From Methylovulum miyakonense HT12 (GTDB lineage: Bacteria; Pseudomonadota; Gammaproteobacteria; Methylococcales; Methylomonadaceae), in assembly GCF_000384075.1 (NCBI RefSeq), contig NZ_KB913025.1:4348187-4412186 (forward strand): a stretch of DNA of 64,000 bases, in the 5' to 3' direction. Within the stretch, counting starts at the first letter, position 1, and every line of letters starts with the position of its first letter. Positions 1-64,000 of this stretch are shown piece by piece. The notes under the pieces were generated by a model. The model ran no database searches. It had not been told where the DNA came from and worked only from the letters and a program-made list of their open reading frames with translations. Made by a program: the position numbers and the translations under genes.

Positions 1-879
1 CAGGGATTCAAAACGCTTTTCAATAAACTGGATAATCAAATCGGCAATGTCTTTGCCGCTAGCGGCCTCAATGCCCCTTAATCCGGGCGAGGAATTGACT
101 TCCATAATGACCGGGCCGTGGTTGGAGCGGAGCATATCGACCCCGCATACATTCAGGCCCATGATTTTGGCGGCGCGTATTGCGGTCGAACGCTCTTCGG
201 GGGTCAAACGCACCAGTTCAGCTGAACCGCCACGGTGCAAGTTGGAACGGAATTCACCATCAGCCCCCTGGCGTTTCATGGCGGCGACGACTTTATCGCC
301 CACGACAAAACACCGGATATCGCTGCCGCCCGCTTCCTTGATGAACTCCTGTACCATGATGTTGGCCTTTAAGCCCATAAAAGCCTGGATGACACTTTCA
401 GCAGCGTTATGGGTTTCGGCAAGCACCACGCCTATGCCTTGGGTGCCTTCAAGCAACTTAATCACCAAAGGCGCGCCGCCCACTTGGGCGATCAAGTCGG
501 CGATGTCATCGGGATTGTTGGCAAAACCCGTGACGGGCAAGCCAATGCCTTTTCTGGCCAGCAACTGCGTGGAGCGCAGTTTGTCGCGGGAGCGGGAAAT
601 GGCGACGGATTCGTTTAAGGGCATGACATTCATCATCTCAAACTGCCTTAACACTGCCGTGCCGTAAAACGTGACGGACGCGCCGATACGCGGGATGACC
701 GCATCAAACCCGGTCAAATCTTCACCGCGGTAATGGATGGACGGGTTGTGTGAGGTGATGTTCATATAGCAACGCAAAACATCTAAAACCCTGACTTGAT
801 GTCCCCGCGCTTCGGCAGCTTCAACGAGTCGGGATGTTGAATACAGTTTAGTGTTACGCGATAAAACGGCAATTTTCAT
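1..879 (-). CDS. rimK: Ribosomal protein S6--L-glutamate ligase RimK (3' end cut by window)
   Basis: ATP-grasp ligase that adds glutamate residues to the C-terminus of ribosomal protein S6, in the cytoplasm. The minus strand reads openly from an ATG at 879 to the window edge, giving 293 codons. The start is [20 protein letters not shown], and further in come the S-R-D-K-L segment, the ATP-grasp stretch with [13 protein letters not shown], and the metal/nucleotide-binding end with [13 protein letters not shown]. RimK is usually about 300 residues, so only a few C-terminal residues are missing. The start is preceded on the minus strand by a CTCCCCTCCACTTG-type stretch with no strong Shine-Dalgarno. 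It is transcribed divergently from the nspC-like gene. The assignment rests on conserved motifs and length; specificity for S6 is inferred from the family. Confidence 0.93.
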
Positions 880-1069
880 AACTTCTCAAGTGGAGGGGAG
901 GGTAAAATGGCGCATATTCTGTCATGAATCAGGGTAACAAGCATCAGAAATAACGGTGATGGGCTTGGCTTTTCCCGCCTGGGCTTGGCACGGATCGGCA
1001 ACGGGGCATTAAACCCCATTTCCGTTAAAATAACATTTCACGCTCCATTTTTTCAGGATAACTTAGGCA

Positions 1070-2212
1070 ATGGATATTTCTGTACTCGCCGGTGCTGACA
1101 TAACCACACCGGCGATGGTGTTGGACAAGGCACAACTCCTCAGCAACTTGCAATCTTTGGGCCGTTTGCGCCAGCAAAGCGGCTGCAAAGCCTTATACTC
1201 GATCAAATCACTGCCATTCACCCCCGTGCTGGCGGCGGCAAAACCCTATATTGACGGCTTTTCGGTCAGCTCGTTGTTTGAGGCCAAACTGGCGAATGAG
1301 ATTTTGGCGAACGCAGGCAGCCTGCATTTGACCACGCCAGGAATCAGGCCGGATGAAGTGGCTGAACTGTCGGGGCTATGTTCGCATATCAGCCTTAATT
1401 CCTTATCGCAACACCAACGTTTTGCCCCGCTCATTGGGGCGCAGACATCCATAGGCTTGCGCGTCAACCCGAAGCTGTCATTTGTGCAAGACCCCCGTTA
1501 CGACCCCTGTCGGCAGCATTCAAAACTGGGCGTCGATATTGATGCCTTATGGCAATCGTCGGCTATCGGCCATGTCCAGGGTTTACATATCCACACTAAT
1601 TTTTCAGGCTCCGATTACGGCCCTTTGGTCAAAACCGTACAAAAACTGACGCTCTATTTGCGTGACAAACTAGGCAAATTGCGTTGGCTGAACTTGGGTG
1701 GCGGCTATCTATATTGCCAAATTAACGGGCAACAAGCGTTTATTGAACAAGTCCGGTCCTTAAAAGACACGTTTGGTTTGGACGTTTATATTGAACCGGG
1801 CAAATCCGTGCTGGAAAACACCACGCATTTGGTGGCGTCCGTGATTGACCTGTTTGTTAGCGACGGCAAGACGGTCGCCATCCTTGACACCTCGGTCAAC
1901 CATCAACCTGAAGTCTTTGAATACCAATTCCATCCCGAAATTGTCGGGCAAACGGCACACGGGCAACACCAGGCGATACTGGCCGGTTCAACGTGCCTGG
2001 CGGGTGATTTGTTCGGCGAATACCATTTTGACCAGCCCTTGCAATTGGGCGACAAAATCGTTTTTAAAAATGTGGGCGCTTACAGCCTGGTCAAAGCCAG
2101 CCGTTTTAACGGTTACAATTTGCCGGACATTTATCAGTATGATGAAAACGGCTTGGAAAAGCTCAAACACTATACCTACCAGGACTATCGCCAGCAGTGG
2201 GCTATTGATTGA
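1070..2212 (+). CDS. nspC: Carboxynorspermidine/carboxyspermidine decarboxylase-like protein
   Basis: A PLP-dependent fold type III decarboxylase of 380 residues. The family converts carboxynorspermidine or carboxyspermidine to norspermidine or spermidine, the last step of the alternative polyamine route. The PLP lysine is K46 in YSIKS, the phosphate-binding glycine loop is in NLGGGYLY, IEPGKS follows, the second-subunit cysteine is in TCLAGD, and the tail has VKASRFNGYNLP. One site is odd: the motif after the TIM-barrel histidine reads HTNFSG, where I expect an H-x-N-C-E-like motif in the family. No carboxynorspermidine dehydrogenase gene lies next to it, although the two are often paired. 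The protein may therefore act on a related carboxy-polyamine. Family is fairly sure, exact substrate is not. Confidence 0.78.
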   Translation: MDISVLAGADITTPAMVLDKAQLLSNLQSLGRLRQQSGCKALYSIKSLPFTPVLAAAKPYIDGFSVSSLFEAKLANEILANAGSLHLTTPGIRPDEVAELSGLCSHISLNSLSQHQRFAPLIGAQTSIGLRVNPKLSFVQDPRYDPCRQHSKLGVDIDALWQSSAIGHVQGLHIHTNFSGSDYGPLVKTVQKLTLYLRDKLGKLRWLNLGGGYLYCQINGQQAFIEQVRSLKDTFGLDVYIEPGKSVLENTTHLVASVIDLFVSDGKTVAILDTSVNHQPEVFEYQFHPEIVGQTAHGQHQAILAGSTCLAGDLFGEYHFDQPLQLGDKIVFKNVGAYSLVKASRFNGYNLPDIYQYDENGLEKLKHYTYQDYRQQWAID

Positions 2213-2324
2213 AAACATAAAGGATACAGGGAGCTTTATTGCTTGGCATCCCCAGCGTTTAAGCCTTACGTTGTCCTGTTGAAAAACAATAATTACGTAT
2301 CAAGCTGAGTTTTAAGTATTTGCT

Positions 2325-2333
2325 TGTTATAAT
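2325..2333 (+). promoter_or_regulatory. Extended -10 promoter for dapA
   Basis: TGTTATAAT, a perfect TGn-TATAAT extended -10 box, lies about 42 bases before the dapA start codon. No good -35 hexamer sits at the usual distance, which is normal for extended -10 promoters. It would drive dapA and, by overlap, bamC. Confidence 0.5.
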
Positions 2334-2374
2334 GCCAAGGTTTATAACCGTATCCATTCTGTTCGAGAGATTTC

Positions 2375-3250
2375 ATGATTCAAGGTAGTATCGTAGCATT
2401 AGTCACACCGATGGACGACTCGGGGGCTGTCGACTTTAAGCGTCTCCAGGCCTTAGTTCAGTTCCACATCGGCCAAGGCACTGACGCGCTGGTTGCGGTT
2501 GGCACCACGGGCGAGTCCGCCACGTTGGATGAGCAAGAGCACTGCGCAGTCATCAAAGCCGTGGTTGACTATGCTGACGGTAAAATCCCGGTCATCGCAG
2601 GCACAGGGGCCAATTCCACCACCGAAGCGGTCAACCTCACCCGCCGCGCCAAAGAAGCGGGCGCCGATGCCTGTTTGATTGTCACCCCTTATTACAACAA
2701 GCCCACCCAAGAAGGCTTGTTCCTGCACCATAAAGCCATTAACGATGCCGTTGACATCCCGCAAATCCTATACAACGTGCCAGGGCGCACCGGCTGCGAT
2801 ATGTTGCCTGAAACCGTAGGCCGCATCGCCCAATTAAAAAATATTGTGGGCGTCAAAGAAGCCACCGGCGATTTGTCCCGCTACCAAAAAATCCGCGATT
2901 TGGCTGGCCCTGACTTTGCCATCTATAGCGGTGACGATGCCAGTAGCCGCGAATTTTGCCTGCTCGGCGGCAATGGTTCGATCACCGTCACAGGCAATGT
3001 CGCACCCAAACTCATCCATGAAATGCTGATGGCGGCAATGGCAGGTGATGCCGCCACCGCTTTAGCGATTGACACGAAACTGATGGCCTTGCACAAGAAC
3101 TTGTTTATCCAATCCAACCCCATCCCTGTAAAATGGGCGGTTGCCGAAATGGGGCTGATCGGCAAAGGCATACGCTTGCCGTTGACATGGTTGACGGAAG
3201 ATTGTTTTGACGCAGTCCGCGCCGCCATGCGCCTTGCCGAAGTGATTTGA
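2375..3250 (+). CDS. dapA: 4-hydroxy-tetrahydrodipicolinate synthase
   Basis: Condenses pyruvate with aspartate semialdehyde, the first committed step to diaminopimelate and lysine. At 291 residues it has the usual family length. It starts MIQGSIVALVTPM, carries the TTGE motif (GTTGESATL), the catalytic tyrosine in YNVPGRTG, and the Schiff-base lysine in GVKEATGDLSR. The TIM-barrel pattern is complete. The ATG at 2375 follows an extended -10 promoter. Its stop codon overlaps the start of bamC, so the two genes are probably translationally coupled. This dapA-bamC pairing is widespread in gammaproteobacteria, where bamC was once named dapX. Confidence 0.97.
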   Translation: MIQGSIVALVTPMDDSGAVDFKRLQALVQFHIGQGTDALVAVGTTGESATLDEQEHCAVIKAVVDYADGKIPVIAGTGANSTTEAVNLTRRAKEAGADACLIVTPYYNKPTQEGLFLHHKAINDAVDIPQILYNVPGRTGCDMLPETVGRIAQLKNIVGVKEATGDLSRYQKIRDLAGPDFAIYSGDDASSREFCLLGGNGSITVTGNVAPKLIHEMLMAAMAGDAATALAIDTKLMALHKNLFIQSNPIPVKWAVAEMGLIGKGIRLPLTWLTEDCFDAVRAAMRLAEVI

Positions 3251-4038
3251 TGATGAAGCGAAAAATTCTTTTATTGCTTGCCAGCACTCTGGCGGTGAAC
3301 CTGTTGACCGCTTGCGGTTATATCAAAAGCCTGTTTCCCGATAAGGAAAAAGATTACCAATACACCACGGAAATCCCGGCTTTGGTGTTGCCGCCGGATT
3401 TGGCGAAAGACGATAGCCTGAAACTGCCCATACGTCCTGGGCTTGTTGCCAGTGCGCCCCAGACCCAGCAGCCGGAAGCAACGGCGGCCACTCCCTCCGT
3501 AGTTGAAAAGCCTGCCGTGGCAGAAACGGCTCCCGCCGCCCCTGTGGCTGCGCCATCCGCGCCGGCCGCAGCCGCGATAGCGGATACAACAGTGACGGAA
3601 ACCTCGCAACCCGATGCCACCAACCCTGCCGCGCCAGCCAAACGCGAGCCTATTCCTGTAAGCATACAAAAATCAGCGGCAGGTGCCGATGTGCTACGGC
3701 TGAACACCGGATTTGAAACCGCGTGGCGGGCAATCGACAAAGCCCTGAGCCGCAAATCCATTGAAGTGACTGCGCGCAACAAAGCCGAAAAATCTTTTAC
3801 CCTGCATTACGACCCTGATGAAAAAGCTTTGGAAGACCAATCTTTCTGGCACGAAACGTTTTTTATATTCAATAGCCTGAACAGTAACGAACAAGAATTT
3901 ATCGTAAAATTAACGGATCAAGGCCAACAAACCGAAGCCATGATTTTAGATAAGGAACAAAAACCCACAACGGATGCCAGCGCCAGCCGTTTATTGAATT
4001 TATTGCAAGATACGATTAAATCGGACTTTGCCAAGTAA
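3250..4038 (+). CDS. bamC: Outer membrane assembly lipoprotein BamC
   Basis: Accessory lipoprotein of the BAM complex that inserts beta-barrel proteins into the outer membrane. From the ATG at 3250 it is 262 residues. A short lipoprotein signal peptide ends in LLTAC, with the lipidated cysteine at residue 22. Next comes the segment expected to contact BamD, with DYQYTTEIPALVLPPDL. A low-complexity Ala/Pro linker (about residues 75-130) leads to helix-grip domain sequence such as AWRAIDKALSRKSIEV. An earlier TTG at 3247 is in frame but less likely. The start overlaps the dapA stop (TGATG). The Pro/Ala linker is longer than in enteric BamC. Family assignment is firm from signal peptide, motif and position. 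Confidence 0.9.
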   Translation: MMKRKILLLLASTLAVNLLTACGYIKSLFPDKEKDYQYTTEIPALVLPPDLAKDDSLKLPIRPGLVASAPQTQQPEATAATPSVVEKPAVAETAPAAPVAAPSAPAAAAIADTTVTETSQPDATNPAAPAKREPIPVSIQKSAAGADVLRLNTGFETAWRAIDKALSRKSIEVTARNKAEKSFTLHYDPDEKALEDQSFWHETFFIFNSLNSNEQEFIVKLTDQGQQTEAMILDKEQKPTTDASASRLLNLLQDTIKSDFAK

Positions 4039-4107
4039 TCCTAAATCTTAAGGAATGGCATAATGGCTTTATATTAGCCGTCATGTATAAATTAAAAGAC
4101 AGGCCTT

Positions 4108-4113
4108 TATACT
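4108..4113 (+). promoter_or_regulatory. Possible -10 box upstream of purL
   Basis: TATACT lies in the 230-base gap between bamC and purL. No convincing -35 hexamer is present. The gap otherwise shows no gene and no riboswitch that I recognise. Confidence 0.25.
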
Positions 4114-4268
4114 AGCGCAATGATTACAGCTGCATGATGCGCCACTGGCAGTGATAGCAACAAGGGCCGGGTAGGCTATTGCCACCAACAGTAGGCGCAG
4201 TAGGCGGCCCGACCAACGGATCATCAGCATCCGCCCGAATTTTCTCAAATCCAAAACTTTCCCTCCGT

Positions 4269-7200
4269 ATGTTAAAAATCCCTGGAACCTCCGCCTTGTC
4301 CGGCTTTCGTATCAAACAATTGCTGGCAAAATTACAAGCCCTAGAACCCGCTATCAGCGACTTGTCCGCCCGTTTTGCCCATTTTGTCGATGTTGATGGC
4401 GACTTGAACGGAAGCGAACTGGCAATCCTTAACTCCTTGCTCGCTTATGGCCCGGAACAAACCGTTGCAGACAAACCAGGCGAACGCCTGTTGGTCATCC
4501 CGCGCTCCGGCACCCAGTCACCGTGGTCGAGCAAAGCCACTGAAATTGCCCAACGTTGCGGCTTGTCCTCGGTCAAACGCATTGAACGCGGCATTGAATA
4601 CACGGTCGCCAGTGGCGCCGCATTACCCGAATCAGTCGCGTCATTGTTGCATGACCGCATGACCCAAAGCGTGGTCTACGGTGACACCGCACCGGATTTG
4701 TTCAGCCACCACGCGCCCAAACCCTTACAAACGGTCGCAGTCATCGAACAAGGCCGCGACGCGCTGGAACAGGCCAACTCGGACTTAGGCCTGGCTTTAT
4801 CCGCTGACGAAATTGATTACTTGACTGCCAGCTTCCAAGATTTGGGGCGCAACCCTACCGACGTGGAATTGATGATGTTCGCGCAAGCCAATTCCGAACA
4901 TTGCCGCCATAAAATCTTTAACGCCGACTGGACGATAGACGGCGTTGGGCACGCGCATTCACTGTTCAGCATGATCCGCAACACTAAGGACAAAGCACCT
5001 GACGGCATTTTATCGGCCTACAGCGACAACGCCGCCGTGGTCACAGGCTCGACCACCCGCGTGTTCCTGCGCGACCCGCACACTGGCGCGTACGGCTACA
5101 CGGAAGAGGCTGCACATCTGCTAATGAAAGTCGAAACCCACAACCACCCCACCGCCATTTCGCCATTCCCTGGCGCGGCGACGGGTTCAGGTGGCGAAAT
5201 CCGCGATGAAGGCGCGACCGGACGTGGTTCAGCGACTAAAGCAGGTTTGACCGGATTTTCTGTTTCGCATCTTAAAATCCCCAATTTTGCCCAACCGTGG
5301 GAAACGGACAACGGCAAACCAGAGCGTATCGCTTCGGCTTTGGATATTATGATTGAAGGCCCATTAGGCGGTGCGGCGTTTAACAATGAATTCGGACGGC
5401 CCAATATCGCGGGTTATTTCCGTAGCTTTGAACAGCCTGTCGCAGATGCAGGAAACCAGTTCCGTGGCTACCACAAACCCATCATGATTGCTGGCGGCAT
5501 GGGCAATATCCGCCCGATGCTGATTGATAAACATCCGATTCCGGCCGGTTCGCTGATCATTATCTTAGGCGGCCCTGCCATGTTGATTGGTTTGGGCGGT
5601 GGTGCGGCTTCGTCGCAAGCGTCCGGCAGCAGTTCGGAAGCCTTGGATTTTGCATCCGTACAGCGCGAAAATCCTGAAATGGAACGCCGTTGCCAAGAAG
5701 TCATCAACCATTGCAACGCCTTGGGTGACGATACGCCGATCATTTCCATCCACGACATTGGTGCGGGCGGTTTGTCTAACGCCGTACCGGAAATCATCCA
5801 CGATTGTGGCCGTGGCGGACGTTTTGAATTACGTAACGTCCATAACGCCGATTTAGGTATGTCACCGATGCAAATCTGGTGCAACGAAGCCCAAGAACGC
5901 TATGTGGTCGCCATCAAACCGGAATCTTTAGCACTGTTCAGCGCGTTTTGCGAGCGCGAGCATTGCTTGTTTGCGGTCATTGGTGAAGCGACTGACGAAG
6001 AGCATCTGACCTTAAATGACAGCTTATTGGGTGACAAGCCCGTCGATATTCCCATGTCGGTTTTATTCGGCAAACCGCCGAAAATGCACCGTAATGCCGA
6101 GCATGTCAAACCTGCTTTGCCCGATTTTGACACCAATGGTATTGCCTTGGCAGATGCGGTAAAGCGGGTGTTGTCATTCCCCGCCGTCGCCGACAAAAGT
6201 TTTTTGATCCACATCGGCGACCGCTCGGTGACGGGCTTGGTGGCGCGTGACCAAATGGTCGGCCCGTGGCAAATCCCCGTCGCCGATGTCGCCGTCACCG
6301 CCTCCGGTTTTTACGGTTTGACAGGCGAAGCGATGGCGATGGGCGAACGTACCCCGATTGCGGTCATCAACGCGCCAGCTTCAGGCCGCATGGCGATTGG
6401 TGAAGCCTTAACCAATTTGGCGGCGGCTCGGATTGATAAGCTGGGTAATGTCAAATTATCCGCTAACTGGATGGCGGCGGCAGGTTTCCCTGGTGAAGAT
6501 GCCGCGTTGTTCGATACCGTCAAAGCGGTCGGCATGGACTTATGTCCGGCTTTGGGTATTGCGATTCCGGTGGGTAAAGACTCCTTGTCGATGAAAACTG
6601 TCTGGCAAGACGGGGCAGGTGAAAAAACCATGACATCGCCCTTGTCGCTCATCATCACCGCATTTGCGCCCGTGTTGGACATCAGCAAAACCTTGACCCC
6701 GCAATTGCGCCCGCTGATCGGCAGCGTCTTGTTATTGGTGGATTTGGGTGCTGGCAAAAACCGTTTGGGCGCTTCGGTGTTGGCGCAGGTTTACGGGCAA
6801 ATGGGTAACGATTGCCCTGACCTTGACCACCCCGATTTATTGAAAGGCTTTTTCGAGGCCATCCAAACCTTAAGCCAAAACAACAATATCCAAGCCTACC
6901 ATGACCGCTCGGACGGCGGTTTGCTGGCAACCGTAGCCGAAATGCTCTTCGCCGGACGGCAAGGTGTGGCTTTGAATCTGGATGTGTTAGGCGATGATCC
7001 GCTAGCCAGTTTGTTTAATGAAGAACTGGGTGCGGTGCTGCAAGTCCGCACCGAACAATGTCACCATGTCATGAAAGTCTTGACTGATGCGGGCTTGGTT
7101 GATTGTGTCTTTAAAATTGGCGAAGTGGTCAGCGGACAGCAATTGACCATCAATCATTCGGAAGAAGTCATTTACAGTGCGACACGCGCCGAATTGCAAA

Positions 7201-8132
7201 CGGTGTGGTCGGAAACCAGTTACCGGATGCAAGCCCTGCGCGATAATCCCGATTGTGCCTTGCAGGAATTCCAGCGTATCGCCGATGACAACGATCCCGG
7301 CTTACACGCCGCCTTAAGTTTTCCGATCAACGAAGACATCAGCGCACCGTTCCTTAACCTCAGCCGCCCGAAAATCGCCATCTTGCGCGAGCAAGGCGTG
7401 AACGGGCATGTGGAAATGGCGGCCGCGTTTGACCGCGCCGGGTTCGCCAGCATCGACGTGCATTTGAGCGACATCATCCACGGGCGCGTCAGTTTGGCGG
7501 ATTTTGTCGGCCTGGCGGCCTGCGGTGGTTTTTCTTACGGTGACGTATTGGGTGCAGGTGGCGGTTGGGCGAAATCTATTTTGTTCAATGCCCGTGCCCG
7601 CGACGAATTCAGCGCGTTTTTCAACCGTACCGACACTTTTGGTTTAGGCGTGTGCAACGGTTGCCAAATGCTCTCGAATTTGAAAGACATTATCCCAGGT
7701 GCCGATTTGTGGCCGCGCTTTGTCCGTAACATTTCCGAACAATTTGAAGCCCGGGTAGCGATGGTGGAAGTGCAGGCCTCGCCCTCAATTTTGTTCACGG
7801 ACATGGCAGGCACGAGGATCCCTGTGGTCGTGGCGCACGGCGAAGGCCGTGCTGTATTTACAGGTGACCCGCAAATAGCAATCGACGCAGGAGCCGTGGC
7901 CTTGTCGTATATCGACAATTACGGCAACAAAACCACCGCCTTCCCTGCCAACCCTAATGGTTCACCCTCCGGCATCACGGGCCTGACCACCAGCGACGGG
8001 CGTTTCACCATCATGATGCCGCATCCTGAACGCTGTTTCCGGACGCAGCAGCAGTCTTGGCATCCTGACGGTTGGCAAGAATATGGTGCGTGGATGCGGT
8101 TATTCAGAAATGCCAGGGCTTGGGTGGGCTAA
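4269..8132 (+). CDS. purL: Phosphoribosylformylglycinamidine synthase, single-chain type
   Basis: Converts formylglycinamide ribonucleotide to the amidine with glutamine and ATP, the fourth step of purine synthesis. The reading frame is open from 4179, but the family N-terminus ([14 protein letters not shown]) begins at the ATG at 4269, giving 1287 residues, close to the roughly 1295 of enteric PurL. Domains in order are the PurS-like N-domain, a linker with [15 protein letters not shown], the first AIR-synthase-type domain with [18 protein letters not shown], a second one, and a C-terminal class I glutaminase. The glutaminase has its nucleophile in LGVCNGCQM and the His-Glu end in MPHPERCFR. 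It lies alone between bamC and a small membrane protein gene. No PurR-like operator was identified. Confidence 0.97.
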
Positions 8133-8152
8133 CGCAGGCCGCTGTCGTGACG

Positions 8153-8181
8153 TGTACAGGCTACGGCATATCCTTTATACT
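8153..8181 (+). promoter_or_regulatory. Sigma70-like promoter for the 8230 gene
   Basis: TGTACA, 17 bases, then TATACT. The -10 lies about 50 bases before the ATG at 8230. The match to the sigma70 consensus is moderate and the spacing is ideal. Confidence 0.42.
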
Positions 8182-8229
8182 CGTAGCCATGCACACAAAG
8201 ATGAATGCCCTCTTACTATCGGACAAACA

Positions 8230-8679
8230 ATGAATTCGCTGAATTATCAAAAAATTTTCAGGGGACTAACTGCAATCGGCATTCTCATCGTCATTCTCTT
8301 GCCACACATGGTAATTGAATTAACCATTGAACTATTGCACATGATATGGGAATTGACGGTCGAAGCCGGCCATATCATCTTCGAATGGGTAGAAATCAGC
8401 CTTGACACCGTTATTGAGCTGATGTTCGAAACCGATTTGCACAACACCCAGATTATTGTTTTCTATATCATCATGACAGCAATCGGTTTTGGGGTTTATC
8501 GTTTGTCCCTATTTGTACCAGGCATCTTCCGGCGTATCCGTGACAAAACCGTCGCCTTTTACCTGGGGCAAAAAAACTACCTGTCCCTGTATTGGAAAAG
8601 CCTGACGTTAACCCATAAACTTAAATGGGGGGCACTAGCTATTGGCCTCGGTTACTGGTATTTATTTATATTTTTTTAG
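8230..8679 (+). CDS. Small membrane protein of unknown function
   Basis: A 149-residue protein from the ATG at 8230. The frame is open further upstream, but that part overlaps the end of purL and is not protein-like. Hydrophobic segments lie at about residues 12-30, 75-95 and 132-149, the last right at the C-terminus (GYWYLFIFF). Between the first two is an amphipathic run rich in Glu, His and Ile with repeated I-E-L-style motifs (VIELTIELLHMIWELTVEAG). After the second segment comes a basic stretch (FRRIRDKTVAFY). I do not recognise the family and give no function. A promoter-like TGTACA-17-TATACT sits just upstream, so it is probably its own transcription unit. Confidence 0.62.
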   Translation: MNSLNYQKIFRGLTAIGILIVILLPHMVIELTIELLHMIWELTVEAGHIIFEWVEISLDTVIELMFETDLHNTQIIVFYIIMTAIGFGVYRLSLFVPGIFRRIRDKTVAFYLGQKNYLSLYWKSLTLTHKLKWGALAIGLGYWYLFIFF

Positions 8680-8915
8680 TCAAATGCCAACCACAATCCC
8701 CGAAGACTAAAAAACCCGTAACCATAGCCACATGCTGGCAAAAAACCTTGTTGGCAACCTGCCTCCCACTGCTTCAGCAGCCTTGCAAGCTAATAAATTC
8801 GGCATAGTTAGCTTTCCTGTTAAAATGCCTCAAATTTTCATCGCGCCCGTTCCCATCGCTTTGATAACATTCCGCTACCGCAAAACCCCGTCCAGAACCC
8901 ATCGGATTCTCTCTA

Positions 8916-11741
8916 ATGAGTACATTACTTAAACTTTTTCAAGATTCATCTTCCTTATACGGCAGCAACGCCAATTTTATTGAGGACATGTACGAACGGT
9001 TTCTGGAAGACCCGGATTCCGTTGAACCCAGCTGGCAACAACATTTCAAGACCCTGCACCACAACACCGATTTTGAGACCCCCCATAGCCCTATCGTTGA
9101 ACGTTTTGCCAAACTGGCCATCAAGTCACCCAACCGGCTGGCACAAATACAGGGTTTTACCGAAGAAAGCGTCAAAAAACAATCGGCGGTCGCCAGGCTC
9201 ATCAACCACTACCGGGTACGCGGGCACCAGATCGCCAATAACAATCCATTAGGCAAGACCGCGCCGCCACCGCTGGACATGGATCCGTCGTACTACGGTT
9301 TGTCTGAGCCTGACATGGACACCCTGTTCGATACGGGCGCGCTGTATGGCGTTGACCGTTTGCCGCTACGCGATATTATCGCCAACCTCAAGGCGATTTA
9401 TTGTGGCAGTATCGGCTCCGAATACATGCACATCGACGACACCCATATCCGGCGCTGGCTGATCAACCGCCTGGAAAGCCCTAAATCCAACATCGGTTTG
9501 GACGCCGACAAAAAACGTTGGCTGCTAAAATTATTGACGGCGGCGGAAGGCATAGAAAGCCACTTGCAAAATAAGTTCGTTGGCCAAAAACGCTTCTCCC
9601 TGGAAGGCGGCGAATCGCTTATCCCCACCCTTGATGAACTGATCCAACGCTCCGGCGAAAAAGGCGTCAAGGAAATTGTCATTGGTATGGCGCACCGGGG
9701 GCGGCTGAATGTGCTGGTGAACATTCTGGGCAAAAGCCCGGCCAGTTTATTTGAAGAATTTGCCGGCAACTATACTTTGGCGCCCGGCATGCGCTCAGGC
9801 GATGTCAAATACCACATGGGCTTTTCTTCCAATATCGAAACGCCTGGGGGCGCGGTGCATTTGGCCTTGGCCTTTAATCCGTCACACCTGGAAATCATCA
9901 ACCCGGTGGTTGAAGGGTCGGTCAAGGCCCGTCAAGACCGCGCCGAAAAAGATGGCCAAAATACCGTCATCCCGGTATTGATCCACGGTGACGCCGCATT
10001 TGCGGGGCAAGGCATTGTCATGGAAACCTTGAACATGTCGCAAACCCGTGCGTTTTCGACGGGCGGGACGATACACCTCGTCATCAATAACCAGATTGGC
10101 TTTACCACCAGCAACCCGCAGGATGCGCGTTCGACCCCGTACTGCACGGATGTCGCCCGGATGATCCAAGCCCCGGTCTTCCATGTCAACGGCGATGACC
10201 CCGAAGCCGTCCTGTTTGTCACCCAGCTCGCGGTCGATTTCCGCATGGCCTTCAACAAGGACGTGGTGATCGACCTGATTTGTTACCGCCGTTTAGGGCA
10301 CAACGAAGCGGATGAACCGGCGGCGACACAGCCTTTGATGTACAAAAAAATCCGCAAGCGCAAGACCACGCGTAAGCTTTATGCGGAACAACTTATCGGT
10401 GAGGGCATTATCACCAGCGCCCAAGTCCAAAGCATGGCACAAGATTACCAAGACCTGTTGGAGGCCGGTGAGATTGTTTCCAGGCCGGTATTGGACACCA
10501 GCAGTTATTCTTACTCGACCCAATGGACCCAGTTCATTAACAAGCAGTGGGATATGCCGTGCCATACGGCCATATCGCTAGACCGGCTACGTTTTTGTAA
10601 CGACCGGATGCAACGTTTGCCCGCCGGGTTTGAGCTGCATCCGCGCGTCGCCAAAGTGATGGAGAACCGCCGTAAAATGGCGGCCGGTGCGATGCCTTTG
10701 GATTGGGGCTTTGCCGAAAACTTGGCATACGCAAGCTTATTGATGGAAAAGCACAATATCCGTTTGACCGGGCAAGATGTCGGGCGTGGCACGTTTGTAC
10801 ATCGCCATGCCGTGCTGCACAACCAAATCAACAATAAAACCCATACGCCGCTCAAGCACCTGGACAAAGACCAAGGCCGTGCGCAAATTTTTGATTCCTT
10901 GTTATCGGAAGCAGGCGTGCTGGGTTTTGAATATGGCTACAGCACCACGACCCCCAACACGCTCGTGATATGGGAAGCGCAATTTGGCGATTTTGCCAAC
11001 GGCGCACAAGTGCTGATCGACCAATTTATCAGTTCAGGCGAAACCAAATGGGGACGCTTGTGCGGCCTGGTGATGCTGTTGCCGCATGGTTTTGAAGGCC
11101 AAGGGCCCGAACATTCCTCGGCACGGCTAGAACGCTATCTGCAATTGTGCGCCGAACACAATATGCAGGTTTGCTACCCGACAACGCCGGCACAGATTTT
11201 TCATTTGCTGAGACGCCAATTGCTGCGGCCTTTCCGCAAACCGTTGGTTATCATGAGCCCCAAAAGCCTATTGCGGCATAAGCTGGCGGTATCCACATTG
11301 GAAGACCTGACCAGCGGGCAATTCCAGACCATCATCGGCGAACAGGACGCGGTCAACCCCAAAAAAATCACCCGCTTTGTCTTGTGCGCCGGTAAGGTCT
11401 ATTACGAATTATTGGAGACGCGCCGTGAAGCGGACCTCAAACACGTCGCCATTGCCCGTATCGAGCAACTGTACCCATTCCCGTTAGACGCATTCAAGGC
11501 CGAAATTGCCCGATACCCGCAGTTACAGGAATTTGTCTGGTGCCAAGAGGAACCCAAAAACCAAGGGGCTTGGTATAACTCCAGCCACCATTTTATCGAT
11601 AACCTCCCCCCCTCCATCAAAGTCACTTATGCGGGCAGAGAACCTTCGGCCTCCCCCGCTGTCGGTAACTTTCGCGTACATATAGAACAACAAAAAGCCG
11701 TTGTCCAGGCTGCCCTTTATGGAAAATCTTCAGGAAAATAA
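8916..11741 (+). CDS. sucA: 2-oxoglutarate dehydrogenase E1 component
   Basis: Thiamine-diphosphate enzyme that decarboxylates 2-oxoglutarate and passes the succinyl group to the lipoyl domain of SucB, in the TCA cycle. It has 941 residues, the usual length. The N-terminal segment ([20 protein letters not shown]) matches the E2-binding start of the family, which supports the ATG at 8916 although no clear Shine-Dalgarno precedes it. The catalytic region has [13 protein letters not shown], the ThDP/metal segment has [19 protein letters not shown], and the C-terminal pyrimidine-binding part has [20 protein letters not shown]. It is the first gene of sucA-sucB-lpd with only one base between its stop and the sucB start. 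No succinyl-CoA synthetase genes follow in this window. Confidence 0.97.
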
Positions 11742-11742
11742 C

Positions 11743-12987
11743 ATGAGCATTGAAGTCCTTGTCCCCAACTTACCCGAATCTGTTGCCGATGCCACACTGA
11801 TCAGTTGGCACAAAAAAGTAGGCGATTCCGTCAATAAGAATGAAAACCTGGTTGACCTGGAAACCGATAAAGTCGTCTTGGAAGTGACCGCCACGGAAGC
11901 CGGAATCATCAGCGAATTATTAAAAAATGACGGCGATATTGTCACCAGCGGCGAAGTGTTGGCACGCATCAGCACGGACGGCACAGAAGCTGTCAAAAAA
12001 GCCCCTGCAGTTGCTGAAGCGGACGGCAAAGCTTCCACCGCAATCCCGTTAAGCCCGTCGGTACGCCGTTTGATCAGCGAGAATACGTTAGACCCCGCCC
12101 AGATTACCGGAACCGGGAAAAGTGGCCGGCTGACCAAAACGGATGTGCTTGAGCACATCCACAAACAAACGCCTGCCTCCTCTGTGCCGCCGACGCCCGC
12201 CACAACACTTGAAGCCGCCGTGCCGGCCACGCCCCCAACCGTTGTTGCCGCCACCGGGATAGTTTCCCCGCAAGCCCCTTCCAACCTGCGCCCTGAACAA
12301 CGCGTGGCGATGACCCGTTTGCGGGCCAAAGTGGCCGAACGTTTGTTGCAGGCCCAGCAAAATGCAGCGATGTTGACAACCTTCAATGAAGTCAATATGC
12401 AGAATGTCATCGACTTGCGCAACCAGTACAAAGGCCGTTTTGAAGATAAGCACAAGGTCAAACTCGGCTTCATGTCATTTTTTGTCAAAGCCTCCATTGA
12501 GGCCCTGAAAAAATTCCCGGCAATCAACGCTTCGATAGACGGTAACGACATCATTTACCACGGCTATTATGATTTGGGCATCGCCGTCAGCACACCGCGC
12601 GGCCTGATCGTCCCTGTCCTGCACGACGCTGACCAGCTTGATTTTGCAGGCATAGAAAAATGTATCGTCGATTACGGCGAGAAAGCGCGGGCGGGCACCT
12701 TAAGTTATGACGACCTGAAAGGCGGGACCTTCACCATCACCAATGGCGGCGTGTTTGGTTCGATGCTATCGACGCCCATCCTCAATCCGCCGCAATGCGC
12801 GATTTTAGGGATGCATGCGATTAAAGAACGCGCCGTAGTCGAAAACGGCCAGATCGTCATCAGGCCCATTATGTATTTGGCCTTGTCTTACGACCATCGC
12901 TTAGTCGATGGCCGTGAAGCCGTACAATTTTTGGTGACTATTAAAGAATGCCTGGAAGCTCCCGCCCACCTCCTGCTGAACATTTAA
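11743..12987 (+). CDS. sucB: Dihydrolipoyllysine succinyltransferase (E2 of 2-oxoglutarate dehydrogenase)
   Basis: Core acyltransferase that moves the succinyl group from its lipoyl arm to CoA. From the ATG at 11743 it has 414 residues; CAGGAAAA provides the ribosome-binding site inside the end of sucA. In order: a lipoyl domain with the modified lysine in [11 protein letters not shown]; an Ala/Pro-rich linker; a peripheral subunit-binding domain with [15 protein letters not shown]; a second Pro/Ala/Thr linker; and the catalytic domain with [16 protein letters not shown] and the active-site [16 protein letters not shown]. The frame extends upstream into sucA but the lipoyl domain fixes the start. 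It is packed between sucA and lpd in one operon. Confidence 0.96.
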
Positions 12988-12991
12988 TCCC

Positions 12992-14428
12992 ATGTCAAAA
13001 TCACCCATTTATGATGTCATTGTTGTCGGTGCCGGCCCTGCGGGTTATTCCAGCGCCATCCGCTGTGCCCAGCTCGGCCTGAAAACCGCTTGTATTGATA
13101 ACTGGCGTAACAAACAGGGGCAACGTATTTTGGGTGGCGCGCACCTTAATTCCGGATGTGTCGCTTCCATCACCTTGCTGGAATCGGCAAAACTCTATCA
13201 CGCCTTAAACCATGATTTAAAAAAGCACGGTATCCATGCCGAAAATATCAGCGTTGATATAGCGGCCATGATAGACCATAAAGACACGATCATTGACGCG
13301 CTAGGCCATAGGATCACCGAACTGTTTAACCACCACAAAATAGACAGCATCCATGCCACGGCCAAATTGCTTAATGCGCGGCAAATCCGCATAAGTCCGG
13401 TAGACGGCTCGGAAACGTCCATTGTTGAGGCCAAGCACATCATTTTGGCGACAGGCTCATCGCCTATGCAATTGCCGTATGCCAAAGTCGATAACGAATT
13501 TATTGTCGATTCCTTTGCCGCATTAAATATGACCACCCTGCCCAAAAAATTGGCGATCATCGGTGCGGGGGTCATTGGCCTGGAACTGGCCAGCATTTGG
13601 AGCAGGCTAGGCTCCGAAACCATCCTGTTGGAAGCACAAGAATCATTCTTGTCCCTACCCGACCAGCAAATTTCTCGGGAAGCGTACCGCATTTATACGC
13701 AGCAAGGCTTTGATTTACGGCTAGGTGCGCGGGTGACGGCCGCCAAAAAAGGCAGCAAAAAAGTGATGGTTGAATACCAAGACCAAGAAGGCTCCCACAG
13801 CCTGCGTGTTGACAAACTCATTGTCGCCTCCGGGCGCAAACCCAATACCGAAAACCTCGCCGCACCTGAAGCCAATTTGCTGCTTGATGAAAACGGGTAT
13901 GTCTATGTTGATGAAAATTGCCGCACTAACTTGCCGGGTGTTTATGCCATTGGCGACCTCAACCTGCTCGGCCCGATGCTTGCCCATAAAGGCATAGAAG
14001 AAGGGGTGTTTGTCGCGGAACAAATCGCAGGGCGCCATAGCACCATCAATTATGACACTTTGCCCAGCGTCATTTATACTGACCCTGAAATCGCCTGGGT
14101 TGGCCAGACGGAACAAGCATTACGGGCAATGGGCGAGCCGATCAAGATCGGCATTTTCCCCTTTCATGCCACGGCACGCGCCCATGCTTCCGACAGAACC
14201 GAGGGCCTGATAAAACTGATCGCCCATGCTGACAGCGACGCCTTATTGGGGGTGCATATCATTGGCGTACAAGCGTCCGAACTCATCGCCGAAGCCGTAT
14301 TGGCAATGGAGTTTTCTGCCAGCAGTGAAGATTTTGCCAGAACCATACACGCGCATCCGACCCGTTCAGAAGCTTTCCACGAAGCCGCGCTGGCATTTAA
14401 GAAAAAAACTTTGCATATACCAAACTGA
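12992..14428 (+). CDS. lpd: Dihydrolipoyl dehydrogenase (E3) with altered redox centre
   Basis: A flavoprotein of 478 residues in the E3 family, placed four bases after sucB, so presumably the E3 of 2-oxoglutarate dehydrogenase. The FAD motif VVGAGPAGYSSA is near the N-terminus, the NAD-binding motif IGAGVIGLELASIW is central, AIGDLN is the second FAD contact, and the C-terminal active-site His-Glu is present in HPTRSE near residue 455. The redox centre is abnormal: where the family has GGTCLNVGCIPSK this protein has GGAHLNSGCVASI, so the first cysteine of the CxxxxC disulfide is His51 and only Cys56 remains. A normal E3 reaction needs both. It could be a degenerate E3, a different flavin enzyme, or a subunit relying on a second Lpd elsewhere in the genome. 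Confidence 0.85.
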   Translation: MSKSPIYDVIVVGAGPAGYSSAIRCAQLGLKTACIDNWRNKQGQRILGGAHLNSGCVASITLLESAKLYHALNHDLKKHGIHAENISVDIAAMIDHKDTIIDALGHRITELFNHHKIDSIHATAKLLNARQIRISPVDGSETSIVEAKHIILATGSSPMQLPYAKVDNEFIVDSFAALNMTTLPKKLAIIGAGVIGLELASIWSRLGSETILLEAQESFLSLPDQQISREAYRIYTQQGFDLRLGARVTAAKKGSKKVMVEYQDQEGSHSLRVDKLIVASGRKPNTENLAAPEANLLLDENGYVYVDENCRTNLPGVYAIGDLNLLGPMLAHKGIEEGVFVAEQIAGRHSTINYDTLPSVIYTDPEIAWVGQTEQALRAMGEPIKIGIFPFHATARAHASDRTEGLIKLIAHADSDALLGVHIIGVQASELIAEAVLAMEFSASSEDFARTIHAHPTRSEAFHEAALAFKKKTLHIPN

Positions 14429-14448
14429 AGCGCTTTTAAATAGTTTCC

Positions 14449-15036
14449 ATGACATCCATGAACCGTCCAGATCCGCAACCAGCCACCCCATCCATCCGGT
14501 TCGCCACCGGCACCTGTTCCTTGGGTTTTGTGCTGGTTGCCATGAGCGGGCGCGGCATTTGCGCTATCGCCATGGATGACACCCCAAGTGCCTTAACCAG
14601 TTTTTTACGGGATAAATTCCCCCACAGCCAATGGGTGGATGACGGGAACGATGAACTGTCACTCTCGCTGGCGAAAGTGACGGCCATGGTTGAAGCCCCT
14701 GATGCGGGATTCGACGCCTCCCTGGATATGCAAGGCACGGCATTCCAACTACAGGTGTGGCTGGCATTACGCGAAATTCCGGCGGGCACCACATGCAGCT
14801 ATTCCGAGCTTGCCAAACGTATCGGCTTACCCAAAGCCGTGCGTGCAGTTGCCGGTGCATGTGCGGCCAACAAATTGGCGATAGCCGTCCCTTGCCACCG
14901 GGTGCTCAAACAAGATGGCGGCTTGTCCGGCTACCGCTGGGGGATTGGCCGGAAGGCTGAATTGTTACGCCGCGAGGGGGTAACAACGAATCAACGGGTC
15001 TCAAATATCACCACGCAACGGCCTGCAACTTTATAA
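14449..15036 (+). CDS. Methylated-DNA--protein-cysteine methyltransferase (Ogt/Ada-C type)
   Basis: A suicide repair protein that takes alkyl groups from O6-alkylguanine onto its own cysteine. It has 195 residues. The N-terminal ribonuclease-like domain (about 15-100) is followed by the DNA-binding methyltransferase domain (about 105-180), with the FQLQVWLALREIPAG segment, SYSELAKRIG, and the acceptor cysteine in IAVPCHRVLK. The length and the N-domain resemble the C-terminal half of Ada rather than the shortest Ogt proteins, but no Ada N-terminal Cys4 zinc domain is attached. ATG at 14449 or 14458 could be the start. Its last 46 bases overlap the end of glgX on the other strand. Confidence 0.92.
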   Translation: MTSMNRPDPQPATPSIRFATGTCSLGFVLVAMSGRGICAIAMDDTPSALTSFLRDKFPHSQWVDDGNDELSLSLAKVTAMVEAPDAGFDASLDMQGTAFQLQVWLALREIPAGTTCSYSELAKRIGLPKAVRAVAGACAANKLAIAVPCHRVLKQDGGLSGYRWGIGRKAELLRREGVTTNQRVSNITTQRPATL

Positions 15037-17078
15037 CTGGCTTTATTGATGCGTTTTTGATCTTTGGGATGCACAATGTCATGCGGGTGCGGCAACGAGG
15101 TGTCGACCGCCAGGCACCAAAACCGGCCTTTCAGGATGGGCAAGGCGACGGTGACCGAAACCTCCGCCATGTTCATAATAATATGCAAATCCGCCTCGTT
15201 CATATCAACGGCGGTCAATGTATACCTCAAGACCCTCGCTTCAGGGTCATCCCAGCATGCCACTTCATCCGCGTTCGAAAAATGCCAAATAATGTCAGGC
15301 AACATCCTTTCCCCGGTCACCTTCCCGGTTAAAAATTGGCGGCGCATTAATGACGGATGGCGTTTACGCAGGGCTATCATTTGCTGTACGAAATGGACTT
15401 GGTCAGCGTTTTGTCTGGCCAAATCCCAGTTTAACCAAGAAAGCTCATTATCTTGGCAATAACCATTGTTGTTCCCATGCTGGCTGTTAAGAAACTCATC
15501 ACCGGCCAGCAGCATCGGTACGCCTTGGCTTAACAACAAAATGGCCTGCGCATTTTTTGCCTGTTTATGGCGTAACGCCAGGATCGCCGGATTATGCGTA
15601 TCCCCTTCGAAACCGTAGTTATAACTCAGGCTATTATTACAACCATCCTGGTTGTTCTCGCCATTCGCCTCATTATGCTTATGGTTATAGCTGAGCAAAT
15701 CGTACAAAGTAAAACCATCATGGCAAGTGATAAAATTGATGCTGCTAATGGGTAAACGGCCTTGGGCTTCATACAAATCGCTACTGCCGCAAACCCGCGT
15801 CGCCAACTCTTTGATGATGCCTTTCTCACCGCGTATAAACCGGCGGACAATATCGCGGTAGCGGCCATTCCATTCGCCCCAGCGGTAACCGGGAAAACTG
15901 CCGACCTGGTATAAACCGGCCGCATCCCACGCTTCGGCTATCAACTTCGTTTTTGCCAATTTCTCGGACAGCTCAATGCCCCAAAGCACGGGTGGATTAT
16001 GCAACACCTCGCCGCGTTCGCCACGCGCCAGCGCGCTGGCAAGATCAAAACGGAAACCATCGACGTGCATTTCCCGCACCCAGTATTCCAGGCAACTGAT
16101 AATAAAATTGGCCACTAAAGGATGGTTGGCATTGACGGTATTGCCGCAGCCCGTATAGTCGTGAAAAATCTCCTTATCAAATTCATCCAAGTGATAAAAC
16201 ATATCACCGCAAATGCCTTTAAAATTGATGATCGGCCCGCGCGTTCCCGCTTCGGACGTATGATTGAACACCACATCCAGGATAACGCCTATCCCCGCCT
16301 TGTGTAAGGCTTTCACCAAATCACGGAATTCATGGATATGCGTGGCCTGCTCCGGGGTCACGCAATATCCCGGATGTGGGCTGAAAAAACTGTGCGTGCT
16401 GTAACCCCAGTAATTTTTCAAACCCAATTCTGCGGTGTGTTGTGGCACATCCTGCTCATCAAACGCCATCACCGGCAACAGCTCGACATGGCTGATGCCC
16501 AATTCCTTAAGGTAGGGGATTTTTTCTATCAAACCAATAAAAGTCCCCGGATGCTTAACGTGCGCCGAGGGATGGCGCGTAAAACCTCCGACATGCAGCT
16601 CGTACACAATGGCTTTTTCGCTGCTGATCCGAAGCGGGGTATCGCCATCCCAGTCATAGCCAAGATCAACCACGGCAGCCCGCATGGCCACTTGGCAGTT
16701 ATCACCCGGCACACAAGCGGCGCCCCGCCGCCAGCGTTTATGGCTGACCGCCCGCGCCCAAGGGTCGAGCAATTTCTTTTCCCTATCAAACCGCAGGCCG
16801 GATTGCCGGGGTTCATAAGGCCCGTCCATCCGCCAACAATACCAAGTGCCTACAGGCAAATCCTTGACGAACACATGCCAGGAAAAAAACGTGCGGTTTT
16901 TTTCTTTGCGTAAGTGGATGACCTGGAAAGGATGGTCGTTCTCTGTCGACTCAAACAGTAGCAGTTCCACCGCCGTCGCGTGGCGGCTAAAAATGGAAAA
17001 GTTAACCCCGCCAACCCCCACATGACATCCTGGCGGATAAGGATTGCCATGTTTTAATTTATATTCGATTTTGTGCAT
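14991..17078 (-). CDS. glgX: Glycogen debranching enzyme GlgX
   Basis: Isoamylase-type glycoside hydrolase (GH13) that removes short alpha-1,6 branches from phosphorylase-limited glycogen. The protein has 695 residues, the normal length. An N-terminal CBM48 domain (VGVGGVNFSIFSRHA) precedes the barrel. Conserved regions are DVVFNHTSE, the nucleophile in GFRFDLASAL, the acid/base Glu in LIAEAWDAAGLY, and the third Asp in TCHDGFTLYDLLSYNHKHN. The ATG at 17078 lacks an obvious Shine-Dalgarno but fits the family N-terminus. No other glycogen genes are in this window, so it stands alone. Its 3' end overlaps the tail of the convergent alkyltransferase gene by 46 bases. Confidence 0.95.
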   Translation of the reverse strand: MHKIEYKLKHGNPYPPGCHVGVGGVNFSIFSRHATAVELLLFESTENDHPFQVIHLRKEKNRTFFSWHVFVKDLPVGTWYCWRMDGPYEPRQSGLRFDREKKLLDPWARAVSHKRWRRGAACVPGDNCQVAMRAAVVDLGYDWDGDTPLRISSEKAIVYELHVGGFTRHPSAHVKHPGTFIGLIEKIPYLKELGISHVELLPVMAFDEQDVPQHTAELGLKNYWGYSTHSFFSPHPGYCVTPEQATHIHEFRDLVKALHKAGIGVILDVVFNHTSEAGTRGPIINFKGICGDMFYHLDEFDKEIFHDYTGCGNTVNANHPLVANFIISCLEYWVREMHVDGFRFDLASALARGERGEVLHNPPVLWGIELSEKLAKTKLIAEAWDAAGLYQVGSFPGYRWGEWNGRYRDIVRRFIRGEKGIIKELATRVCGSSDLYEAQGRLPISSINFITCHDGFTLYDLLSYNHKHNEANGENNQDGCNNSLSYNYGFEGDTHNPAILALRHKQAKNAQAILLLSQGVPMLLAGDEFLNSQHGNNNGYCQDNELSWLNWDLARQNADQVHFVQQMIALRKRHPSLMRRQFLTGKVTGERMLPDIIWHFSNADEVACWDDPEARVLRYTLTAVDMNEADLHIIMNMAEVSVTVALPILKGRFWCLAVDTSLPHPHDIVHPKDQKRINKASYKVAGRCVVIFETR

Positions 17079-17294
17079 GTTTTTTTAATATTTTTGCCAT
17101 ATTTTTGTAAAAAAATAACAAATAGTGAATTAGTTCACTGTGTTCTGTATTCCGTTTGATTATCATTGTAGCCGTTTATAACAAATAAGCTAAGTCCCTA
17201 TTTTTTCAGGGCACTTAATGGGGACGTTATTTACCTGGGAACGGAGTTACCTTTATATAACAGAGCGGGCACGAACCATTAAATTTGCAAGCTT

Positions 17295-17325
17295 AAACCG
17301 CCCAATTTAACTGCAAACCGCCCAA
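17295..17325 (+). repeat. Two direct copies of AAACCGCCCAA before the HD-GYP gene
   Basis: AAACCGCCCAA occurs at 17295-17305 and again at 17315-17325, exactly 20 bases apart, or about two helical turns. The second copy ends six bases before the start codon at 17332. The spacing on one face of the helix suggests a dimeric regulator site, but the regulator is unknown. Confidence 0.4.
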
Positions 17326-17331
17326 AATGGG

Positions 17332-18498
17332 ATGTTTAATGCAAATCAAATATTAAGAAGGCATAGGACGGTGCAAAATAGATCTGACCCCATATTCCTG
17401 AACTTTGCGGACGCTAGCGCAACCGTGCTTATTGTCGATAATACGCCGGAAAATCTTGTGGCCCTAGGAGAAACCCTCTCGCCAACTTATCAAATCCTGC
17501 TGGCAGGCTCAGGCTTACAGGCCCTCGAACTGGCTACGGCCATACCGGATATTATCTTGCTGAATATTATGATGCCGGATATGGATGGCTACGAAATAGT
17601 CAACCGCTTGCGCGAAAACAGCCAGACTGCCAACATACCGTTCATTATCCTCACTGCAACGGACATTTACGATGACAAACAGTACGGATTTGGTTTGGGC
17701 GCCGTGGATTACATAACCAAACCCATACGCCAACCAATTGTACTGGCCCGCGTAAAAAACCAATTAGAATTAAAGTTCTCCCGCGACTGGCTGATAAACC
17801 AAAACTCCTTACTGGAAACGGAAATTGACAGGCGGTTGGCGGAAAACCAATTAATCCAACAAGTCAGCATCAACGCCTTGGCACGACTGGCGGAAATCCG
17901 CGACCCCGAAACTGGCAACCATATTTTACGTACACAAACTTACGTGAATGCCTTAGCTAAAAAATTACAAAACCATCCGCGATTCGAATCCCTATTGACC
18001 CCTTATTATATCCAGCAATTGACACAATCAACCCCCTTGCACGACATCGGTAAGGTTGGGATTCCAGACCATATTTTACAAAAACCCGGCAAGCTAAGCG
18101 CCGAAGAATGGAAAATCATGAAAACCCATGCACGGCTTGGTTTTGACGCGATAGACCAGGCAGAACGCGACTGCGCCAAACCTGTGACGTTTTTAACCAT
18201 TGCCAAACAAATCACCTTGAGCCACCACGAAAAATGGGATGGTAGCGGTTATCCTGAAGGCTTATCAGGGGAGGCAATTCCGATTCCGGCGCGGTTGATG
18301 GCTCTAGCGGATGCCTTTGATGCATTAATTTCACGGCGGGTATACAAACCGGCCTTACCTTTTACAGAAGCCCACGATTACATCGTCTCGCAACGTGGCC
18401 GACATTTCGACCCGGATATCGTTGACGCATTTACCGCCATCTTCCCGGAGTTTTTAGCGATTGCCGGACGTCATACCGAAAATAGCCACAGCATCTAA
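17332..18498 (+). CDS. HD-GYP phosphodiesterase with degenerate receiver domain
   Basis: A 388-residue fusion of a CheY-like receiver (about 31-150), a helical linker (about 150-190) and an HD-GYP domain (about 190-380). HD-GYP proteins hydrolyse cyclic-di-GMP. The catalytic domain looks intact: HDIGKVGIPDHIL, KTHARLGFDAI, HHEKWDGSGYPEGL and LADAFDAL are all present. The receiver is not: the phosphoacceptor site reads LLNIMMPD with Asn78 in place of Asp, and the acidic pair reads IVDN instead of IVDD. Thr in ILTAT and Lys in ITKPI remain. Phosphorylation by a kinase is therefore unlikely. The GTG at 17371 is a possible alternative start with a better ribosome-binding site (AGAAGG). It precedes the HprK-related cassette but is separated from it by over 300 bases. 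Confidence 0.88.
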   Translation: MFNANQILRRHRTVQNRSDPIFLNFADASATVLIVDNTPENLVALGETLSPTYQILLAGSGLQALELATAIPDIILLNIMMPDMDGYEIVNRLRENSQTANIPFIILTATDIYDDKQYGFGLGAVDYITKPIRQPIVLARVKNQLELKFSRDWLINQNSLLETEIDRRLAENQLIQQVSINALARLAEIRDPETGNHILRTQTYVNALAKKLQNHPRFESLLTPYYIQQLTQSTPLHDIGKVGIPDHILQKPGKLSAEEWKIMKTHARLGFDAIDQAERDCAKPVTFLTIAKQITLSHHEKWDGSGYPEGLSGEAIPIPARLMALADAFDALISRRVYKPALPFTEAHDYIVSQRGRHFDPDIVDAFTAIFPEFLAIAGRHTENSHSI

Positions 18499-18822
18499 AC
18501 CGTATGGAAGCAAAATCTTGGTTTGGGGACAGAAAAAACCGAAGGGAAATGGAGGGGAACCAACTTAGCTAAGGCATACTATTTCAGCACAAACAGCATC
18601 ACCGAAACGGTCTAGGCATCTGTAAAAATACAAATATGTCATGGCTTAAATCTCTCATAATGGGTGGACGCGCTCCGCTATCGCCGTTATACTCTATAAA
18701 GGCAAGAATACAAATACGAGCAAACTTACTCAAATAAAGTACGGGCAGGCGGCTTGCTTGGCTTAGGCTCCCTGCTGTTAAATATCTATTTTTTTAGAAG
18801 TGTACTTTCCCCGGTGAATATC
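18499..18822 (+). other. Intergenic gap before the HprK-related cassette
   Basis: About 320 bases without a convincing gene. A frame is open from a TTG at 18754, but its first 23 codons look non-coding. The gap carries a sigma70-like promoter at 18665-18693 and, near its left end, TTTGGGGACAGA, a string that resembles the flanks of some REP-type repeats. No terminator hairpin with a T-run was found after the HD-GYP gene. Confidence 0.5.
18665..18693 (+). promoter_or_regulatory. Sigma70-like promoter for the HprK-related cassette
   Basis: TGGACG, 17 bases, then TATACT. The -10 lies about 130 bases before the ATG at 18823 and would drive the four-gene cassette to 21686. It has the same -10 hexamer and spacing as the promoter at 8153-8181. 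Confidence 0.42.
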
Positions 18823-19377
18823 ATGAATAGTCAAAAATTAGAAAATCAACGAGAAGAAAAAATAGACGTAAACAAAAGGCGGCGTTTTTTACAAAAAGCT
18901 GGCGTTGTCGCCCCGATTATATTGACATTTAACAGCCCTACCGCATTTGGTGCCAATGGCTTATGCCTTTCACAGCAACTGTCAGGAAACCAATCACGCA
19001 CAGTTGTCGGAAATTGCCAAGCCGGCCTTTACAGCCCATCTTCATTAGCCCCCAGCCAAACTAATTCCTCGGCATCCGGGCTTTCCCCCTTAAACCAACA
19101 GGCCAGCAATTTCCCTTCTATAGGGGAATATAACCAAGACACTGTTTTTAATAGTGTTTTCCATAGCAGCATGAACACACATAGTTTTGGCAGCATACTT
19201 GCGGAAAGCTTAGAATCACGGGAATCCGTCTACATAACTGCATTTATGAATGCACAAGCGTCTTCATCTTATATTTTGACCTCCAAACAAGTTATCGATT
19301 TGTATGACAACCCTTCAAATCGCCCTGCCGGTTATGTAAGCGACACCGCTTTTCTATTGTCCACATTCCCCCAATAA
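18823..19377 (+). CDS. Exported protein with Tat-like signal, candidate substrate of the HprK-related cassette
   Basis: A 184-residue protein not matched to any family I know. From the ATG at 18823 the N-terminus is charged and carries RRRFLQKAG (residues 19-27), then a hydrophobic stretch (VVAPIILTF) and a likely cleavage site near AFGA (residue 44), which resembles a twin-arginine signal peptide. The mature part is rich in Ser, Asn and Gln and has two cysteines (C48, C65), with no catalytic motif visible. The region near 66-110 is low-complexity. It is the first gene of the cassette, 25 bases before the PqqD-like gene. PqqD-like proteins present peptide substrates to enzymes, so this protein is the natural candidate substrate, but that is inference from position. 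Confidence 0.7.
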   Translation: MNSQKLENQREEKIDVNKRRRFLQKAGVVAPIILTFNSPTAFGANGLCLSQQLSGNQSRTVVGNCQAGLYSPSSLAPSQTNSSASGLSPLNQQASNFPSIGEYNQDTVFNSVFHSSMNTHSFGSILAESLESRESVYITAFMNAQASSSYILTSKQVIDLYDNPSNRPAGYVSDTAFLLSTFPQ

Positions 19378-19402
19378 TCCATCGCAATAATCAAATTCGA
19401 GA

Positions 19403-19696
19403 GTGCTTAAAAATTATACTGTCGATTTACCCCCGAATGGCTGGGTTTGGTTCCGCTTTTGGGAAGATGAGTGTGTCGTTTTTCATGAATTGAGCGGCCA
19501 AATCCATCTAATTGCTGAAATGGGCGCCTTTTTATTAAAATTGATCTCAGAACAGCCCTACACCCGTTCCCAATTATTGGCCCATTTCGTAAACTCTTTC
19601 GAACTATCCATAGATTTCAACCTAGAGGAGTTTTTGGATAAACTGATTATTGAATACCAAAACCTCGGACTATTAACCGTGACGGAAAACAGTTAG
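19403..19696 (+). CDS. PqqD-like protein of the HPr-rel-A system
   Basis: A 97-residue PqqD-type peptide-binding protein. The family motif is visible: WFRFWEDECVVFHELSGQIHL at about residues 14-34, then a helical part with LLKLISEQPYTRSQLLAHF. In PQQ synthesis PqqD carries the precursor peptide to a modifying enzyme. This variant, with the W-x-x-W-x-D/E and SGxxHL pattern, is the kind named for its neighbourhood with HprK-related kinase A. The start is a GTG at 19403 after TCGAGA. The gene ends two bases before the kinase start, so the two are surely co-transcribed. No radical SAM enzyme or LanB-like gene is nearby. Confidence 0.82.
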   Translation: MLKNYTVDLPPNGWVWFRFWEDECVVFHELSGQIHLIAEMGAFLLKLISEQPYTRSQLLAHFVNSFELSIDFNLEEFLDKLIIEYQNLGLLTVTENS

Positions 19697-19698
19697 TC

Positions 19699-20604
19699 GT
19701 GAAATTATCGGCGTCATCAAGAAAATCCATCGTCCAGTCACTTGCCGGCAAAGGTTTATCACTACGAATCGGTTCATTTAATATAAGGTTACGCTCATCT
19801 GTTGGCGCAGTTGCAGATCATTTGATTTGCCTTTACGGCGCATTCAATATCCTAGATGGACTGGACTTCATTGATTTTAATGTCGCCATCAACCCGCCTT
19901 TATCCCTACGCCGGTACCTACGCCCCCAAGTCAATTTTTCATTTGACGGTTATTTTCCCTTCAAACCCTTGCCCTATGCACAGGCTCCCGCCTTTTTCGA
20001 ATGGGGCCTTAACTGGTGCATCGCTAGCCACTCCAACCAATTCCTCATCATCCATGCGGCTGCCGTGGAACTTAACGGGCAGGCCTTTATTTTTGCAGGC
20101 ATCCCAGGAAGCGGCAAAAGCACTCTCAGTGCAGCTATGGTTTGCCGTGGTTGGCGGCTGCTATCGGATGAAATGACCTTACTATGCCTAAGCGATGGCT
20201 TGGCCTATCCAGTGCCACGGCCCGTGAGCCTGAAAAACCAATCCCTTGATATCATCCGCCAATTTTCACCAGACGCCATCATCGGGTCTATCGTTAACGA
20301 CACCTTAAAAGGCACGGTAGGCCACATGCGCCCGCCCGATAGCAGTGTCGAACGTAGCGCCACCCCAGCCCTACCTACCAAAGTGATTTTCCCAAAATAC
20401 AAGCAAGGTTCACAAACTGAGTTGGCCCCACTTTCAAAAGCCAAGGCCTTACTCAAACTGGCGGAAAATTGCTTCAATTATTCTGCGTTAGGCAAAGAAG
20501 GCTTTGATGGTTTAGGGCGGCTATGCGACGCCACTGATTGCTATGATTTTAGCTACAGCAATCTTGATGAAGCTATCGCCTTATTTACGGAACTTGCGTC
20601 TTGA
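19699..20604 (+). CDS. HprK-related kinase A
   Basis: A 301-residue protein related to the kinase core of HPr kinase/phosphorylase. HIHAAAVEL-like sequence (IIHAAAVELNG) leads into the Walker A motif FAGIPGSGKST with K140, followed by the acidic LLSDEMTLL (D157, E158), all as in HprK. There is no N-terminal HPrK regulatory domain, and no ptsH-like gene or phosphotransferase system gene is nearby. The likely reaction is ATP-dependent phosphorylation of a hydroxyl on a protein or peptide, but the substrate is unknown. The start is a GTG at 19699, two bases after the PqqD-like stop, and the TGA overlaps the TTG start of the next gene. Related kinases phosphorylate some lasso peptides, which supports a peptide-modification role. 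Confidence 0.82.
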   Translation: MKLSASSRKSIVQSLAGKGLSLRIGSFNIRLRSSVGAVADHLICLYGAFNILDGLDFIDFNVAINPPLSLRRYLRPQVNFSFDGYFPFKPLPYAQAPAFFEWGLNWCIASHSNQFLIIHAAAVELNGQAFIFAGIPGSGKSTLSAAMVCRGWRLLSDEMTLLCLSDGLAYPVPRPVSLKNQSLDIIRQFSPDAIIGSIVNDTLKGTVGHMRPPDSSVERSATPALPTKVIFPKYKQGSQTELAPLSKAKALLKLAENCFNYSALGKEGFDGLGRLCDATDCYDFSYSNLDEAIALFTELAS

Positions 20605-21686
20605 AAAAAACTAAGATGTCCCTATTGCGCACGGCTTTTATTAAGCCTGAAAGTGTGCTTTCCTTAGATTTACCGCAATGGAGCCAACTAATCAGGCACG
20701 CAAGGCGCGCTAACGTATTGGCACGCCTTGGATTTTATTTGAAAACGGCAGGAATATTGGAAAAAATACCAGCCCAACCGCTGTTGCATATAAAATCCAG
20801 CTTAACCTTTGCCAAAGCTTTTGAATGTTCTTTACAGTGGGAAATCCACTGTATTGAAGCCGCGTTAAAACCACTTGACATACCACTGGTTTTTTTGAAA
20901 GGGTCTGCCTATTATGTTGCCGGAAACAGCGCCGCCAAAGGACGGATATTTTCAGACATAGACATCCTGGTTCCTGAAAATAGGCTACTTGAGGTCGAAG
21001 TCGCGCTAATCAATGCGGGTTGGATAACCAGCACTTTAGACCCCTATGACCAAAAATATTACCGGCAATGGATGCACGAAATCCCGCCCATGCGGCATTT
21101 AAGAAGGCAAACGTCCATTGATGTCCATCATAATATCCTGCCTAAAACCTGTAAGTTCAGCCCTGATGCCAATAAATTATTGGCAAATACCGTACAAATA
21201 CCTGGGACAAATGCCTGGGTGTTGGCTCCCGAAGACCGTATATTACACAGCGCCACCCACTTATTTAACGGCGGGGAATTTGAGCAAGGGTTCCGTGATT
21301 TATCAGACCTGGATTTGCTATTAAAAGAATTTGCTAGCCAAGAAAATTTTTGGACGCAGCTACGCTACAGGGCTGAAGTGCTTAACCAACAAACAGCGTT
21401 GTGCTACGCCCTTCGTTATACCAATAAAATCCTCAATACCCCTATTCCCCCCGAAATACTAAACAACGCGGCTAACCGGAGAAATGCCAAGCTAAGCTTG
21501 TTCTTTCTTGACCTGCTGTTTGTTAGCGCCTTACAGCCCGGCTACGGCTGTCACAATAACCCCTGGACTGAAATCGCGCGTTTCTGCCTTTTTGTCCGCT
21601 CACACTGGTTAAAAATGCCCGTTTCCCTGCTGCTCCCACATTTACTGAAAAAAAGCCTAAAGCAGATGAACAAACTTATTGCATAA
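20601..21686 (+). CDS. Nucleotidyltransferase-family protein of the HprK-related cassette
   Basis: A 361-residue protein of the uncharacterised nucleotidyltransferase group (NTP_transf_5 type). The signature lies at about residues 90-125: VFLKGSAYYV, then GRIFSDIDILVP, with the two metal-binding aspartates in DIDIL. A second conserved part is SIDVHHNIL. Such proteins probably transfer a nucleotide to a small molecule or protein; the substrate is unknown. The TTG at 20601 overlaps the kinase stop, and an ATG at 20616 is a second choice. It is the last gene of the cassette and is followed by a strong terminator at 21723-21760. The C-terminus is basic and hydrophobic (HLLKKSLKQMNKLIA), perhaps membrane-associated. 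Confidence 0.78.
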   Translation: MKKTKMSLLRTAFIKPESVLSLDLPQWSQLIRHARRANVLARLGFYLKTAGILEKIPAQPLLHIKSSLTFAKAFECSLQWEIHCIEAALKPLDIPLVFLKGSAYYVAGNSAAKGRIFSDIDILVPENRLLEVEVALINAGWITSTLDPYDQKYYRQWMHEIPPMRHLRRQTSIDVHHNILPKTCKFSPDANKLLANTVQIPGTNAWVLAPEDRILHSATHLFNGGEFEQGFRDLSDLDLLLKEFASQENFWTQLRYRAEVLNQQTALCYALRYTNKILNTPIPPEILNNAANRRNAKLSLFFLDLLFVSALQPGYGCHNNPWTEIARFCLFVRSHWLKMPVSLLLPHLLKKSLKQMNKLIA

Positions 21687-21722
21687 CCCGTAATCAATTA
21701 AACCAAGGAACAAGGGTTCGCC

Positions 21723-21760
21723 CCATAAAAAAACCAGGCTATTGCCTGGTTTTTTTATGG
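21723..21760. terminator. Bidirectional rho-independent terminator
   Basis: Inverted repeat with arms AACCAGGC and GCCTGGTT around a short loop, flanked by A-runs on the left and T-runs on the right. It therefore works on both strands: for the HprK-related cassette (plus) and for the spy-like gene (minus), whose ends face each other here. Confidence 0.9.
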
Positions 21761-21764
21761 GCGT

Positions 21765-22142
21765 TTATTCTGGCTTAGGGGGAGGCGGCGGAGGCATCAT
21801 ATGGCGCGGAGGATGCCTATCTTCAAACTTCTTCAATTGCTCTGGCGTTAACACAGATTGTAAACGGGTTTTAGTTTCTTGATGGATAGCTTGAAATTTT
21901 GTCCTTTGTTCTTCAAAAATAGCATCGACTTTGGTTTTTTGCTCCACGCTCAAACCTAATTCCTTAGCCATCATTTCAATTTTGTGGGCATGGTGCCTTT
22001 TAAAACTCTCCTCCCCTGGAGCAGGGCCGTCGGGCAGCGCACTGCTGGCTTCAACAGGAGCAGGTTTGTTTGGGGTTACGCCGGCCATTGCAACCAACGG
22101 GAAACCGGTTACTAACAACAGGCTTACTATCGTTTTTTTCAT
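21765..22142 (-). CDS. Spy/CpxP-like periplasmic chaperone
   Basis: A 125-residue periplasmic protein of the Spy/CpxP (LTXXQ) family. Starting at the ATG at 22142 after AAGGACA, the signal peptide MKKTIVSLLLVTGFPLVAMAG is clear. The mature part is a helix-rich core, MAKELGLSVEQKTKVDAIF and then LQSVLTPEQLKKFE, which carries the LTPEQ motif, with a His-rich stretch before it (FKRHHAHK) and a poly-Pro tail (MMPPPPPPKPE). Spy binds unfolded proteins under envelope stress. It lies next to baeR-baeS, and spy is a known BaeR target in E. coli, so it is probably induced by this pair. The frame is open further upstream to 22322, but that part is not signal-like. Confidence 0.85.
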   Translation of the reverse strand: MKKTIVSLLLVTGFPLVAMAGVTPNKPAPVEASSALPDGPAPGEESFKRHHAHKIEMMAKELGLSVEQKTKVDAIFEEQRTKFQAIHQETKTRLQSVLTPEQLKKFEDRHPPRHMMPPPPPPKPE

Positions 22143-22266
22143 AAATATGTCCTTGTGATGGGGGTTGTGTAAAACAGAATGGCCATTACCACTCTTGGTA
22201 CATACTATAACCATATACCAAGCAAACAATGTGCAGGCATTATGCAAAAATATGTGAATATCCAAA

Positions 22267-22980
22267 TCAGGGCGACGCTTGAGCATCAAGCTTTGCTTGG
22301 GGAATATAGCGATAGCCGGCACCGTAAACCGAGTGTATCAATTCAATATCAGGCAACAAACTGGCTAATTTTTTACGCAGTTTCTTAATATGGCTATCTA
22401 CTGTACGGTCAGAGACAATACGGTGGTCTTGGTAAATTTTATCAATCAATTGCACCCGCGAAAAAATTCGGCCTGGCTGTTGGTACAACACTTGAAACAA
22501 CTGGAACTCGACCGCCGTCAAGCCCACTTGCCGCCCATAGGCGCTGATATGGAAACTGTGCCCATCCAAAACCAACATAGGGCCGGGCTTTATGGATATT
22601 TCACTTTCACCTTGGGTGCGGCGCAAAACCGCCTTGATTCTGGCGACAACTTCGCGCGGGCTGAATGGCTTGCAAATATAATCATCCGCACCCAGTTCCA
22701 GCCCCAATAAACGGTCAATTTCTTCAACCCGTGCAGTAATCATGATGACAGGCACATTACTGAAACGGCGGATGCCCTTAATAATTTCCAAGCCATCAAG
22801 TCCAGGAAGCATCAAATCCAATAGGATCAAATCAGCAGGATGTCCTTGAAACCAAGGGATGACTTCCAGGCCATTGGCCAAACTATGGGTAGTAAAATTG
22901 GCGGCATTCAGATAATCCGCCAAAAGCTGCGCCAACTTGGCTTCATCTTCTACTATCAAAACGTGCTTATTCATGTTCAT
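22267..22980 (-). CDS. baeR: BaeR-like response regulator
   Basis: An OmpR-family response regulator of 237 residues. The receiver has the acidic pair in IVEDE, the phosphoacceptor Asp in LILLDLMLPGLDG, and Lys in YICKPFSPREVVAR. The C-terminal winged helix has LTAVEFQLFQVLYQQPGRIFSRVQL and DSHIKKLRKKL. The match with E. coli BaeR is close, including RRFSNVPVIMITARVEEIDRLLGLELGADDYICKP in aligned order. It overlaps the upstream kinase gene by four bases (ATGA), so they form an operon. The spy-like gene follows 124 bases downstream with its own ribosome-binding site. Envelope-stress sensing is inferred from the family. Confidence 0.88.
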   Translation of the reverse strand: MNMNKHVLIVEDEAKLAQLLADYLNAANFTTHSLANGLEVIPWFQGHPADLILLDLMLPGLDGLEIIKGIRRFSNVPVIMITARVEEIDRLLGLELGADDYICKPFSPREVVARIKAVLRRTQGESEISIKPGPMLVLDGHSFHISAYGRQVGLTAVEFQLFQVLYQQPGRIFSRVQLIDKIYQDHRIVSDRTVDSHIKKLRKKLASLLPDIELIHSVYGAGYRYIPQAKLDAQASP

Positions 22981-24467
22981 ATCGAAATAGGGAAAGTGAT
23001 GCGGAGATTAAGGCCACCTAATCCTGAATTTGAAGCGGTGATTGTGCCATTATGGGCCTCAACAATATTACGGCATATAGCCAACCCCAAGCCTGCACCG
23101 CCTAGGCTACGGTTGCGCGAACTGTCAACCCGATAAAAACGTTCAAATAATTTTGGCAAAGCCACTTCAGGGATGCCGGGCGCGCTATCGGTAAATTCGA
23201 TAAACATCTGGTCGTGTTGCCGAACCATCAAAATACGCAATTGCCCGCCACTTTCCGTATAGTGCAAGGTATTGTTCAATATGTTCCGGAACAATTGCGA
23301 CAAACGGTCGGCATCGGCATACAGCATCACCGGCTTGCCCAGTTGATTGTCCAAAGCGACCGCCAAGGATTTGGCTTGGTATTGGGCTGACAAGGCATTA
23401 AGGTCGCGCTGTAAAATCGGCACCGGATCTACCGGAGCCTTGCGGTAACTTAACGCCCCTTGGTCGGACAACACCAATTGGTAAAGGTCTTCAGCAAGAC
23501 GGTTCAAGCGCATGACATCGCCATAGAGCGAGTCCACCGCCGCCAAATTTAGTGGACGCACACCATCCTGCAACGCTTCCAATTCACCACGCAACACCGC
23601 CAATGGAGTGCGTAATTCATGGGAAATATCCGCCACCCAACGTTGCCTGGCTTGTTCCGCTTGTCCCAAAGCAGCCGCCAAGCCATTAAAATCACGGGAC
23701 AACTGCCCTAGCTCGTCATGACCATCAACAGGCAAACGGGTGTCATAACGGCCAATTGCCAAGGCTTTGGAAGCCGCAGTAATACGCTTGAGCGGCCTGC
23801 CCAAAACATAAGCGATCAACAGGGCCAAACCCGCCGATAGCAAAACCATTAGCAAAGCGATCCATATCAGTTCTTGCGCCTGCTGTTCCATGAATTGAAT
23901 ATCGCCAGACTGGTTCAATGGCTTTCCTGGCAACACCCCTAAATAACCGACATTTTGCCCACCATAACGGATCGGCAATAAAGACAATTGGCCCGCTAAA
24001 TCTGCACGTCCAAAAATAAGGCTTTTATCCGCATTGAGCAGCATCACACGCATTTCCAAAGGCACCAGACGCGGCCTAAAGCTATCATCATCGTGAAGCT
24101 TTGAATGGCGGGACGGGGAAGTATAGGCGTATTCTTCGGGTAATTTGGGCGGCCAAACATTATCTGGCGTAGCCAGTGCTTCACCGATCCATGGCGGCGG
24201 ACGTGGATGCCTATGCTCGTTCACTTGCCACAACATAGCCAGCCACTTTTTCTTATCGTTAGATAAAGATCGCCAATTTTGGTGGCTTTCGTAATGCTCG
24301 GTCAGTGCGGCGACCAAATGCTCGAGATGCTTTTGTTGGCGGGATTCGACAAAGGCCATGAACCCACGTTCAAAAGAAACCCGCATAAAACAATACATGC
24401 CCGCTACAACCAACATCGTTGTCAGCAATAACGTCAAAAATAATTTCACCCTAATCGACTTGTACAC
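22977..24467 (-). CDS. baeS: BaeS-like sensor histidine kinase
   Basis: An inner-membrane histidine kinase of 496 residues. A first transmembrane segment (about residues 7-27) and a second (about 197-220) enclose a periplasmic domain rich in Pro and Arg. A HAMP domain follows (GRPLKRITAASKALAIGRYD), then the H-box DISHELRTPLAVLRGELEAL, the N-box FRNILNNTLHYT, and G-boxes with GIPEVALPKLFERFYRVD and GGAGLGLAICRNIVEAHNG. The start is a GTG at 24467 after AAGGGGAA. The kinase gene precedes baeR in the operon. The periplasmic domain is larger than I expect for enteric BaeS and carries PRPPPWIGEA, so the signal sensed may differ. Confidence 0.88.
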   Translation of the reverse strand: MYKSIRVKLFLTLLLTTMLVVAGMYCFMRVSFERGFMAFVESRQQKHLEHLVAALTEHYESHQNWRSLSNDKKKWLAMLWQVNEHRHPRPPPWIGEALATPDNVWPPKLPEEYAYTSPSRHSKLHDDDSFRPRLVPLEMRVMLLNADKSLIFGRADLAGQLSLLPIRYGGQNVGYLGVLPGKPLNQSGDIQFMEQQAQELIWIALLMVLLSAGLALLIAYVLGRPLKRITAASKALAIGRYDTRLPVDGHDELGQLSRDFNGLAAALGQAEQARQRWVADISHELRTPLAVLRGELEALQDGVRPLNLAAVDSLYGDVMRLNRLAEDLYQLVLSDQGALSYRKAPVDPVPILQRDLNALSAQYQAKSLAVALDNQLGKPVMLYADADRLSQLFRNILNNTLHYTESGGQLRILMVRQHDQMFIEFTDSAPGIPEVALPKLFERFYRVDSSRNRSLGGAGLGLAICRNIVEAHNGTITASNSGLGGLNLRITFPISI

Positions 24468-24549
24468 CAGGCTTCCCCTTTGTTTTTGGCATTATCATGG
24501 CCAAATGTGCAAGAAATATGGATTGAAAATATAAATATACAGTATTGTG

Positions 24550-24578
24550 TTGACATTAACAGGCATAGCCTATATTCT
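24550..24578 (+). promoter_or_regulatory. Sigma70 promoter of the cold-shock gene
   Basis: Consensus TTGACA, 17 bases, then TATTCT. Transcription would begin near 24585 and leave a leader of about 145 bases before the cold-shock ATG at 24731. Long leaders of this kind are typical of cspA-type genes, where they act as RNA thermosensors. Confidence 0.7.
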
Positions 24579-24730
24579 GCACACAGCTTGAAATTGATTT
24601 ACCGTTATGCTTATCTCTACGAAGTTTTATCTGTATTGCTCGTCCTGTTTATCATCCGTAATTCTCAAATTTCCTTGCGCCATCAGCCTCTAAAAAGGCT
24701 TTATTTATTTTCAATTTTTAGGATCCAAAC

Positions 24731-24931
24731 ATGACAACAGGTACAGTTAAGTGGTTTAACGCAGAAAAAGGCTTCGGTTTCATTCAACAAGAAAACGGCC
24801 CTGATGTATTCGTCCATTTCCGTAACATCAACAGCTCTGGCTTTAAATCATTAGATGAAGGCCAAAAAGTCCAATTCAACGTCACTCAAGGCCAAAAAGG
24901 CCCACAAGCAGAAGACGTGACACTGGTCTAA
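24731..24931 (+). CDS. Cold-shock protein CspA family
   Basis: A 66-residue single-stranded nucleic-acid binding protein of the cold-shock domain family. Both RNP motifs are present: KGFGFIQQ and VFVHF. The start [17 protein letters not shown] and the length are standard. It lies alone, with a consensus promoter and a long untranslated leader upstream and an inverted repeat at 24940-24970 after it. CspA proteins act as RNA chaperones; which of several paralogues this is cannot be told. Confidence 0.95.
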
Positions 24932-24939
24932 AGCAATCC

Positions 24940-24970
24940 GGCTGCGGCCCGCACTATTCTGGCCGCAGCC
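24940..24970 (+). terminator. GC-rich hairpin after the cold-shock gene
   Basis: Perfect 10-base inverted repeat GGCTGCGGCC / GGCCGCAGCC with an 11-base loop, nine bases after the stop codon. No T-run follows, so it may stabilise or process the mRNA end rather than terminate by itself. Confidence 0.45.
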
Positions 24971-25206
24971 AACCTTCCCCTCTCAAGCAGCATCGCTGCA
25001 TCCTCAACAAGTTTTTCCTATTTAAGCTCCGCTAATTTTACTTTCCCAGGCTTACGTAATATCACGTATCACTTGAATAAGCCCATCGTTCAAGAGAGCC
25101 ACCCGCAAGATTCTACACCAACCTATCGCTTTAACTGTGGATCCGGGTTAACGCCATCCGTACCGATTTTGTTGGATGAAAGATAACCCAAACAAACACC
25201 CTAAAC

Positions 25207-27684
25207 CTAGGCGAAGATATAATCCGCCAACACCGTATGGTCCGCGCCTTGTAATGAACCGACCAAGGTCAATTCATTGGCCGTGACCTGTGCCCCGGCA
25301 TCAGCTGATTGGAATAGAAACACGCCGCTATCCGTGCCGTTATCCACCACAAATAAGCGCGTGTCACCGACTGCGTATGCGGAAGATGCAGAACCTATCC
25401 TCGCCGCCGCTGAAGCCGTGTCGATGCCCCCCACAATATCCGGCGTGATGATGACCAGTTCCGCCTGCTTCGAAAACGTTACGGGGAGGTTGCTAACAGT
25501 CGGGGAATCAATGACATGGTCGCCATCGCCAATCTTAAGTTCGGTGTTACCATCTTTGATCCTTAAATGGTCAAAACCCGTTGTAAAGTCAGAGACCACA
25601 TCAGCACCGCCAACCGTTGTAGAAAACACAAATATATCGTTGCCAGCCCCCCCTGCCAGGGTATCGGCACCTTCGAAACCACGCAAGATGTTGTTGCCAC
25701 TGTTGCCCTGCAAGTTATTGTTTAGCTCGTTCCCGTTGGCATTGGCATTAGCCGCCCCTTGTAAAATCAGGTTTTCCAGGTTTGCCCCCAAAACCCAAGT
25801 GCTATTGGATAGCACCGTATCGGTACCGCCAAGGCTATCCTCAATAATAACGTCGTCACTTTGGTTGACTTCATAAGTGTCATCACCTGCGCCACCCGTC
25901 ATGGTGTCCGCACCCAAGCCGCCAATAAGCTGGTCATTCCCTAAATCACCTTTCAGCGTATCATTCCCTAGATCGCCATTTAAGATGTTATTGCCGACGT
26001 TGCCTTGCAGGTAGTTGTTATCGGCGTTACCTGCCGCATTAATATTGTCAAACCCCATCAAGACCAGGTTTTCCAAATTCAAACCTAAGCTCCAATCCAA
26101 CGTAGCGTAGACCGTATCAGTTCCACTTAACGCATCTTCTATAATATTGTCGCCGACATCATTGGCACCATAACTGTCATCGCCTATACCACCAGTCATT
26201 TTGTCGACACCTGCGCCACCATACAGTCCATCGTTACCGGAACCGCCTTCTAAGGTGTCCGCGCCAGCAAAGCCATAGAGCGTATTGTCGAAGGTGTTGC
26301 CCGTGATAACATTATCCAGACCATTACCCGCCCCTATTTTCGCGTTAATGCCCATTAACAATAAATTTTCGACGTTTGCGCTTAAAGTATGGCCTATCCA
26401 AGACTGCACCCAGTCAGTCCCTTCATTGGCTTGTTCGATGACCGTGTCCCCTGCATTGTCAACGACATACGTGTCATTGCCCTTGCCACCCGTCATTTTA
26501 TCCGCGCCAATGCCGCCATCCAGTTTATTGTCGCCCAATCCCCCCGTAATTTCATTGTTCAAATCATTGCCTGTGCCGTTGGTATTGAGGCTATTCCAAA
26601 GGAACAGCTTTTCAATATTCCCTAACAACGCATAACTGCCATAGGAATAAACGGTATCTATCCCAGAATTGGCATTTTCCACTACTTTATCCGCCGGAAC
26701 TTCCACGGTATAGCTATCGTCACCCAAACCGCCTTTTAAGGTGTCAATCCCGCCGCCGCCCACAATAACATCGTTATAGGATGAGCCGAATATCAAATCA
26801 TCTTGGGCATTGCCAATGACTTGCCCGGCGTTGCCAGTGATAAAAAGGGTTTCGACATAATCCGGCATCTGGTAGGACTTAAGAAAGCCGCCTATACCAG
26901 GGGAGTGCAGAAAAATAGTATCCGCATTACCTTCACCCATTTTCTCTATCACCGTATCATAAGGGTTGCCATTATCTACGTCCGTATAATCCACGAAATA
27001 GATGTCATCGCCCTGCCCTCCTATCATGGTGTCTTGCCACGCCCCCCCATCTAGCCAGTTATTACCCGAATTGCCTATCAGGGTTTGGAAAAAAATGCCC
27101 ATGACGATTTTAAGGTTGGCAGTACCTAGCAGGATGATGGTCTCTACCCCATGGCTTACATCCATATCCTCAGTGAAACTCACGGTGGTCTTGACGGTAT
27201 CGTTAATGCCATCGCTCGGATTGCCATCAACATAATCGTCGATGACATCATCCACATTATCCACATAATAGGTGTCATCGCCCTTGCCACCGACCATTTC
27301 GTCGGCACCCGCCTTGCCGTCAAAAGTATTTGCACCACTGTTACCGACCAAACGGTTATTAAGGCCATTACCCGTAGCGCTCAAATTAGCACTCCCGGTC
27401 AACGTCAGATTTTCGACATTGGCGGTCAAGGTATAACTGATGGATGAATTAACCAGATCGCCACCTTCATTGACGGCTTCCACCACCTTATCTTGGGCAT
27501 TATCGACAAAGTAAATGTCATCACCCGTGCCGCCGTCCATATAATCGGCTCCAGACCCCCCATCCAAGTAATCATTGCCACCCAAACCAAACAAGTTGTC
27601 ATTTCCGCCTAAGCCAGATATAAAATCGCTGGCGGATGTGCCAAACAGACTATTAGCCCCCGATGTACCTATAAGTATTGCCAT
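25207..27684 (-). CDS. Secreted RTX-type calcium-binding repeat protein
   Basis: An 825-residue protein built of haemolysin-type calcium-binding repeats. The N-terminus starts directly with repeat sequence (GTSGANSLFG, GGNDNLFGLGGNDYLDGG) and has no Sec signal. It then runs through about seven long units of around 100 residues, each with LENL-type strands, GNSGNN and GGAGDDTYxVDN. The C-terminal part (about 690-825) has no such repeats and ends LVGSLQGADHTVLADYIFA, probably the type I secretion signal. The ATG at 27684 follows AGGGGATA. No HlyB/HlyD/TolC genes lie nearby. It has a clear paralogue at 61696-64000, with nearly the same C-terminal 50 residues. Function may be surface or matrix structure; no enzymatic domain is visible. 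Confidence 0.85.
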   Translation of the reverse strand: MAILIGTSGANSLFGTSASDFISGLGGNDNLFGLGGNDYLDGGSGADYMDGGTGDDIYFVDNAQDKVVEAVNEGGDLVNSSISYTLTANVENLTLTGSANLSATGNGLNNRLVGNSGANTFDGKAGADEMVGGKGDDTYYVDNVDDVIDDYVDGNPSDGINDTVKTTVSFTEDMDVSHGVETIILLGTANLKIVMGIFFQTLIGNSGNNWLDGGAWQDTMIGGQGDDIYFVDYTDVDNGNPYDTVIEKMGEGNADTIFLHSPGIGGFLKSYQMPDYVETLFITGNAGQVIGNAQDDLIFGSSYNDVIVGGGGIDTLKGGLGDDSYTVEVPADKVVENANSGIDTVYSYGSYALLGNIEKLFLWNSLNTNGTGNDLNNEITGGLGDNKLDGGIGADKMTGGKGNDTYVVDNAGDTVIEQANEGTDWVQSWIGHTLSANVENLLLMGINAKIGAGNGLDNVITGNTFDNTLYGFAGADTLEGGSGNDGLYGGAGVDKMTGGIGDDSYGANDVGDNIIEDALSGTDTVYATLDWSLGLNLENLVLMGFDNINAAGNADNNYLQGNVGNNILNGDLGNDTLKGDLGNDQLIGGLGADTMTGGAGDDTYEVNQSDDVIIEDSLGGTDTVLSNSTWVLGANLENLILQGAANANANGNELNNNLQGNSGNNILRGFEGADTLAGGAGNDIFVFSTTVGGADVVSDFTTGFDHLRIKDGNTELKIGDGDHVIDSPTVSNLPVTFSKQAELVIITPDIVGGIDTASAAARIGSASSAYAVGDTRLFVVDNGTDSGVFLFQSADAGAQVTANELTLVGSLQGADHTVLADYIFA

Positions 27685-28044
27685 GACCGTATCCCCTAGA
27701 AATTATTAATATCAATCCCTTAAAAGGCAGGCATTGTGTTTTCCGATAGACACGCCACCCTTCCTTTAAGGTTAGGCTGAGTTTAGGGCACATTATCGTG
27801 TGGGCGTTATGTCGGATTAACCGTTTGGATTGGTCATATTTACAATAGCCAAATGGGAGCCTGGCCACATGGCTACGGAGATTGGCATTATGGTTTCCTA
27901 GATGCCTAAGATACTGAAAGTTTTATAAAACCAACCCGAGCATATGGCCACAGGAAAACTGGCGCAAACAAAAAAAAGCGGGGGTTAAGATTTCCGGGAC
28001 ACATCTAGGTGGGAGCTGGTTTAGCCGCACATAATTTTTAACGG
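27685..28044. other. Intergenic gap between pnp and the RTX-type gene
   Basis: About 360 bases with no gene. It should hold the minus-strand promoter of the RTX-type gene, but I could not pick a convincing pair of hexamers. Nothing repeated or structured stands out apart from the terminator at its right end. Confidence 0.4.
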
Positions 28045-28075
28045 GCACAAAAAAAGGGCCTTGCGGCCCTTTTTA
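28045..28075 (-). terminator. Rho-independent terminator of the rimP-pnp operon
   Basis: On the minus strand, GGGCC GCAA GGCCC followed by a run of seven T. It lies about 25 bases after the pnp stop codon and ends the whole rimP-to-pnp operon. Confidence 0.88.
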
Positions 28076-28099
28076 ATTTTTACCACCAACAGACAAAAA

Positions 28100-30178
28100 T
28101 TATTCTTTATCCGCTTCTTTCATGCTCAAGCGCACACGCCCTTGGCGGTCGATTTCCAACACTTTTACGCGCACCACATCGCCTTCGTTCAGCTTGTCGC
28201 TGACCTTATCGACATGATCATCGGAAATTTGCGAGATATGCACCAAGCCGTCTTTGCCCGGCAGGATGGTGACGAATGCGCCGAAGTCCATCAAACGGAC
28301 GACTTTGCCTTCGTAGACTTTGCCGACTTCAACTTCTTCAGTGATTTCTTCAATCATACGTCGGGCTTCTTCACCTGCGGCCTTGTCCACCGAGGCGATT
28401 TTGACGATGCCGTCATCGGTCAGGTCAACGCTGGCACCGGTGATTTCGGTGATGCCGCGTATGGTGGCGCCGCCTTTGCCGATCACTTCACGGATTTTGC
28501 TAGGGTCGATTTTGAACGTGATGATGCGCGGTGCAAAATCGGACATTTCTTCGCGGGTTGAAGCCAAGGCCTTGTTCATTTCGCCAAGGATATGCAGACG
28601 GCCTTGTTTGGCTTGCTCCAACGCGGTTTTCATGATTTCGGCGGTGATGCCGTCAATCTTGATGTCCATTTGCAAAGCGGTAATGCCTTGTTCTGAACCG
28701 GCGACCTTAAAGTCCATATCGCCCAAGTGGTCTTCGTCGCCCATGATGTCGGACAACACAGCGAAACGCTCACCTTCTTTAATCAAGCCCATCGCAATAC
28801 CGGCGACGGGTGCGCTGATCGGCACACCGGCATCCATCAACGCCAAGGAACTGCCGCACACGGAAGCCATGGAGCTGGAACCGTTGGATTCGGTGATTTC
28901 AGACACCACGCGGATGGTGTAAGGGAATTCTTCCATATTCGGCAACACGGCGGCGACACCGCGTTTTGCCAAGCGTCCATGACCGATTTCGCGGCGTTTT
29001 GGCGAACCGACTTGACCGGTTTCACCCACGCTGTACGGAGGGAAATTGTAATGCAACATAAATGGTTCTTTGTATTCACCCGCCAAGGCGTCAATGATTT
29101 GCGCATCGCGTTGGGTGCCTAAAGTGGCGACCACGATGGCTTGGGTTTCGCCGCGTGTGAACAGGGCTGAACCGTGGGTGCGTGGCAATACGCCAGTACG
29201 GATGCTGATCGGACGGATGGAGTCTAATGCGCGTCCGTCGATACGTTTGCTTTCGTTAAGAATAGCATTACGGACGATGGTGTATTCCAGATGTTCGATG
29301 ATCGTGCGGATCGCATTCGCTTCGTAGTCACCGTCAGCGGTGAGCTTTTCAACGGCGGCGTTACGGATGGCTTTGAGCTGTTCTTGTCTGATCAGTTTTT
29401 CAGGCACTTGATAAGCGGCTTTGATGTCCGCTTCAACCGCCGCAGTCACTAATCCAACTAAAGTGGCATTGGCTTCGGGAGCCGTCCAACCGACCACACC
29501 TTTACCTGCCGCATTGGCAAATTCGTTAATCGCGTTAATCGCCGTTTGCATTTGTTCGTGACCGAACAACACTGCGCCTAACATGACTTCTTCGGATAAG
29601 CCCGCGGCTTCCGATTCCACCATCAATACCGCATGGGCGGTACCGGCGACAACCAAAGTCAATTGCGATTCTTTCAATTCTGCAGGAGATGGGTTTAATA
29701 AATAAGCACCGTCTTTATAACCGACACAAGCCGCACCGATTGGGCCGTTAAATGGCAAACCGGACACTGCCAAAGCCGCAGACGCGCCTAAAAGGGCTGG
29801 AATTTCAGGATCGACACTAGGGTTTAAGGAAACAACAGTGGCGACAATTTGTACTTCGTTGGTATAGCCTTCAGGGAAGAGCGGACGAATGGGGCGGTCA
29901 ATCAAACGGGACGTTAAGGTTTCTTGCTCACTAGGCCGCCCTTCGCGTTTGAAAAAACCACCGGGGATTTTGCCGGCCGCATAGGCTTTTTCTTGGTAAT
30001 TTACGGTCAACGGGAAAAAATCCCCGCCATTGGCTTCTTTTTTGCCCACCACGGTGACAAGCAAGGTGGTACCGTCAACGTCGATCATCACCGCGCCGTC
30101 GGCTTGACGGGCAATTTCACCCGTTTCTAGCGATACTGTGAGTGCGCCGTATTGAAATTCTTTCCTGATAGGATTCAC
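28100..30178 (-). CDS. pnp: Polyribonucleotide nucleotidyltransferase (PNPase)
   Basis: A 3'-to-5' phosphorolytic exoribonuclease and subunit of the RNA degradosome. It has 692 residues in the usual order: RNase PH domain 1, an all-helical linker, RNase PH domain 2, then KH ([20 protein letters not shown]) and S1 ([28 protein letters not shown]) domains. The catalytic domain has [14 protein letters not shown], and near 480-500 come [19 protein letters not shown] residues. The start is a GTG at 30178 after AAAGGAA. It follows rpsO with two hairpins in the 112-base gap, as in E. coli, where RNase III cleaves this leader so that PNPase can autoregulate. A terminator follows its stop. Confidence 0.97.
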
Positions 30179-30206
30179 TATAAGATTCCTTTGTGTAGAG
30201 GTTCGG

Positions 30207-30233
30207 GTAAGGATATTTCAGTCATATCCTTAC
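30207..30233 (-). ncRNA. Leader hairpin of pnp (likely RNase III or autoregulation site)
   Basis: Perfect 10-base arms GTAAGGATAT / ATATCCTTAC with a 7-base loop, about 30 bases before the GTG of pnp. It matches in position the RNase III-processed stem of E. coli pnp, so PNPase autoregulation probably works here. This is inferred from placement and structure. Confidence 0.6.
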
Positions 30234-30255
30234 TGAGGTTGTCGCGTGTTTGGTC

Positions 30256-30278
30256 GGGACGCAAACGTGTTGCGTCCC
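30256..30278 (-). terminator. Hairpin after rpsO
   Basis: Perfect 9-base arms GGGACGCAA / TTGCGTCCC with a 5-base loop, 13 bases after the rpsO stop. It has no T-run, so it is probably a partial terminator or mRNA-end stabiliser that lets transcription pass into pnp. Confidence 0.5.
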
Positions 30279-30290
30279 GCAATAGCATCT

Positions 30291-30560
30291 TTACTTACGC
30301 AGACCCAGACGTTCAATCAAAGAACGGTAGCGGGCGACGTCTTTGTTTTTCAGATAATCCAACAACTTGCGGCGTTGGTTAACCATGCGCAACAAACCGC
30401 GGCGTGAATGGTTGTCTTTTTTATGCGCGGCAAAGTGCGGTGTCAAATGCGTGATGTGCGCGGTCAACAAAGCAACTTGCACTTCTGGGGAACCCGTGTC
30501 GGTTTCTGTCAAACGGTAAGCTTCAACAACAGCTTTTTTTTGTTCTGCGGTAAATGGCAT
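30291..30560 (-). CDS. rpsO: 30S ribosomal protein S15
   Basis: An 89-residue small-subunit protein that binds 16S rRNA and bridges to the large subunit. The sequence has the family landmarks [40 protein letters not shown] and [12 protein letters not shown]. The ATG at 30560 follows AGGGA. It is transcribed after truB and before pnp as in most gammaproteobacteria. The upstream region from 30588 to 30718 contains several hairpins, where S15 may repress its own translation. Confidence 0.98.
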
Positions 30561-30587
30561 GTTTTGATAATCCCTATAAGATTAAAG

Positions 30588-30718
30588 TATAAAAAATAAA
30601 GCCGCCAAAGGGCGACTTAAGAAAAATCCTGCTCCACGATAGGGTGTAGAACAGGAGGATAAGGCCGTAACGTGGTGTCCCGGCCTTTTTGCACCATCCC
30701 ATCAGGATGGTGCAAAAT
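30588..30718 (-). ncRNA. Structured leader between truB and rpsO
   Basis: On the minus strand three stems follow each other: GCACCATCC / GGATGGTGC (30691-30713), GGCCG / CGGCC (30663-30686) and GTCGCC / GGCGGC (30601-30616). The last is followed by a T-rich run, like an attenuator. The region may end truB transcripts in part and may be the S15 autoregulatory leader. The pseudoknot known from E. coli rpsO was not traced here. Confidence 0.5.
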
Positions 30719-30727
30719 AGTGCATAT

Positions 30728-31630
30728 CTATTTGTTCAAATTGAACAATTTTTTCGGGGCTATTTTACCATCCAATAGCATTTCCCCCAACCCCAAAAAC
30801 AGGGTTTCGTGGTAGAGCCTGACCGTACCCGCCCCTGTTGTTTCGAAAGGGATGGTTTGCCCATAATTGATCGCGATGGTTTGCGTATCGGACAAATGCA
30901 CAGACGGTAAGGCCAATAAAGGTTTATCGACTGGTATCAGGGTGTTAAATAAAGTTTCCTCAGGCATTGCCGACAACTCTTCCACCGTCAGCGCATCAGC
31001 GATGGAAAACTGCCCTGCCCCCACACGCCGTAAAGCTGTCACAGTTCCGCACGTCCCTAACGCATGGCCTAAATCCTCCGCCAATGAGCGGATATAAGTG
31101 CCTTTGGAACACGCCACTTCCAAGGTCAATTGCTCTGGCGTGTGGCCTAATAAAACCAACTCAAAAATATGGATACTTCGGGCTTTGCGCTCTATGGTGA
31201 TGCCTTCCCGCGCCAGTTCGTAAAGTTTTTTGCCCTGATGCTTCAACGCGGAATACATGGGCGGGACTTGCCCGATAGGCCCTGTGAATTTTTGTAAGCA
31301 CGCTTCGATATCAGCAAGCGTCAACGCTGGCACGGGTTGGGTGTCAATCACCGCGCCTTCGGCATCGCCTGTATCCGTCATCACACCCAACTGCACCGTG
31401 ACTTGATAGCGTTTGTCGTCATCCAGCATCAACGCCGACACCTTAGTCGCTTCACCAAAACACAAGGGCAACAGCCCGCTAGCCAAAGGGTCTAAGGCTC
31501 CAGTATGCCCGGCTTTATTGGCGTTAAACAAACGGCGGACTTCCTGCAAGGCCTTGTTGGAAGACACGCCTAGGCGTTTGTCCAACAAAATGATGCCGTG
31601 GACATTACGGCCTGAGGTGCGTTTGCTCAT
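30728..31630 (-). CDS. truB: tRNA pseudouridine(55) synthase TruB
   Basis: Makes pseudouridine 55 in the T-loop of tRNAs. The protein has 300 residues. The N-terminal catalytic core shows GIILLDKRLGVSSNKALQEV and the motif with the catalytic Asp, GHTGALDPLASGLLPLCFGEATK. CSKGTYIRSLAEDLG follows, then a small PUA-like C-terminus. It lies in the conserved operon after rbfA, with a 142-base gap that includes a hairpin. The ATG at 31630 lacks a strong Shine-Dalgarno, which suggests weaker translation than its neighbours. Confidence 0.97.
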   Translation of the reverse strand: MSKRTSGRNVHGIILLDKRLGVSSNKALQEVRRLFNANKAGHTGALDPLASGLLPLCFGEATKVSALMLDDDKRYQVTVQLGVMTDTGDAEGAVIDTQPVPALTLADIEACLQKFTGPIGQVPPMYSALKHQGKKLYELAREGITIERKARSIHIFELVLLGHTPEQLTLEVACSKGTYIRSLAEDLGHALGTCGTVTALRRVGAGQFSIADALTVEELSAMPEETLFNTLIPVDKPLLALPSVHLSDTQTIAINYGQTIPFETTGAGTVRLYHETLFLGLGEMLLDGKIAPKKLFNLNK

Positions 31631-31664
31631 GGGGATAAATTAGATGCGGAGCCAATCCAGTGCT

Positions 31665-31730
31665 TAAAAAATAATTGGCAATCACAACCACTGCTTATCA
31701 AACAAGCTTGAATGGGTATTGCCAAAATAA
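31665..31730 (-). terminator. Possible weak terminator between rbfA and truB
   Basis: Perfect 8-base arms TTGGCAAT / ATTGCCAA separated by 35 bases; on the minus strand the second arm is followed by TTATTTTTT. The loop is long, so termination is probably partial and truB may still be read through from upstream. Confidence 0.35.
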
Positions 31731-31772
31731 TTTATTACTACCAAGTGCCAGTTTACCTATGATTAAGACATC

Positions 31773-32144
31773 CTACCCTTCATCGGTTGGCGGATTTTTG
31801 GCCACTTCGCTCAACAACTCCGCCACCCGCATCCCCGTATCAAACGAATCGTCATAATGGAAACGCAATTCGGCGATATGGCGAAGGCGCATCCGTTTGG
31901 CGAGCAGGTGGCGGATTTGCGGGGCGAGTTCGTTCAGAACTTTCAAATTGGCCTTTTTACCGTCGGCATCGGCGTTCAGCACGGTGACGTAGACTTTCGC
32001 GACGGCGAGGTCACGGGTGACCTCGACTTCGTTGATGGTGACGAAGCCCAACCGTGGGTCATCAACCTCACGTTGCAGGATGAACGAAAGTTCTTTCTGC
32101 ATTTGCGAGGAAACGCGGTCTTTGCGGCCATATTCTTTTGCCAT
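31773..32144 (-). CDS. rbfA: 30S ribosome-binding factor RbfA
   Basis: A 123-residue KH-fold protein that binds the immature 30S subunit and aids maturation of the 16S rRNA 5' end, mainly in the cold. The sequence has RVSSQMQKELSFILQREVDDPRLGFVTINEVEVTRDLA and the AKVYVTVL strand, and the family's later segment APQIRHLLAKRMRLRHIAELRFHYDDSFDTG. It follows infB by two bases. A short acidic tail ends the protein. Confidence 0.97.
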   Translation of the reverse strand: MAKEYGRKDRVSSQMQKELSFILQREVDDPRLGFVTINEVEVTRDLAVAKVYVTVLNADADGKKANLKVLNELAPQIRHLLAKRMRLRHIAELRFHYDDSFDTGMRVAELLSEVAKNPPTDEG

Positions 32145-32146
32145 GC

Positions 32147-34885
32147 TTACAACACCCGCTTGACTTCAGTGCGCTCGAAGACTTCGATTTGGTCGCCTGC
32201 TTGCACATCGTTGTAGTTTTTTACGCCGATACCGCATTCCATGCCCATTTTGACTTCGGCGGCATCGTCTTTGAAACGGCGTAGCGATTCCAATTGGCCT
32301 TCGAAAATGACCACGTTTTCACGCAAGACGCGGATAGGCAAGTTACGTTTGACGTAGCCGTCGATGACCATACAACCCGCAATCGCACCAAATTTCGGTG
32401 AGCGGAACACGTCACGGACTTCGGCAAGGCCGACGATATGCTCCCTGATTTCTGGGGCGAGCATGCCGCTGATGGATTTCTTGACTTCATCAATCGCATC
32501 GTAAATGACGCTGTAATAATGTAAGTCCACGCCTTTTTCTTCGATCAATTTCCGTGAAGTCGCATCCGCCCTGACGTTAAAGCCGATCAGGATCGCACCG
32601 GAAGCCAAGGCCAAGTTGACATCGCCTTCGTTGATACCGCCGACACCGCCAAAAATGACTTTAACTTCGACTTCTTCGTTCGACAAACCGACCAAGGAAC
32701 CACGCAAGGCTTCCAAACTGCCTTGCACGTCGGTTTTGATCACCAAGTTGACGCTGGCCAATTCACCTGCGGTCATGCGTGAGAACACCTCATCCAATTT
32801 GGACGCCTGTTGCGCGGCATGGCGGCTGAATTTCTTACGGTCTTCGCGGTGTTTTGCCAAGTCTTTGGCAACCCGTTCGTTTTGCACGACCAGGAACTCA
32901 TCACCCGCATTCGGCGTACCGGACAGGCCTAAAATTTCCACGGGGACTGAAGGGCCGGCTTCTTTGATGGCTTTGCCGTTTTCGTTAAACATGGCGCGGA
33001 CTCGGCCATATTCATGGCCACATAAGACCATTTGCCCGTTTTCCAACGTGCCCTTTTGCACCAGTATGGTAGCGACCGCACCCCGGCCTTTATCCAGACG
33101 CGATTCAATGACCACGCCTGACGCAGCACCTTCAATCGGCGCTTTCAGTTCAAGGATTTCGGTTTGGACAATCAGCGACTCAATCAGCTCATCAATGCCC
33201 TCACCTGTTTTGGCCGATATTTTCAAGAATTGGACATCACCGCCCCACTCTTCCGCCAACACGTTGATGGTTGATAATTCTTGCATGACCCGGTCAGGAT
33301 TAGCTTCGGGCTTGTCGATTTTGTTCATCGCAACAATAATCGGCACATTCGCCGCCCGTGCATGTTCCACCGCTTCTTTGGTTTGCGGCATCACGCCGTC
33401 ATCGGCGGCCACCACGACAATGACCACGTCAGTGACATCAGCACCCCGCGCCCGCATCGCGGTGAACGCGGCGTGGCCTGGGGTATCAAGGAAAGTGACG
33501 GCACCGTGGTCGGTCTTGACTTGGTACGCACCGATGTGCTGGGTGATGCCGCCCGCTTCGCCGGCAGCGACGCGGGTTTTGCGGATGTAATCCAATAATG
33601 ACGTCTTGCCATGGTCGACATGGCCCATGATGGTGACGATAGGGGCCCTCGGCATTTCGACGCGGTTGTCTTCCGCCAACACTTCGGCAAGCATTTCTTG
33701 CTCTAGGTCATCGTCACTTTGCATGATGGGTTTATGGCCCATGTCTTCCACCAAAATCACCGCCGTTTCCTGGTCGATGCTTTGGTTAATGGTGGCCATA
33801 ATGCCCAGCTTCATCAGATGCTTGATGACCAACGCCGCTTTGACGCTCATTTTTTGCGCCAAATCTGAGACGATGATCATTTCAGGAATCGTCACTTCCT
33901 TGACGATAGGAGCCACCGGCATTTCAAATTGATGGCGGTTTTCAGACGGCATGGCGACACGGGCGTTCTGCTTGCCTTTTTTCTTGCCCCTCTTGCCATC
34001 TTTACTCGGCGTGCTACGTAAAGCGCCCTCTTCCTGTTTTTTCTTGTACGCGCCTTCTTGCTGTTTGACCGCGGCTTGCTGCCTCACTTTCTCGGCGTTT
34101 TTCTTAATGGATTCTTCAAGGCGGCGCTCCTTTTCCTGCTGTTTTTTCCTGACTTCATCGGTTTCCTTGGCTTTGATGGGCTTATCTTGCTTGATTTTTT
34201 TATCATCCTTAATTTTTACCGTGGCAAATTTCTCATCGGGATCGAGCTCATCAATCAAATCGGCTTCGGGCAAAACCTCTTCCGCTGGCCCGGCTTTCGT
34301 CGTGCCCTCGGCTTTAATGTCCCGCTTTGCCGGTTTGGCCCGGACCATTTCTTCTTTCCCCGCGTCAGCCTCATGTGCGGACGGAAGTTCGGCCACGGCA
34401 ATTGCCTCAGGCGCCAAGGCTTGCAAAGGTTCGGCAACTACTGGCTGCGCTTCAGCGGGCTCAGGGTGGACAGGCGCAGGCACGGCCTCGGCAACCGCTG
34501 GCGGCAGTTCTTCAGGCCGGATAGGTTTTGCCGCTTCAACAACTTTGGGTTGTTCCGGCTCAACCGCTTCGGGGCGTTTGATGTAAGTTTTCTTTTTCCT
34601 TACTTCAACGCTAATCGTTTTTGACGAGCTCCCTGGCGCTGTCGACTGCTTAATTTCCATGACCTTCCGGCGCTCCAGGGTGACCCGCCGTGGCGAAGCC
34701 CCTGTGGTGTCTTCCGGTTTGCCGTGGCGTTTGCGCAAATGTCCGAGCAATTGCATTTTTTCATCTTCACTGATGACGTCATCAGGGGAACTGGCAGATA
34801 ATCCTGCTTCTTTCAGTTGTTCCAATAACCGTTCTAAAGGTATTTTGACTACCTCAGCTAACTGCCGTACCGTTTTATCGCTCAT
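32147..34885 (-). CDS. infB: Translation initiation factor IF-2
   Basis: A GTPase that brings initiator tRNA to the 30S subunit. From the ATG at 34885, 912 residues. The N-terminus starts [20 protein letters not shown] (IF2-N domain), followed by a long Ala/Pro/Glu- and Lys-rich linker (about 60-330). Then come a second IF2-N-like domain, the G domain with [20 protein letters not shown], and [18 protein letters not shown], and C-terminal domains with [19 protein letters not shown] and [18 protein letters not shown]. The linker is built from short charged repeats. The open frame extends upstream to 34924 but the IF2-N motif fixes the start. The linker length and composition vary among relatives. 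Confidence 0.97.
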
Positions 34886-34896
34886 ATGCTCCCCCT

Positions 34897-36411
34897 TTAC
34901 TCGCTCTGTGCCTCGGCAAACCAAGGTTCACGTGCCTTCATAATCAATTTTGCCGCCCTTTCTTCCGTCATGCCGGAAAAATTCAACAAATCATCTATGG
35001 ATTGGTCTGCCAAATCATCCATTGTAACGATACCTTGGCTTGCCAATTCGTAAGCCAAATCATCGTCCATTCCTTCCATTGCCAACAAATCTTCCGCAGG
35101 ATGCACCGTCTCCCTTGTTTCTTCAGCCGCTATCGCGCTGATTAACAGGGCATCTTTTGCCCGGCTTCTTAATTCGTTAACAAGATCTTCATCAAAACCT
35201 TCAATATCCAACATTTCACTAACAGGGACATAGGCAATTTCTTCGACGGTGTTAAAACCGACTTCCGCCAGTATCAAGGCAATATCGTCATCAATATCAA
35301 GCTGGTCCATAAAGAGCTGCTTGATTTTGGAAATTTCGGCTTCGCTGTTAAGTTCGGCTTTGGAGGCATCAATGACATTAAGCTCCCAACCGGTCAATTG
35401 CGAGGCCAGGCGCACGTTTTGCCCGCCCCGGCCTATCGCCTGCGACAAATTGTCGGAGCTAACCGCCAGATCCATACTATGTTTGTCTTCATCGACAATA
35501 ATGGATTGGATCTCGGCCGGTGACATGGCGTTGATCACAAATTGGGCTTCACTAGGGTTCCAGAGGATGATGTCCACCCGCTCGCCAGCCAGCTCGTTAG
35601 TGACCGACTGCACCCGTGCGCCCCTCATACCGACACAAGAACCCACTGGATCCAGCCTTGGGTCATTGCTCCTGACGGCTAATTTAGCCCTGGAACCAGG
35701 ATCACGGGCCGCGCCCATAATGCTGATCGTGCCTTCAGCAATTTCCGGCACTTCCAAACGGAACAACGCGGTCAACAATTCAGGCGCTGTCCTGCTGACG
35801 AACAATTGCGGGCCCCGCTGTTCAAGCCGCACATCTTTGAGGTATCCCCTAACGCGGTCACCGATACGGATCGCTTCGCGCGGGATCATGTCCTCTTTAG
35901 CGATGTAAGCTTCGACATGCCCACCCAAATCAAGGAAGATACAACCTTTTTCGATGCGCTTGACGATACCGGTGACCAGTTCGCCTATGCGTGATTTGTA
36001 GGCATCAACAATTTTTTTACGCTCGGCTTCCCGGACTTTCTGGATAATCGCCTGCTTGGCATGTTGCGCGGCAATGCGGCCAAAATCGACTGATTCAATT
36101 TCCTCTTCGACGACATCGCCGACTTGGATATTGGGGTCATCAATTTGCGCCACTTCCAATAAAACCTGCGTGGTAGGATGTTCAACATCGCCATCACACG
36201 CCGGATTAGGGGCAACCACTTCCCATTGCCGGAACGTCTTGTAATCCCCAGTTTTTCTATCAATAGCAACGCGAGCCTTAATTGAATTTATATTACGTTT
36301 GACAGTAGCGACTTCCAATGCTGACTCGATTGCCTGAAAAACAATTTCCTTGTCAATTTCCTTTTCATTGGAAAACACCTCTACTACCAATAAAATTTCT
36401 TTATTTGCCAC
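34897..36411 (-). CDS. nusA: Transcription termination/antitermination protein NusA
   Basis: Binds RNA polymerase and promotes pausing, termination and antitermination. It has 504 residues with an N-terminal RNAP-binding domain ([17 protein letters not shown]), an S1 domain ([27 protein letters not shown]), two KH domains ([39 protein letters not shown]) and two acidic C-terminal repeats (about 365-430 and 440-500). The start is a GTG at 36411 with AAGGAG upstream. It is the second protein gene of the operon after rimP, 26 bases further on, and infB begins 11 bases after it ends. Confidence 0.97.
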
Positions 36412-36437
36412 TTCGAGCTCCTTTTTCGATGCTTTGA

Positions 36438-36914
36438 TTAAATGCTTTTTTTAATAAAATGGTTTTCAGGAACCAAGCGCGCCTTACTCATGGCGCTAAA
36501 CGGAACCTCAAATACCTGATCGCCTTCCTTAAGCGTAATAATATCACCCGCCACACCTTCGATCGAACCCTTGATTTTTTTACGGTTTTCTATTGGTTTA
36601 AATAAATTGACCAGTACTGTGCTGCCGATGAAGCGTTCAAATTGGCTCACCTTAAAAAATGGCCGGTCTTCACCGGGTGAAGAAATTTCCAATTGATAAT
36701 TGCCGGGTATCGGGTCTTCGACATCCAGCACCCCGCTAACCTGATGGCTGACTTTGCTGCAATCGTCAACCAATATCCCGTTTTCCTTATCAATGTAAAT
36801 CCTTAACAGACCATGTCTGGGATGTGGATGGTAGTCGATGCCGACACATTCATATCCTAAACCTTCAACAACTGGCTCGATCAAGTTGACCAAATGCTCA
36901 GGAGCCTGCTTCAT
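36438..36914 (-). CDS. rimP: Ribosome maturation factor RimP
   Basis: A 158-residue factor needed for assembly of the 30S subunit. From the ATG at 36914 after GAGGAAAA the sequence reads MKQAPEHLVNLIEPVVEGLGYECVGIDY. The N-terminal alpha/beta part has LLRIYIDKENGILVDDCSKVSHQVSGVLDVEDPI and the Sm-like C-terminal part has YQLEISSPGEDRPFFKVSQFERFIG. The family length is about 150. It heads the protein part of the operon, behind tRNA-fMet and two terminators. The open frame further upstream to 36971 overlaps the terminator and is not coding. Confidence 0.96.
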   Translation of the reverse strand: MKQAPEHLVNLIEPVVEGLGYECVGIDYHPHPRHGLLRIYIDKENGILVDDCSKVSHQVSGVLDVEDPIPGNYQLEISSPGEDRPFFKVSQFERFIGSTVLVNLFKPIENRKKIKGSIEGVAGDIITLKEGDQVFEVPFSAMSKARLVPENHFIKKSI

Positions 36915-36937
36915 TTTTTCCTCACTTACTTGCGCAC

Positions 36938-36962
36938 AAAAAAAAAGAGCCAAAGGCTCTTC
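36938..36962 (-). terminator. Second terminator between tRNA-fMet and rimP
   Basis: On the minus strand AAGAGCC TTT GGCTCTT runs into a stretch of nine T. It lies only 23 bases before the rimP start, so readthrough here decides how much tRNA-promoter transcription reaches rimP and nusA. Confidence 0.8.
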
Positions 36963-37002
36963 CATTAACAATCAGTTGTATGCTTCCAATGACCGAAGCC
37001 TA

Positions 37003-37030
37003 TAAAATAAAAAACCCCAAAATGGGGTTT
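37003..37030 (-). terminator. First terminator, directly after tRNA-fMet
   Basis: On the minus strand AAACCCC ATTTT GGGGTTT is followed by TTTTATTTT, beginning eight bases after the tRNA 3' end. It is a strong rho-independent terminator shape. Confidence 0.85.
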
Positions 37031-37037
37031 CTTGATC

Positions 37038-37114
<77 letters not shown>

Positions 37115-37126
37115 ATTGATTTGAGC

Positions 37127-37154
37127 ATTATAGACTCTTTATTATATTTATCAA
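37127..37154 (-). promoter_or_regulatory. Promoter of tRNA-fMet
   Basis: On the minus strand TTGATA, 16 bases, then a perfect TATAAT, located 12 bases before the tRNA 5' end. The upstream side is A/T-rich, which may help. No GC-rich discriminator of the stringent type was seen clearly. Confidence 0.7.
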
Positions 37155-37223
37155 TCTATTTTTTAATTTTGTAATGTAACTCCAATTTCCTTTAACCTAG
37201 CCGCAGTGTTTTTCCGCCCTTCT

Positions 37224-37871
37224 TTACCGGGTCTTGGCCAATAAACCCCCAATTGTCACAAAAACCTCGTGGAACATGCTTTGGGACAGGCGCCTGGTCT
37301 GGATGTTGTAGCGGCTAGTATGGTATGAATCGACAAGCACACGGCCATCCGGCAACAGATGTTGCGCATGGTGCCCAAAAATGGCTTGGCTGGCTTTCAA
37401 TTGATAGGCTTTCAACACTGCTTGGTGGGCAATAGTCCCCAGTGCCAAAATAACCGCGTCTTCGGGCAAGGCCTGTATCTCGGCTGCCAAATACGCATTG
37501 CATTGGGAAATTTCGCCGGGCGTAGGCTTATTTTGTGGTGGCAGGCATTTTACGGCATTGGTGATACGGCAATTCCCTAATACCAGCCCGTCATCAAGCG
37601 ATTCCGAAACCGGTAAACTGCCATAACCAAAGGTATGCAAAGTTTCATAAAGCAGCAAGCCGGCGTAGTCGCCGGTAAATGGCCGCCCGCTGGCATTGGC
37701 CCCGTGCATCCCAGGCGCTAAGCCGACAATCAGCAAACGCGCATGAGGGTCGCCAAAAGGCGCAACTGGCCGGGCATGGTAAGTTGGGCACTGGACTTTA
37801 ACCGCATCCAGAAAGCCAGCCAACCTTTGGCACTGGCGGCAATCCTGATCGAATATTTTTGGGTAAGCCAT
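37224..37871 (-). CDS. Uracil-DNA glycosylase family 5 (UdgB type)
   Basis: A 215-residue DNA-repair glycosylase that removes uracil, and often hypoxanthine or other deaminated bases, from DNA. It starts MAYPKIFDQDCRQC, the first CxxC of the iron-sulfur cluster, and the other cysteines are in CRITNAVKCLPP and ECxx-style SQCNAYL. Motif A reads GLAPGMHGANASGRPFTGD, a family 5 pattern rather than the GEAPG of family 4, and the second motif has DSYHTSRYNIQT. The open frame extends upstream but MAYPKIF is the likely start. It stands alone between the tRNA and the cyclase, on the minus strand. Confidence 0.87.
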   Translation of the reverse strand: MAYPKIFDQDCRQCQRLAGFLDAVKVQCPTYHARPVAPFGDPHARLLIVGLAPGMHGANASGRPFTGDYAGLLLYETLHTFGYGSLPVSESLDDGLVLGNCRITNAVKCLPPQNKPTPGEISQCNAYLAAEIQALPEDAVILALGTIAHQAVLKAYQLKASQAIFGHHAQHLLPDGRVLVDSYHTSRYNIQTRRLSQSMFHEVFVTIGGLLAKTR

Positions 37872-38060
37872 AAGGTTTATCTTAGGTTTTGTATGGGTTA
37901 GGTTGCAGGTCAAGTTTAAGGCCGAAGGGGGCGCTATTCAAAAATAGCTTTCCCGGCAATAAAACAGCATCATAACCCACTGTCATTTTGAAGTGCACAA
38001 TGTGATACTAATTGGGTTTTGGCCGCCAGACTGGTTTTTCAAGATAAGGCTTACATACCG

Positions 38061-40295
38061 ATGCAATTCAGCAACCAATGGTTAGCGTTTTACCGTATCC
38101 TCTTGTGCGTTGCCATTACTGGCGTGCTAGTCATGGACACGGCCGGATTGCTGTCGCTCCCTACTTTGGAACGCATGGAAAACATCCTCTATGACTTGCG
38201 TTTGCGCAAAACCTTGCCCAATACCGTCGATTCGCGCATCGTCATTGTCGCCATTGACGAAGCCAGCCTGGCCCAAGAGGGTCAGTGGCCGTGGGGTAGG
38301 GACAAATTGGCTTATCTTGTCGATATATTGTTTGAATATTACGGCATCAAATTGCTCGGCTTTGACATGGTGTTCTCTGAGCCGGACGACAGTTCAGGGA
38401 TCAAGACCTTGGACAAACTGGCCACCGGGCAATTGCATGATGACGCGCGCTTCTTGTCCGCCCTAAAAACCTTAAAGCCACAATTGTCGTTTGACGAGAT
38501 ATTTGCCCAAAGCCTAAAAAACCGTCCCGTGGTGCTGGGCTATTTTTTCAGCCACCTTCGGGAGAAAGTAGATCAGATAGGTAAATTGCCTACCCCATTA
38601 ACGAATGCCAACAAGCTGCCGTTCAGCCCATACTTATTTGATGCTAAAAGTTATGCGGCCAACCTTCCTGAACTGCAATCCGCCGCCGCTTCCGCAGGTT
38701 TTTTTGAAAACCCTTATATTGACCAAGATGGCATTTACCGAAAACTGCCCTTATTGATCCAATACCAACACCAGCTGTACGAGTCCCTGTCATTGGCCCT
38801 ATTTAGGGCCTTGCTCGATTACCCTACTATCGAATTTGTAGTGGGCGACAAATACGGCCTGCAAAACACCCAAAGCCGTTTGGAAGGGCTGCGTATTGAA
38901 GGGATTTCCATCCCAGTAGATGAAAGCGCCGCCATTTTGTTGCCCTTCCGCGGCCGCCAAGGCAGTTTCCGTTATATCTCTGCGACAGATGTCCTCAGCG
39001 GCACCACCGATATTGCCCAACTGAAAGACAAAATCGTCATTATGGGTTCCACGGCGGTCGGTTTGTTAGATTCGCGGGCAACACCGGTCCAACACATCTA
39101 TCCGGGCGTGGAAGTCCACGCCAACATTTTAAGCGCGATGCTGGACCAAACGATAAAATCGCGCCCCAACTACATTATCATCCCCGAAATCATTGAACTC
39201 ATACTGATTTGCCTATTGATTAATTTTTTATTCCCCCGTTTGTCCGTCATATGGTCGGCAATCACTTTCAGCATCTTATTGGCCGGCGTCATTATAATGA
39301 ATGTGTATTGCTGGGAAGCCTTGGGGATTGATACGATTCTTGCCGTGCCGTTGGCACAGTTATTTTCGCTTTATGGCGTACAGATATTTTTTGGTTTCTT
39401 CCTGGAAAGCCGGAAAAAAAGGCAATTAGGCGCGATGTTCGGGCAATATATCCCACCGGAATTGGTTGAACAAATGAGCCGTTCTGACGAAGCGTTCTCC
39501 TTACAAGGCGAGAGCCGTGAAATGACCGTGTTTTTTTCCGACGTGCGCGGCTTCACCACCATCTCCGAAACCCAAGACCCGCAGGCCCTGTGTGAAATCA
39601 TCAATGCCATTTTCACGCCCGCCACGCGCCTGATACACGAAGCTAACGGCACGATTGACAAGTATATCGGCGATGCCATCATGGCCTTTTGGGGCGCCCC
39701 CATGCACAACCCCCAACATGCGTCAGGGGCGGTGCAATCCGCTTTGGCTATCGTAAAAATGCTCGCCAGCCTACAAACCGAATTTATCAGCAAGGGCTGG
39801 CCAACAATAGACATGGGTATCGGCATCAACACGGGGCCGATGAACGTCGGCAACATGGGTTCGCAATTCCGCATGGCCTATACCGTCATGGGTGATGCCG
39901 TCAATTTGGGGTCACGCCTGGAAGGGCTAACCAAACAATATGGCGTAAAAATCATCGTCAGTGAAACCACGCGCCAGGCCGCACCCGAATTTGTTTACCG
40001 CGAACTTGACCGTGTACGGGTAAAAGGCAAACACCAACCAATCACCATCTACGAACCTATCGGCAAAAAAGAGGAGGTCAGCCCCGAACAATACCAAGCC
40101 ATCGGCCTGCTGGATACGGCCCTGCATTATTACCGGCAACAACAATGGCTTTTGGCATCGGCGATTTTTAAGGAATTGGCGCTCCAGCATCCCAAGGATA
40201 TGTTATATGGGTTATACCTTGACCGCATCGGCCTCTACCAATCCTCGCCGCCTGAAGCGGGTTGGGACGGGGTGTTTACCTATACCAGTAAATAA
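38061..40295 (+). CDS. CHASE2-domain adenylate/guanylate cyclase
   Basis: A 744-residue membrane enzyme. An N-terminal transmembrane segment (about 9-28) is followed by a CHASE2 sensory domain outside the inner membrane (about 30-320; RIVIVAIDEASLAQEGQWPWGRDKLA is typical). Then come three transmembrane segments (about 345-425) and a class III nucleotide cyclase domain (about 460-640). The cyclase keeps both metal aspartates: one in FFSDVRGFTTISE, the other in KYIGDAIMAFWGAP. The transition-state part shows MGDAVNLGSRLEGL. Base preference is not settled by reading alone; cAMP is more common. The ATG at 38061 was chosen; a TTG at 38019 is in frame. The C-terminal 100 residues are TPR-like. The lone cyclic-nucleotide-binding gene follows. 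Confidence 0.9.
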   Translation: MQFSNQWLAFYRILLCVAITGVLVMDTAGLLSLPTLERMENILYDLRLRKTLPNTVDSRIVIVAIDEASLAQEGQWPWGRDKLAYLVDILFEYYGIKLLGFDMVFSEPDDSSGIKTLDKLATGQLHDDARFLSALKTLKPQLSFDEIFAQSLKNRPVVLGYFFSHLREKVDQIGKLPTPLTNANKLPFSPYLFDAKSYAANLPELQSAAASAGFFENPYIDQDGIYRKLPLLIQYQHQLYESLSLALFRALLDYPTIEFVVGDKYGLQNTQSRLEGLRIEGISIPVDESAAILLPFRGRQGSFRYISATDVLSGTTDIAQLKDKIVIMGSTAVGLLDSRATPVQHIYPGVEVHANILSAMLDQTIKSRPNYIIIPEIIELILICLLINFLFPRLSVIWSAITFSILLAGVIIMNVYCWEALGIDTILAVPLAQLFSLYGVQIFFGFFLESRKKRQLGAMFGQYIPPELVEQMSRSDEAFSLQGESREMTVFFSDVRGFTTISETQDPQALCEIINAIFTPATRLIHEANGTIDKYIGDAIMAFWGAPMHNPQHASGAVQSALAIVKMLASLQTEFISKGWPTIDMGIGINTGPMNVGNMGSQFRMAYTVMGDAVNLGSRLEGLTKQYGVKIIVSETTRQAAPEFVYRELDRVRVKGKHQPITIYEPIGKKEEVSPEQYQAIGLLDTALHYYRQQQWLLASAIFKELALQHPKDMLYGLYLDRIGLYQSSPPEAGWDGVFTYTSK

Positions 40296-40620
40296 CACCT
40301 GGCAAACAACCGGAATAGCGGTAAATCCTGGATGGGGTTACCGCTATTAAAGACGACATCAGGAAATTTGGTGAGGTTTTGGTTGCGATGCTGCCACACG
40401 CCCCAATCAAAAAAACGGCTCCAAAACCGCCAATTGCCAATCTTAAGTTCTCTTGGATATTGGTCACTAGAGCCGGGCATTAGCGTGTCAGCCATTAACA
40501 TCATTGTTATGCGATTTTTAAGAGGATATTTGTCTTTAACATAGTCTATAATTCGGATCAATAGACTAATACGTCGCTGATCAGATTTTTCTTTGTCCCT
40601 TTTTATGAGTAAACGCCGCC
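40296..40620. other. Intergenic gap between cyclase and CNB gene
   Basis: About 325 bases. Short open frames exist on both strands (for example minus 40280-40636, plus 40332-40544), but they have no homology signal I can see, no ribosome-binding site and no codon bias, so I do not call a gene. No obvious terminator or promoter pair was found. Confidence 0.4.
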
Positions 40621-41085
40621 ATGATAAATTTAGCATTCTTACTTGATGACCCGGACTTTACTGCGTCCGTCCAATTTACCAAAATCAAGTACCGGACCAA
40701 TGATGTGATATTAAAAGAAAATGAAATTAGCCAGGATGTCTATTTTATTTTGGATGGACAAGTCCAAATCAGCACCTGTATCGGCGAAGAAGTGGATAAA
40801 ATTTTGCCGGGCCTGGCCCGCTTATCTAAAGGTGATTTTTTTGGCGAACTGGCCATGTTTGATGGCGAACCTAGGAGCGCCGAAGTCACCGCCTTGACTG
40901 AATGCGAAATTGCCAAGGTGGACGGCTCACAAATGTTAAGTTTTATGGAGAAATACCCTGAAAAAGGCTATTTTGTGTTGCGTGAGTTATTTATGAATTT
41001 GGTCATGCGCATACGCCAAAACAATTTGCGGACCAAAACCGTGTTGGAATTGTACTTGCAGGAAAACAGCCCCCCGGTATCATAA
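40621..41085 (+). CDS. Stand-alone cyclic nucleotide-binding domain protein
   Basis: A 154-residue protein that is almost only a CNB domain, about residues 15-130. The phosphate-binding cassette reads FGELAMFDGEPRSAEVTAL, with the Glu that holds the ribose and the Arg that holds the phosphate both present, so nucleotide binding is likely. There is no helix-turn-helix, so it is not a CRP-type regulator. It follows the cyclase on the same strand and is probably an effector for the nucleotide it makes. No strong Shine-Dalgarno precedes the ATG. It could act on a partner protein or regulate the adhesin operon that faces it. Confidence 0.82.
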   Translation: MINLAFLLDDPDFTASVQFTKIKYRTNDVILKENEISQDVYFILDGQVQISTCIGEEVDKILPGLARLSKGDFFGELAMFDGEPRSAEVTALTECEIAKVDGSQMLSFMEKYPEKGYFVLRELFMNLVMRIRQNNLRTKTVLELYLQENSPPVS

Positions 41086-41100
41086 GCCCCACCTATACAA

Positions 41101-41150
41101 GCCGTCATTTTAGCCCATCCATAACAGGGTTGGTTTGCCGGAATGACGGC
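41101..41150. terminator. Inverted repeat between the converging CNB and tpsB genes
   Basis: Perfect 9-base arms GCCGTCATT / AATGACGGC separated by 32 bases, lying 15 bases after the CNB gene and 41 bases before the tpsB 3' end. No clear T-run follows, so it may be a weak terminator shared by both strands or a leftover repeat. Confidence 0.35.
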
Positions 41151-41191
41151 GCTAGTGTTGCAAAGCGGACTTTGACGGGTCTTACAATAAC

Positions 41192-42754
41192 TTAATAACG
41201 TAAGACTATACTGGCATGGATCCGGCTATCGCCCGCCTGGGTCGTCACCGCATTATCCAAAGCATTGGCAACGGCAATTTTGGCCTGGAGATAATTTTGC
41301 CACTGCCAGCTAGCCCCGACTCCGGTGCTGCTCAAACTCCAATCGTAAAACTGGCTACCTGAATGGCTTTCCAAACGGCCATGGCCATAATCATAAAAAG
41401 CGAACAAATTGATATGTTGCCAAGAAGGTGTGGTGACTTCAAATTTAACGATTTCGCCACGATCCGCACTGGTTTCCCGCTCCTGATAGCCACGCACATC
41501 GTAACTGCCACCGACCCCCAATTGTTCCCCGGCGATTAACGAATCTTGGCTATATTGCGCGGTAAAAATGGTTTGTACCAGCCATTGCTGGAAGTTAACC
41601 GAGAAATTCCCGCCGTAACGTAACAAATTCCAATCCTGGTTGGCATTTTGCCTGACCAAGCCATAATCGGCCTGATTGTTATGGTCGCCAATACCGGTAT
41701 TGCCCACCCACTGGACGTGATAGCCAAAATGGGTGTTCCGCCAAGGATACTCGGCTTTATACATGACGCTTAATGGCACACTGCGGACATTGTTCCCTAA
41801 GGGGATCGTCCTAAATTGGATGTCGTTGATAAAGTAACGGTTATCAAACCCGATATCCAACCACTGCTCGTAATGCCCCCATTTAGGCAGAAATTGTTGG
41901 TAATGCAGCCCGTACATTTCCCCAGAGCCCGTCACGGTCAAATCACTCGCCACCGTGCCGTTATTGACGTTGGAAAACGCATAATAGGCGCTCAACCAAC
42001 CTTTCAGGGCATAAACGGGCAGGCTGTAACTGGTGCCGTATTGCTCCACCGTATCGGCATGGTCGGGTGAAGTGGTGTAACTGCCATTGAAAATATGGTC
42101 CAGCCCCCATAAGTTGCTGTGTTGCAAAGCCCCGGTCATGCGGAAATTGCCGGTGCTTTTGGTGCCCACGGTGTTTAAGATCAACGAAGCTTGGTAGGGC
42201 CGTTGCTCGGCGACGTTGATTTTGGCATTCACCTGGTCAGCCGTTTCGCTTTGTTTAAACGTCAACTGAAGTTGTTTCGAAGGATGCTTATTGGCAACTT
42301 TGATGGATTCGGCCAAATCGTTGGTATCGGGCGACACGCCCTTACGCAAACTGGGCAAACTGGCAACGATATTCTCTTTGGTAAAATAGTGGTTGCCTTC
42401 GACGTTAATTTCACCTAAGGCAAAGGATACGATACGCAATTTGACATCACCCGCATCCAATGTTTGTGGAGGCAGGACAACCCGATAAAACGGGTGGCCC
42501 TGCTCCCTTATTTTCGTCTCCAAACCCTTGCCCACTTCCTGTAAGGTCTTAAGCGTATATTGACGCTGTTGCAAGGGTTGGAAATAATCGTCCATTTCTG
42601 TTGGCGACAAGGGTGATGCACCTTCAACACTAAAGTGTTTAACCATAAATTGGATGGCCGCAGGCGTAGCCGCCAAACATAAGGGGCTGGACACACAGAA
42701 AATGCCAATCAGCACGGTTTTAAACAATTTATTTGGTGGGCGGAATAATTTCAT
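41192..42754 (-). CDS. Two-partner secretion transporter TpsB (ShlB/FhaC family)
   Basis: A 520-residue outer-membrane beta-barrel that exports the large TpsA adhesin. From the ATG at 42754 a signal peptide runs to SPLCLAATP. Two POTRA domains follow (about residues 35-190; first with IQFMVKHFSVEGASPLSPTEMDDYF and then LGEINVEGNHYFTKENIVASLPSLRKG). The barrel (about 200-520) ends in IHASIVLRY with a terminal aromatic, and has the family motif in GQEQLGVGG-like GEQLGVGGSYDVRGYQERE. It is the third gene of the minus-strand operon after the FecR-domain gene. No unusual residues were seen. Its partner is the gene at 44265-50084. Confidence 0.9.
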   Translation of the reverse strand: MKLFRPPNKLFKTVLIGIFCVSSPLCLAATPAAIQFMVKHFSVEGASPLSPTEMDDYFQPLQQRQYTLKTLQEVGKGLETKIREQGHPFYRVVLPPQTLDAGDVKLRIVSFALGEINVEGNHYFTKENIVASLPSLRKGVSPDTNDLAESIKVANKHPSKQLQLTFKQSETADQVNAKINVAEQRPYQASLILNTVGTKSTGNFRMTGALQHSNLWGLDHIFNGSYTTSPDHADTVEQYGTSYSLPVYALKGWLSAYYAFSNVNNGTVASDLTVTGSGEMYGLHYQQFLPKWGHYEQWLDIGFDNRYFINDIQFRTIPLGNNVRSVPLSVMYKAEYPWRNTHFGYHVQWVGNTGIGDHNNQADYGLVRQNANQDWNLLRYGGNFSVNFQQWLVQTIFTAQYSQDSLIAGEQLGVGGSYDVRGYQERETSADRGEIVKFEVTTPSWQHINLFAFYDYGHGRLESHSGSQFYDWSLSSTGVGASWQWQNYLQAKIAVANALDNAVTTQAGDSRIHASIVLRY

Positions 42755-42793
42755 AGTGCGTTCTTGAAATAATAGGTTGCGCAAACCTGAAGG

Positions 42794-44242
42794 CTAGTTG
42801 CTACATTCATAAGCCGATGACCCATTGTCCGTGCCTTCTTGATCACTTAAGATTGGATAGTTGCCCGGCTTCCCATCGGGACTGGACGATGGCAATGGAT
42901 ACGGATCATGTTGTTGAAAAGATTGTTGCTCGGCCAACCGAATTGTACTTTTTTGTTGGTTGACATAAGCGGCTTCATTTTTGCCCAGATCAACATTGCC
43001 GCCCGTAGCGTTTGCCTGCTTTAACTGCACATGACCCTGATGCACGGTAACATACAAGCCTGAAGGCACACCTTGTTGTTGGCGTTTGCTAAACAGCTTA
43101 TCAAGCGAGCTGTTATCCTTATCGGGCCTTGGCACAAAGTTGTCCGGAATCACTACAGGTATTTCAGGCATTTGAAACACCCCGGCGTTGCGGTTGGCAA
43201 TGTAACCACTCTCCGGCATGGTTATCACCTGTTCGCCACTGCCGTTCCTTAAGACGATTTGCCCTTGCCAGACATGGCTATAAAGGCCTTCGGCAAGCCC
43301 TTCCAGAATACTATCGGCTTGTTGCGGCCGCTGGTTGACGCAAGAGCCTACGCAAGTCAAATCAAATCCCGTCCCGCGTATACCGATAGTGCCCACTGGC
43401 GTTTCAATTGCGTAAGCCGCTTTATTGGCCTTACCGATACTGCCTGTCAGGGCGCGCATCCCGCCGATTGTCAAGCGGTACAAGGCGTGGTCTTGTTCGT
43501 TGTGGCTTTGATAATGATAATCGGCGATTTCCAATTCGCTGTTAGGCTGTAAAGTGATCTTCTCGCCATCCCGGAACACCATCAACGCGAAGCTATTGGC
43601 CTGGCTACGCAAATGGTCGGCGCTATAAATCGGTGCGCCCAAGGCAAGCGGACGCTCCTTGGCATCTTTGTCTTGCAGGTTTTTAGCGATTACCAAGCCT
43701 TTAATGTCAACCACCCGGGCAATCACACTTTGGTCAGTTTTAACGGGGCTTGTTTGCTCCGGTTTAGTTTCTTGCCCGCAATCCTCTTTACAAAGGCGGA
43801 CGGAATACTCGGCCTGTTGCGCTTTAACGGTCGCCAAAGGTGTTTTTATCTGGAAACTGTCAGGCGTCTGCTTGGCTATATCCCCGCTACTCGCCCTCAC
43901 CCCGCCTTCATGCAGCGTCAGTTGCGCCTCCGGATGCGGTGATTGTGTATCATAATGGTCAACCGTAAAATTGCTGTTCGGGCGCACGGTGACCTTAGCG
44001 CCATCATTGAACGTGATGATGACAAAACTACGCTCGGTAGTCTGGATATTGTCCCCCTGATAAACAACCGCCTCTTGTCCAAGTATCCTGGGCGCTGCGC
44101 CCGGTTGTTGGGCGGCATTACTGCCACGGGCGAAACTGATCTTGCCAACCACAGGCGAATCCGCATAACAGGGGACGGCACCCAGCCCTAGCCAAAACAA
44201 TAAGCCTAAATTTTTTATGACGCCGGCAATATGGATGTTCAT
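42794..44242 (-). CDS. Secreted FecR-domain protein
   Basis: A 482-residue protein with a signal peptide (MNIHIAGVIKNLGLLFWLGLGAVPCYA) and repeated FecR-type beta-strand domains. One runs about 30-150 (GDNIQTTERSFVIITFNDGAKVTVRPNS), a second about 180-300 (ADHLRSQANSFALMVFRDGEKITLQPNSELEI, GTIGIRGTGFDLTC), and a shorter third near 400. Cysteines are few and come in pairs. FecR in its classic form is a membrane anti-sigma factor; this one has no cytoplasmic anti-sigma part and no transmembrane helix after the signal, so it is secreted or periplasmic. It lies between TpsA and TpsB, 22 bases after tpsA and 39 bases before tpsB. Confidence 0.85.
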   Translation of the reverse strand: MNIHIAGVIKNLGLLFWLGLGAVPCYADSPVVGKISFARGSNAAQQPGAAPRILGQEAVVYQGDNIQTTERSFVIITFNDGAKVTVRPNSNFTVDHYDTQSPHPEAQLTLHEGGVRASSGDIAKQTPDSFQIKTPLATVKAQQAEYSVRLCKEDCGQETKPEQTSPVKTDQSVIARVVDIKGLVIAKNLQDKDAKERPLALGAPIYSADHLRSQANSFALMVFRDGEKITLQPNSELEIADYHYQSHNEQDHALYRLTIGGMRALTGSIGKANKAAYAIETPVGTIGIRGTGFDLTCVGSCVNQRPQQADSILEGLAEGLYSHVWQGQIVLRNGSGEQVITMPESGYIANRNAGVFQMPEIPVVIPDNFVPRPDKDNSSLDKLFSKRQQQGVPSGLYVTVHQGHVQLKQANATGGNVDLGKNEAAYVNQQKSTIRLAEQQSFQQHDPYPLPSSSPDGKPGNYPILSDQEGTDNGSSAYECSN

Positions 44243-44264
44243 AATGGATTATTTGATCAACAGA

Positions 44265-47200
44265 TTATTGACATTGTTTAAGCGACTTTTGACCATCATT
44301 TTTAGCCTTGTCCGTAACGGTGGTTTCTGACGGTGTATTATTGGCGGTCACATTATCCAATAACCCATTGAGAGCCGCCTGTTGGGTCAAGACCAAAACC
44401 TGATTCTGCCCCACATTCTCATTCTGCCGGATCACCTCTTGAGTTATCCCGATTGGCGCTGGTTTTATGCTTAAATCCGCACCAACATACGTTAACTTGT
44501 AATTGGGGCTAGCCGCAACACTACCTTGGGTGATGGCATAACGCCCTACCGTCTCGCCTGACACCCGCGACAAAAATCCGCCCAAGGTATCGCCATTCAC
44601 CAAGCCAACGCTTTTATAGGTCAGCACCGGATCAAGTTCGCCGAGGAACTTGCTTTGGGCATCAGCGATAACGCTTAAAGCCCGCGCCGAAATGCCCAAA
44701 TAGTTTGCCGTATAGTTAAGGTCATAATCACTGGAAGCGGTCAGGCTGCCTTGCGTAATCGCGTAATCACCCACATCCTCGCCTACAGCACGGGCGAGCG
44801 CACCTGTGACACTATCGCCGCGCAATAATCCGGTTGCGTGATAGTTGAATAGGGGATCAAGATCCCCATAGGTTTTTCCGGCCGCATCAGCGGCAATGGC
44901 CAAAGCCCGTGGGGTGATGGCCCATTCTTGGGTGGACAAAGGGTTATCCTGGAACCGGTAACCCAATTGGCTGGCCAACCCGGTCACGTAACTGACTTCA
45001 TGGTTACCCGCATGATAAAAACCGGCGCCACTTTTAGAGCCGCTCACATCATAAGATGCCGAACCTGTTATTCCTGCGGAGCTTGCATCGTCACCGTCGA
45101 TAAACCCGCTGTAGCTTGCCGTCAAATTCCCCTTCTCGCCGTAAACGCTGGTCAGCTTATCAGGTGTCACCGACAGGACGGGTACGATGCCATAAAGCAA
45201 GCCATTGCCCTTTGACGCGGCAACATCAAACCCGTCCCCACATGAAGTGGAATTGCAACCGTAATGCTTGAAATCCGAAGCCAAACCCCCTAATTTATTT
45301 TCGGTAGGCGTATTGCTGTAAATTAACCAGCGGCCATTACGGGCAGACAGCACCGAGTCGAACTGGTTAATAAATTTTGTGGCCTCCAACGTGATCGCCG
45401 AACCCCGGCCACTTGCCAAAATATCGCCTGTTAACGTCAATTGCCCGGAAGAATAAGCGCTCAGCTGGCTAACCGACGGCATTGACGGTAAGGACAACGA
45501 GCCGCTGTTATCAACAATACTCACGATGCCCGTTGCCCGCATCGCCCCCCCCGTATAAGCAAAGCCATTGGCAAAATGGTAGGCGCCCGCGCCTGAAAGC
45601 GTCCCGTCAGACCAATCAAAGCGGCCGGTGGCCGTCAATCCGCCCGCATTATAGAGCGTGCCAATAGCATCGCTTCCTGGGTTAGAGGTCATTTCCAATT
45701 GGTTTAATGTCAGCGGGGTGATGACATTAAATATGGCACCCGCAATCACCGCCTTTGGTGTTTCCAATATCGCATTGTTAGTAAAATAACTCGTGCTGCC
45801 GGAAAAAATGACCGGATTATTGGCACTGATGATGGACGAACCGTTAAAGTGGCGGGTGCTGTCATTAAATTCGAGCTGGCCTGTCCCGGTCACCACATAG
45901 CGGCCGGTATCCGTTCCAGGGCTTAGGATCTGCAAAATGCCGCCTAATAAGTTGACCGTCCCATCATTATTGAAAGCGCCTAAATTAAGTTGGCGAATAC
46001 CGCTGGGATCGGTGCCGTCAATGTTGTAAACACCCCCTACTTTATTGGTCAATATGACACTACTGGCCAAACTATTAGGGGGGGCGACATCGCCTTGCCA
46101 ATTGACCGTGCCATAGTTATCCCAATAGCGTATTGGCAAGGCGGCAGTCCTGGAATGGGTTATCGTTTCCACACCGACACCGAATTGGACCGTCCCATAA
46201 TTGTCCCAGTTTTTATCGAGCAATACCCTGCCGTCTTCAAGCCGGGTAATGGCATCGGGTGACGTTATCAATTTTCCGTTACCCGTAAACAGACCGGAAG
46301 AAAAACCAAAACTTTTGCTGATATTAACCGCATCAAAACTAACCAGCGTCGCCGCATTGTTAATGGTCAGGATAGGTATGTCCAAGGTGTTACCCGTATT
46401 AAATATGACCCTGGCTCCATCAATCCCGATTTCCGGGACAGAAAAATTGGAACCGGCACTAAAGGTATATTTCCCGTCCCCCGCAAAAGTCACTTTATTT
46501 GGGCTATTGATTGAGGCGTTAGCGTCAAAGTAACGGTTACCGTCCCAAAATTGCAATTCACCGGCATCGCCAACCTGATAAGCCCCCGTATCTCTTCCAG
46601 GGCCGGAAATTTTCAGTAGGCCACCGGATAGGTTGAGTGTCCCTGCATTGTTGAAATGTGCCAAGCCCAGCGCCATGGTTGCCGTAGGGTCGGCGTTATG
46701 GATATTGAAAACGCCACCGAGGCGATTATTGAATGTTGGGGTGGCGTTACTTGGATTGCGGATATTGGCCACGCCATTCCATGAAACGGCACCAAAGTTA
46801 TCCCAGTTTTTACCCAGATAAACGCTATCCTTATCAGCTAAGATGGTGACGCTCTGCGCCGCCGTCGTTAACGTCCCGCCCATGACAGTACCTGCATGGA
46901 AGTTAAACGCATCAGTGATGGCCACCGTATCGGAACCCTCCAATTGACCGCCGTCTATGGTCAATTTCGGTAAAGTTATTGCGGTATGGGTACTGAAATT
47001 AAGCAAAGCCTCGTTTAAAAGGTCGGTTTGGCCCGCACTGTAAGCCGCCCCATTCCTAAAATAGTTTTTGCCATTACTGAAAGTGACGGTGTTGGGGCTA
47101 TTGATTTCGGCATTATCGAATACCCGCAAACCGTACCAAAATTGCAGTTGCCCATTGCCGTTAACTTGATAGCCGCCCGTATCGCTACCTGGACTAAAGA

Positions 47201-50084
47201 TTTTCAAAATGCCGCCAGCCAGGTTGATTGAGCCCTGATTGTTAAAACGTACGGTATTGATGGAAAACTCCTTATCCGCAGCGGTGCTTGCATGACCGAC
47301 ATTAATAATCCCGCCCGATGCATTCGTAAAAATGGAGGCGCTGCCATTGCCGGCAAAATCTGCATTTTTCCAATTCACCGTGCCCAAGTTATCCCAGCGC
47401 TTATTCAAATTAACTAAGCCGGTATCCGCTAAGTTTGTGGTGGATCCGGCCGCAGTCGTCAATTTACCGAAGCCCGTCAGGCTGCCGGAATTCATCGCAA
47501 ACTTATCACTGATGATGATTTCATCGACTCCGCCCAACTGCCCCGAATTTACCGTCAACTCGGATAACGTGACTAATTTGCCCGTATTAAAATTAAGGGC
47601 GCCGAAACTGGCCACTTCTGTCTGTGGCGCATAGTAACTGGAACCCCCCATAAAATTATTGCTGCCATTCGCGAAACTGACCGGATTGGCGCTATGCACG
47701 TTAGCGCCCCCCAAAAATTTACGGCTCCCTATCGGCCAAAATTTTAGCAAGCCAGACCCTGTGGCAATATAACTGCCGGTATCTGCCCCCGGGCTAAGCA
47801 ATTTCAAAACACCATCGGACAGATTGATAACGCCCTGGTTATTAAAAACCGCCGTATTTAACTCCCTAACCCCGGCTGAATTGATGTTAATGACACCCGT
47901 AGCAAAGTTGTTAAAGGCGGCATTCCCGGTGGTATGGCCAATCCCGACCTCCCCTGTCCAATTTATTGTCCCCAAATTATTCCATTGCTTATCGACAGAC
48001 ACCGCCCCGGTACCTGACAACTCGGTTGTTGCCCCCAAGGCCGTGGTCAATACGCCATCACCAGCCAATGACGTGCCCGGATGGAAATTAAAAGCCTGGG
48101 TCACCGTGACATTGCCGCTCCCGGCTAACGAACCACTATAAAGGTTCAGTGTGTTCATGATAAAAAAGTCATTAATATCCAGCATACCGTAGTTGTTAAA
48201 CACCGTATTGATGGCGGAAGCACTGCGGTTGATTGTCAATGCCGCACCCTGCCCAATGTTGACTTCAGCGACATTGCTTAACAAACCCTCCAATTCGCTA
48301 TTTCCCAGCTCTGGAATGGTCAATATTGCATTACGTATCGTCCCTGAAAACAAAACATTGCTTTCGCCATTCAACGTGAGGTTGCCCTTATTTAAATCGA
48401 CCAAGCTGCCAATGGTGCTAACCCCGCCGCCAACCGCATCTGAATTGGGGGCCAACGTCAGATCCAACTTTCCTGTCCTCGCTATAACCGGTGCATTGAT
48501 ATCAATATTATTACGGGAGATGAGATTGAATGTAGCATCACCGCCAACTGTTTTGGATATACCCGCATTGACAATGATGTTGCCTTCTTGGGTACCCGGT
48601 TCCGCCATACCGGTGGTCACGGTCACCGTCATCCCGTTATTCAACGCCGCTTGGATACTGCCAGCAGTGACCAAGCCACCATCGGTTCCCGTTGTAGAAA
48701 CCGGTGTGCCAGCCGAGGCTTGAATGGTGACATTATTCGCATCAAGGAGCCAATGGCCACCGTTACCCTTGGCTGCGGAAGCGTCAACCTGTATGCCTGA
48801 CACATCTAAGGAATGCCCCGAGGTTTCGACAAAGCCGCCATCACCACCTTGGCCACCACCCTTGGCGCTGATATGCCCATAAGCGCGGGTTGATTTATCC
48901 GACCAAACAATCACTCTACCTCCATCGCCCTGAATTTTGGCATCGGCACTGAGATGGGTGTCCGCACCCACGTAGGTGGCTTTTGCATTATGCACGGCGG
49001 CATTTTGGCCCTGCTGGTCACCCCCCACCAAAACCTGCCCCCCGCCCTGCTGGCCGTCGGCAGTGATCTGCGCATTGTCTAACACGTCCACTTGTTCGCC
49101 TAAGACCTCAATACTCCCGCCTTTGCCAGCGCCTGTTGCATTCGCTTCGATGACCCCCTGTAAAGCCACCACGCCGGTCTTACTTTCAACGACAATAGTC
49201 CCGGCATTCCCTTGGCTATTATTTGCAGAAATTTTGCTTTGTGCGGCCAAGTTAATTTCTTGCTGTGCGACCAGTTTGATATGGCCTTGCGCATCCACTT
49301 GGACGCTATCGGCATTGATTTCCCCCTCGTGCTTGATCGTGTTGGCAAAGACATTGACCGCACCGCCTTCGGTCAATAACTTACCTATGTTAAGCACCTT
49401 ATCGGCAGGGGCTTGGATGGCAAACCGGATGTCAGGATTGTCGAGATTGGTCAGGATAAGCTCTTGCCCGGCCGCCAGGGTAATCTGGCCGCCTTCACTC
49501 CTGATGGTCCCGTTATTGGTTATTGAAGGCGCAATCAGGACGATGTTACCGTCTTTACCGGCCCGGATAATCCCCTCGTTGACGATATTGCCGGCTTTCG
49601 AACCCGCCAAAAAATGGTAATTGCCCTTTAGAAAATCGTCATCGCTTAAATTAAGGCTAGACGCCACCAAACCCTGGGTATCCACCACAGAATCCGCACC
49701 AAACACGATGCCATTGGGGTTAATCAGCAATACTTTGCCGTTGGACACCAATTGCCCTAAAATCTGGCTAGGGTTTTCACCCATAATCCGGTTCAGCACC
49801 GCACTTTGGCTATTTTGCTGGATAAAGCGGGTAATTTCGTTTTGGGCAATGTTAAAATTCTGCCACTGGATAATGGCATCGGGGCTGTTAGTGATATTTG
49901 TCACACCTGGCTGGGAGGTGTCTATATTGACTTGACCATTGATAATTTGCGCCCCGTCGGGGTTTGCATATACCGTAAGCGGGGACAGGATTGCCAAAAT
50001 CGCCAGGTTAAGCAGATGGCGTACAGGTAAGCCAGGGTCAACTAAGGGTTTGTCATACGTTGACGGTTGCCGGTTGGATTTCAA
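44265..50084 (-). CDS. Filamentous haemagglutinin-like adhesin TpsA
   Basis: A 1939-residue exoprotein. I start it at the TTG at 50084 because AAGGAG lies six bases before it; an upstream TTG at 50117 has no such site. The signal peptide ends near LTVYAN. The secretion (TPS) domain (about 45-280) has the NPNGI motif and VLNRIMGENPSQILGQL. Then a beta-helix region; then four similar units of about 160-200 residues (about residues 720-1510), each with FNNxGxxNLxGGxLKI, SPGxDTGxY and WDNxGTVxW; then MBG-type domains (about 1635-1870) with TYGDLDPLFNYHATGLLRGDS. No integrin motif was searched exhaustively and no cleavage domain is evident. Gene order: tpsA, FecR, tpsB. Confidence 0.88.
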   Translation of the reverse strand: MKSNRQPSTYDKPLVDPGLPVRHLLNLAILAILSPLTVYANPDGAQIINGQVNIDTSQPGVTNITNSPDAIIQWQNFNIAQNEITRFIQQNSQSAVLNRIMGENPSQILGQLVSNGKVLLINPNGIVFGADSVVDTQGLVASSLNLSDDDFLKGNYHFLAGSKAGNIVNEGIIRAGKDGNIVLIAPSITNNGTIRSEGGQITLAAGQELILTNLDNPDIRFAIQAPADKVLNIGKLLTEGGAVNVFANTIKHEGEINADSVQVDAQGHIKLVAQQEINLAAQSKISANNSQGNAGTIVVESKTGVVALQGVIEANATGAGKGGSIEVLGEQVDVLDNAQITADGQQGGGQVLVGGDQQGQNAAVHNAKATYVGADTHLSADAKIQGDGGRVIVWSDKSTRAYGHISAKGGGQGGDGGFVETSGHSLDVSGIQVDASAAKGNGGHWLLDANNVTIQASAGTPVSTTGTDGGLVTAGSIQAALNNGMTVTVTTGMAEPGTQEGNIIVNAGISKTVGGDATFNLISRNNIDINAPVIARTGKLDLTLAPNSDAVGGGVSTIGSLVDLNKGNLTLNGESNVLFSGTIRNAILTIPELGNSELEGLLSNVAEVNIGQGAALTINRSASAINTVFNNYGMLDINDFFIMNTLNLYSGSLAGSGNVTVTQAFNFHPGTSLAGDGVLTTALGATTELSGTGAVSVDKQWNNLGTINWTGEVGIGHTTGNAAFNNFATGVININSAGVRELNTAVFNNQGVINLSDGVLKLLSPGADTGSYIATGSGLLKFWPIGSRKFLGGANVHSANPVSFANGSNNFMGGSSYYAPQTEVASFGALNFNTGKLVTLSELTVNSGQLGGVDEIIISDKFAMNSGSLTGFGKLTTAAGSTTNLADTGLVNLNKRWDNLGTVNWKNADFAGNGSASIFTNASGGIINVGHASTAADKEFSINTVRFNNQGSINLAGGILKIFSPGSDTGGYQVNGNGQLQFWYGLRVFDNAEINSPNTVTFSNGKNYFRNGAAYSAGQTDLLNEALLNFSTHTAITLPKLTIDGGQLEGSDTVAITDAFNFHAGTVMGGTLTTAAQSVTILADKDSVYLGKNWDNFGAVSWNGVANIRNPSNATPTFNNRLGGVFNIHNADPTATMALGLAHFNNAGTLNLSGGLLKISGPGRDTGAYQVGDAGELQFWDGNRYFDANASINSPNKVTFAGDGKYTFSAGSNFSVPEIGIDGARVIFNTGNTLDIPILTINNAATLVSFDAVNISKSFGFSSGLFTGNGKLITSPDAITRLEDGRVLLDKNWDNYGTVQFGVGVETITHSRTAALPIRYWDNYGTVNWQGDVAPPNSLASSVILTNKVGGVYNIDGTDPSGIRQLNLGAFNNDGTVNLLGGILQILSPGTDTGRYVVTGTGQLEFNDSTRHFNGSSIISANNPVIFSGSTSYFTNNAILETPKAVIAGAIFNVITPLTLNQLEMTSNPGSDAIGTLYNAGGLTATGRFDWSDGTLSGAGAYHFANGFAYTGGAMRATGIVSIVDNSGSLSLPSMPSVSQLSAYSSGQLTLTGDILASGRGSAITLEATKFINQFDSVLSARNGRWLIYSNTPTENKLGGLASDFKHYGCNSTSCGDGFDVAASKGNGLLYGIVPVLSVTPDKLTSVYGEKGNLTASYSGFIDGDDASSAGITGSASYDVSGSKSGAGFYHAGNHEVSYVTGLASQLGYRFQDNPLSTQEWAITPRALAIAADAAGKTYGDLDPLFNYHATGLLRGDSVTGALARAVGEDVGDYAITQGSLTASSDYDLNYTANYLGISARALSVIADAQSKFLGELDPVLTYKSVGLVNGDTLGGFLSRVSGETVGRYAITQGSVAASPNYKLTYVGADLSIKPAPIGITQEVIRQNENVGQNQVLVLTQQAALNGLLDNVTANNTPSETTVTDKAKNDGQKSLKQCQ
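45560..47935 (-). repeat. Four degenerate coding repeats inside tpsA
   Basis: Within the adhesin four consecutive units of about 480-600 bases encode related protein blocks. The shared phrases are FNNxGxxNLxGGxLK, SPGxDTGxY, a segment with F-x-G/N and WDNxGTVxW. The copies have diverged too far to align base for base by eye, so they are an old internal duplication rather than a young tandem array. Boundaries are approximate. Confidence 0.65.
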
Positions 50085-50394
50085 GGCGGTCTCCTTCTTA
50101 AAATATTGCAATTTCAAATCTTACCATCAATGCTGAAAGCAGACTATCCGCAAGTAATTTTGCAGATGTTAAAAAGTATCGTTGAAAAATACGGGCCTTC
50201 AGTGACCCCAGCCTATATTCCAGATCCCCACAAAGCCAAAAGCGGAACCCAAAGCCATCACACCGGCCGCATTAGGCAAGCAAGATAGTAACCAAATCAA
50301 CCGCTTTTCCAGCAACTATATTATCTATCCATCGAAACAGCAATACCTGCCCCGCCCGTTTTTAAATCTGCCAGACAAAAAAACATTGGCCGGG
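50085..50394. other. Leader and promoter side of the tpsA operon
   Basis: About 310 bases upstream of tpsA on its 5' side. The AAGGAG ribosome-binding site lies at 50091-50096. The plus-strand frames here (50067-50288 and a shifted one to about 50415) look faintly protein-like but are broken by stops and have no recognised family, so they are not called. No clear promoter hexamers were located. Confidence 0.4.
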
Positions 50395-50554
50395 CTAGTG
50401 CTCAGTCACTGTTGAATTGTCAGTATTATTTTCGTAGGGCGGGCGGTTGCCCGCCTGATAGCTACGGATGTTAGCACAGGCCATAAACAAAGCAGACAAC
50501 CGTCCGCCCCGGGTTTAGGTTGACCCGACAAGAAATCAATGACTGGGCACTAGG
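50395..50554. mobile_element. MITE-like palindromic element of 160 bp
   Basis: The outer ends form an inverted repeat of about 19 bases: CTAGTGCTCAGTCACTGTTGA on the left, and CCTAGTGCCCAGTCATTGA when the right end is read on the other strand, with a few mismatches. Inside, a second inverted pair, GGGCGGGCGGTTG and its near-complement, extends the stem, so the whole element can fold into a long hairpin. There is no coding sequence. CTAG at each edge could be a target-site copy or part of the ends. It lies between the adhesin operon and the methyltransferase gene. Confidence 0.62.
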
Positions 50555-50668
50555 CTACTGAAGAGGCAATCTGGAAAACAATTCGGGTTCAACCCTCACC
50601 CAAGCACCCCTTTAATGTTTTAAAGCTGGACAGCAATGGGCAAGACATACCCAAGAAGTGGAAGACAT

Positions 50669-51460
50669 CTACCGCGAACGCTGCCCTGCCATGGCCAACA
50701 GCATCCTATAAACCAGCGCATCAGCCCATGCTATTTTTTTCAATAGCTTACGCAGCTTGCCCTTACAAAAATATTCAAAAGGCATCACCGTGCGTAAAAA
50801 TTTATCCGCTGTCACCAGGTTCAATAATTGCTGGCGGTATGTGTCGAAGAAGGGATATTTTTGGGATAAGTCCAAGGCTTGCCATTCCAAAGCAAGGCTA
50901 GCGTCGGGGATGGTGCCGAATTGCCGCACCAGCTGAGGGCCTTTCCTGATAATGCCACAACCAAAGTCAGTGTCCACAGTAAAGTGGCCAATCCCTTCTT
51001 TACCTAGGGCTATGTCAAGGTAAGCCGCATAAGTGACCCCGCACCAATTGCCTAGGTGAAATTCTGGTTCGGCATAAAATGGGTTGGGGGGATTACAATC
51101 ATGGACTAGAAGGGTTCCATTGGTTTTGGTCAATTGCAAGCCGGCCATGATGGCCTGAAACGAGCTTGTGTAAGTATGGTAAGGGTCTACAAAAACTAAG
51201 TCGAAGCTTTCGCCAGATTTGATGAGTTCCGCACAGAGCTCTTCACATGAGTCAGCTGGCGTGGCGTAGTCAACCGTTTCGCCATCAGAAAAATCCGCCG
51301 GGCATCGGTACATCAGCCGCTTTTTGACCCTAAATTGCCTCCCGTCTACCATTGAATAAGTACAACCGGTAATAGGCGTGCAAATTTCGAGGTAGCTGGA
51401 ATAACCATACCGTTTTGCAAGCATAAGCGCTATATCGTATTTTTTATACACGGCCGGCAA
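50669..51460 (-). CDS. Class I SAM-dependent methyltransferase-like protein
   Basis: A 263-residue protein of the Methyltransf_24 kind. The SAM-binding fold is suggested by KRYGYSSYLEICTPITGCTYS at about 15-40, FDLVFVDPYHTYTSSFQAIMAGLQLTKTNGTLLVHDCNPP (about 85-125) and later VDTDFGCGIIRKG. The target is unknown. Relatives often modify sugars or peptidic natural products. The start is unsure: TTG at 51460 gives the full frame, GTG at 51451 or the ATG at residue 13 are options, and none has a good ribosome-binding site. Cys residues are rather frequent. It is isolated, with the MITE-like element about 110 bases beyond its 3' end. Confidence 0.72.
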   Translation of the reverse strand: MPAVYKKYDIALMLAKRYGYSSYLEICTPITGCTYSMVDGRQFRVKKRLMYRCPADFSDGETVDYATPADSCEELCAELIKSGESFDLVFVDPYHTYTSSFQAIMAGLQLTKTNGTLLVHDCNPPNPFYAEPEFHLGNWCGVTYAAYLDIALGKEGIGHFTVDTDFGCGIIRKGPQLVRQFGTIPDASLALEWQALDLSQKYPFFDTYRQQLLNLVTADKFLRTVMPFEYFCKGKLRKLLKKIAWADALVYRMLLAMAGQRSR

Positions 51461-51821
51461 ATTGAAAATAATAAATTGTTGGAAGCATTAATTATAAACG
51501 TCCATAACCCCAAACGAATGGGTTTTTCCGCTACCGGGAAAACCGCTTAGCAAATTTACGGGGATGTGGCGGGTGGGTTTGGAGGTGTGGTTCAAACGGA
51601 TTCTGGCGTGTATCGGCCTAACCAATAGGGTCCTGTATTGCCGCCGCCTACCTCGGCTTCTGCTTTGGCAATCAACACAGCCTTAACAAATGCAACACTT
51701 AAGTCGGGATTTTTTGGTGATTTTGTCAACGTTAATAACGTAAGCGGTGTCTTTATCCAGTCACAAATATGATGGTGGCCTAGTTTAAATTGGCTTTCAT
51801 GGATAGCTGGGCCATCCCTTC
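51461..51821. other. Intergenic gap between methyltransferase and znuD-like gene
   Basis: About 360 bases without a gene. It holds an imperfect stem GGTTTTTCC GCTACC GGGAAAACC at about 51520-51545 near the methyltransferase start, perhaps part of its leader. No promoter hexamers, and no terminator for the znuD-like gene, were identified with confidence. Confidence 0.35.
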
Positions 51822-53864
51822 CTAATAATTCATCCTAAGCCCAATCTCCGCCCCCCTACCCGGTTCCGGCGCAAAATTCCGCAAGTACGAGGTCGAGTTG
51901 CGGATATTTTCATCCAGCAAGTTATTGGCTTTGGCGAACACCAGCACATCCACGTCCTTGATTTGTTTGATGAGGTATTGGGTGCTGAGATTAAGCTGCA
52001 CATAACCGGCGGTGGCGGTGTCAAAATCGCCGGGATGGTCTTGGGCTTCGCCACGGGTCAGGCGTAGGTTGCTGCTCCAATCATTTTTGATATGGTCGAG
52101 CTGGAAGCCGAAGCGTAAGGGCGGCATCCTTGGCACGTCGCCGCCGCCTACGAATTTCCCACGGGTGTAGTCGCTGAACAGGGTCAAATCGACTAGGCCG
52201 TAGCGGTTTTCCATGACCGGAAAAATCAGTTTGCTTTCATAGCCCATAAAGGTGGCGTCGGCCTGGCGGCTTTCGACCACTGGCGAACACGCCGTATCGG
52301 GCGGGCACAATTCCCCCTCTTCGGTGACAAACTGGCCGTTGCGTTGTTGGTAAATGTAATCGTTTGCCCAGTTGTGGAATAGGTCGAGTTCCGCCCTGAC
52401 CCAGTTGGCGTTGAATTTGTAGCCTAAATCCAAATTGTACGAAGTTTCTTCGTGCAGGTTGATGCTGCCGATTTCAAAGCTGCGGGTGGCGTCATGGTAG
52501 CCATTGGCCAGCAGTTCCTGCACTTGCGGTGCACGTTGCGAGCGGGTCATCGCCAGATTGACGCTGTGGTCGTCGTTAATTTTCCAGAGGCTGGAGGCGG
52601 ACGCGCTGACCGGTGTGTAGTTCAGGTCGCTATGGCCTTCTGGCGCGATGGTGGTGTCTTCCACGCGCCAGCCGAGTTGGTTGTTGAACGCGCCTAAGGT
52701 AAAGGATTCAACTTGGAACACGCCGTAGCTGTTGGTCAGCGATTGCGGGACGATGACGGAATTGGTCGATTTATCTATCGCGGCAAAATCGCTGGCAATG
52801 GCTTGGAAACCCAATGCGCCGTGCAGTCCGGCCATCGGTTTGTGGGTCAGTTCCAAACGGCTTTCGTAGGTTTTGTTGGTGAAGAATGCCGCTTCTTGTC
52901 CGTTGGGGATTTCGGTGTGCTGGTAATCGGTGTAGCCCAATTTCATGCGTAGCGATTCGGCGAACGGGAATGGATTTTTCAGCTCGCTTTTCAAATCGTA
53001 TTTGCTTTGTTTTAGGGCGATGCGGGTGATTTCGCCGCCCGTACCGTCGGGGGCGATGCCGTAGTTGTTTTCCAGGCGGTTGATGGAAATGCCAGCAAAA
53101 CCCGGTTCGCCGACCAATGACAACCCCGCCGAGCCGCTGATGGCGTCACTGCTGGTATTGGCGATAAAACCGTGGGTATTTTGCAGGCTATCAGGCAACG
53201 TCGGGTCAACTTGCCTTGCGGCGTTAATGTCAATGGCATTGCCACCAATATCGACGTTGCCACGGTCACGGAAAAAGCCGTCAATATGGTAGGCGATATG
53301 GCCTTGGCCGCCTTCTGCCTTCATCGTTGTTGCGGTTTCATTGGAGACCGAATCAAAGCGTTGTTCTAATGCACCTCCTATGCGTTTTTCCGGCAGTCGT
53401 TCGGGGATGCGGTTGTCTATGACGTTGACCACGCCGCCGATTGCCCCGCTACCATACAGTAAGGTGGCGGGGCCGCGCAGCACTTCGATACGTTCCGCCA
53501 GCAATGGCTCGACGCTGCTGGCATGGTCGGGGCTAATCGCCGAAGCATCGTTACCGCCGATGCCATTATTTAACACCCGCACCCGCGGCCCGCTTTGGCC
53601 ACGTATTACTGGCGTGCCGACACCAGGGCCAAACGATTGGCTGGTGATGCCCAGTTCGTTCTTTAGGGTTTCGCCGATGCTGTGCCCGACTTTTAAACGT
53701 AGCTCATCATCGCTTAGGATGGTGACCGGGGTGGCCGCATCGTCGGCATTTTCTTGTAAGGGTGCGGTAACGATGATTTGTCCGAGTTCAGACACGGGGG
53801 TGTTGTCGGCATAAACGGGCGTACCTAGAACGGACAAACAAAGCATGGCAAGTTTTTTATTCAT
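51822..53864 (-). CDS. znuD: TonB-dependent receptor, ZnuD-like (zinc uptake)
   Basis: A 680-residue outer-membrane receptor. After a signal peptide (MNKKLAMLCLSVLGTPVYAD) the plug domain has IIVTAPL (TonB box region), GVGTPVIRGQSGPRVRVLNNGIGGNDASAISPDHASSVEPLLAERIEVLRGPATLLYGS. The NNGIGGNDASAxSPDHA pattern is the ZnuD signature. The barrel ends with FAPEPGRGAEIGLRMNY. A loop carries CPPDTACSPVV, a Cys pair of the sort seen in ZnuD. A Zur-like operator lies about 255 bases upstream, which supports a role in zinc uptake. The leader between operator and gene contains no secure gene. Heme as a substrate cannot be ruled out. Confidence 0.83.
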   Translation of the reverse strand: MNKKLAMLCLSVLGTPVYADNTPVSELGQIIVTAPLQENADDAATPVTILSDDELRLKVGHSIGETLKNELGITSQSFGPGVGTPVIRGQSGPRVRVLNNGIGGNDASAISPDHASSVEPLLAERIEVLRGPATLLYGSGAIGGVVNVIDNRIPERLPEKRIGGALEQRFDSVSNETATTMKAEGGQGHIAYHIDGFFRDRGNVDIGGNAIDINAARQVDPTLPDSLQNTHGFIANTSSDAISGSAGLSLVGEPGFAGISINRLENNYGIAPDGTGGEITRIALKQSKYDLKSELKNPFPFAESLRMKLGYTDYQHTEIPNGQEAAFFTNKTYESRLELTHKPMAGLHGALGFQAIASDFAAIDKSTNSVIVPQSLTNSYGVFQVESFTLGAFNNQLGWRVEDTTIAPEGHSDLNYTPVSASASSLWKINDDHSVNLAMTRSQRAPQVQELLANGYHDATRSFEIGSINLHEETSYNLDLGYKFNANWVRAELDLFHNWANDYIYQQRNGQFVTEEGELCPPDTACSPVVESRQADATFMGYESKLIFPVMENRYGLVDLTLFSDYTRGKFVGGGDVPRMPPLRFGFQLDHIKNDWSSNLRLTRGEAQDHPGDFDTATAGYVQLNLSTQYLIKQIKDVDVLVFAKANNLLDENIRNSTSYLRNFAPEPGRGAEIGLRMNY

Positions 53865-54118
53865 AAGGTTAGTATCGGATCAAAATCTCAAGATGGCTAT
53901 AGGAACCGAAGTTCTGCAAGCCAAGCCCATAAGCCAGCGGCGGTGTGGGTATAGTTGAAGGCATAAAGGGCTAACTGCTTAGTCGACAAAAGGCTTGTAT
54001 CAGGCCATTCAGCTTCCCTTGCCAATAACCAACCAGCAAACGGCCTTCTTGCAACACGGTACGTTTAATCATACCGGCCTATCATTTAAGCCGTATTACA
54101 GGCTATTGATGGCTATAA

Positions 54119-54137
54119 GATATGTTATAACATAACA
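54119..54137 (-). promoter_or_regulatory. Zur operator upstream of the znuD-like gene
   Basis: GATATGTTATAACATAACA. Its core TGTTATAACATAACA matches the E. coli-type Zur core TGTTATAnTATAACA at 13 of 14 fixed positions, and TATGTTATAACATA within it is a perfect palindrome. It lies between the znuD-like gene (minus) and the FlgO-like gene (plus), about 255 and 150 bases from their starts. Repression by zinc-loaded Zur is the expected role. Confidence 0.7.
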
Positions 54138-54286
54138 AACTGCAAATATTATTTAACGCCCGCCCTATAACCGCCCTGTTTCATGGCGGCGGATTTCCTT
54201 AGCTTGCCTCCCAAGCACCGATAAGCTAGTATTTCGGCATAACTTTTCAACCAGCCAGGCTTAACTTTACCCTCAAGGAACCTACC

Positions 54287-54958
54287 ATGTTAAAAATTTC
54301 TACCCTCCTCATTCCAGCGTTGCTTTCGGCAACCTTGAGTGGTTGTGGATTATTCCGTAACAATTACGAAGTTAAGGACACGGATCTTGTTGATGTCAGC
54401 TATGACGCGGTGGATGAACTCCAAAACAGGCTCACCCGAAAAATCCCTAAAAATTCCTTGATTATTGTCACCACTCTTTTGAATGTGGACAACCACAACA
54501 AAACCTCAGCTTTTGGCCGTATTGTTTCCGACCAAATTGCCTCGGCTTTTCATAAAGAAGGCTTTCAAATCATAGGCATGGAACTGCCGATAGATCTGTT
54601 TATCATGAAGGAAGACGGCACTTTGCTGCTTTCTGATGACACCAAAAAATTGCTCAACCGCTACCGTGCGGCGGTTTTGGTGGGCGGTGTCTACGCACCT
54701 GGCAAAAAGAACGCTTATGTTTCATTACGTGTCATCGAAACGGCCACCAAAACCATTATCTCCTCAACCGACCTGTCCATACCCATGGGGCCGGATGCCA
54801 AGATGCTGATGACCCCCATAGACATCGCCACGTCCAGTCCGGCCACGGAACCCGTTGCCGAAGTGGCCAAAAACACCGAGGAAGGAAGCCCTACGGCAAC
54901 AGAAGAAACGACAAAACCTGAAGCTGAAAAAAAGACAACCAGCGATAGCCTTGAATAA
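54287..54958 (+). CDS. FlgO-like outer-membrane lipoprotein
   Basis: A 223-residue lipoprotein of the FlgO kind. The signal peptide ends at LSGC with the lipid-bearing cysteine near residue 20. The core resembles FlgO: VDVSYDAVDELQNRL, then LNVDNHNKTSAFGRIVSDQIASAFHKEGFQIIGM and VLVGGVYAPGKKNAYVSLRVIETATKTIISSTDL. In Vibrio, FlgO is tied to flagella and the outer membrane; no flagellar gene is near here, so the role is open. The ATG at 54287 follows AAGGA. The tail (about 190-223) is Glu/Lys/Thr-rich and looks disordered. It diverges from the znuD-like gene with the Zur box between them. Confidence 0.75.
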   Translation: MLKISTLLIPALLSATLSGCGLFRNNYEVKDTDLVDVSYDAVDELQNRLTRKIPKNSLIIVTTLLNVDNHNKTSAFGRIVSDQIASAFHKEGFQIIGMELPIDLFIMKEDGTLLLSDDTKKLLNRYRAAVLVGGVYAPGKKNAYVSLRVIETATKTIISSTDLSIPMGPDAKMLMTPIDIATSSPATEPVAEVAKNTEEGSPTATEETTKPEAEKKTTSDSLE

Positions 54959-55073
54959 ACGGACACCCTCCAGGACGCCCGCCACAAACTTTGAAAAACC
55001 CACAAACCCTGTTTCCGTTTAAGGTTAAAGTGTCGGGGCCATGGACGGAAGCCATTCAGATAACCGCCTAGTG

Positions 55074-56030
55074 CTACCGCTCCCTCACTAACCGGAACCC
55101 CAGGTTCGCCTGCCGCGCCCAAGCCGTGCTCCAATTACGATAAGCGGCGCGGACCCTGGGGGCGTCGGCATTCCAACCGCCACCGCGCACCACCAACAAA
55201 TCATCAAAATCCGCCCGGCCTTTGAGGCAGGCTTCCTCAAAGCCGCTGTAATGTTCCTCATAGCGCGAGCACGTCCATTCCCAGACATTGCCCAGCATAT
55301 CGTGCAAGCCCCATTGGTTGGGTAACAAAGCCCCCGTAACCCCATAAAAAAAACGCCCGTCATCACATTGATGCAGTTGCGCCCAAGCTAGCGTTTTGAT
55401 TTGTTTCCTGTCCGCAACATTGGCGTTCCGGCAGGCTATATCAGGATTATTGCCCCAATAGCGTGCGGAAACAGTACCCGCCCTGGCGGCATACTCCCAT
55501 TCCGCTTCCGTAGGCAGACGGTATTGCTGCCCGGAAGTTTTGTTCAGCCAAGCAATATAAGCCTGCACATCCTGGAAACTGACACAACCCACCGGATAAT
55601 CCGGCTTGGGCGCCAAATCTTTTACAGGTGACTTCCAATTGGCCCACCCCCACCAACTCCAGTGTTGTCCGACAGTATGGTCATAACTCCAGCAGCCCTT
55701 TTCTTCGACATTACGTTCGGCATCGGTGACATGCCCGGTCGCATCAATAAATTTCTGGAATTCTTCGACGGTCACTTCATTTTTGGCCAGCTTAAAGCTT
55801 TTGACACAAAGCCTATGCAGCGTTTCGTTATCGGTGCGGCCTTGCTCTGTTTCCGGGCTGCCCATAAAAAAACAGCCGGATGGGATCGTGGCTGTTTCCG
55901 GGATTAGCGCCGCCCCCCGTTGTGGCAAAGGCGCTTTTAATGTCCTGCCAAGTTGCGCGGCTTGCATCGGTGCCGGGGCAATGAAGCCGCTTAGTAAAAA
56001 CATGAAAATGCCTTGGGGAAGGGGCATCAT
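55074..56030 (-). CDS. Formylglycine-generating-enzyme-like (SUMF1) exported protein
   Basis: A 318-residue protein with an N-terminal hydrophobic signal and the FGE-sulfatase (SUMF1) fold: PSGCFFMGSPETEQGRTDNE, NEVTVEEFQKFI, YRLPTEAEWEYAARAG, GLHDMLGNVWEWTCSRY and RGGGWNADAPRVRAAYRN. The active cysteine pair of true formylglycine enzymes is not seen near RGGGWN, so it is unlikely to activate sulfatases. SUMF1-fold proteins also act in other modifications. The ATG at 56030 is used; an ATG at 56003 with AAGG before it is a good alternative. An open frame upstream to 56141 overlaps the sulfotransferase gene and is not counted. It lies 52 bases after that gene on the same strand. Confidence 0.75.
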   Translation of the reverse strand: MMPLPQGIFMFLLSGFIAPAPMQAAQLGRTLKAPLPQRGAALIPETATIPSGCFFMGSPETEQGRTDNETLHRLCVKSFKLAKNEVTVEEFQKFIDATGHVTDAERNVEEKGCWSYDHTVGQHWSWWGWANWKSPVKDLAPKPDYPVGCVSFQDVQAYIAWLNKTSGQQYRLPTEAEWEYAARAGTVSARYWGNNPDIACRNANVADRKQIKTLAWAQLHQCDDGRFFYGVTGALLPNQWGLHDMLGNVWEWTCSRYEEHYSGFEEACLKGRADFDDLLVVRGGGWNADAPRVRAAYRNWSTAWARQANLGFRLVRER

Positions 56031-56082
56031 AGGCAGGCCGGTAAATCGCAGGTTCGGGATTAATGGCCTGCCAGCCTTAGGT

Positions 56083-56865
56083 TTACACATGCAAAGCCAG
56101 TTCGGTTTGGAAGCGTTGTGTCCATTGGCTGCTGCGGCCATCGCGGAGTTTTTTCAGTTCGGACACCTGTTCAGGGAGACGGATGCTTTGGGGGTCAACC
56201 GACACAATTTCGGCGATAGCTTTGAGCACGGAGCCAATGTCCGCCTCCAGCTCTTCGTAACTGATGCAATAAGGGGATATGCCCTGCTCGGAAAAATACC
56301 GCCGCCAACCTTCTTCTTGGACAACAATATGGTCATACCAATATTTGATCGCCTCATAGTCATACTCCAAGGCCTCAAGTTTGGCTAAAGCTTCATCCGT
56401 ATGTTGGATATGGCTGTGGAATATATCCGATGAAGTCGCCTTATATAAAGAGACCGCTTGCGCGGCAAGGTCGTGGCGGGTCAGGTAAATGTATTTAAAA
56501 CCCTGCAAATAACCTGGGTCGCCCAGTGCCTGAAGGAACAGTTCGAATTGGAACCAACTGGCTTTTAACCCGGAAACGTCATGTTGGGTGCTTTTAGTGA
56601 CCCGGAGGCCATTGCGGAGATATTCTTCGGGCGTGCGTCCCGGCATATTTTTAGTGATCCTGTTGGCGATGGCATTAGCCGACAACAATTCCTGTGGCCT
56701 GCCCATACGTTTGGTGTTTTTGATGGCGTCACATAAATACGTGCTGCCGGAACGGGGCGTGATGGCAATCAGATAACGGTTGCGCGGTTCAGGCACCTTC
56801 TCCAGTTCTTGCAATAACGACTCGTTGAGGTCAGGATGGGCAAAAATATCGGCAATAGCGTTCAT
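56083..56865 (-). CDS. Stf0-type sulfotransferase
   Basis: A 260-residue enzyme of the Stf0 family, which transfers sulfate from PAPS to a carbohydrate such as trehalose in mycobacteria. The 5'-phosphosulfate-binding loop reads YLIAITPRSGSTYLCDAI, and the 3'-phosphate site is in the YIYLTRHDLAAQAVSLYKA part, with SYEELEAD later. The substrate here is unknown. The gene starts with an ATG at 56865 and precedes the SUMF1-like gene by 52 bases, so the two may be one operon. No PAPS synthesis genes (cysN, cysD, cysC) are in this window. Sulfation of a surface glycan is the simplest guess. Confidence 0.82.
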   Translation of the reverse strand: MNAIADIFAHPDLNESLLQELEKVPEPRNRYLIAITPRSGSTYLCDAIKNTKRMGRPQELLSANAIANRITKNMPGRTPEEYLRNGLRVTKSTQHDVSGLKASWFQFELFLQALGDPGYLQGFKYIYLTRHDLAAQAVSLYKATSSDIFHSHIQHTDEALAKLEALEYDYEAIKYWYDHIVVQEEGWRRYFSEQGISPYCISYEELEADIGSVLKAIAEIVSVDPQSIRLPEQVSELKKLRDGRSSQWTQRFQTELALHV

Positions 56866-57062
56866 AGTTTGATAGCAGAGTCCTTATGTTATTGATGTGA
56901 AATGCTGGGGAAAGCCATTGGCAGGGCTGCCCTCAAATTGGCCTGGATTGGTATCCGTCCATAATGTCCATGGAATTATCGGATCATGGTTGCCTTAGGG
57001 TTATTCCCCAGCAGAAATTTTAAGTATCATGCCCCAACCTTTTACCTTAAGCCTTATCCGAT

Positions 57063-59960
57063 ATGACACTAAACCACGACCTGCAAGCTGAATTACTAAA
57101 ACTACCTGAAGGCTTACGGCCGCCGCTTGCCGCAAATTTGCAGCAATGGCAAGAAAAGCTCGACGCCCTGAGCCAGGAACTTCCCTCGTCTCCTGAGTTT
57201 ACGGCAAGCTTAGTCAAAGTCTGGGCCAGTAGCCAATTTGTCACAGAAAACTGCTTGCGCCTACCAGAATTGCTGATGGGTTTAGTGGTATCCGGCGATT
57301 TGTCGGGGCATTATGCGGAGCCTAGTTACCACAATCAACTAAAGAATTTAACGGTAGCCGACGAAACGGAACTGATGCTAAAGCTCCGGCAATTCCGGCG
57401 GCGTGAGATGGTCAGGATCGCTTGGCGGGATTTGGCAGGTTGGGCGCCATTGTCGGAAACTTTGCTGGACTTATCCAGGCTAGCCGACGCCTGTATCCAA
57501 TATGCATTGGCCTTCCTTTACGCACAAGCTTGCGAAAAACGCGGCACACCGGTATTGGCGGATGGCGGCCCGCAGCAAATGGTCGTCTTGGGCATGGGCA
57601 AATTGGGGGCCTATGAACTAAATTATTCTTCCGACATCGACTTGATTTTTGCCTATCCCGAAGATGGCGTCTTAGCCGACCGCAAGGCCACGACTTATGG
57701 CGAATTTTTCACGCGCCTATGCCAAAGCCTGGTCAAAGTGCTGGATGAAATCACCGCCGACGGCTTTGTTTTCCGTACCGACATCCGCCTACGGCCTTAT
57801 GGCGATAGCGGCGCGGTCATCATGACCTTTGATGGCATGGAACACTATTACCTGACCCAAGCACGGGAATGGGAACGTTACGCGATGATCAAAGCACGCC
57901 AAGTGGCGGGCGATTTTGTCATGGGCGCACAGTTGATGGCCATGCTCAAAGCCTTTGTGTACCGCCGTTATCTGGATTATGGCGCGTTTGAGGAATTGCG
58001 CTCGTTGAAAATGCAGATCATGCAAGAATTGCGGCGCAAGGACCGCCTCGATAATGTCAAATTGGGTGCGGGCGGCATCCGCGAAGTGGAATTCATTGGC
58101 CAGGCGTTCCAATTGATACGCGGCGGCACGGAAAAATCCCTGCAACAACGCGGAATACTGGATGTGTTGCAAAGGCTAGGCGAGCTTAATTTGCTCACGC
58201 CTGCCGACGCCGGGCAGCTTATCACGGCTTACGGTTTCTTGCGCCGTGTCGAAAACCATATCCAGCAATACCAAGACAAACAAACCCACGATTTGCCCAC
58301 CAACCCGCTGGCACAACAAAGCCTAGCCTATTCGCTGGACTTTGCCGATTGGACAACGTTTAAAGCCACGTTAGATAGGGTCAGGGCACAAGTACATGGC
58401 GTCTTCGAACAAGTCTTTTCATTGTCCAAACCGGAACACACCGGTGTGCAGGGCCAGCAATTATGGCAGGGCAACACCGATGAGGCCGATTTGCTGGGGC
58501 AACTCCAGGAGTATGGCTTCGCTGACCCGCAAAACAGCCTCACCCTGATCAAACATTTCAAGTCCGCCCCCCCCATCAGGCGTTTAAGCGCCAAAGGCGC
58601 GGCGGTGCTTGACCGCTTAATGCCACAATTGCTGGCGGCTTTACCGGCCCTAACAAACCCTGACGAAACCTTAAGGCGTGTCCTGGGTTTGTTTGAGGCG
58701 GTGGCCGGACGTACGGTTTATTTGTCATTGCTGGCGGAAAACCCTGACGCGCTCGCACAATTGCTGCGCCTGATTTCCGCCAGCGTCTGGGTATGCGATT
58801 ATCTGGCGCGTTATCCGATTTTGTTTGATGAATTGCTGGATCCCCGTTCTTTGTTCGCCCCTTTGCAAAAACAGGATTTGGACAAGCAATTGGCGGACAT
58901 GCTGGCCACCGTTGATAGCCAAGACCTCGAACAACTGATGATCGTCTTGCGGCAATTCAAACAGCAACAAGTCTTAAAAGTCGCCGCCGCCGACATTATG
59001 GGCATCATCCCGTTGATGGTGGTCAGCGATTACCTGACCACCATCGCCGAAAGCGTCGTCGCCCAAGTGCTCGAACGGGCGTGGCTCATGCTGACCGAAA
59101 AGCACGGTTTTCCGCCCGATGGCCGGGACAGCCCACACACCACGCCCGGATTTGCCATTTTGGGTTTGGGTAAATTTGGCGGCATCGAACTAGGCTATGG
59201 CTCAGATTTGGATTTGGTGTTCCTCTGCGATTACGATAACGGCCTGGCGATGACCGATGGTGGAAAACCGGTTTCCTGTGCGCAATTTTACGGGCGTTTG
59301 GGGCTGAAAGTCCGGCATATCCTCGACACCAACTTGCTGTCAGGCATCCTTTATGAAGTCGATATGCGCCTGCGGCCCAGCGGGGATTCCGGTTTGCTGG
59401 TCACGCATATCAAAACCTACCATGATTATTTAAGGGATCAGGCGTGGACATGGGAGCATCAAGCCTTGGTCAGGGGGCGGTTTATTGCTGGCGACGATTG
59501 CCTGAAAAAAGGCTTTGCCAGCCTACGCCATGACATTTTAAGTTTGCCCAGGGACACGGCGGCATTAAAAACCGAAGTGCGGGAAATGCGCGAAAAAATG
59601 CGCCAAGCGCTTGCCAGCAAAGAAGCCGGCAAGTTTGACCTGAAACAAGGCCGGGGCGGCATTGCGGACATAGAATTTATGGTGCAATTCCTGGTGCTGG
59701 CGCATGCGGCAACCCATCCGGCCTTGACTGTTTACACCGACAATGTCCGTTTATTGGAAGGCTTAGGCAAACACGGGCTGATGGAAGAAACGACCGTCAC
59801 AACATTGAAAGCCGCTTATTGCACTTACCGGGATCTGGGCCACAAACTGGCATTACAGGGCAGCCGTGCACTGGCTGATGAAACGGAAGTGGCCGGGCTG
59901 TATCAATCTATCGGGGCGGTTTGGGACGGGGTGATGGCGCTTCCCAAAGCGGGGCCATAA
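57063..59960 (+). CDS. glnE: Bifunctional glutamine synthetase adenylyltransferase/deadenylase
   Basis: Adenylates and de-adenylates glutamine synthetase according to nitrogen status, signalled through PII. It has 965 residues with two nucleotidyltransferase domains: the first (deadenylating) with GKLGAYELNYSSDIDLIFAYP near 180-200 and the second (adenylating) with GKFGGIELGYGSDLDLVFLCDYD near 700-725. Each has the G-S-D-x-D triad. Between them are long helical regulatory parts, with KLGAGGIREVEFIGQ and the related KQGRGGIADIEFMVQ after each domain. It starts with an ATG at 57063. It stands alone on the plus strand. Confidence 0.97.
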   Translation: MTLNHDLQAELLKLPEGLRPPLAANLQQWQEKLDALSQELPSSPEFTASLVKVWASSQFVTENCLRLPELLMGLVVSGDLSGHYAEPSYHNQLKNLTVADETELMLKLRQFRRREMVRIAWRDLAGWAPLSETLLDLSRLADACIQYALAFLYAQACEKRGTPVLADGGPQQMVVLGMGKLGAYELNYSSDIDLIFAYPEDGVLADRKATTYGEFFTRLCQSLVKVLDEITADGFVFRTDIRLRPYGDSGAVIMTFDGMEHYYLTQAREWERYAMIKARQVAGDFVMGAQLMAMLKAFVYRRYLDYGAFEELRSLKMQIMQELRRKDRLDNVKLGAGGIREVEFIGQAFQLIRGGTEKSLQQRGILDVLQRLGELNLLTPADAGQLITAYGFLRRVENHIQQYQDKQTHDLPTNPLAQQSLAYSLDFADWTTFKATLDRVRAQVHGVFEQVFSLSKPEHTGVQGQQLWQGNTDEADLLGQLQEYGFADPQNSLTLIKHFKSAPPIRRLSAKGAAVLDRLMPQLLAALPALTNPDETLRRVLGLFEAVAGRTVYLSLLAENPDALAQLLRLISASVWVCDYLARYPILFDELLDPRSLFAPLQKQDLDKQLADMLATVDSQDLEQLMIVLRQFKQQQVLKVAAADIMGIIPLMVVSDYLTTIAESVVAQVLERAWLMLTEKHGFPPDGRDSPHTTPGFAILGLGKFGGIELGYGSDLDLVFLCDYDNGLAMTDGGKPVSCAQFYGRLGLKVRHILDTNLLSGILYEVDMRLRPSGDSGLLVTHIKTYHDYLRDQAWTWEHQALVRGRFIAGDDCLKKGFASLRHDILSLPRDTAALKTEVREMREKMRQALASKEAGKFDLKQGRGGIADIEFMVQFLVLAHAATHPALTVYTDNVRLLEGLGKHGLMEETTVTTLKAAYCTYRDLGHKLALQGSRALADETEVAGLYQSIGAVWDGVMALPKAGP

Positions 59961-60427
59961 TAACTAACAGCATTGGCGCATCAGGCCACCCCCTATCGTT
60001 TTGCTATCGTTAGCGCGGCACGTAAAGTCTCCTGACCTTCCCGCTTCCGGGAAAAGCCATTTTTAGCCACACGCTTAGTTACCCCCTAATCCATCAACAC
60101 CGTCCTTACATGACCGCAAGCCGTTTTTAGCTTTTAAATACGGCTTGGCCTGAATGTGTGATAGCGCACCGACTTCACTCCCCATCTACTATATTGTTGA
60201 TCCAGCTTGAATCCGGCAAACAATGGCTCCAAGCCGGAACCCAATTCAGGCAAGCATGACGGCAACACTTTTCTTACTTATTTCCTCGGCGGTTGCAATG
60301 ATGAAATAGGCTTGATGGCCCAATATGGGCTTCCATAATCGTCCCGAACAAGCCAGCAACAATAAATGCCCTTTGCTTTTCTTTAAGGGCAAACTGATCC
60401 CAGTTAACCATCAACAAGAAGGAAACG
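59961..60427. other. Intergenic gap between glnE and the EF-hand gene
   Basis: About 465 bases. A hairpin TTCCCG CTT CCGGGAA lies at about 60039-60052 and could be a weak end of glnE, but no T-run follows. Other frames here (minus 60274-60477) are not convincing. The right end holds AAGGAAA, the ribosome-binding site of the EF-hand gene. No clear promoter was seen. Confidence 0.4.
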
Positions 60428-60961
60428 ATGATGAAAACGAATAAAACCCTATCCGAAACAGCTAACACATTTGCCAATTTATCCTTTTTAAATATTTACA
60501 CCCTGCCCATCTGTTTGGCGGTCACCCTGGGATTCAGCCTTGGTTTTACCAGCAAAACGGTCAGGGCGGAAAACACGGCCACTCAAGACTCCCATCCGAA
60601 TTACCGTTACATCAAACCTATAGCCGTAGAAAATAAGGCCGGAAACACCAGCCAAGACAGCAAAGCATCAGCCGCCGAAACGGTAAAAGAACAAAATAGC
60701 CCGGCACAAGCCCCAAGCAACCTTCCCCAAAGCGCACAAACTGATCCCGTCAATAAACCTGCCGATGGCAAAGGGGCATTCCCCTCATTTGTCCAAGCGG
60801 ATATCAATGGCGACCACTACCTTACCAAAGAAGAGCTGAAAAATTTCCCTTATTTGCTGCAAGTGTTCGACAAGGTAGACGCTGGCGAAGATGGCAAGCT
60901 GGAACAACATGAATACCAAAACTTGGAAATGGAAACCAAACGTGAAGGCGAAGTCCGGTAA
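60428..60961 (+). CDS. EF-hand domain protein, exported or anchored
   Basis: A 177-residue protein starting at an ATG at 60428 with AAGGA upstream. A hydrophobic segment (about 20-42, YTLPICLAVTLGFSLGF) anchors or exports it. A Ser/Ala/Gln/Pro-rich linker follows (about 48-118). The C-terminus has an EF-hand pair: QADINGDHYLTKEEL, a good loop (D-N-D-Y-T-E), and KVDAGEDGKLEQHEY, which has an inserted or altered residue. Calcium binding is likely at the first. It is followed by a small lipoprotein gene and then by a calcium-binding repeat protein on the other strand, so a shared calcium or surface role is possible. Confidence 0.75.
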   Translation: MMKTNKTLSETANTFANLSFLNIYTLPICLAVTLGFSLGFTSKTVRAENTATQDSHPNYRYIKPIAVENKAGNTSQDSKASAAETVKEQNSPAQAPSNLPQSAQTDPVNKPADGKGAFPSFVQADINGDHYLTKEELKNFPYLLQVFDKVDAGEDGKLEQHEYQNLEMETKREGEVR

Positions 60962-61005
60962 TTGGGCTTGTGCCTTATTTTTAACTTAATTAGGGATTGC
61001 CAAAA

Positions 61006-61503
61006 ATGATGAATAAATTCTATAAACTCACAAAGGTTGCCTCTTTTGTGGCCATAATTGCAATCACAGGCTGTGCGGGTATGGGCAATGGGGGCGGATT
61101 GTACGGCAATAGCGGGGCTTATGGCCTGGGATCTAGTTCAAACAATTCCGTAGGCGGCATTAACAGCAATGTCCTGAGCGCCATTATCCAGGGCATGGCT
61201 GGCAGCGTACTTAATGGGCAAATCGGATCACAGCTCGCCCCGACCGACCAAAATTACCGGCTCCAACAGTTAGGCAGCTTAGTTCAGTCAGGCGGGATCA
61301 ACCAAGCACAGCAATGGACTATCCCACAATCTGGCAACACCATTGCAATTAGCCCTGTTGGCCAACAAGTTTTCAGCCAACAATTACAGAGACCTTGCCG
61401 TAATTTAGAAGAAGTCTTGATTTTGCAAAACGGGAACCGCATCCGTGAAAACCGCCGCGCTTGTTTGGATCCACGGACTAAAAAATGGAACCTGGTGCAG
61501 TGA
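61006..61503 (+). CDS. Small surface lipoprotein, 17-kDa-antigen-like tail
   Basis: A 165-residue lipoprotein from an ATG at 61006 (a TTG at 60997 and an ATG at 61009 are also in frame). The signal peptide ends with AIITGC-type sequence (AITGC), so the mature chain starts at that cysteine. Next comes a Gly/Ser/Asn-rich stretch (GNGGGLYGNSGAYGLGSSS), then a glycine-zipper-like part, and a C-terminal domain with two cysteines about 22 residues apart (PCRNLEEVLILQNGNRIRENRRACLDPRTKKW), as in rickettsial 17-kDa surface antigens. It follows the EF-hand gene by about 45 bases and is probably co-transcribed; a terminator follows about 100 bases later. Function unknown. Confidence 0.72.
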   Translation: MMNKFYKLTKVASFVAIIAITGCAGMGNGGGLYGNSGAYGLGSSSNNSVGGINSNVLSAIIQGMAGSVLNGQIGSQLAPTDQNYRLQQLGSLVQSGGINQAQQWTIPQSGNTIAISPVGQQVFSQQLQRPCRNLEEVLILQNGNRIRENRRACLDPRTKKWNLVQ

Positions 61504-61605
61504 CATTCCAGGCCACTATAGCAATTGCACAGCGCCAGTGGCTTGCGCCAGGAAGAAGGGGCCGGTTTATCTATAAGGCCAGCAAATTAACAGCAGCTAA
61601 GTGAC

Positions 61606-61647
61606 AAAAGGCCGGTTGGGCTTACACCCAACCGGCCTTTTGGTTTT
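61606..61647. terminator. Bidirectional terminator between the lipoprotein and RTX-type genes
   Basis: Arms AAAAGGCCGGTTGGG and CCCAACCGGCCTTTT around a five- to six-base loop, with T-rich sequence at both outer ends on the respective strands. It serves the lipoprotein gene (plus) and the calcium-binding repeat gene (minus), which converge here. Confidence 0.9.
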
Positions 61648-61695
61648 AGAACCCTGGATGGGCAAAACCACATGCCCACCCCACTCTAGCTTAGC

Positions 61696-64000
61696 TTAGG
61701 CAAATACATAATCCGCCAATGCCGTTTGTGCCGTACCTTGCAACGTGCCTACCAACGTCAATTCAGCGGCGCTAACTGCGGCATTGGCATCGGCGGCGGT
61801 AAATTGGTACAAGATGCTGTCGACATTGTTATCGACGACAAACAAACGGGTATCGCCAACGGTGTAAGCGGCATTGGCGCTACCGATAACCGCGGCCGCC
61901 GCCACCCTGTCAATGGCACCGCCAATATCGGGTTTGATAATGACCAGCTCCGCCAGATTGGAAAAACTACCGCCTGCATCCACAGCCACTCCGGCATCAA
62001 TAAAGCCATCGCCATTGCCAAGATTAATGTCGCCCGATATTTGCAGCTTATCCGTACCGGACAAGTAATCGAGTGCGGTATCGCCCCCCCCTGTCAACGA
62101 ACTGAAGACAAACACATCCGATCCGGCACCACCAGTCAAGGTGTCAGCCCCGCCCCCCCCGTCAATTTTATTATTGCCCAGGTTGCCGACCAACACGTTA
62201 TCAAAGCTGTTACCGGTACCATCAATCGCCAGTGAACCGGACAAGGTCAGATTCTCAACATTATCACCCAAAATATAGGTTGCACCGCTAAGGACTATAT
62301 CAGTGCCCTCGTCGGCATTTTCCTGTACGTTATCAGCGCTTGAATTGACATTGTAAGTGTCGTCTCCCGCACCGCCCGTCATGGTGTCAATACCACCGGC
62401 ACCATTTAGGTAGTTATTGCCGGAGTTGCCTACCAATAGGTTAGCCAAGTTATTCCCCGTGCCTTTCAGCGCCCCAGTTCCGGTCAAGGTGAGGTTTTCA
62501 ACATTATCCGCCAAGGCATAAGAGACGGAACTGACCACCGTATCGGTACCGGCGCCAACATTTTCCACGATGGCGTCGGCGACATTATCGACCTGATACG
62601 TGTCATTGCCCGCACCACCGGCCATCGCGTCCGCCTCGGCGCCACCGTCGAGCCAGTTGTCGCTGGCGTTGCCCGTCAGGCTGTTGGCCACGGCATTACC
62701 TGTCCCTTTAACCGCCGTACCTATCAGGACAAGGTTCTCAAAGTTATCAGCCAGCGTATAGTCGATAGCGCTATTGACCGTATCCGTGCCTTCGCCGCTG
62801 ATTTCCACAACCACGTCACCCGCATCATCAACGAAATAGCTATCATCCCCTGCTTTGCCGGCCATGCTATCGGCACCACCAGCGCCGTCAAGGACGTTTT
62901 TGGCAGTGTTGCCTGTCAGGCTGTTGGCCAGGCCGTTACCCGTCCCGTTAACCGCTGATGCACCTGCCAATATTAGGTTTTCAAGGTTGGCGCCAAGCGT
63001 GTGGCTAAATACGCTCTGGACGGTATCAATCCCGCCATTGAGCCCTTCTTGGACAATGTCACCACTATCAATGAAGAAAGTGTCGTCACCTTCGCCACCC
63101 ACAAGGGTATCGGCACCGGCATCGCCATCCAACTTATCATTGCCCGCACCGCCATCCAGAATATTAATCCCGGCATTCCCCTTCAACTGGTTATCCGATG
63201 CATTGCCAGTACCGTTGATGGCGATGGTTTTCGTCAAAACCAAGTTTTCCACGTTTGCGGCTAACGTGAAAGTCACCGAACTTTCAACGGTATCTATGCC
63301 TTGGCCGCCGCTTTCAACAATATTATCGGCAAGGTTATCGACGATATAGGTATCGTTGCCCGCACCGCCAATCAGGGTGTCACCCTTCGCGCCACCATCC
63401 AGCGTATCATCGCCCGCCAATCCGGATAGGGTATTGGCGGCACTGTTGCCAATCAGCAGGTTGTCAATGCCATTACCTGTTCCGGACACAGCCCCAGTCT
63501 TCAATAACAGGGTCTCGATATTGTCGGAGAGGGTGTAATTGACGCTGGCTATTACCGTATCAACATAAACCCCTACATTTTCAACGATTTTGACCCCCGC
63601 ATCATCAACAAAATAGAGGTCGTTACCCGCGCCGCCTTTCAGCGTATCCTTACCTGATACCCCGCTAAGTGCGTCAGCACCGTTTGTGCCTGTCAAGGTT
63701 TCATCCGCCGAAGTGCCGATAACAAAGTTTTTCAATTTGTCACCGCCCTCAAGCTGGACTTCATTGATTTGATAAGCCGCGCCCAAGAAATGGTTGCTGA
63801 TGGTCACTTGGTTTCCTGCCAAACCATAAGCGATGATCAGGCTGCTCCCAGATAAGGAGATGCCTGTCAGCTCAAGCAAAGACACGTCAGTGAAATTGAT
63901 CATATCAACGCCAGCATCAACATCGTAGTTATAGATAATATCCTGGCCGTCGGCTTTGGCGATGAAGTAGGTATCGTTACCGTCATTGCCTTGCATGGAA
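61696..64000 (-). CDS. RTX-type calcium-binding repeat protein (5' end beyond window)
   Basis: The C-terminal 768 or so residues of a large repeat protein; the frame is open to the right edge, and the first ATG at 63996 lies within a repeat, so the true start is outside. About six long units of around 95 residues carry LENLVLTG-type strands, GTGNxxxNxLxGN, GGAGADTLxGGAGNDTYxVDN and GxDTVxSSVxYTLxxN. The last 130 residues are a repeat-free end with LFVVDNN and LVGTLQGTAQTALADYVFA, nearly the same as the end of the 25207-27684 protein, and likely the type I secretion signal. The two genes are paralogues. No enzyme domain or secretion gene is visible in the window. Confidence 0.85.
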   Translation of the reverse strand, partial: SMQGNDGNDTYFIAKADGQDIIYNYDVDAGVDMINFTDVSLLELTGISLSGSSLIIAYGLAGNQVTISNHFLGAAYQINEVQLEGGDKLKNFVIGTSADETLTGTNGADALSGVSGKDTLKGGAGNDLYFVDDAGVKIVENVGVYVDTVIASVNYTLSDNIETLLLKTGAVSGTGNGIDNLLIGNSAANTLSGLAGDDTLDGGAKGDTLIGGAGNDTYIVDNLADNIVESGGQGIDTVESSVTFTLAANVENLVLTKTIAINGTGNASDNQLKGNAGINILDGGAGNDKLDGDAGADTLVGGEGDDTFFIDSGDIVQEGLNGGIDTVQSVFSHTLGANLENLILAGASAVNGTGNGLANSLTGNTAKNVLDGAGGADSMAGKAGDDSYFVDDAGDVVVEISGEGTDTVNSAIDYTLADNFENLVLIGTAVKGTGNAVANSLTGNASDNWLDGGAEADAMAGGAGNDTYQVDNVADAIVENVGAGTDTVVSSVSYALADNVENLTLTGTGALKGTGNNLANLLVGNSGNNYLNGAGGIDTMTGGAGDDTYNVNSSADNVQENADEGTDIVLSGATYILGDNVENLTLSGSLAIDGTGNSFDNVLVGNLGNNKIDGGGGADTLTGGAGSDVFVFSSLTGGGDTALDYLSGTDKLQISGDINLGNGDGFIDAGVAVDAGGSFSNLAELVIIKPDIGGAIDRVAAAAVIGSANAAYTVGDTRLFVVDNNVDSILYQFTAADANAAVSAAELTLVGTLQGTAQTALADYVFA

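Follow-up and report, generated by a model that had tools for sequence, protein, structure and literature searches.

A four-gene cassette with a strong terminator

The window analysed here is a stretch of 64,000 nucleotides from Methylovulum miyakonense HT12. ORFs were re-derived from the sequence and include four tightly packed genes on the plus strand with gaps of 25, 2 and -4 bases (Table 1), the same arrangement as described in the original prediction. The reading frame of the first gene extends further upstream, where a TTG at 18754 would give a protein of 207 residues; in the nearest relative (L049), the start coincides with the ATG. The genes were also predicted to be followed by a strong terminator, and the stem-loop found there has a fold z-score of -5.9, with none of 200 shuffled sequences equally stable. 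A single promoter had been proposed as well and is not borne out: the promoter search returned 7 promoter-like sites compared to 6.0 +/- 2.2 in shuffled sequences, that is, no excess.

Table 1. Features of the cassette (window coordinates)
Feature	Position	Strand	Description
Exported protein (proposed substrate)	18823..19377	+	184 aa, ATG start
Leader of the exported protein	18877..18954	+	residues 19-44; R20-R21 twin Arg, hydrophobic stretch with P-I-I-L-T-F-N-S
Putative acceptor motif	18964..18996	+	C48-L-S50-Q-Q-L-S54-G-N-Q-S58; from alignment conservation
PqqD-type protein	19403..19696	+	97 aa, GTG start
HprK-related kinase A	19699..20604	+	301 aa, GTG start
NTP_transf_5 nucleotidyltransferase	20601..21686	+	361 aa, TTG start
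Intrinsic terminator	21722..21761	+	18-pair stem

Annotation with profile models confirmed the identities previously assigned to the last three genes. Gene 2 matches TIGR04353 (PqqD_rel_X, 49.5 bits for a cut-off of 35), gene 3 matches TIGR04352 (HprK_rel_A, 382.2 bits for a cut-off of 200) and gene 4 matches PF14907 (NTP_transf_5, 171.7 bits for a gathering cut-off of 31.2). The PqqD-type protein additionally shows a weak profile match to the PqqD/B1 chains of lasso-peptide systems (TfuB1, TbiB1 and 9x90), and we infer from these profiles that it may act as a RiPP recognition element (RRE). In the kinase, H119, the P-loop residues K140-S141 and D157-E158 are invariant in all 24 sequences compared, and the Asp triad of the nucleotidyltransferase (D119, D121 and D174) is invariant in 53 of 53. 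The predicted model of the nucleotidyltransferase resembles minimal nucleotidyltransferases at low significance, its PDB matches including the nucleotidyltransferase-fold proteins MenT1, ANT(2'')-Ia and TM1012. The exported family has no convincing match to any Pfam or NCBIfam model.

The cassette is conserved across genomes

A comparison of gene neighbourhoods had been named earlier as a check on the prediction. For this, 105 loci were read, and one locus without a full kinase (L064) and six duplicates were removed, leaving 98 non-redundant kinase loci. The PqqD-type protein and the nucleotidyltransferase are each present in 97 of these; 96 have the exported protein, its gene being directly upstream in 94. 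The exceptions include L034, a cassette without nucleotidyltransferase, and L093, in which kinase and nucleotidyltransferase are found without PqqD-type protein or substrate. Judged by this synteny, the grouping of the four genes is not due to chance and the cassette is a conserved unit.

The exported protein also tracks the cassette across 61 genomes: it was found in 25 of the 26 that carry the cassette and in 2 of the 35 that do not (raw counts that ignore kinship). The single cassette genome without it (G049) is a contig-edge case, as is one of the two non-cassette genomes with a match (G014), while in the other (G015) only the cargo region is matched. The set is also found in numerous environmental bacteria possessing genes for slime-like sugar coats.

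Two invariant serines follow a Tat-like leader

The exported protein is made up of a Tat-like leader, a predicted disordered tail carrying a serine motif, and a C-terminal domain modelled as helical. Members of the family range from roughly 145 to 340 residues and have the leader in common, diverging strongly behind it: the main alignment of 78 sequences has a mean column identity of 13% and a median pairwise identity of 29%. Both residues of the twin-arginine pair are Arg in 75 of 78 sequences and TatC is encoded in the window genome; the Tat model TIGR01409 matched one of the 78, weakly (E 0.04). At E 0.1, the 78 members matched 13 NCBIfam families, none of them a PEP-CTERM signal model. The leader is likely cleaved near AFG-A.

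Two residues alone are invariant throughout the alignment (78/78), S50 (encoded by 18970-18972) and S54 (encoded by 18982-18984); S58 is retained in 70 of 78. In a wider set of 90 sequences of this kind (type I), the first serine is present in 89 and the second in all 90, and the flanking cysteines, C48 and a second Cys, are present in 85 and 84, respectively. The serine pair is located in the predicted disordered tail right behind the leader: block pLDDT values are 46-63 for residues 1-60 and above 90 for residues 101-180. A fold search of the substrate model against the PDB gave no match (best E 6.3), and therefore no function was drawn from the fold. Two invariant serines in a predicted disordered tail are the trace expected from a serine-modifying system.

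Two other motifs were considered. An N-glycosylation sequon (N-x-S) was rejected because some members have another residue in place of the Asn (70/96) yet retain the S-x3-S pair. A strict RRE proline motif in the leader was rejected as a rule, proline being found in just 45 of 96 leaders; in the window leader, the residue three positions before P31 is V28 rather than Tyr or Trp, and the leader thus does not contain YxxP.

A second class of relatives (type II) retains the leader, the part common to both classes, and has a dissimilar body with the S-x3-S pair at the C-terminus instead. In a set of 30 loci, a substrate ORF was found in 28, comprising 16 type II substrates, 7 that belong to a third kind, 1 short frame and 4 that are type I-like. 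All 16 type II substrates end in S-C-x-x-S, including 11 that were not used in model building. For three of them (L143, L154 and L158), no cassette gene was found in the short stretch examined, L143 being at a contig end. S-x3-S is found near the C-terminus in six of the seven third-kind substrates (all except L159). In a quick tree of the kinases, types I, II and III each fall on one side of a branch (SH-aLRT 99, 87 and 100). Beyond the original prediction, these sequence comparisons support a constant leader with swappable cargo.

A protease, exosortase A and exopolysaccharide genes accompany the cassette

A DegP/trypsin-like protease of the S1 type is encoded in 24 of 28 cassette genomes and 12 of 248 others (raw counts, kinship ignored), and 26 of the 28 cassette genomes of this class sample have an exosortase. 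The protease gene adjoins the cassette in some genomes and exosortase A and exopolysaccharide genes in others. In the window genome it lies beside exosortase A and exopolysaccharide genes; the window cassette itself is not near this exosortase locus.

We then considered the 181 nearest-neighbour ORFs of the cassettes, leaving out two at contig ends. In one set of 119, glycosyltransferase models of the XrtA system are matched by 13 and prfA by 9. Some of the former are probably generic, because 13 also match generic GT4 models. Single XrtA-system matches were found in a second set of neighbours (n=60). From these counts, adjacency to exopolysaccharide genes holds just partly and was rejected as a general rule. 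A 'CGIVGIF' amidotransferase gene is found near 9 of the 105 loci read (one pair being the same locus); the single amidotransferase scanned is the XrtA-system TIGR03108 (1066 bits), and scores 270.7 with the lasso cyclase model for a cut-off of 525. A tie of the cassette system to exosortase A and exopolysaccharide genes goes beyond the original prediction.

Proposed mechanism and alternatives

The original prediction read the cassette as a system that modifies the exported protein; synteny, tracking and the invariant serines lend support to this reading at the level of sequence. We consider it probable that the cassette encodes a leader-guided system for modifying serines of its own exported protein. 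Also in favour are the retained catalytic residues, the C-terminal serine pair of type II substrates, the kinase tree, the co-occurrence of the protease and the LPP and lasso-peptide precedents. In the cytoplasm, the PqqD-type protein would bind the leader of the exported protein, and the HprK-type kinase would phosphorylate S50 and/or S54. The nucleotidyltransferase may then add a nucleotidyl or hexose group to the serine phosphate, as PsmN is reported to do on pseudomycoidin. The modified protein would leave via Tat, with signal peptidase taking off the leader. In the envelope, the exosortase A exopolysaccharide machinery and a dedicated protease of the DegP/trypsin-like kind may work on the tagged protein or together with it. 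The nucleotidyltransferase step appears to be the weakest part of this proposal because LppN, from the LPP system of Bacillota, showed no activity in a heterologous host in the experiments excerpted from PMC13381572. The conserved serines could be retained for another reason, which would speak against the proposal. Also counting against it are the absence of the RRE-motif proline from many leaders, the near absence of TIGR01409 matches, the loci L093 and L034, the three type II loci without a cassette gene in the short stretch examined and the separation of the window cassette from its exosortase locus.

The least probable of the explanations considered is that the exported protein is just a co-regulated neighbour, that the kinase has another target such as HPr or NPr, and that folding or the disulfide geometry around C48 accounts for the conservation of the serines. 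In its favour, HPr is the usual target of HprK homologues, and conserved cysteines flank the serines; however, the pair sits in a low-confidence, probably disordered segment, the substrate classes share a leader yet bear S-x3-S at opposite ends of dissimilar bodies, and the PqqD-type protein implies that a leader is bound. It is slightly less improbable that phosphate alone is the final mark, the nucleotidyltransferase having a regulatory role or a different, small-molecule substrate. The cassette without nucleotidyltransferase would fit, as would the LppN deletion, which had no detectable effect according to passages of PMC13381572, but the enzyme is kept in nearly all loci with invariant catalytic residues.

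Nucleotidylation without sugar, the exported protein being the substrate and a nucleotide being placed on serine or phosphoserine, is possible, though we would not favor it. It agrees with the Asp triad and the low-significance fold matches of the nucleotidyltransferase, and a review (PMC9266682, in the parts available) allows that PsmN is a nucleotidyltransferase with the hexose coming from a host enzyme. Against it, the related PsmK/PsmN pair is reported in the same source to give hexose adducts, and linkage with polysaccharide genes suits sugar transfer. Extending the preferred serine-modification reading, the cassette might make a protein-exopolysaccharide conjugate, in which phosphoserines at S50/S54, given sugar by the nucleotidyltransferase, prime or anchor exopolysaccharide from the exosortase A locus after Tat export and the dedicated protease trims the protein; we regard this as improbable. 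If true, Gram-negative bacteria would have an RRE-guided, phosphate-bridged means of linking secreted proteins to the matrix.

Comparison with known systems

Literature searches found no paper that mentions HprK-related kinase, or HprK, PqqD and nucleotidyltransferase together. Among the matches listed, no title or abstract start concerned the cassette system, the LPP paper (PMC13381572) serving as an analogue. The portion of PMC7470986 available does not mention kinase, and that of PMC1569441 contains no PqqD, trypsin, serine protease or nucleotidyltransferase, its six kinase passages including histidine kinase. In NCBIfam terms, the second and third genes are above both curated cut-offs of the HPr-rel-A system, for which the names of TIGR04352 and TIGR04353 state no substrate. 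For this system, our analysis puts forward a specific protein as substrate, together with a candidate site of modification and a protease as partner.

Cassette genomes mostly have an exosortase, and the protease partner can adjoin it, as in PEP-CTERM/exosortase A sorting. Unlike in PEP-CTERM sorting, the exported proteins match no PEP-CTERM model and the cassette lacks an exosortase.

In lasso-peptide tailoring, HprK-type kinases (PadeK/PsmK) phosphorylate a precursor serine, and PsmN or a later host enzyme adds hexoses, as summarized in sections of PMC9266682. The cassette likewise combines an HprK-type kinase with a nucleotidyltransferase-like protein, and type II substrates have their serines at the C-terminus. 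It differs from paeninodin and pseudomycoidin in that the substrate, at roughly 145-340 aa, is an exported protein; a scan of nine window proteins found neither macrolactam synthetase (C) nor B2 protease.

The LPP system (LppA/K/B/S/D/N) is described in the available text of PMC13381572 as restricted to Bacillota, with precursors of 35-200 aa, the core of the one studied having 45 aa; LppK phosphorylates S3 of LppA, and RRE, kinase and nucleotidyltransferase occur in polysaccharide loci. Shared with the cassette are the set of discrete RRE, HprK-like kinase and NTP transferase, a conserved N-terminal leader with a variable C-terminal part, a serine just behind the leader and links to polysaccharide loci. 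LPP has its own SipW-like peptidase, MsbA-like exporter and YxxP leaders, whereas here we find a Tat-like leader, a confidently modelled helical cargo domain and a linked S1-type protease and exosortase A. No SipW-like peptidase or MsbA-like exporter is present among the nine window proteins scanned (cassette and direct neighbours) or among the 25 most frequent neighbour families listed for each set of relatives. The link to exopolysaccharide genes parallels that of LPP in Bacillota. The comparison suggests that RiPP-style leader recognition may extend to the modification of exported proteins of full size, the export signal then also being the leader that is recognized. In our analysis, the system resembles LPP of Bacillota and lasso-peptide tailoring but would operate on full-size exported proteins.

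Conservation of the four-gene cassette

We find a kinase above the TIGR04352 cut-off in 26 of 61 relatives and in 28 of the 276 genomes of a class sample (28 cassette genomes and 248 others). For a comparison of gene neighborhoods we assembled 105 loci: the window, 24 loci from relatives and 80 named loci (the best 80 of 450 kinase matches), the last including Methylococcaceae, Thiobacillus, Sulfuricella, Nitrosospira, Noviherbaspirillum, Massilia, Dechloromonas and Malonomonas. The closest named match to the window kinase among these 80 is a Methylovulum MAG (76% identity), and we accordingly treat the window, whose genome is a 4.69-Mb contig, as that of a related methanotroph. Leaving out L064, a locus without a full kinase ORF, and six duplicates gave 98 kinase loci, in which the PqqD gene is present in 97, the nucleotidyltransferase (NTase) gene in 97 and the gene for the exported protein (the putative substrate) in 96, lying immediately 5' of the cassette enzymes in 94. 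Judged by gene content and order, the four genes are a conserved unit, as would be expected if, as the original prediction had it, they form one modification system.

Features of the cassette in the window
Feature	Position	Strand	Description
Four-gene cassette	18823-21686	+	gaps 25, 2 and -4 bases
Gene 1 (substrate)		+	184 aa, Tat-like leader
Gene 2 (PqqD)		+	TIGR04353 PqqD_rel_X
Gene 3 (kinase)		+	TIGR04352 HprK_rel_A
Gene 4 (NTase)		+	PF14907 NTP_transf_5
Terminator	21722-21761		18-pair stem, downstream of the four genes

Individual loci depart from this arrangement. One cassette is without the NTase (L034) and one locus runs into a contig edge (L115), while L093, from a Nitrosospira MAG, holds kinase and NTase only (8000-9921), with no PqqD or substrate gene found 5' of the pair, and is possibly a decayed or re-used cassette. 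The substrate gene lies on the opposite side of the cassette in L100 and L108; in L100 it sits between two tandem kinase-NTase pairs (5629-11038), and a single PqqD gene was detected. Among the 61 relatives, the exported protein is present in 25 of 26 cassette genomes versus 2 of 35 others. The cassette genome missing it meets a contig edge (4,328-base contig), as does G014, one of the two non-cassette genomes; in the other the cargo region alone matched, within a 666-aa frame. In two same-order genomes (G041 and G055; loci L028 and L030), which also have protease and exosortase, a kinase relative scores lower (54.8 and 44.2 bits); these kinases may represent a further branch of the cassette system.

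A serine pair in putative substrates with a shared leader

The gene 1 product matched no Pfam model and gave a single chance-level match in NCBIfam (E 0.058); across 78 substrates (the window and 77 named loci), Pfam and NCBIfam matches were confined to single members (best E 0.0013). Elsewhere in the window, a protein of 825 aa (25207-27684, minus strand) is rich in calcium-binding nonapeptide repeats of the RTX kind, with 11 stretches matching PF00353. In an alignment of the 78 substrates (column identity averages 13% and pairwise identity has a median of 29%), S50 and S54 (window numbering) are the only invariant columns, followed by N143 (76/78), R20, R21 and C48 (75/78 each) and S38 and S58 (70/78 each); every other Ser or Thr of the protein is kept in at most 63 of 78, the highest being T35. 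The folded part is variable, unlike the serine pair. A second, HMM-based alignment of 96 substrates contains 90 of this kind (type I), which keep S1 in 89, S2 in 90, S3 in 77 and the twin basic pair in 86. In the AlphaFold model of the window substrate, block pLDDT is 46-63 at residues 1-60 and above 90 at residues 101-180, which places the invariant serines in a probably flexible tail directly after the leader.

The remaining six of the 96 substrates (type II) share the leader RR...PVVLTLRSG, with a dissimilar body and no tail motif; their alignment has two invariant serines near the C-terminus, also four apart. When 251 genomes of the order were searched for type II, 43 gave a match, and 30 loci were inspected. 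Sixteen full-length type II proteins are encoded there, of which 11 lie outside the model-building set; every one of the 16 ends with S-C-x-x-S, a motif that begins 7-17 residues before the C-terminus. Thirteen of the 16 adjoin PqqD or kinase genes; none was found beside the other three (L143, at a contig end, L154 and L158) in the short stretch examined. The type II-like substrates of L154 and L158 have S-C-W-A-S as their ending; the 3.3-3.6 kb retrieved at these loci showed neither PqqD nor kinase nor NTase, and the two are possibly placed apart from their cassette. A third kind comprises seven proteins, six of them distinct, with S-x3-S close to the C-terminus in six of the seven. A tree built from the kinases by a quick method (106 rows: 89 with type I, 12 with type II and 3 with type III substrates, and 2 without substrate) puts each substrate type on one side of a branch, with two changes in total, the minimum; support for the type II branch is 87. 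Such a pattern, in which leader and acceptor-like pair stay constant and the cargo varies, is what leader-guided modification predicts, and we infer that the S-x3-S pair is the putative acceptor.

Enzymes of the cassette

Kinase residues H119, K140-S141 of the P-loop and D157-E158 are kept in 24 of 24 sequences, and a search with the kinase profile retrieves 1jb1 and 2qmh, both structures of HPr kinases (E 0.0014). PadeK-type kinases require His-Lys-Asp-Asp (PMC9266682); the fourth residue in the cassette kinase would be Glu. NTase residues D119, D121 and D174 are kept in 53 of 53; its predicted model (pLDDT 92) had no PDB match reaching E 0.001 and weakly matched 5uvd (0.0025), MenT1 (0.0029), ANT(2'')-Ia (0.097) and TM1012 (0.55). 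The PqqD profile weakly matches the lasso chains TfuB1, 9x90 and TbiB1 (E 0.018-0.047). Three designed-protein matches rank above them and were dismissed as composition artefacts.

Association with exosortase and a protease

Exosortase (PF09721) is found in 26 of 28 cassette genomes versus 68 of 248 others in the class sample, and in 23 of 26 versus 16 of 35 among the relatives. A DegP/trypsin-like protease, for which no NCBIfam model scored above its cut-off, was found in the flanks retrieved for 24 of the 105 loci, mostly just 5' of the cassette. It is present in 24 of 26 cassette relatives versus 7 of 35 others (one of the seven, G014, has the substrate) and in 24 of 28 versus 12 of 248 class genomes (Fisher p about 1e-21, shared ancestry ignored); among exosortase genomes of the class sample only, the counts are 23 of 26 versus 9 of 68. 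Cassette and protease share a contig in 17 class genomes, within about 5 kb in 12 of them and at 72 kb (G177), 142 kb (G304) or larger distances still (G000, G029 and G273) in the rest.

The cassette shows partial local linkage to exopolysaccharide genes. In 8 of 31 protease-bearing relatives, two of the eight without a cassette, the start of the protease gene is 1.2-2.3 kb from that of exosortase. In the window genome the protease is the first gene of a run on one strand that also holds exosortase A (TIGR03109, 311.9 bits versus a cut-off of 208), an EpsB_2 sugar transferase and polysaccharide-export-type genes; the cassette itself is more than 200 kb from both exosortase genes of this genome. 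An XrtA-type amidotransferase gene flanks 9 of the 105 loci. The protease (6205-6993 of L168, minus strand) thus changes its surroundings between genomes, the cassette in some and exosortase A genes in others.

Proposed mechanism and comparison with known systems

Arg occupies both twin positions in 75 of 78 substrates and TatC is present in the window genome, which supports the putative Tat export of the substrate; the Tat model TIGR01409, which matches 1 of 78 substrates, does not. Of 96 leaders, only 45 retain the proline of the lasso-type RRE motif. By analogy with the linear polyphosphorylated peptides (LPP) of Bacillota and with pseudomycoidin, the likely mechanism is that the PqqD protein would grip the substrate leader, the kinase would phosphorylate S50/S54, the NTase would then extend the phosphate, and Tat would export the marked protein, the leader being removed. 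Tat carries folded proteins, and ATP-dependent marking in the cytoplasm ahead of export would suit this route.

Among the matches listed from the open-access literature we found no description of the four-gene system, and we regard it as probably undescribed, although the comments that accompany the models TIGR04352 and TIGR04353 may describe neighbors. Hexoses are added to the phosphoserine of pseudomycoidin by PsmN or by a host enzyme (PMC9266682). The main text of PMC13381572 does not contain Proteobacteria, Pseudomonadota, exosortase or Tat, and LPP and paeninodins are described in this paper as Bacillota-restricted. There the RRE protein LppB, the kinase LppK and the NTase LppN are encoded within capsular loci, LppK phosphorylates core S3, and no effect was observed for LppN (PMC13381572). 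With its RRE, kinase and NTase, LPP is the nearest worked-out case to the cassette.
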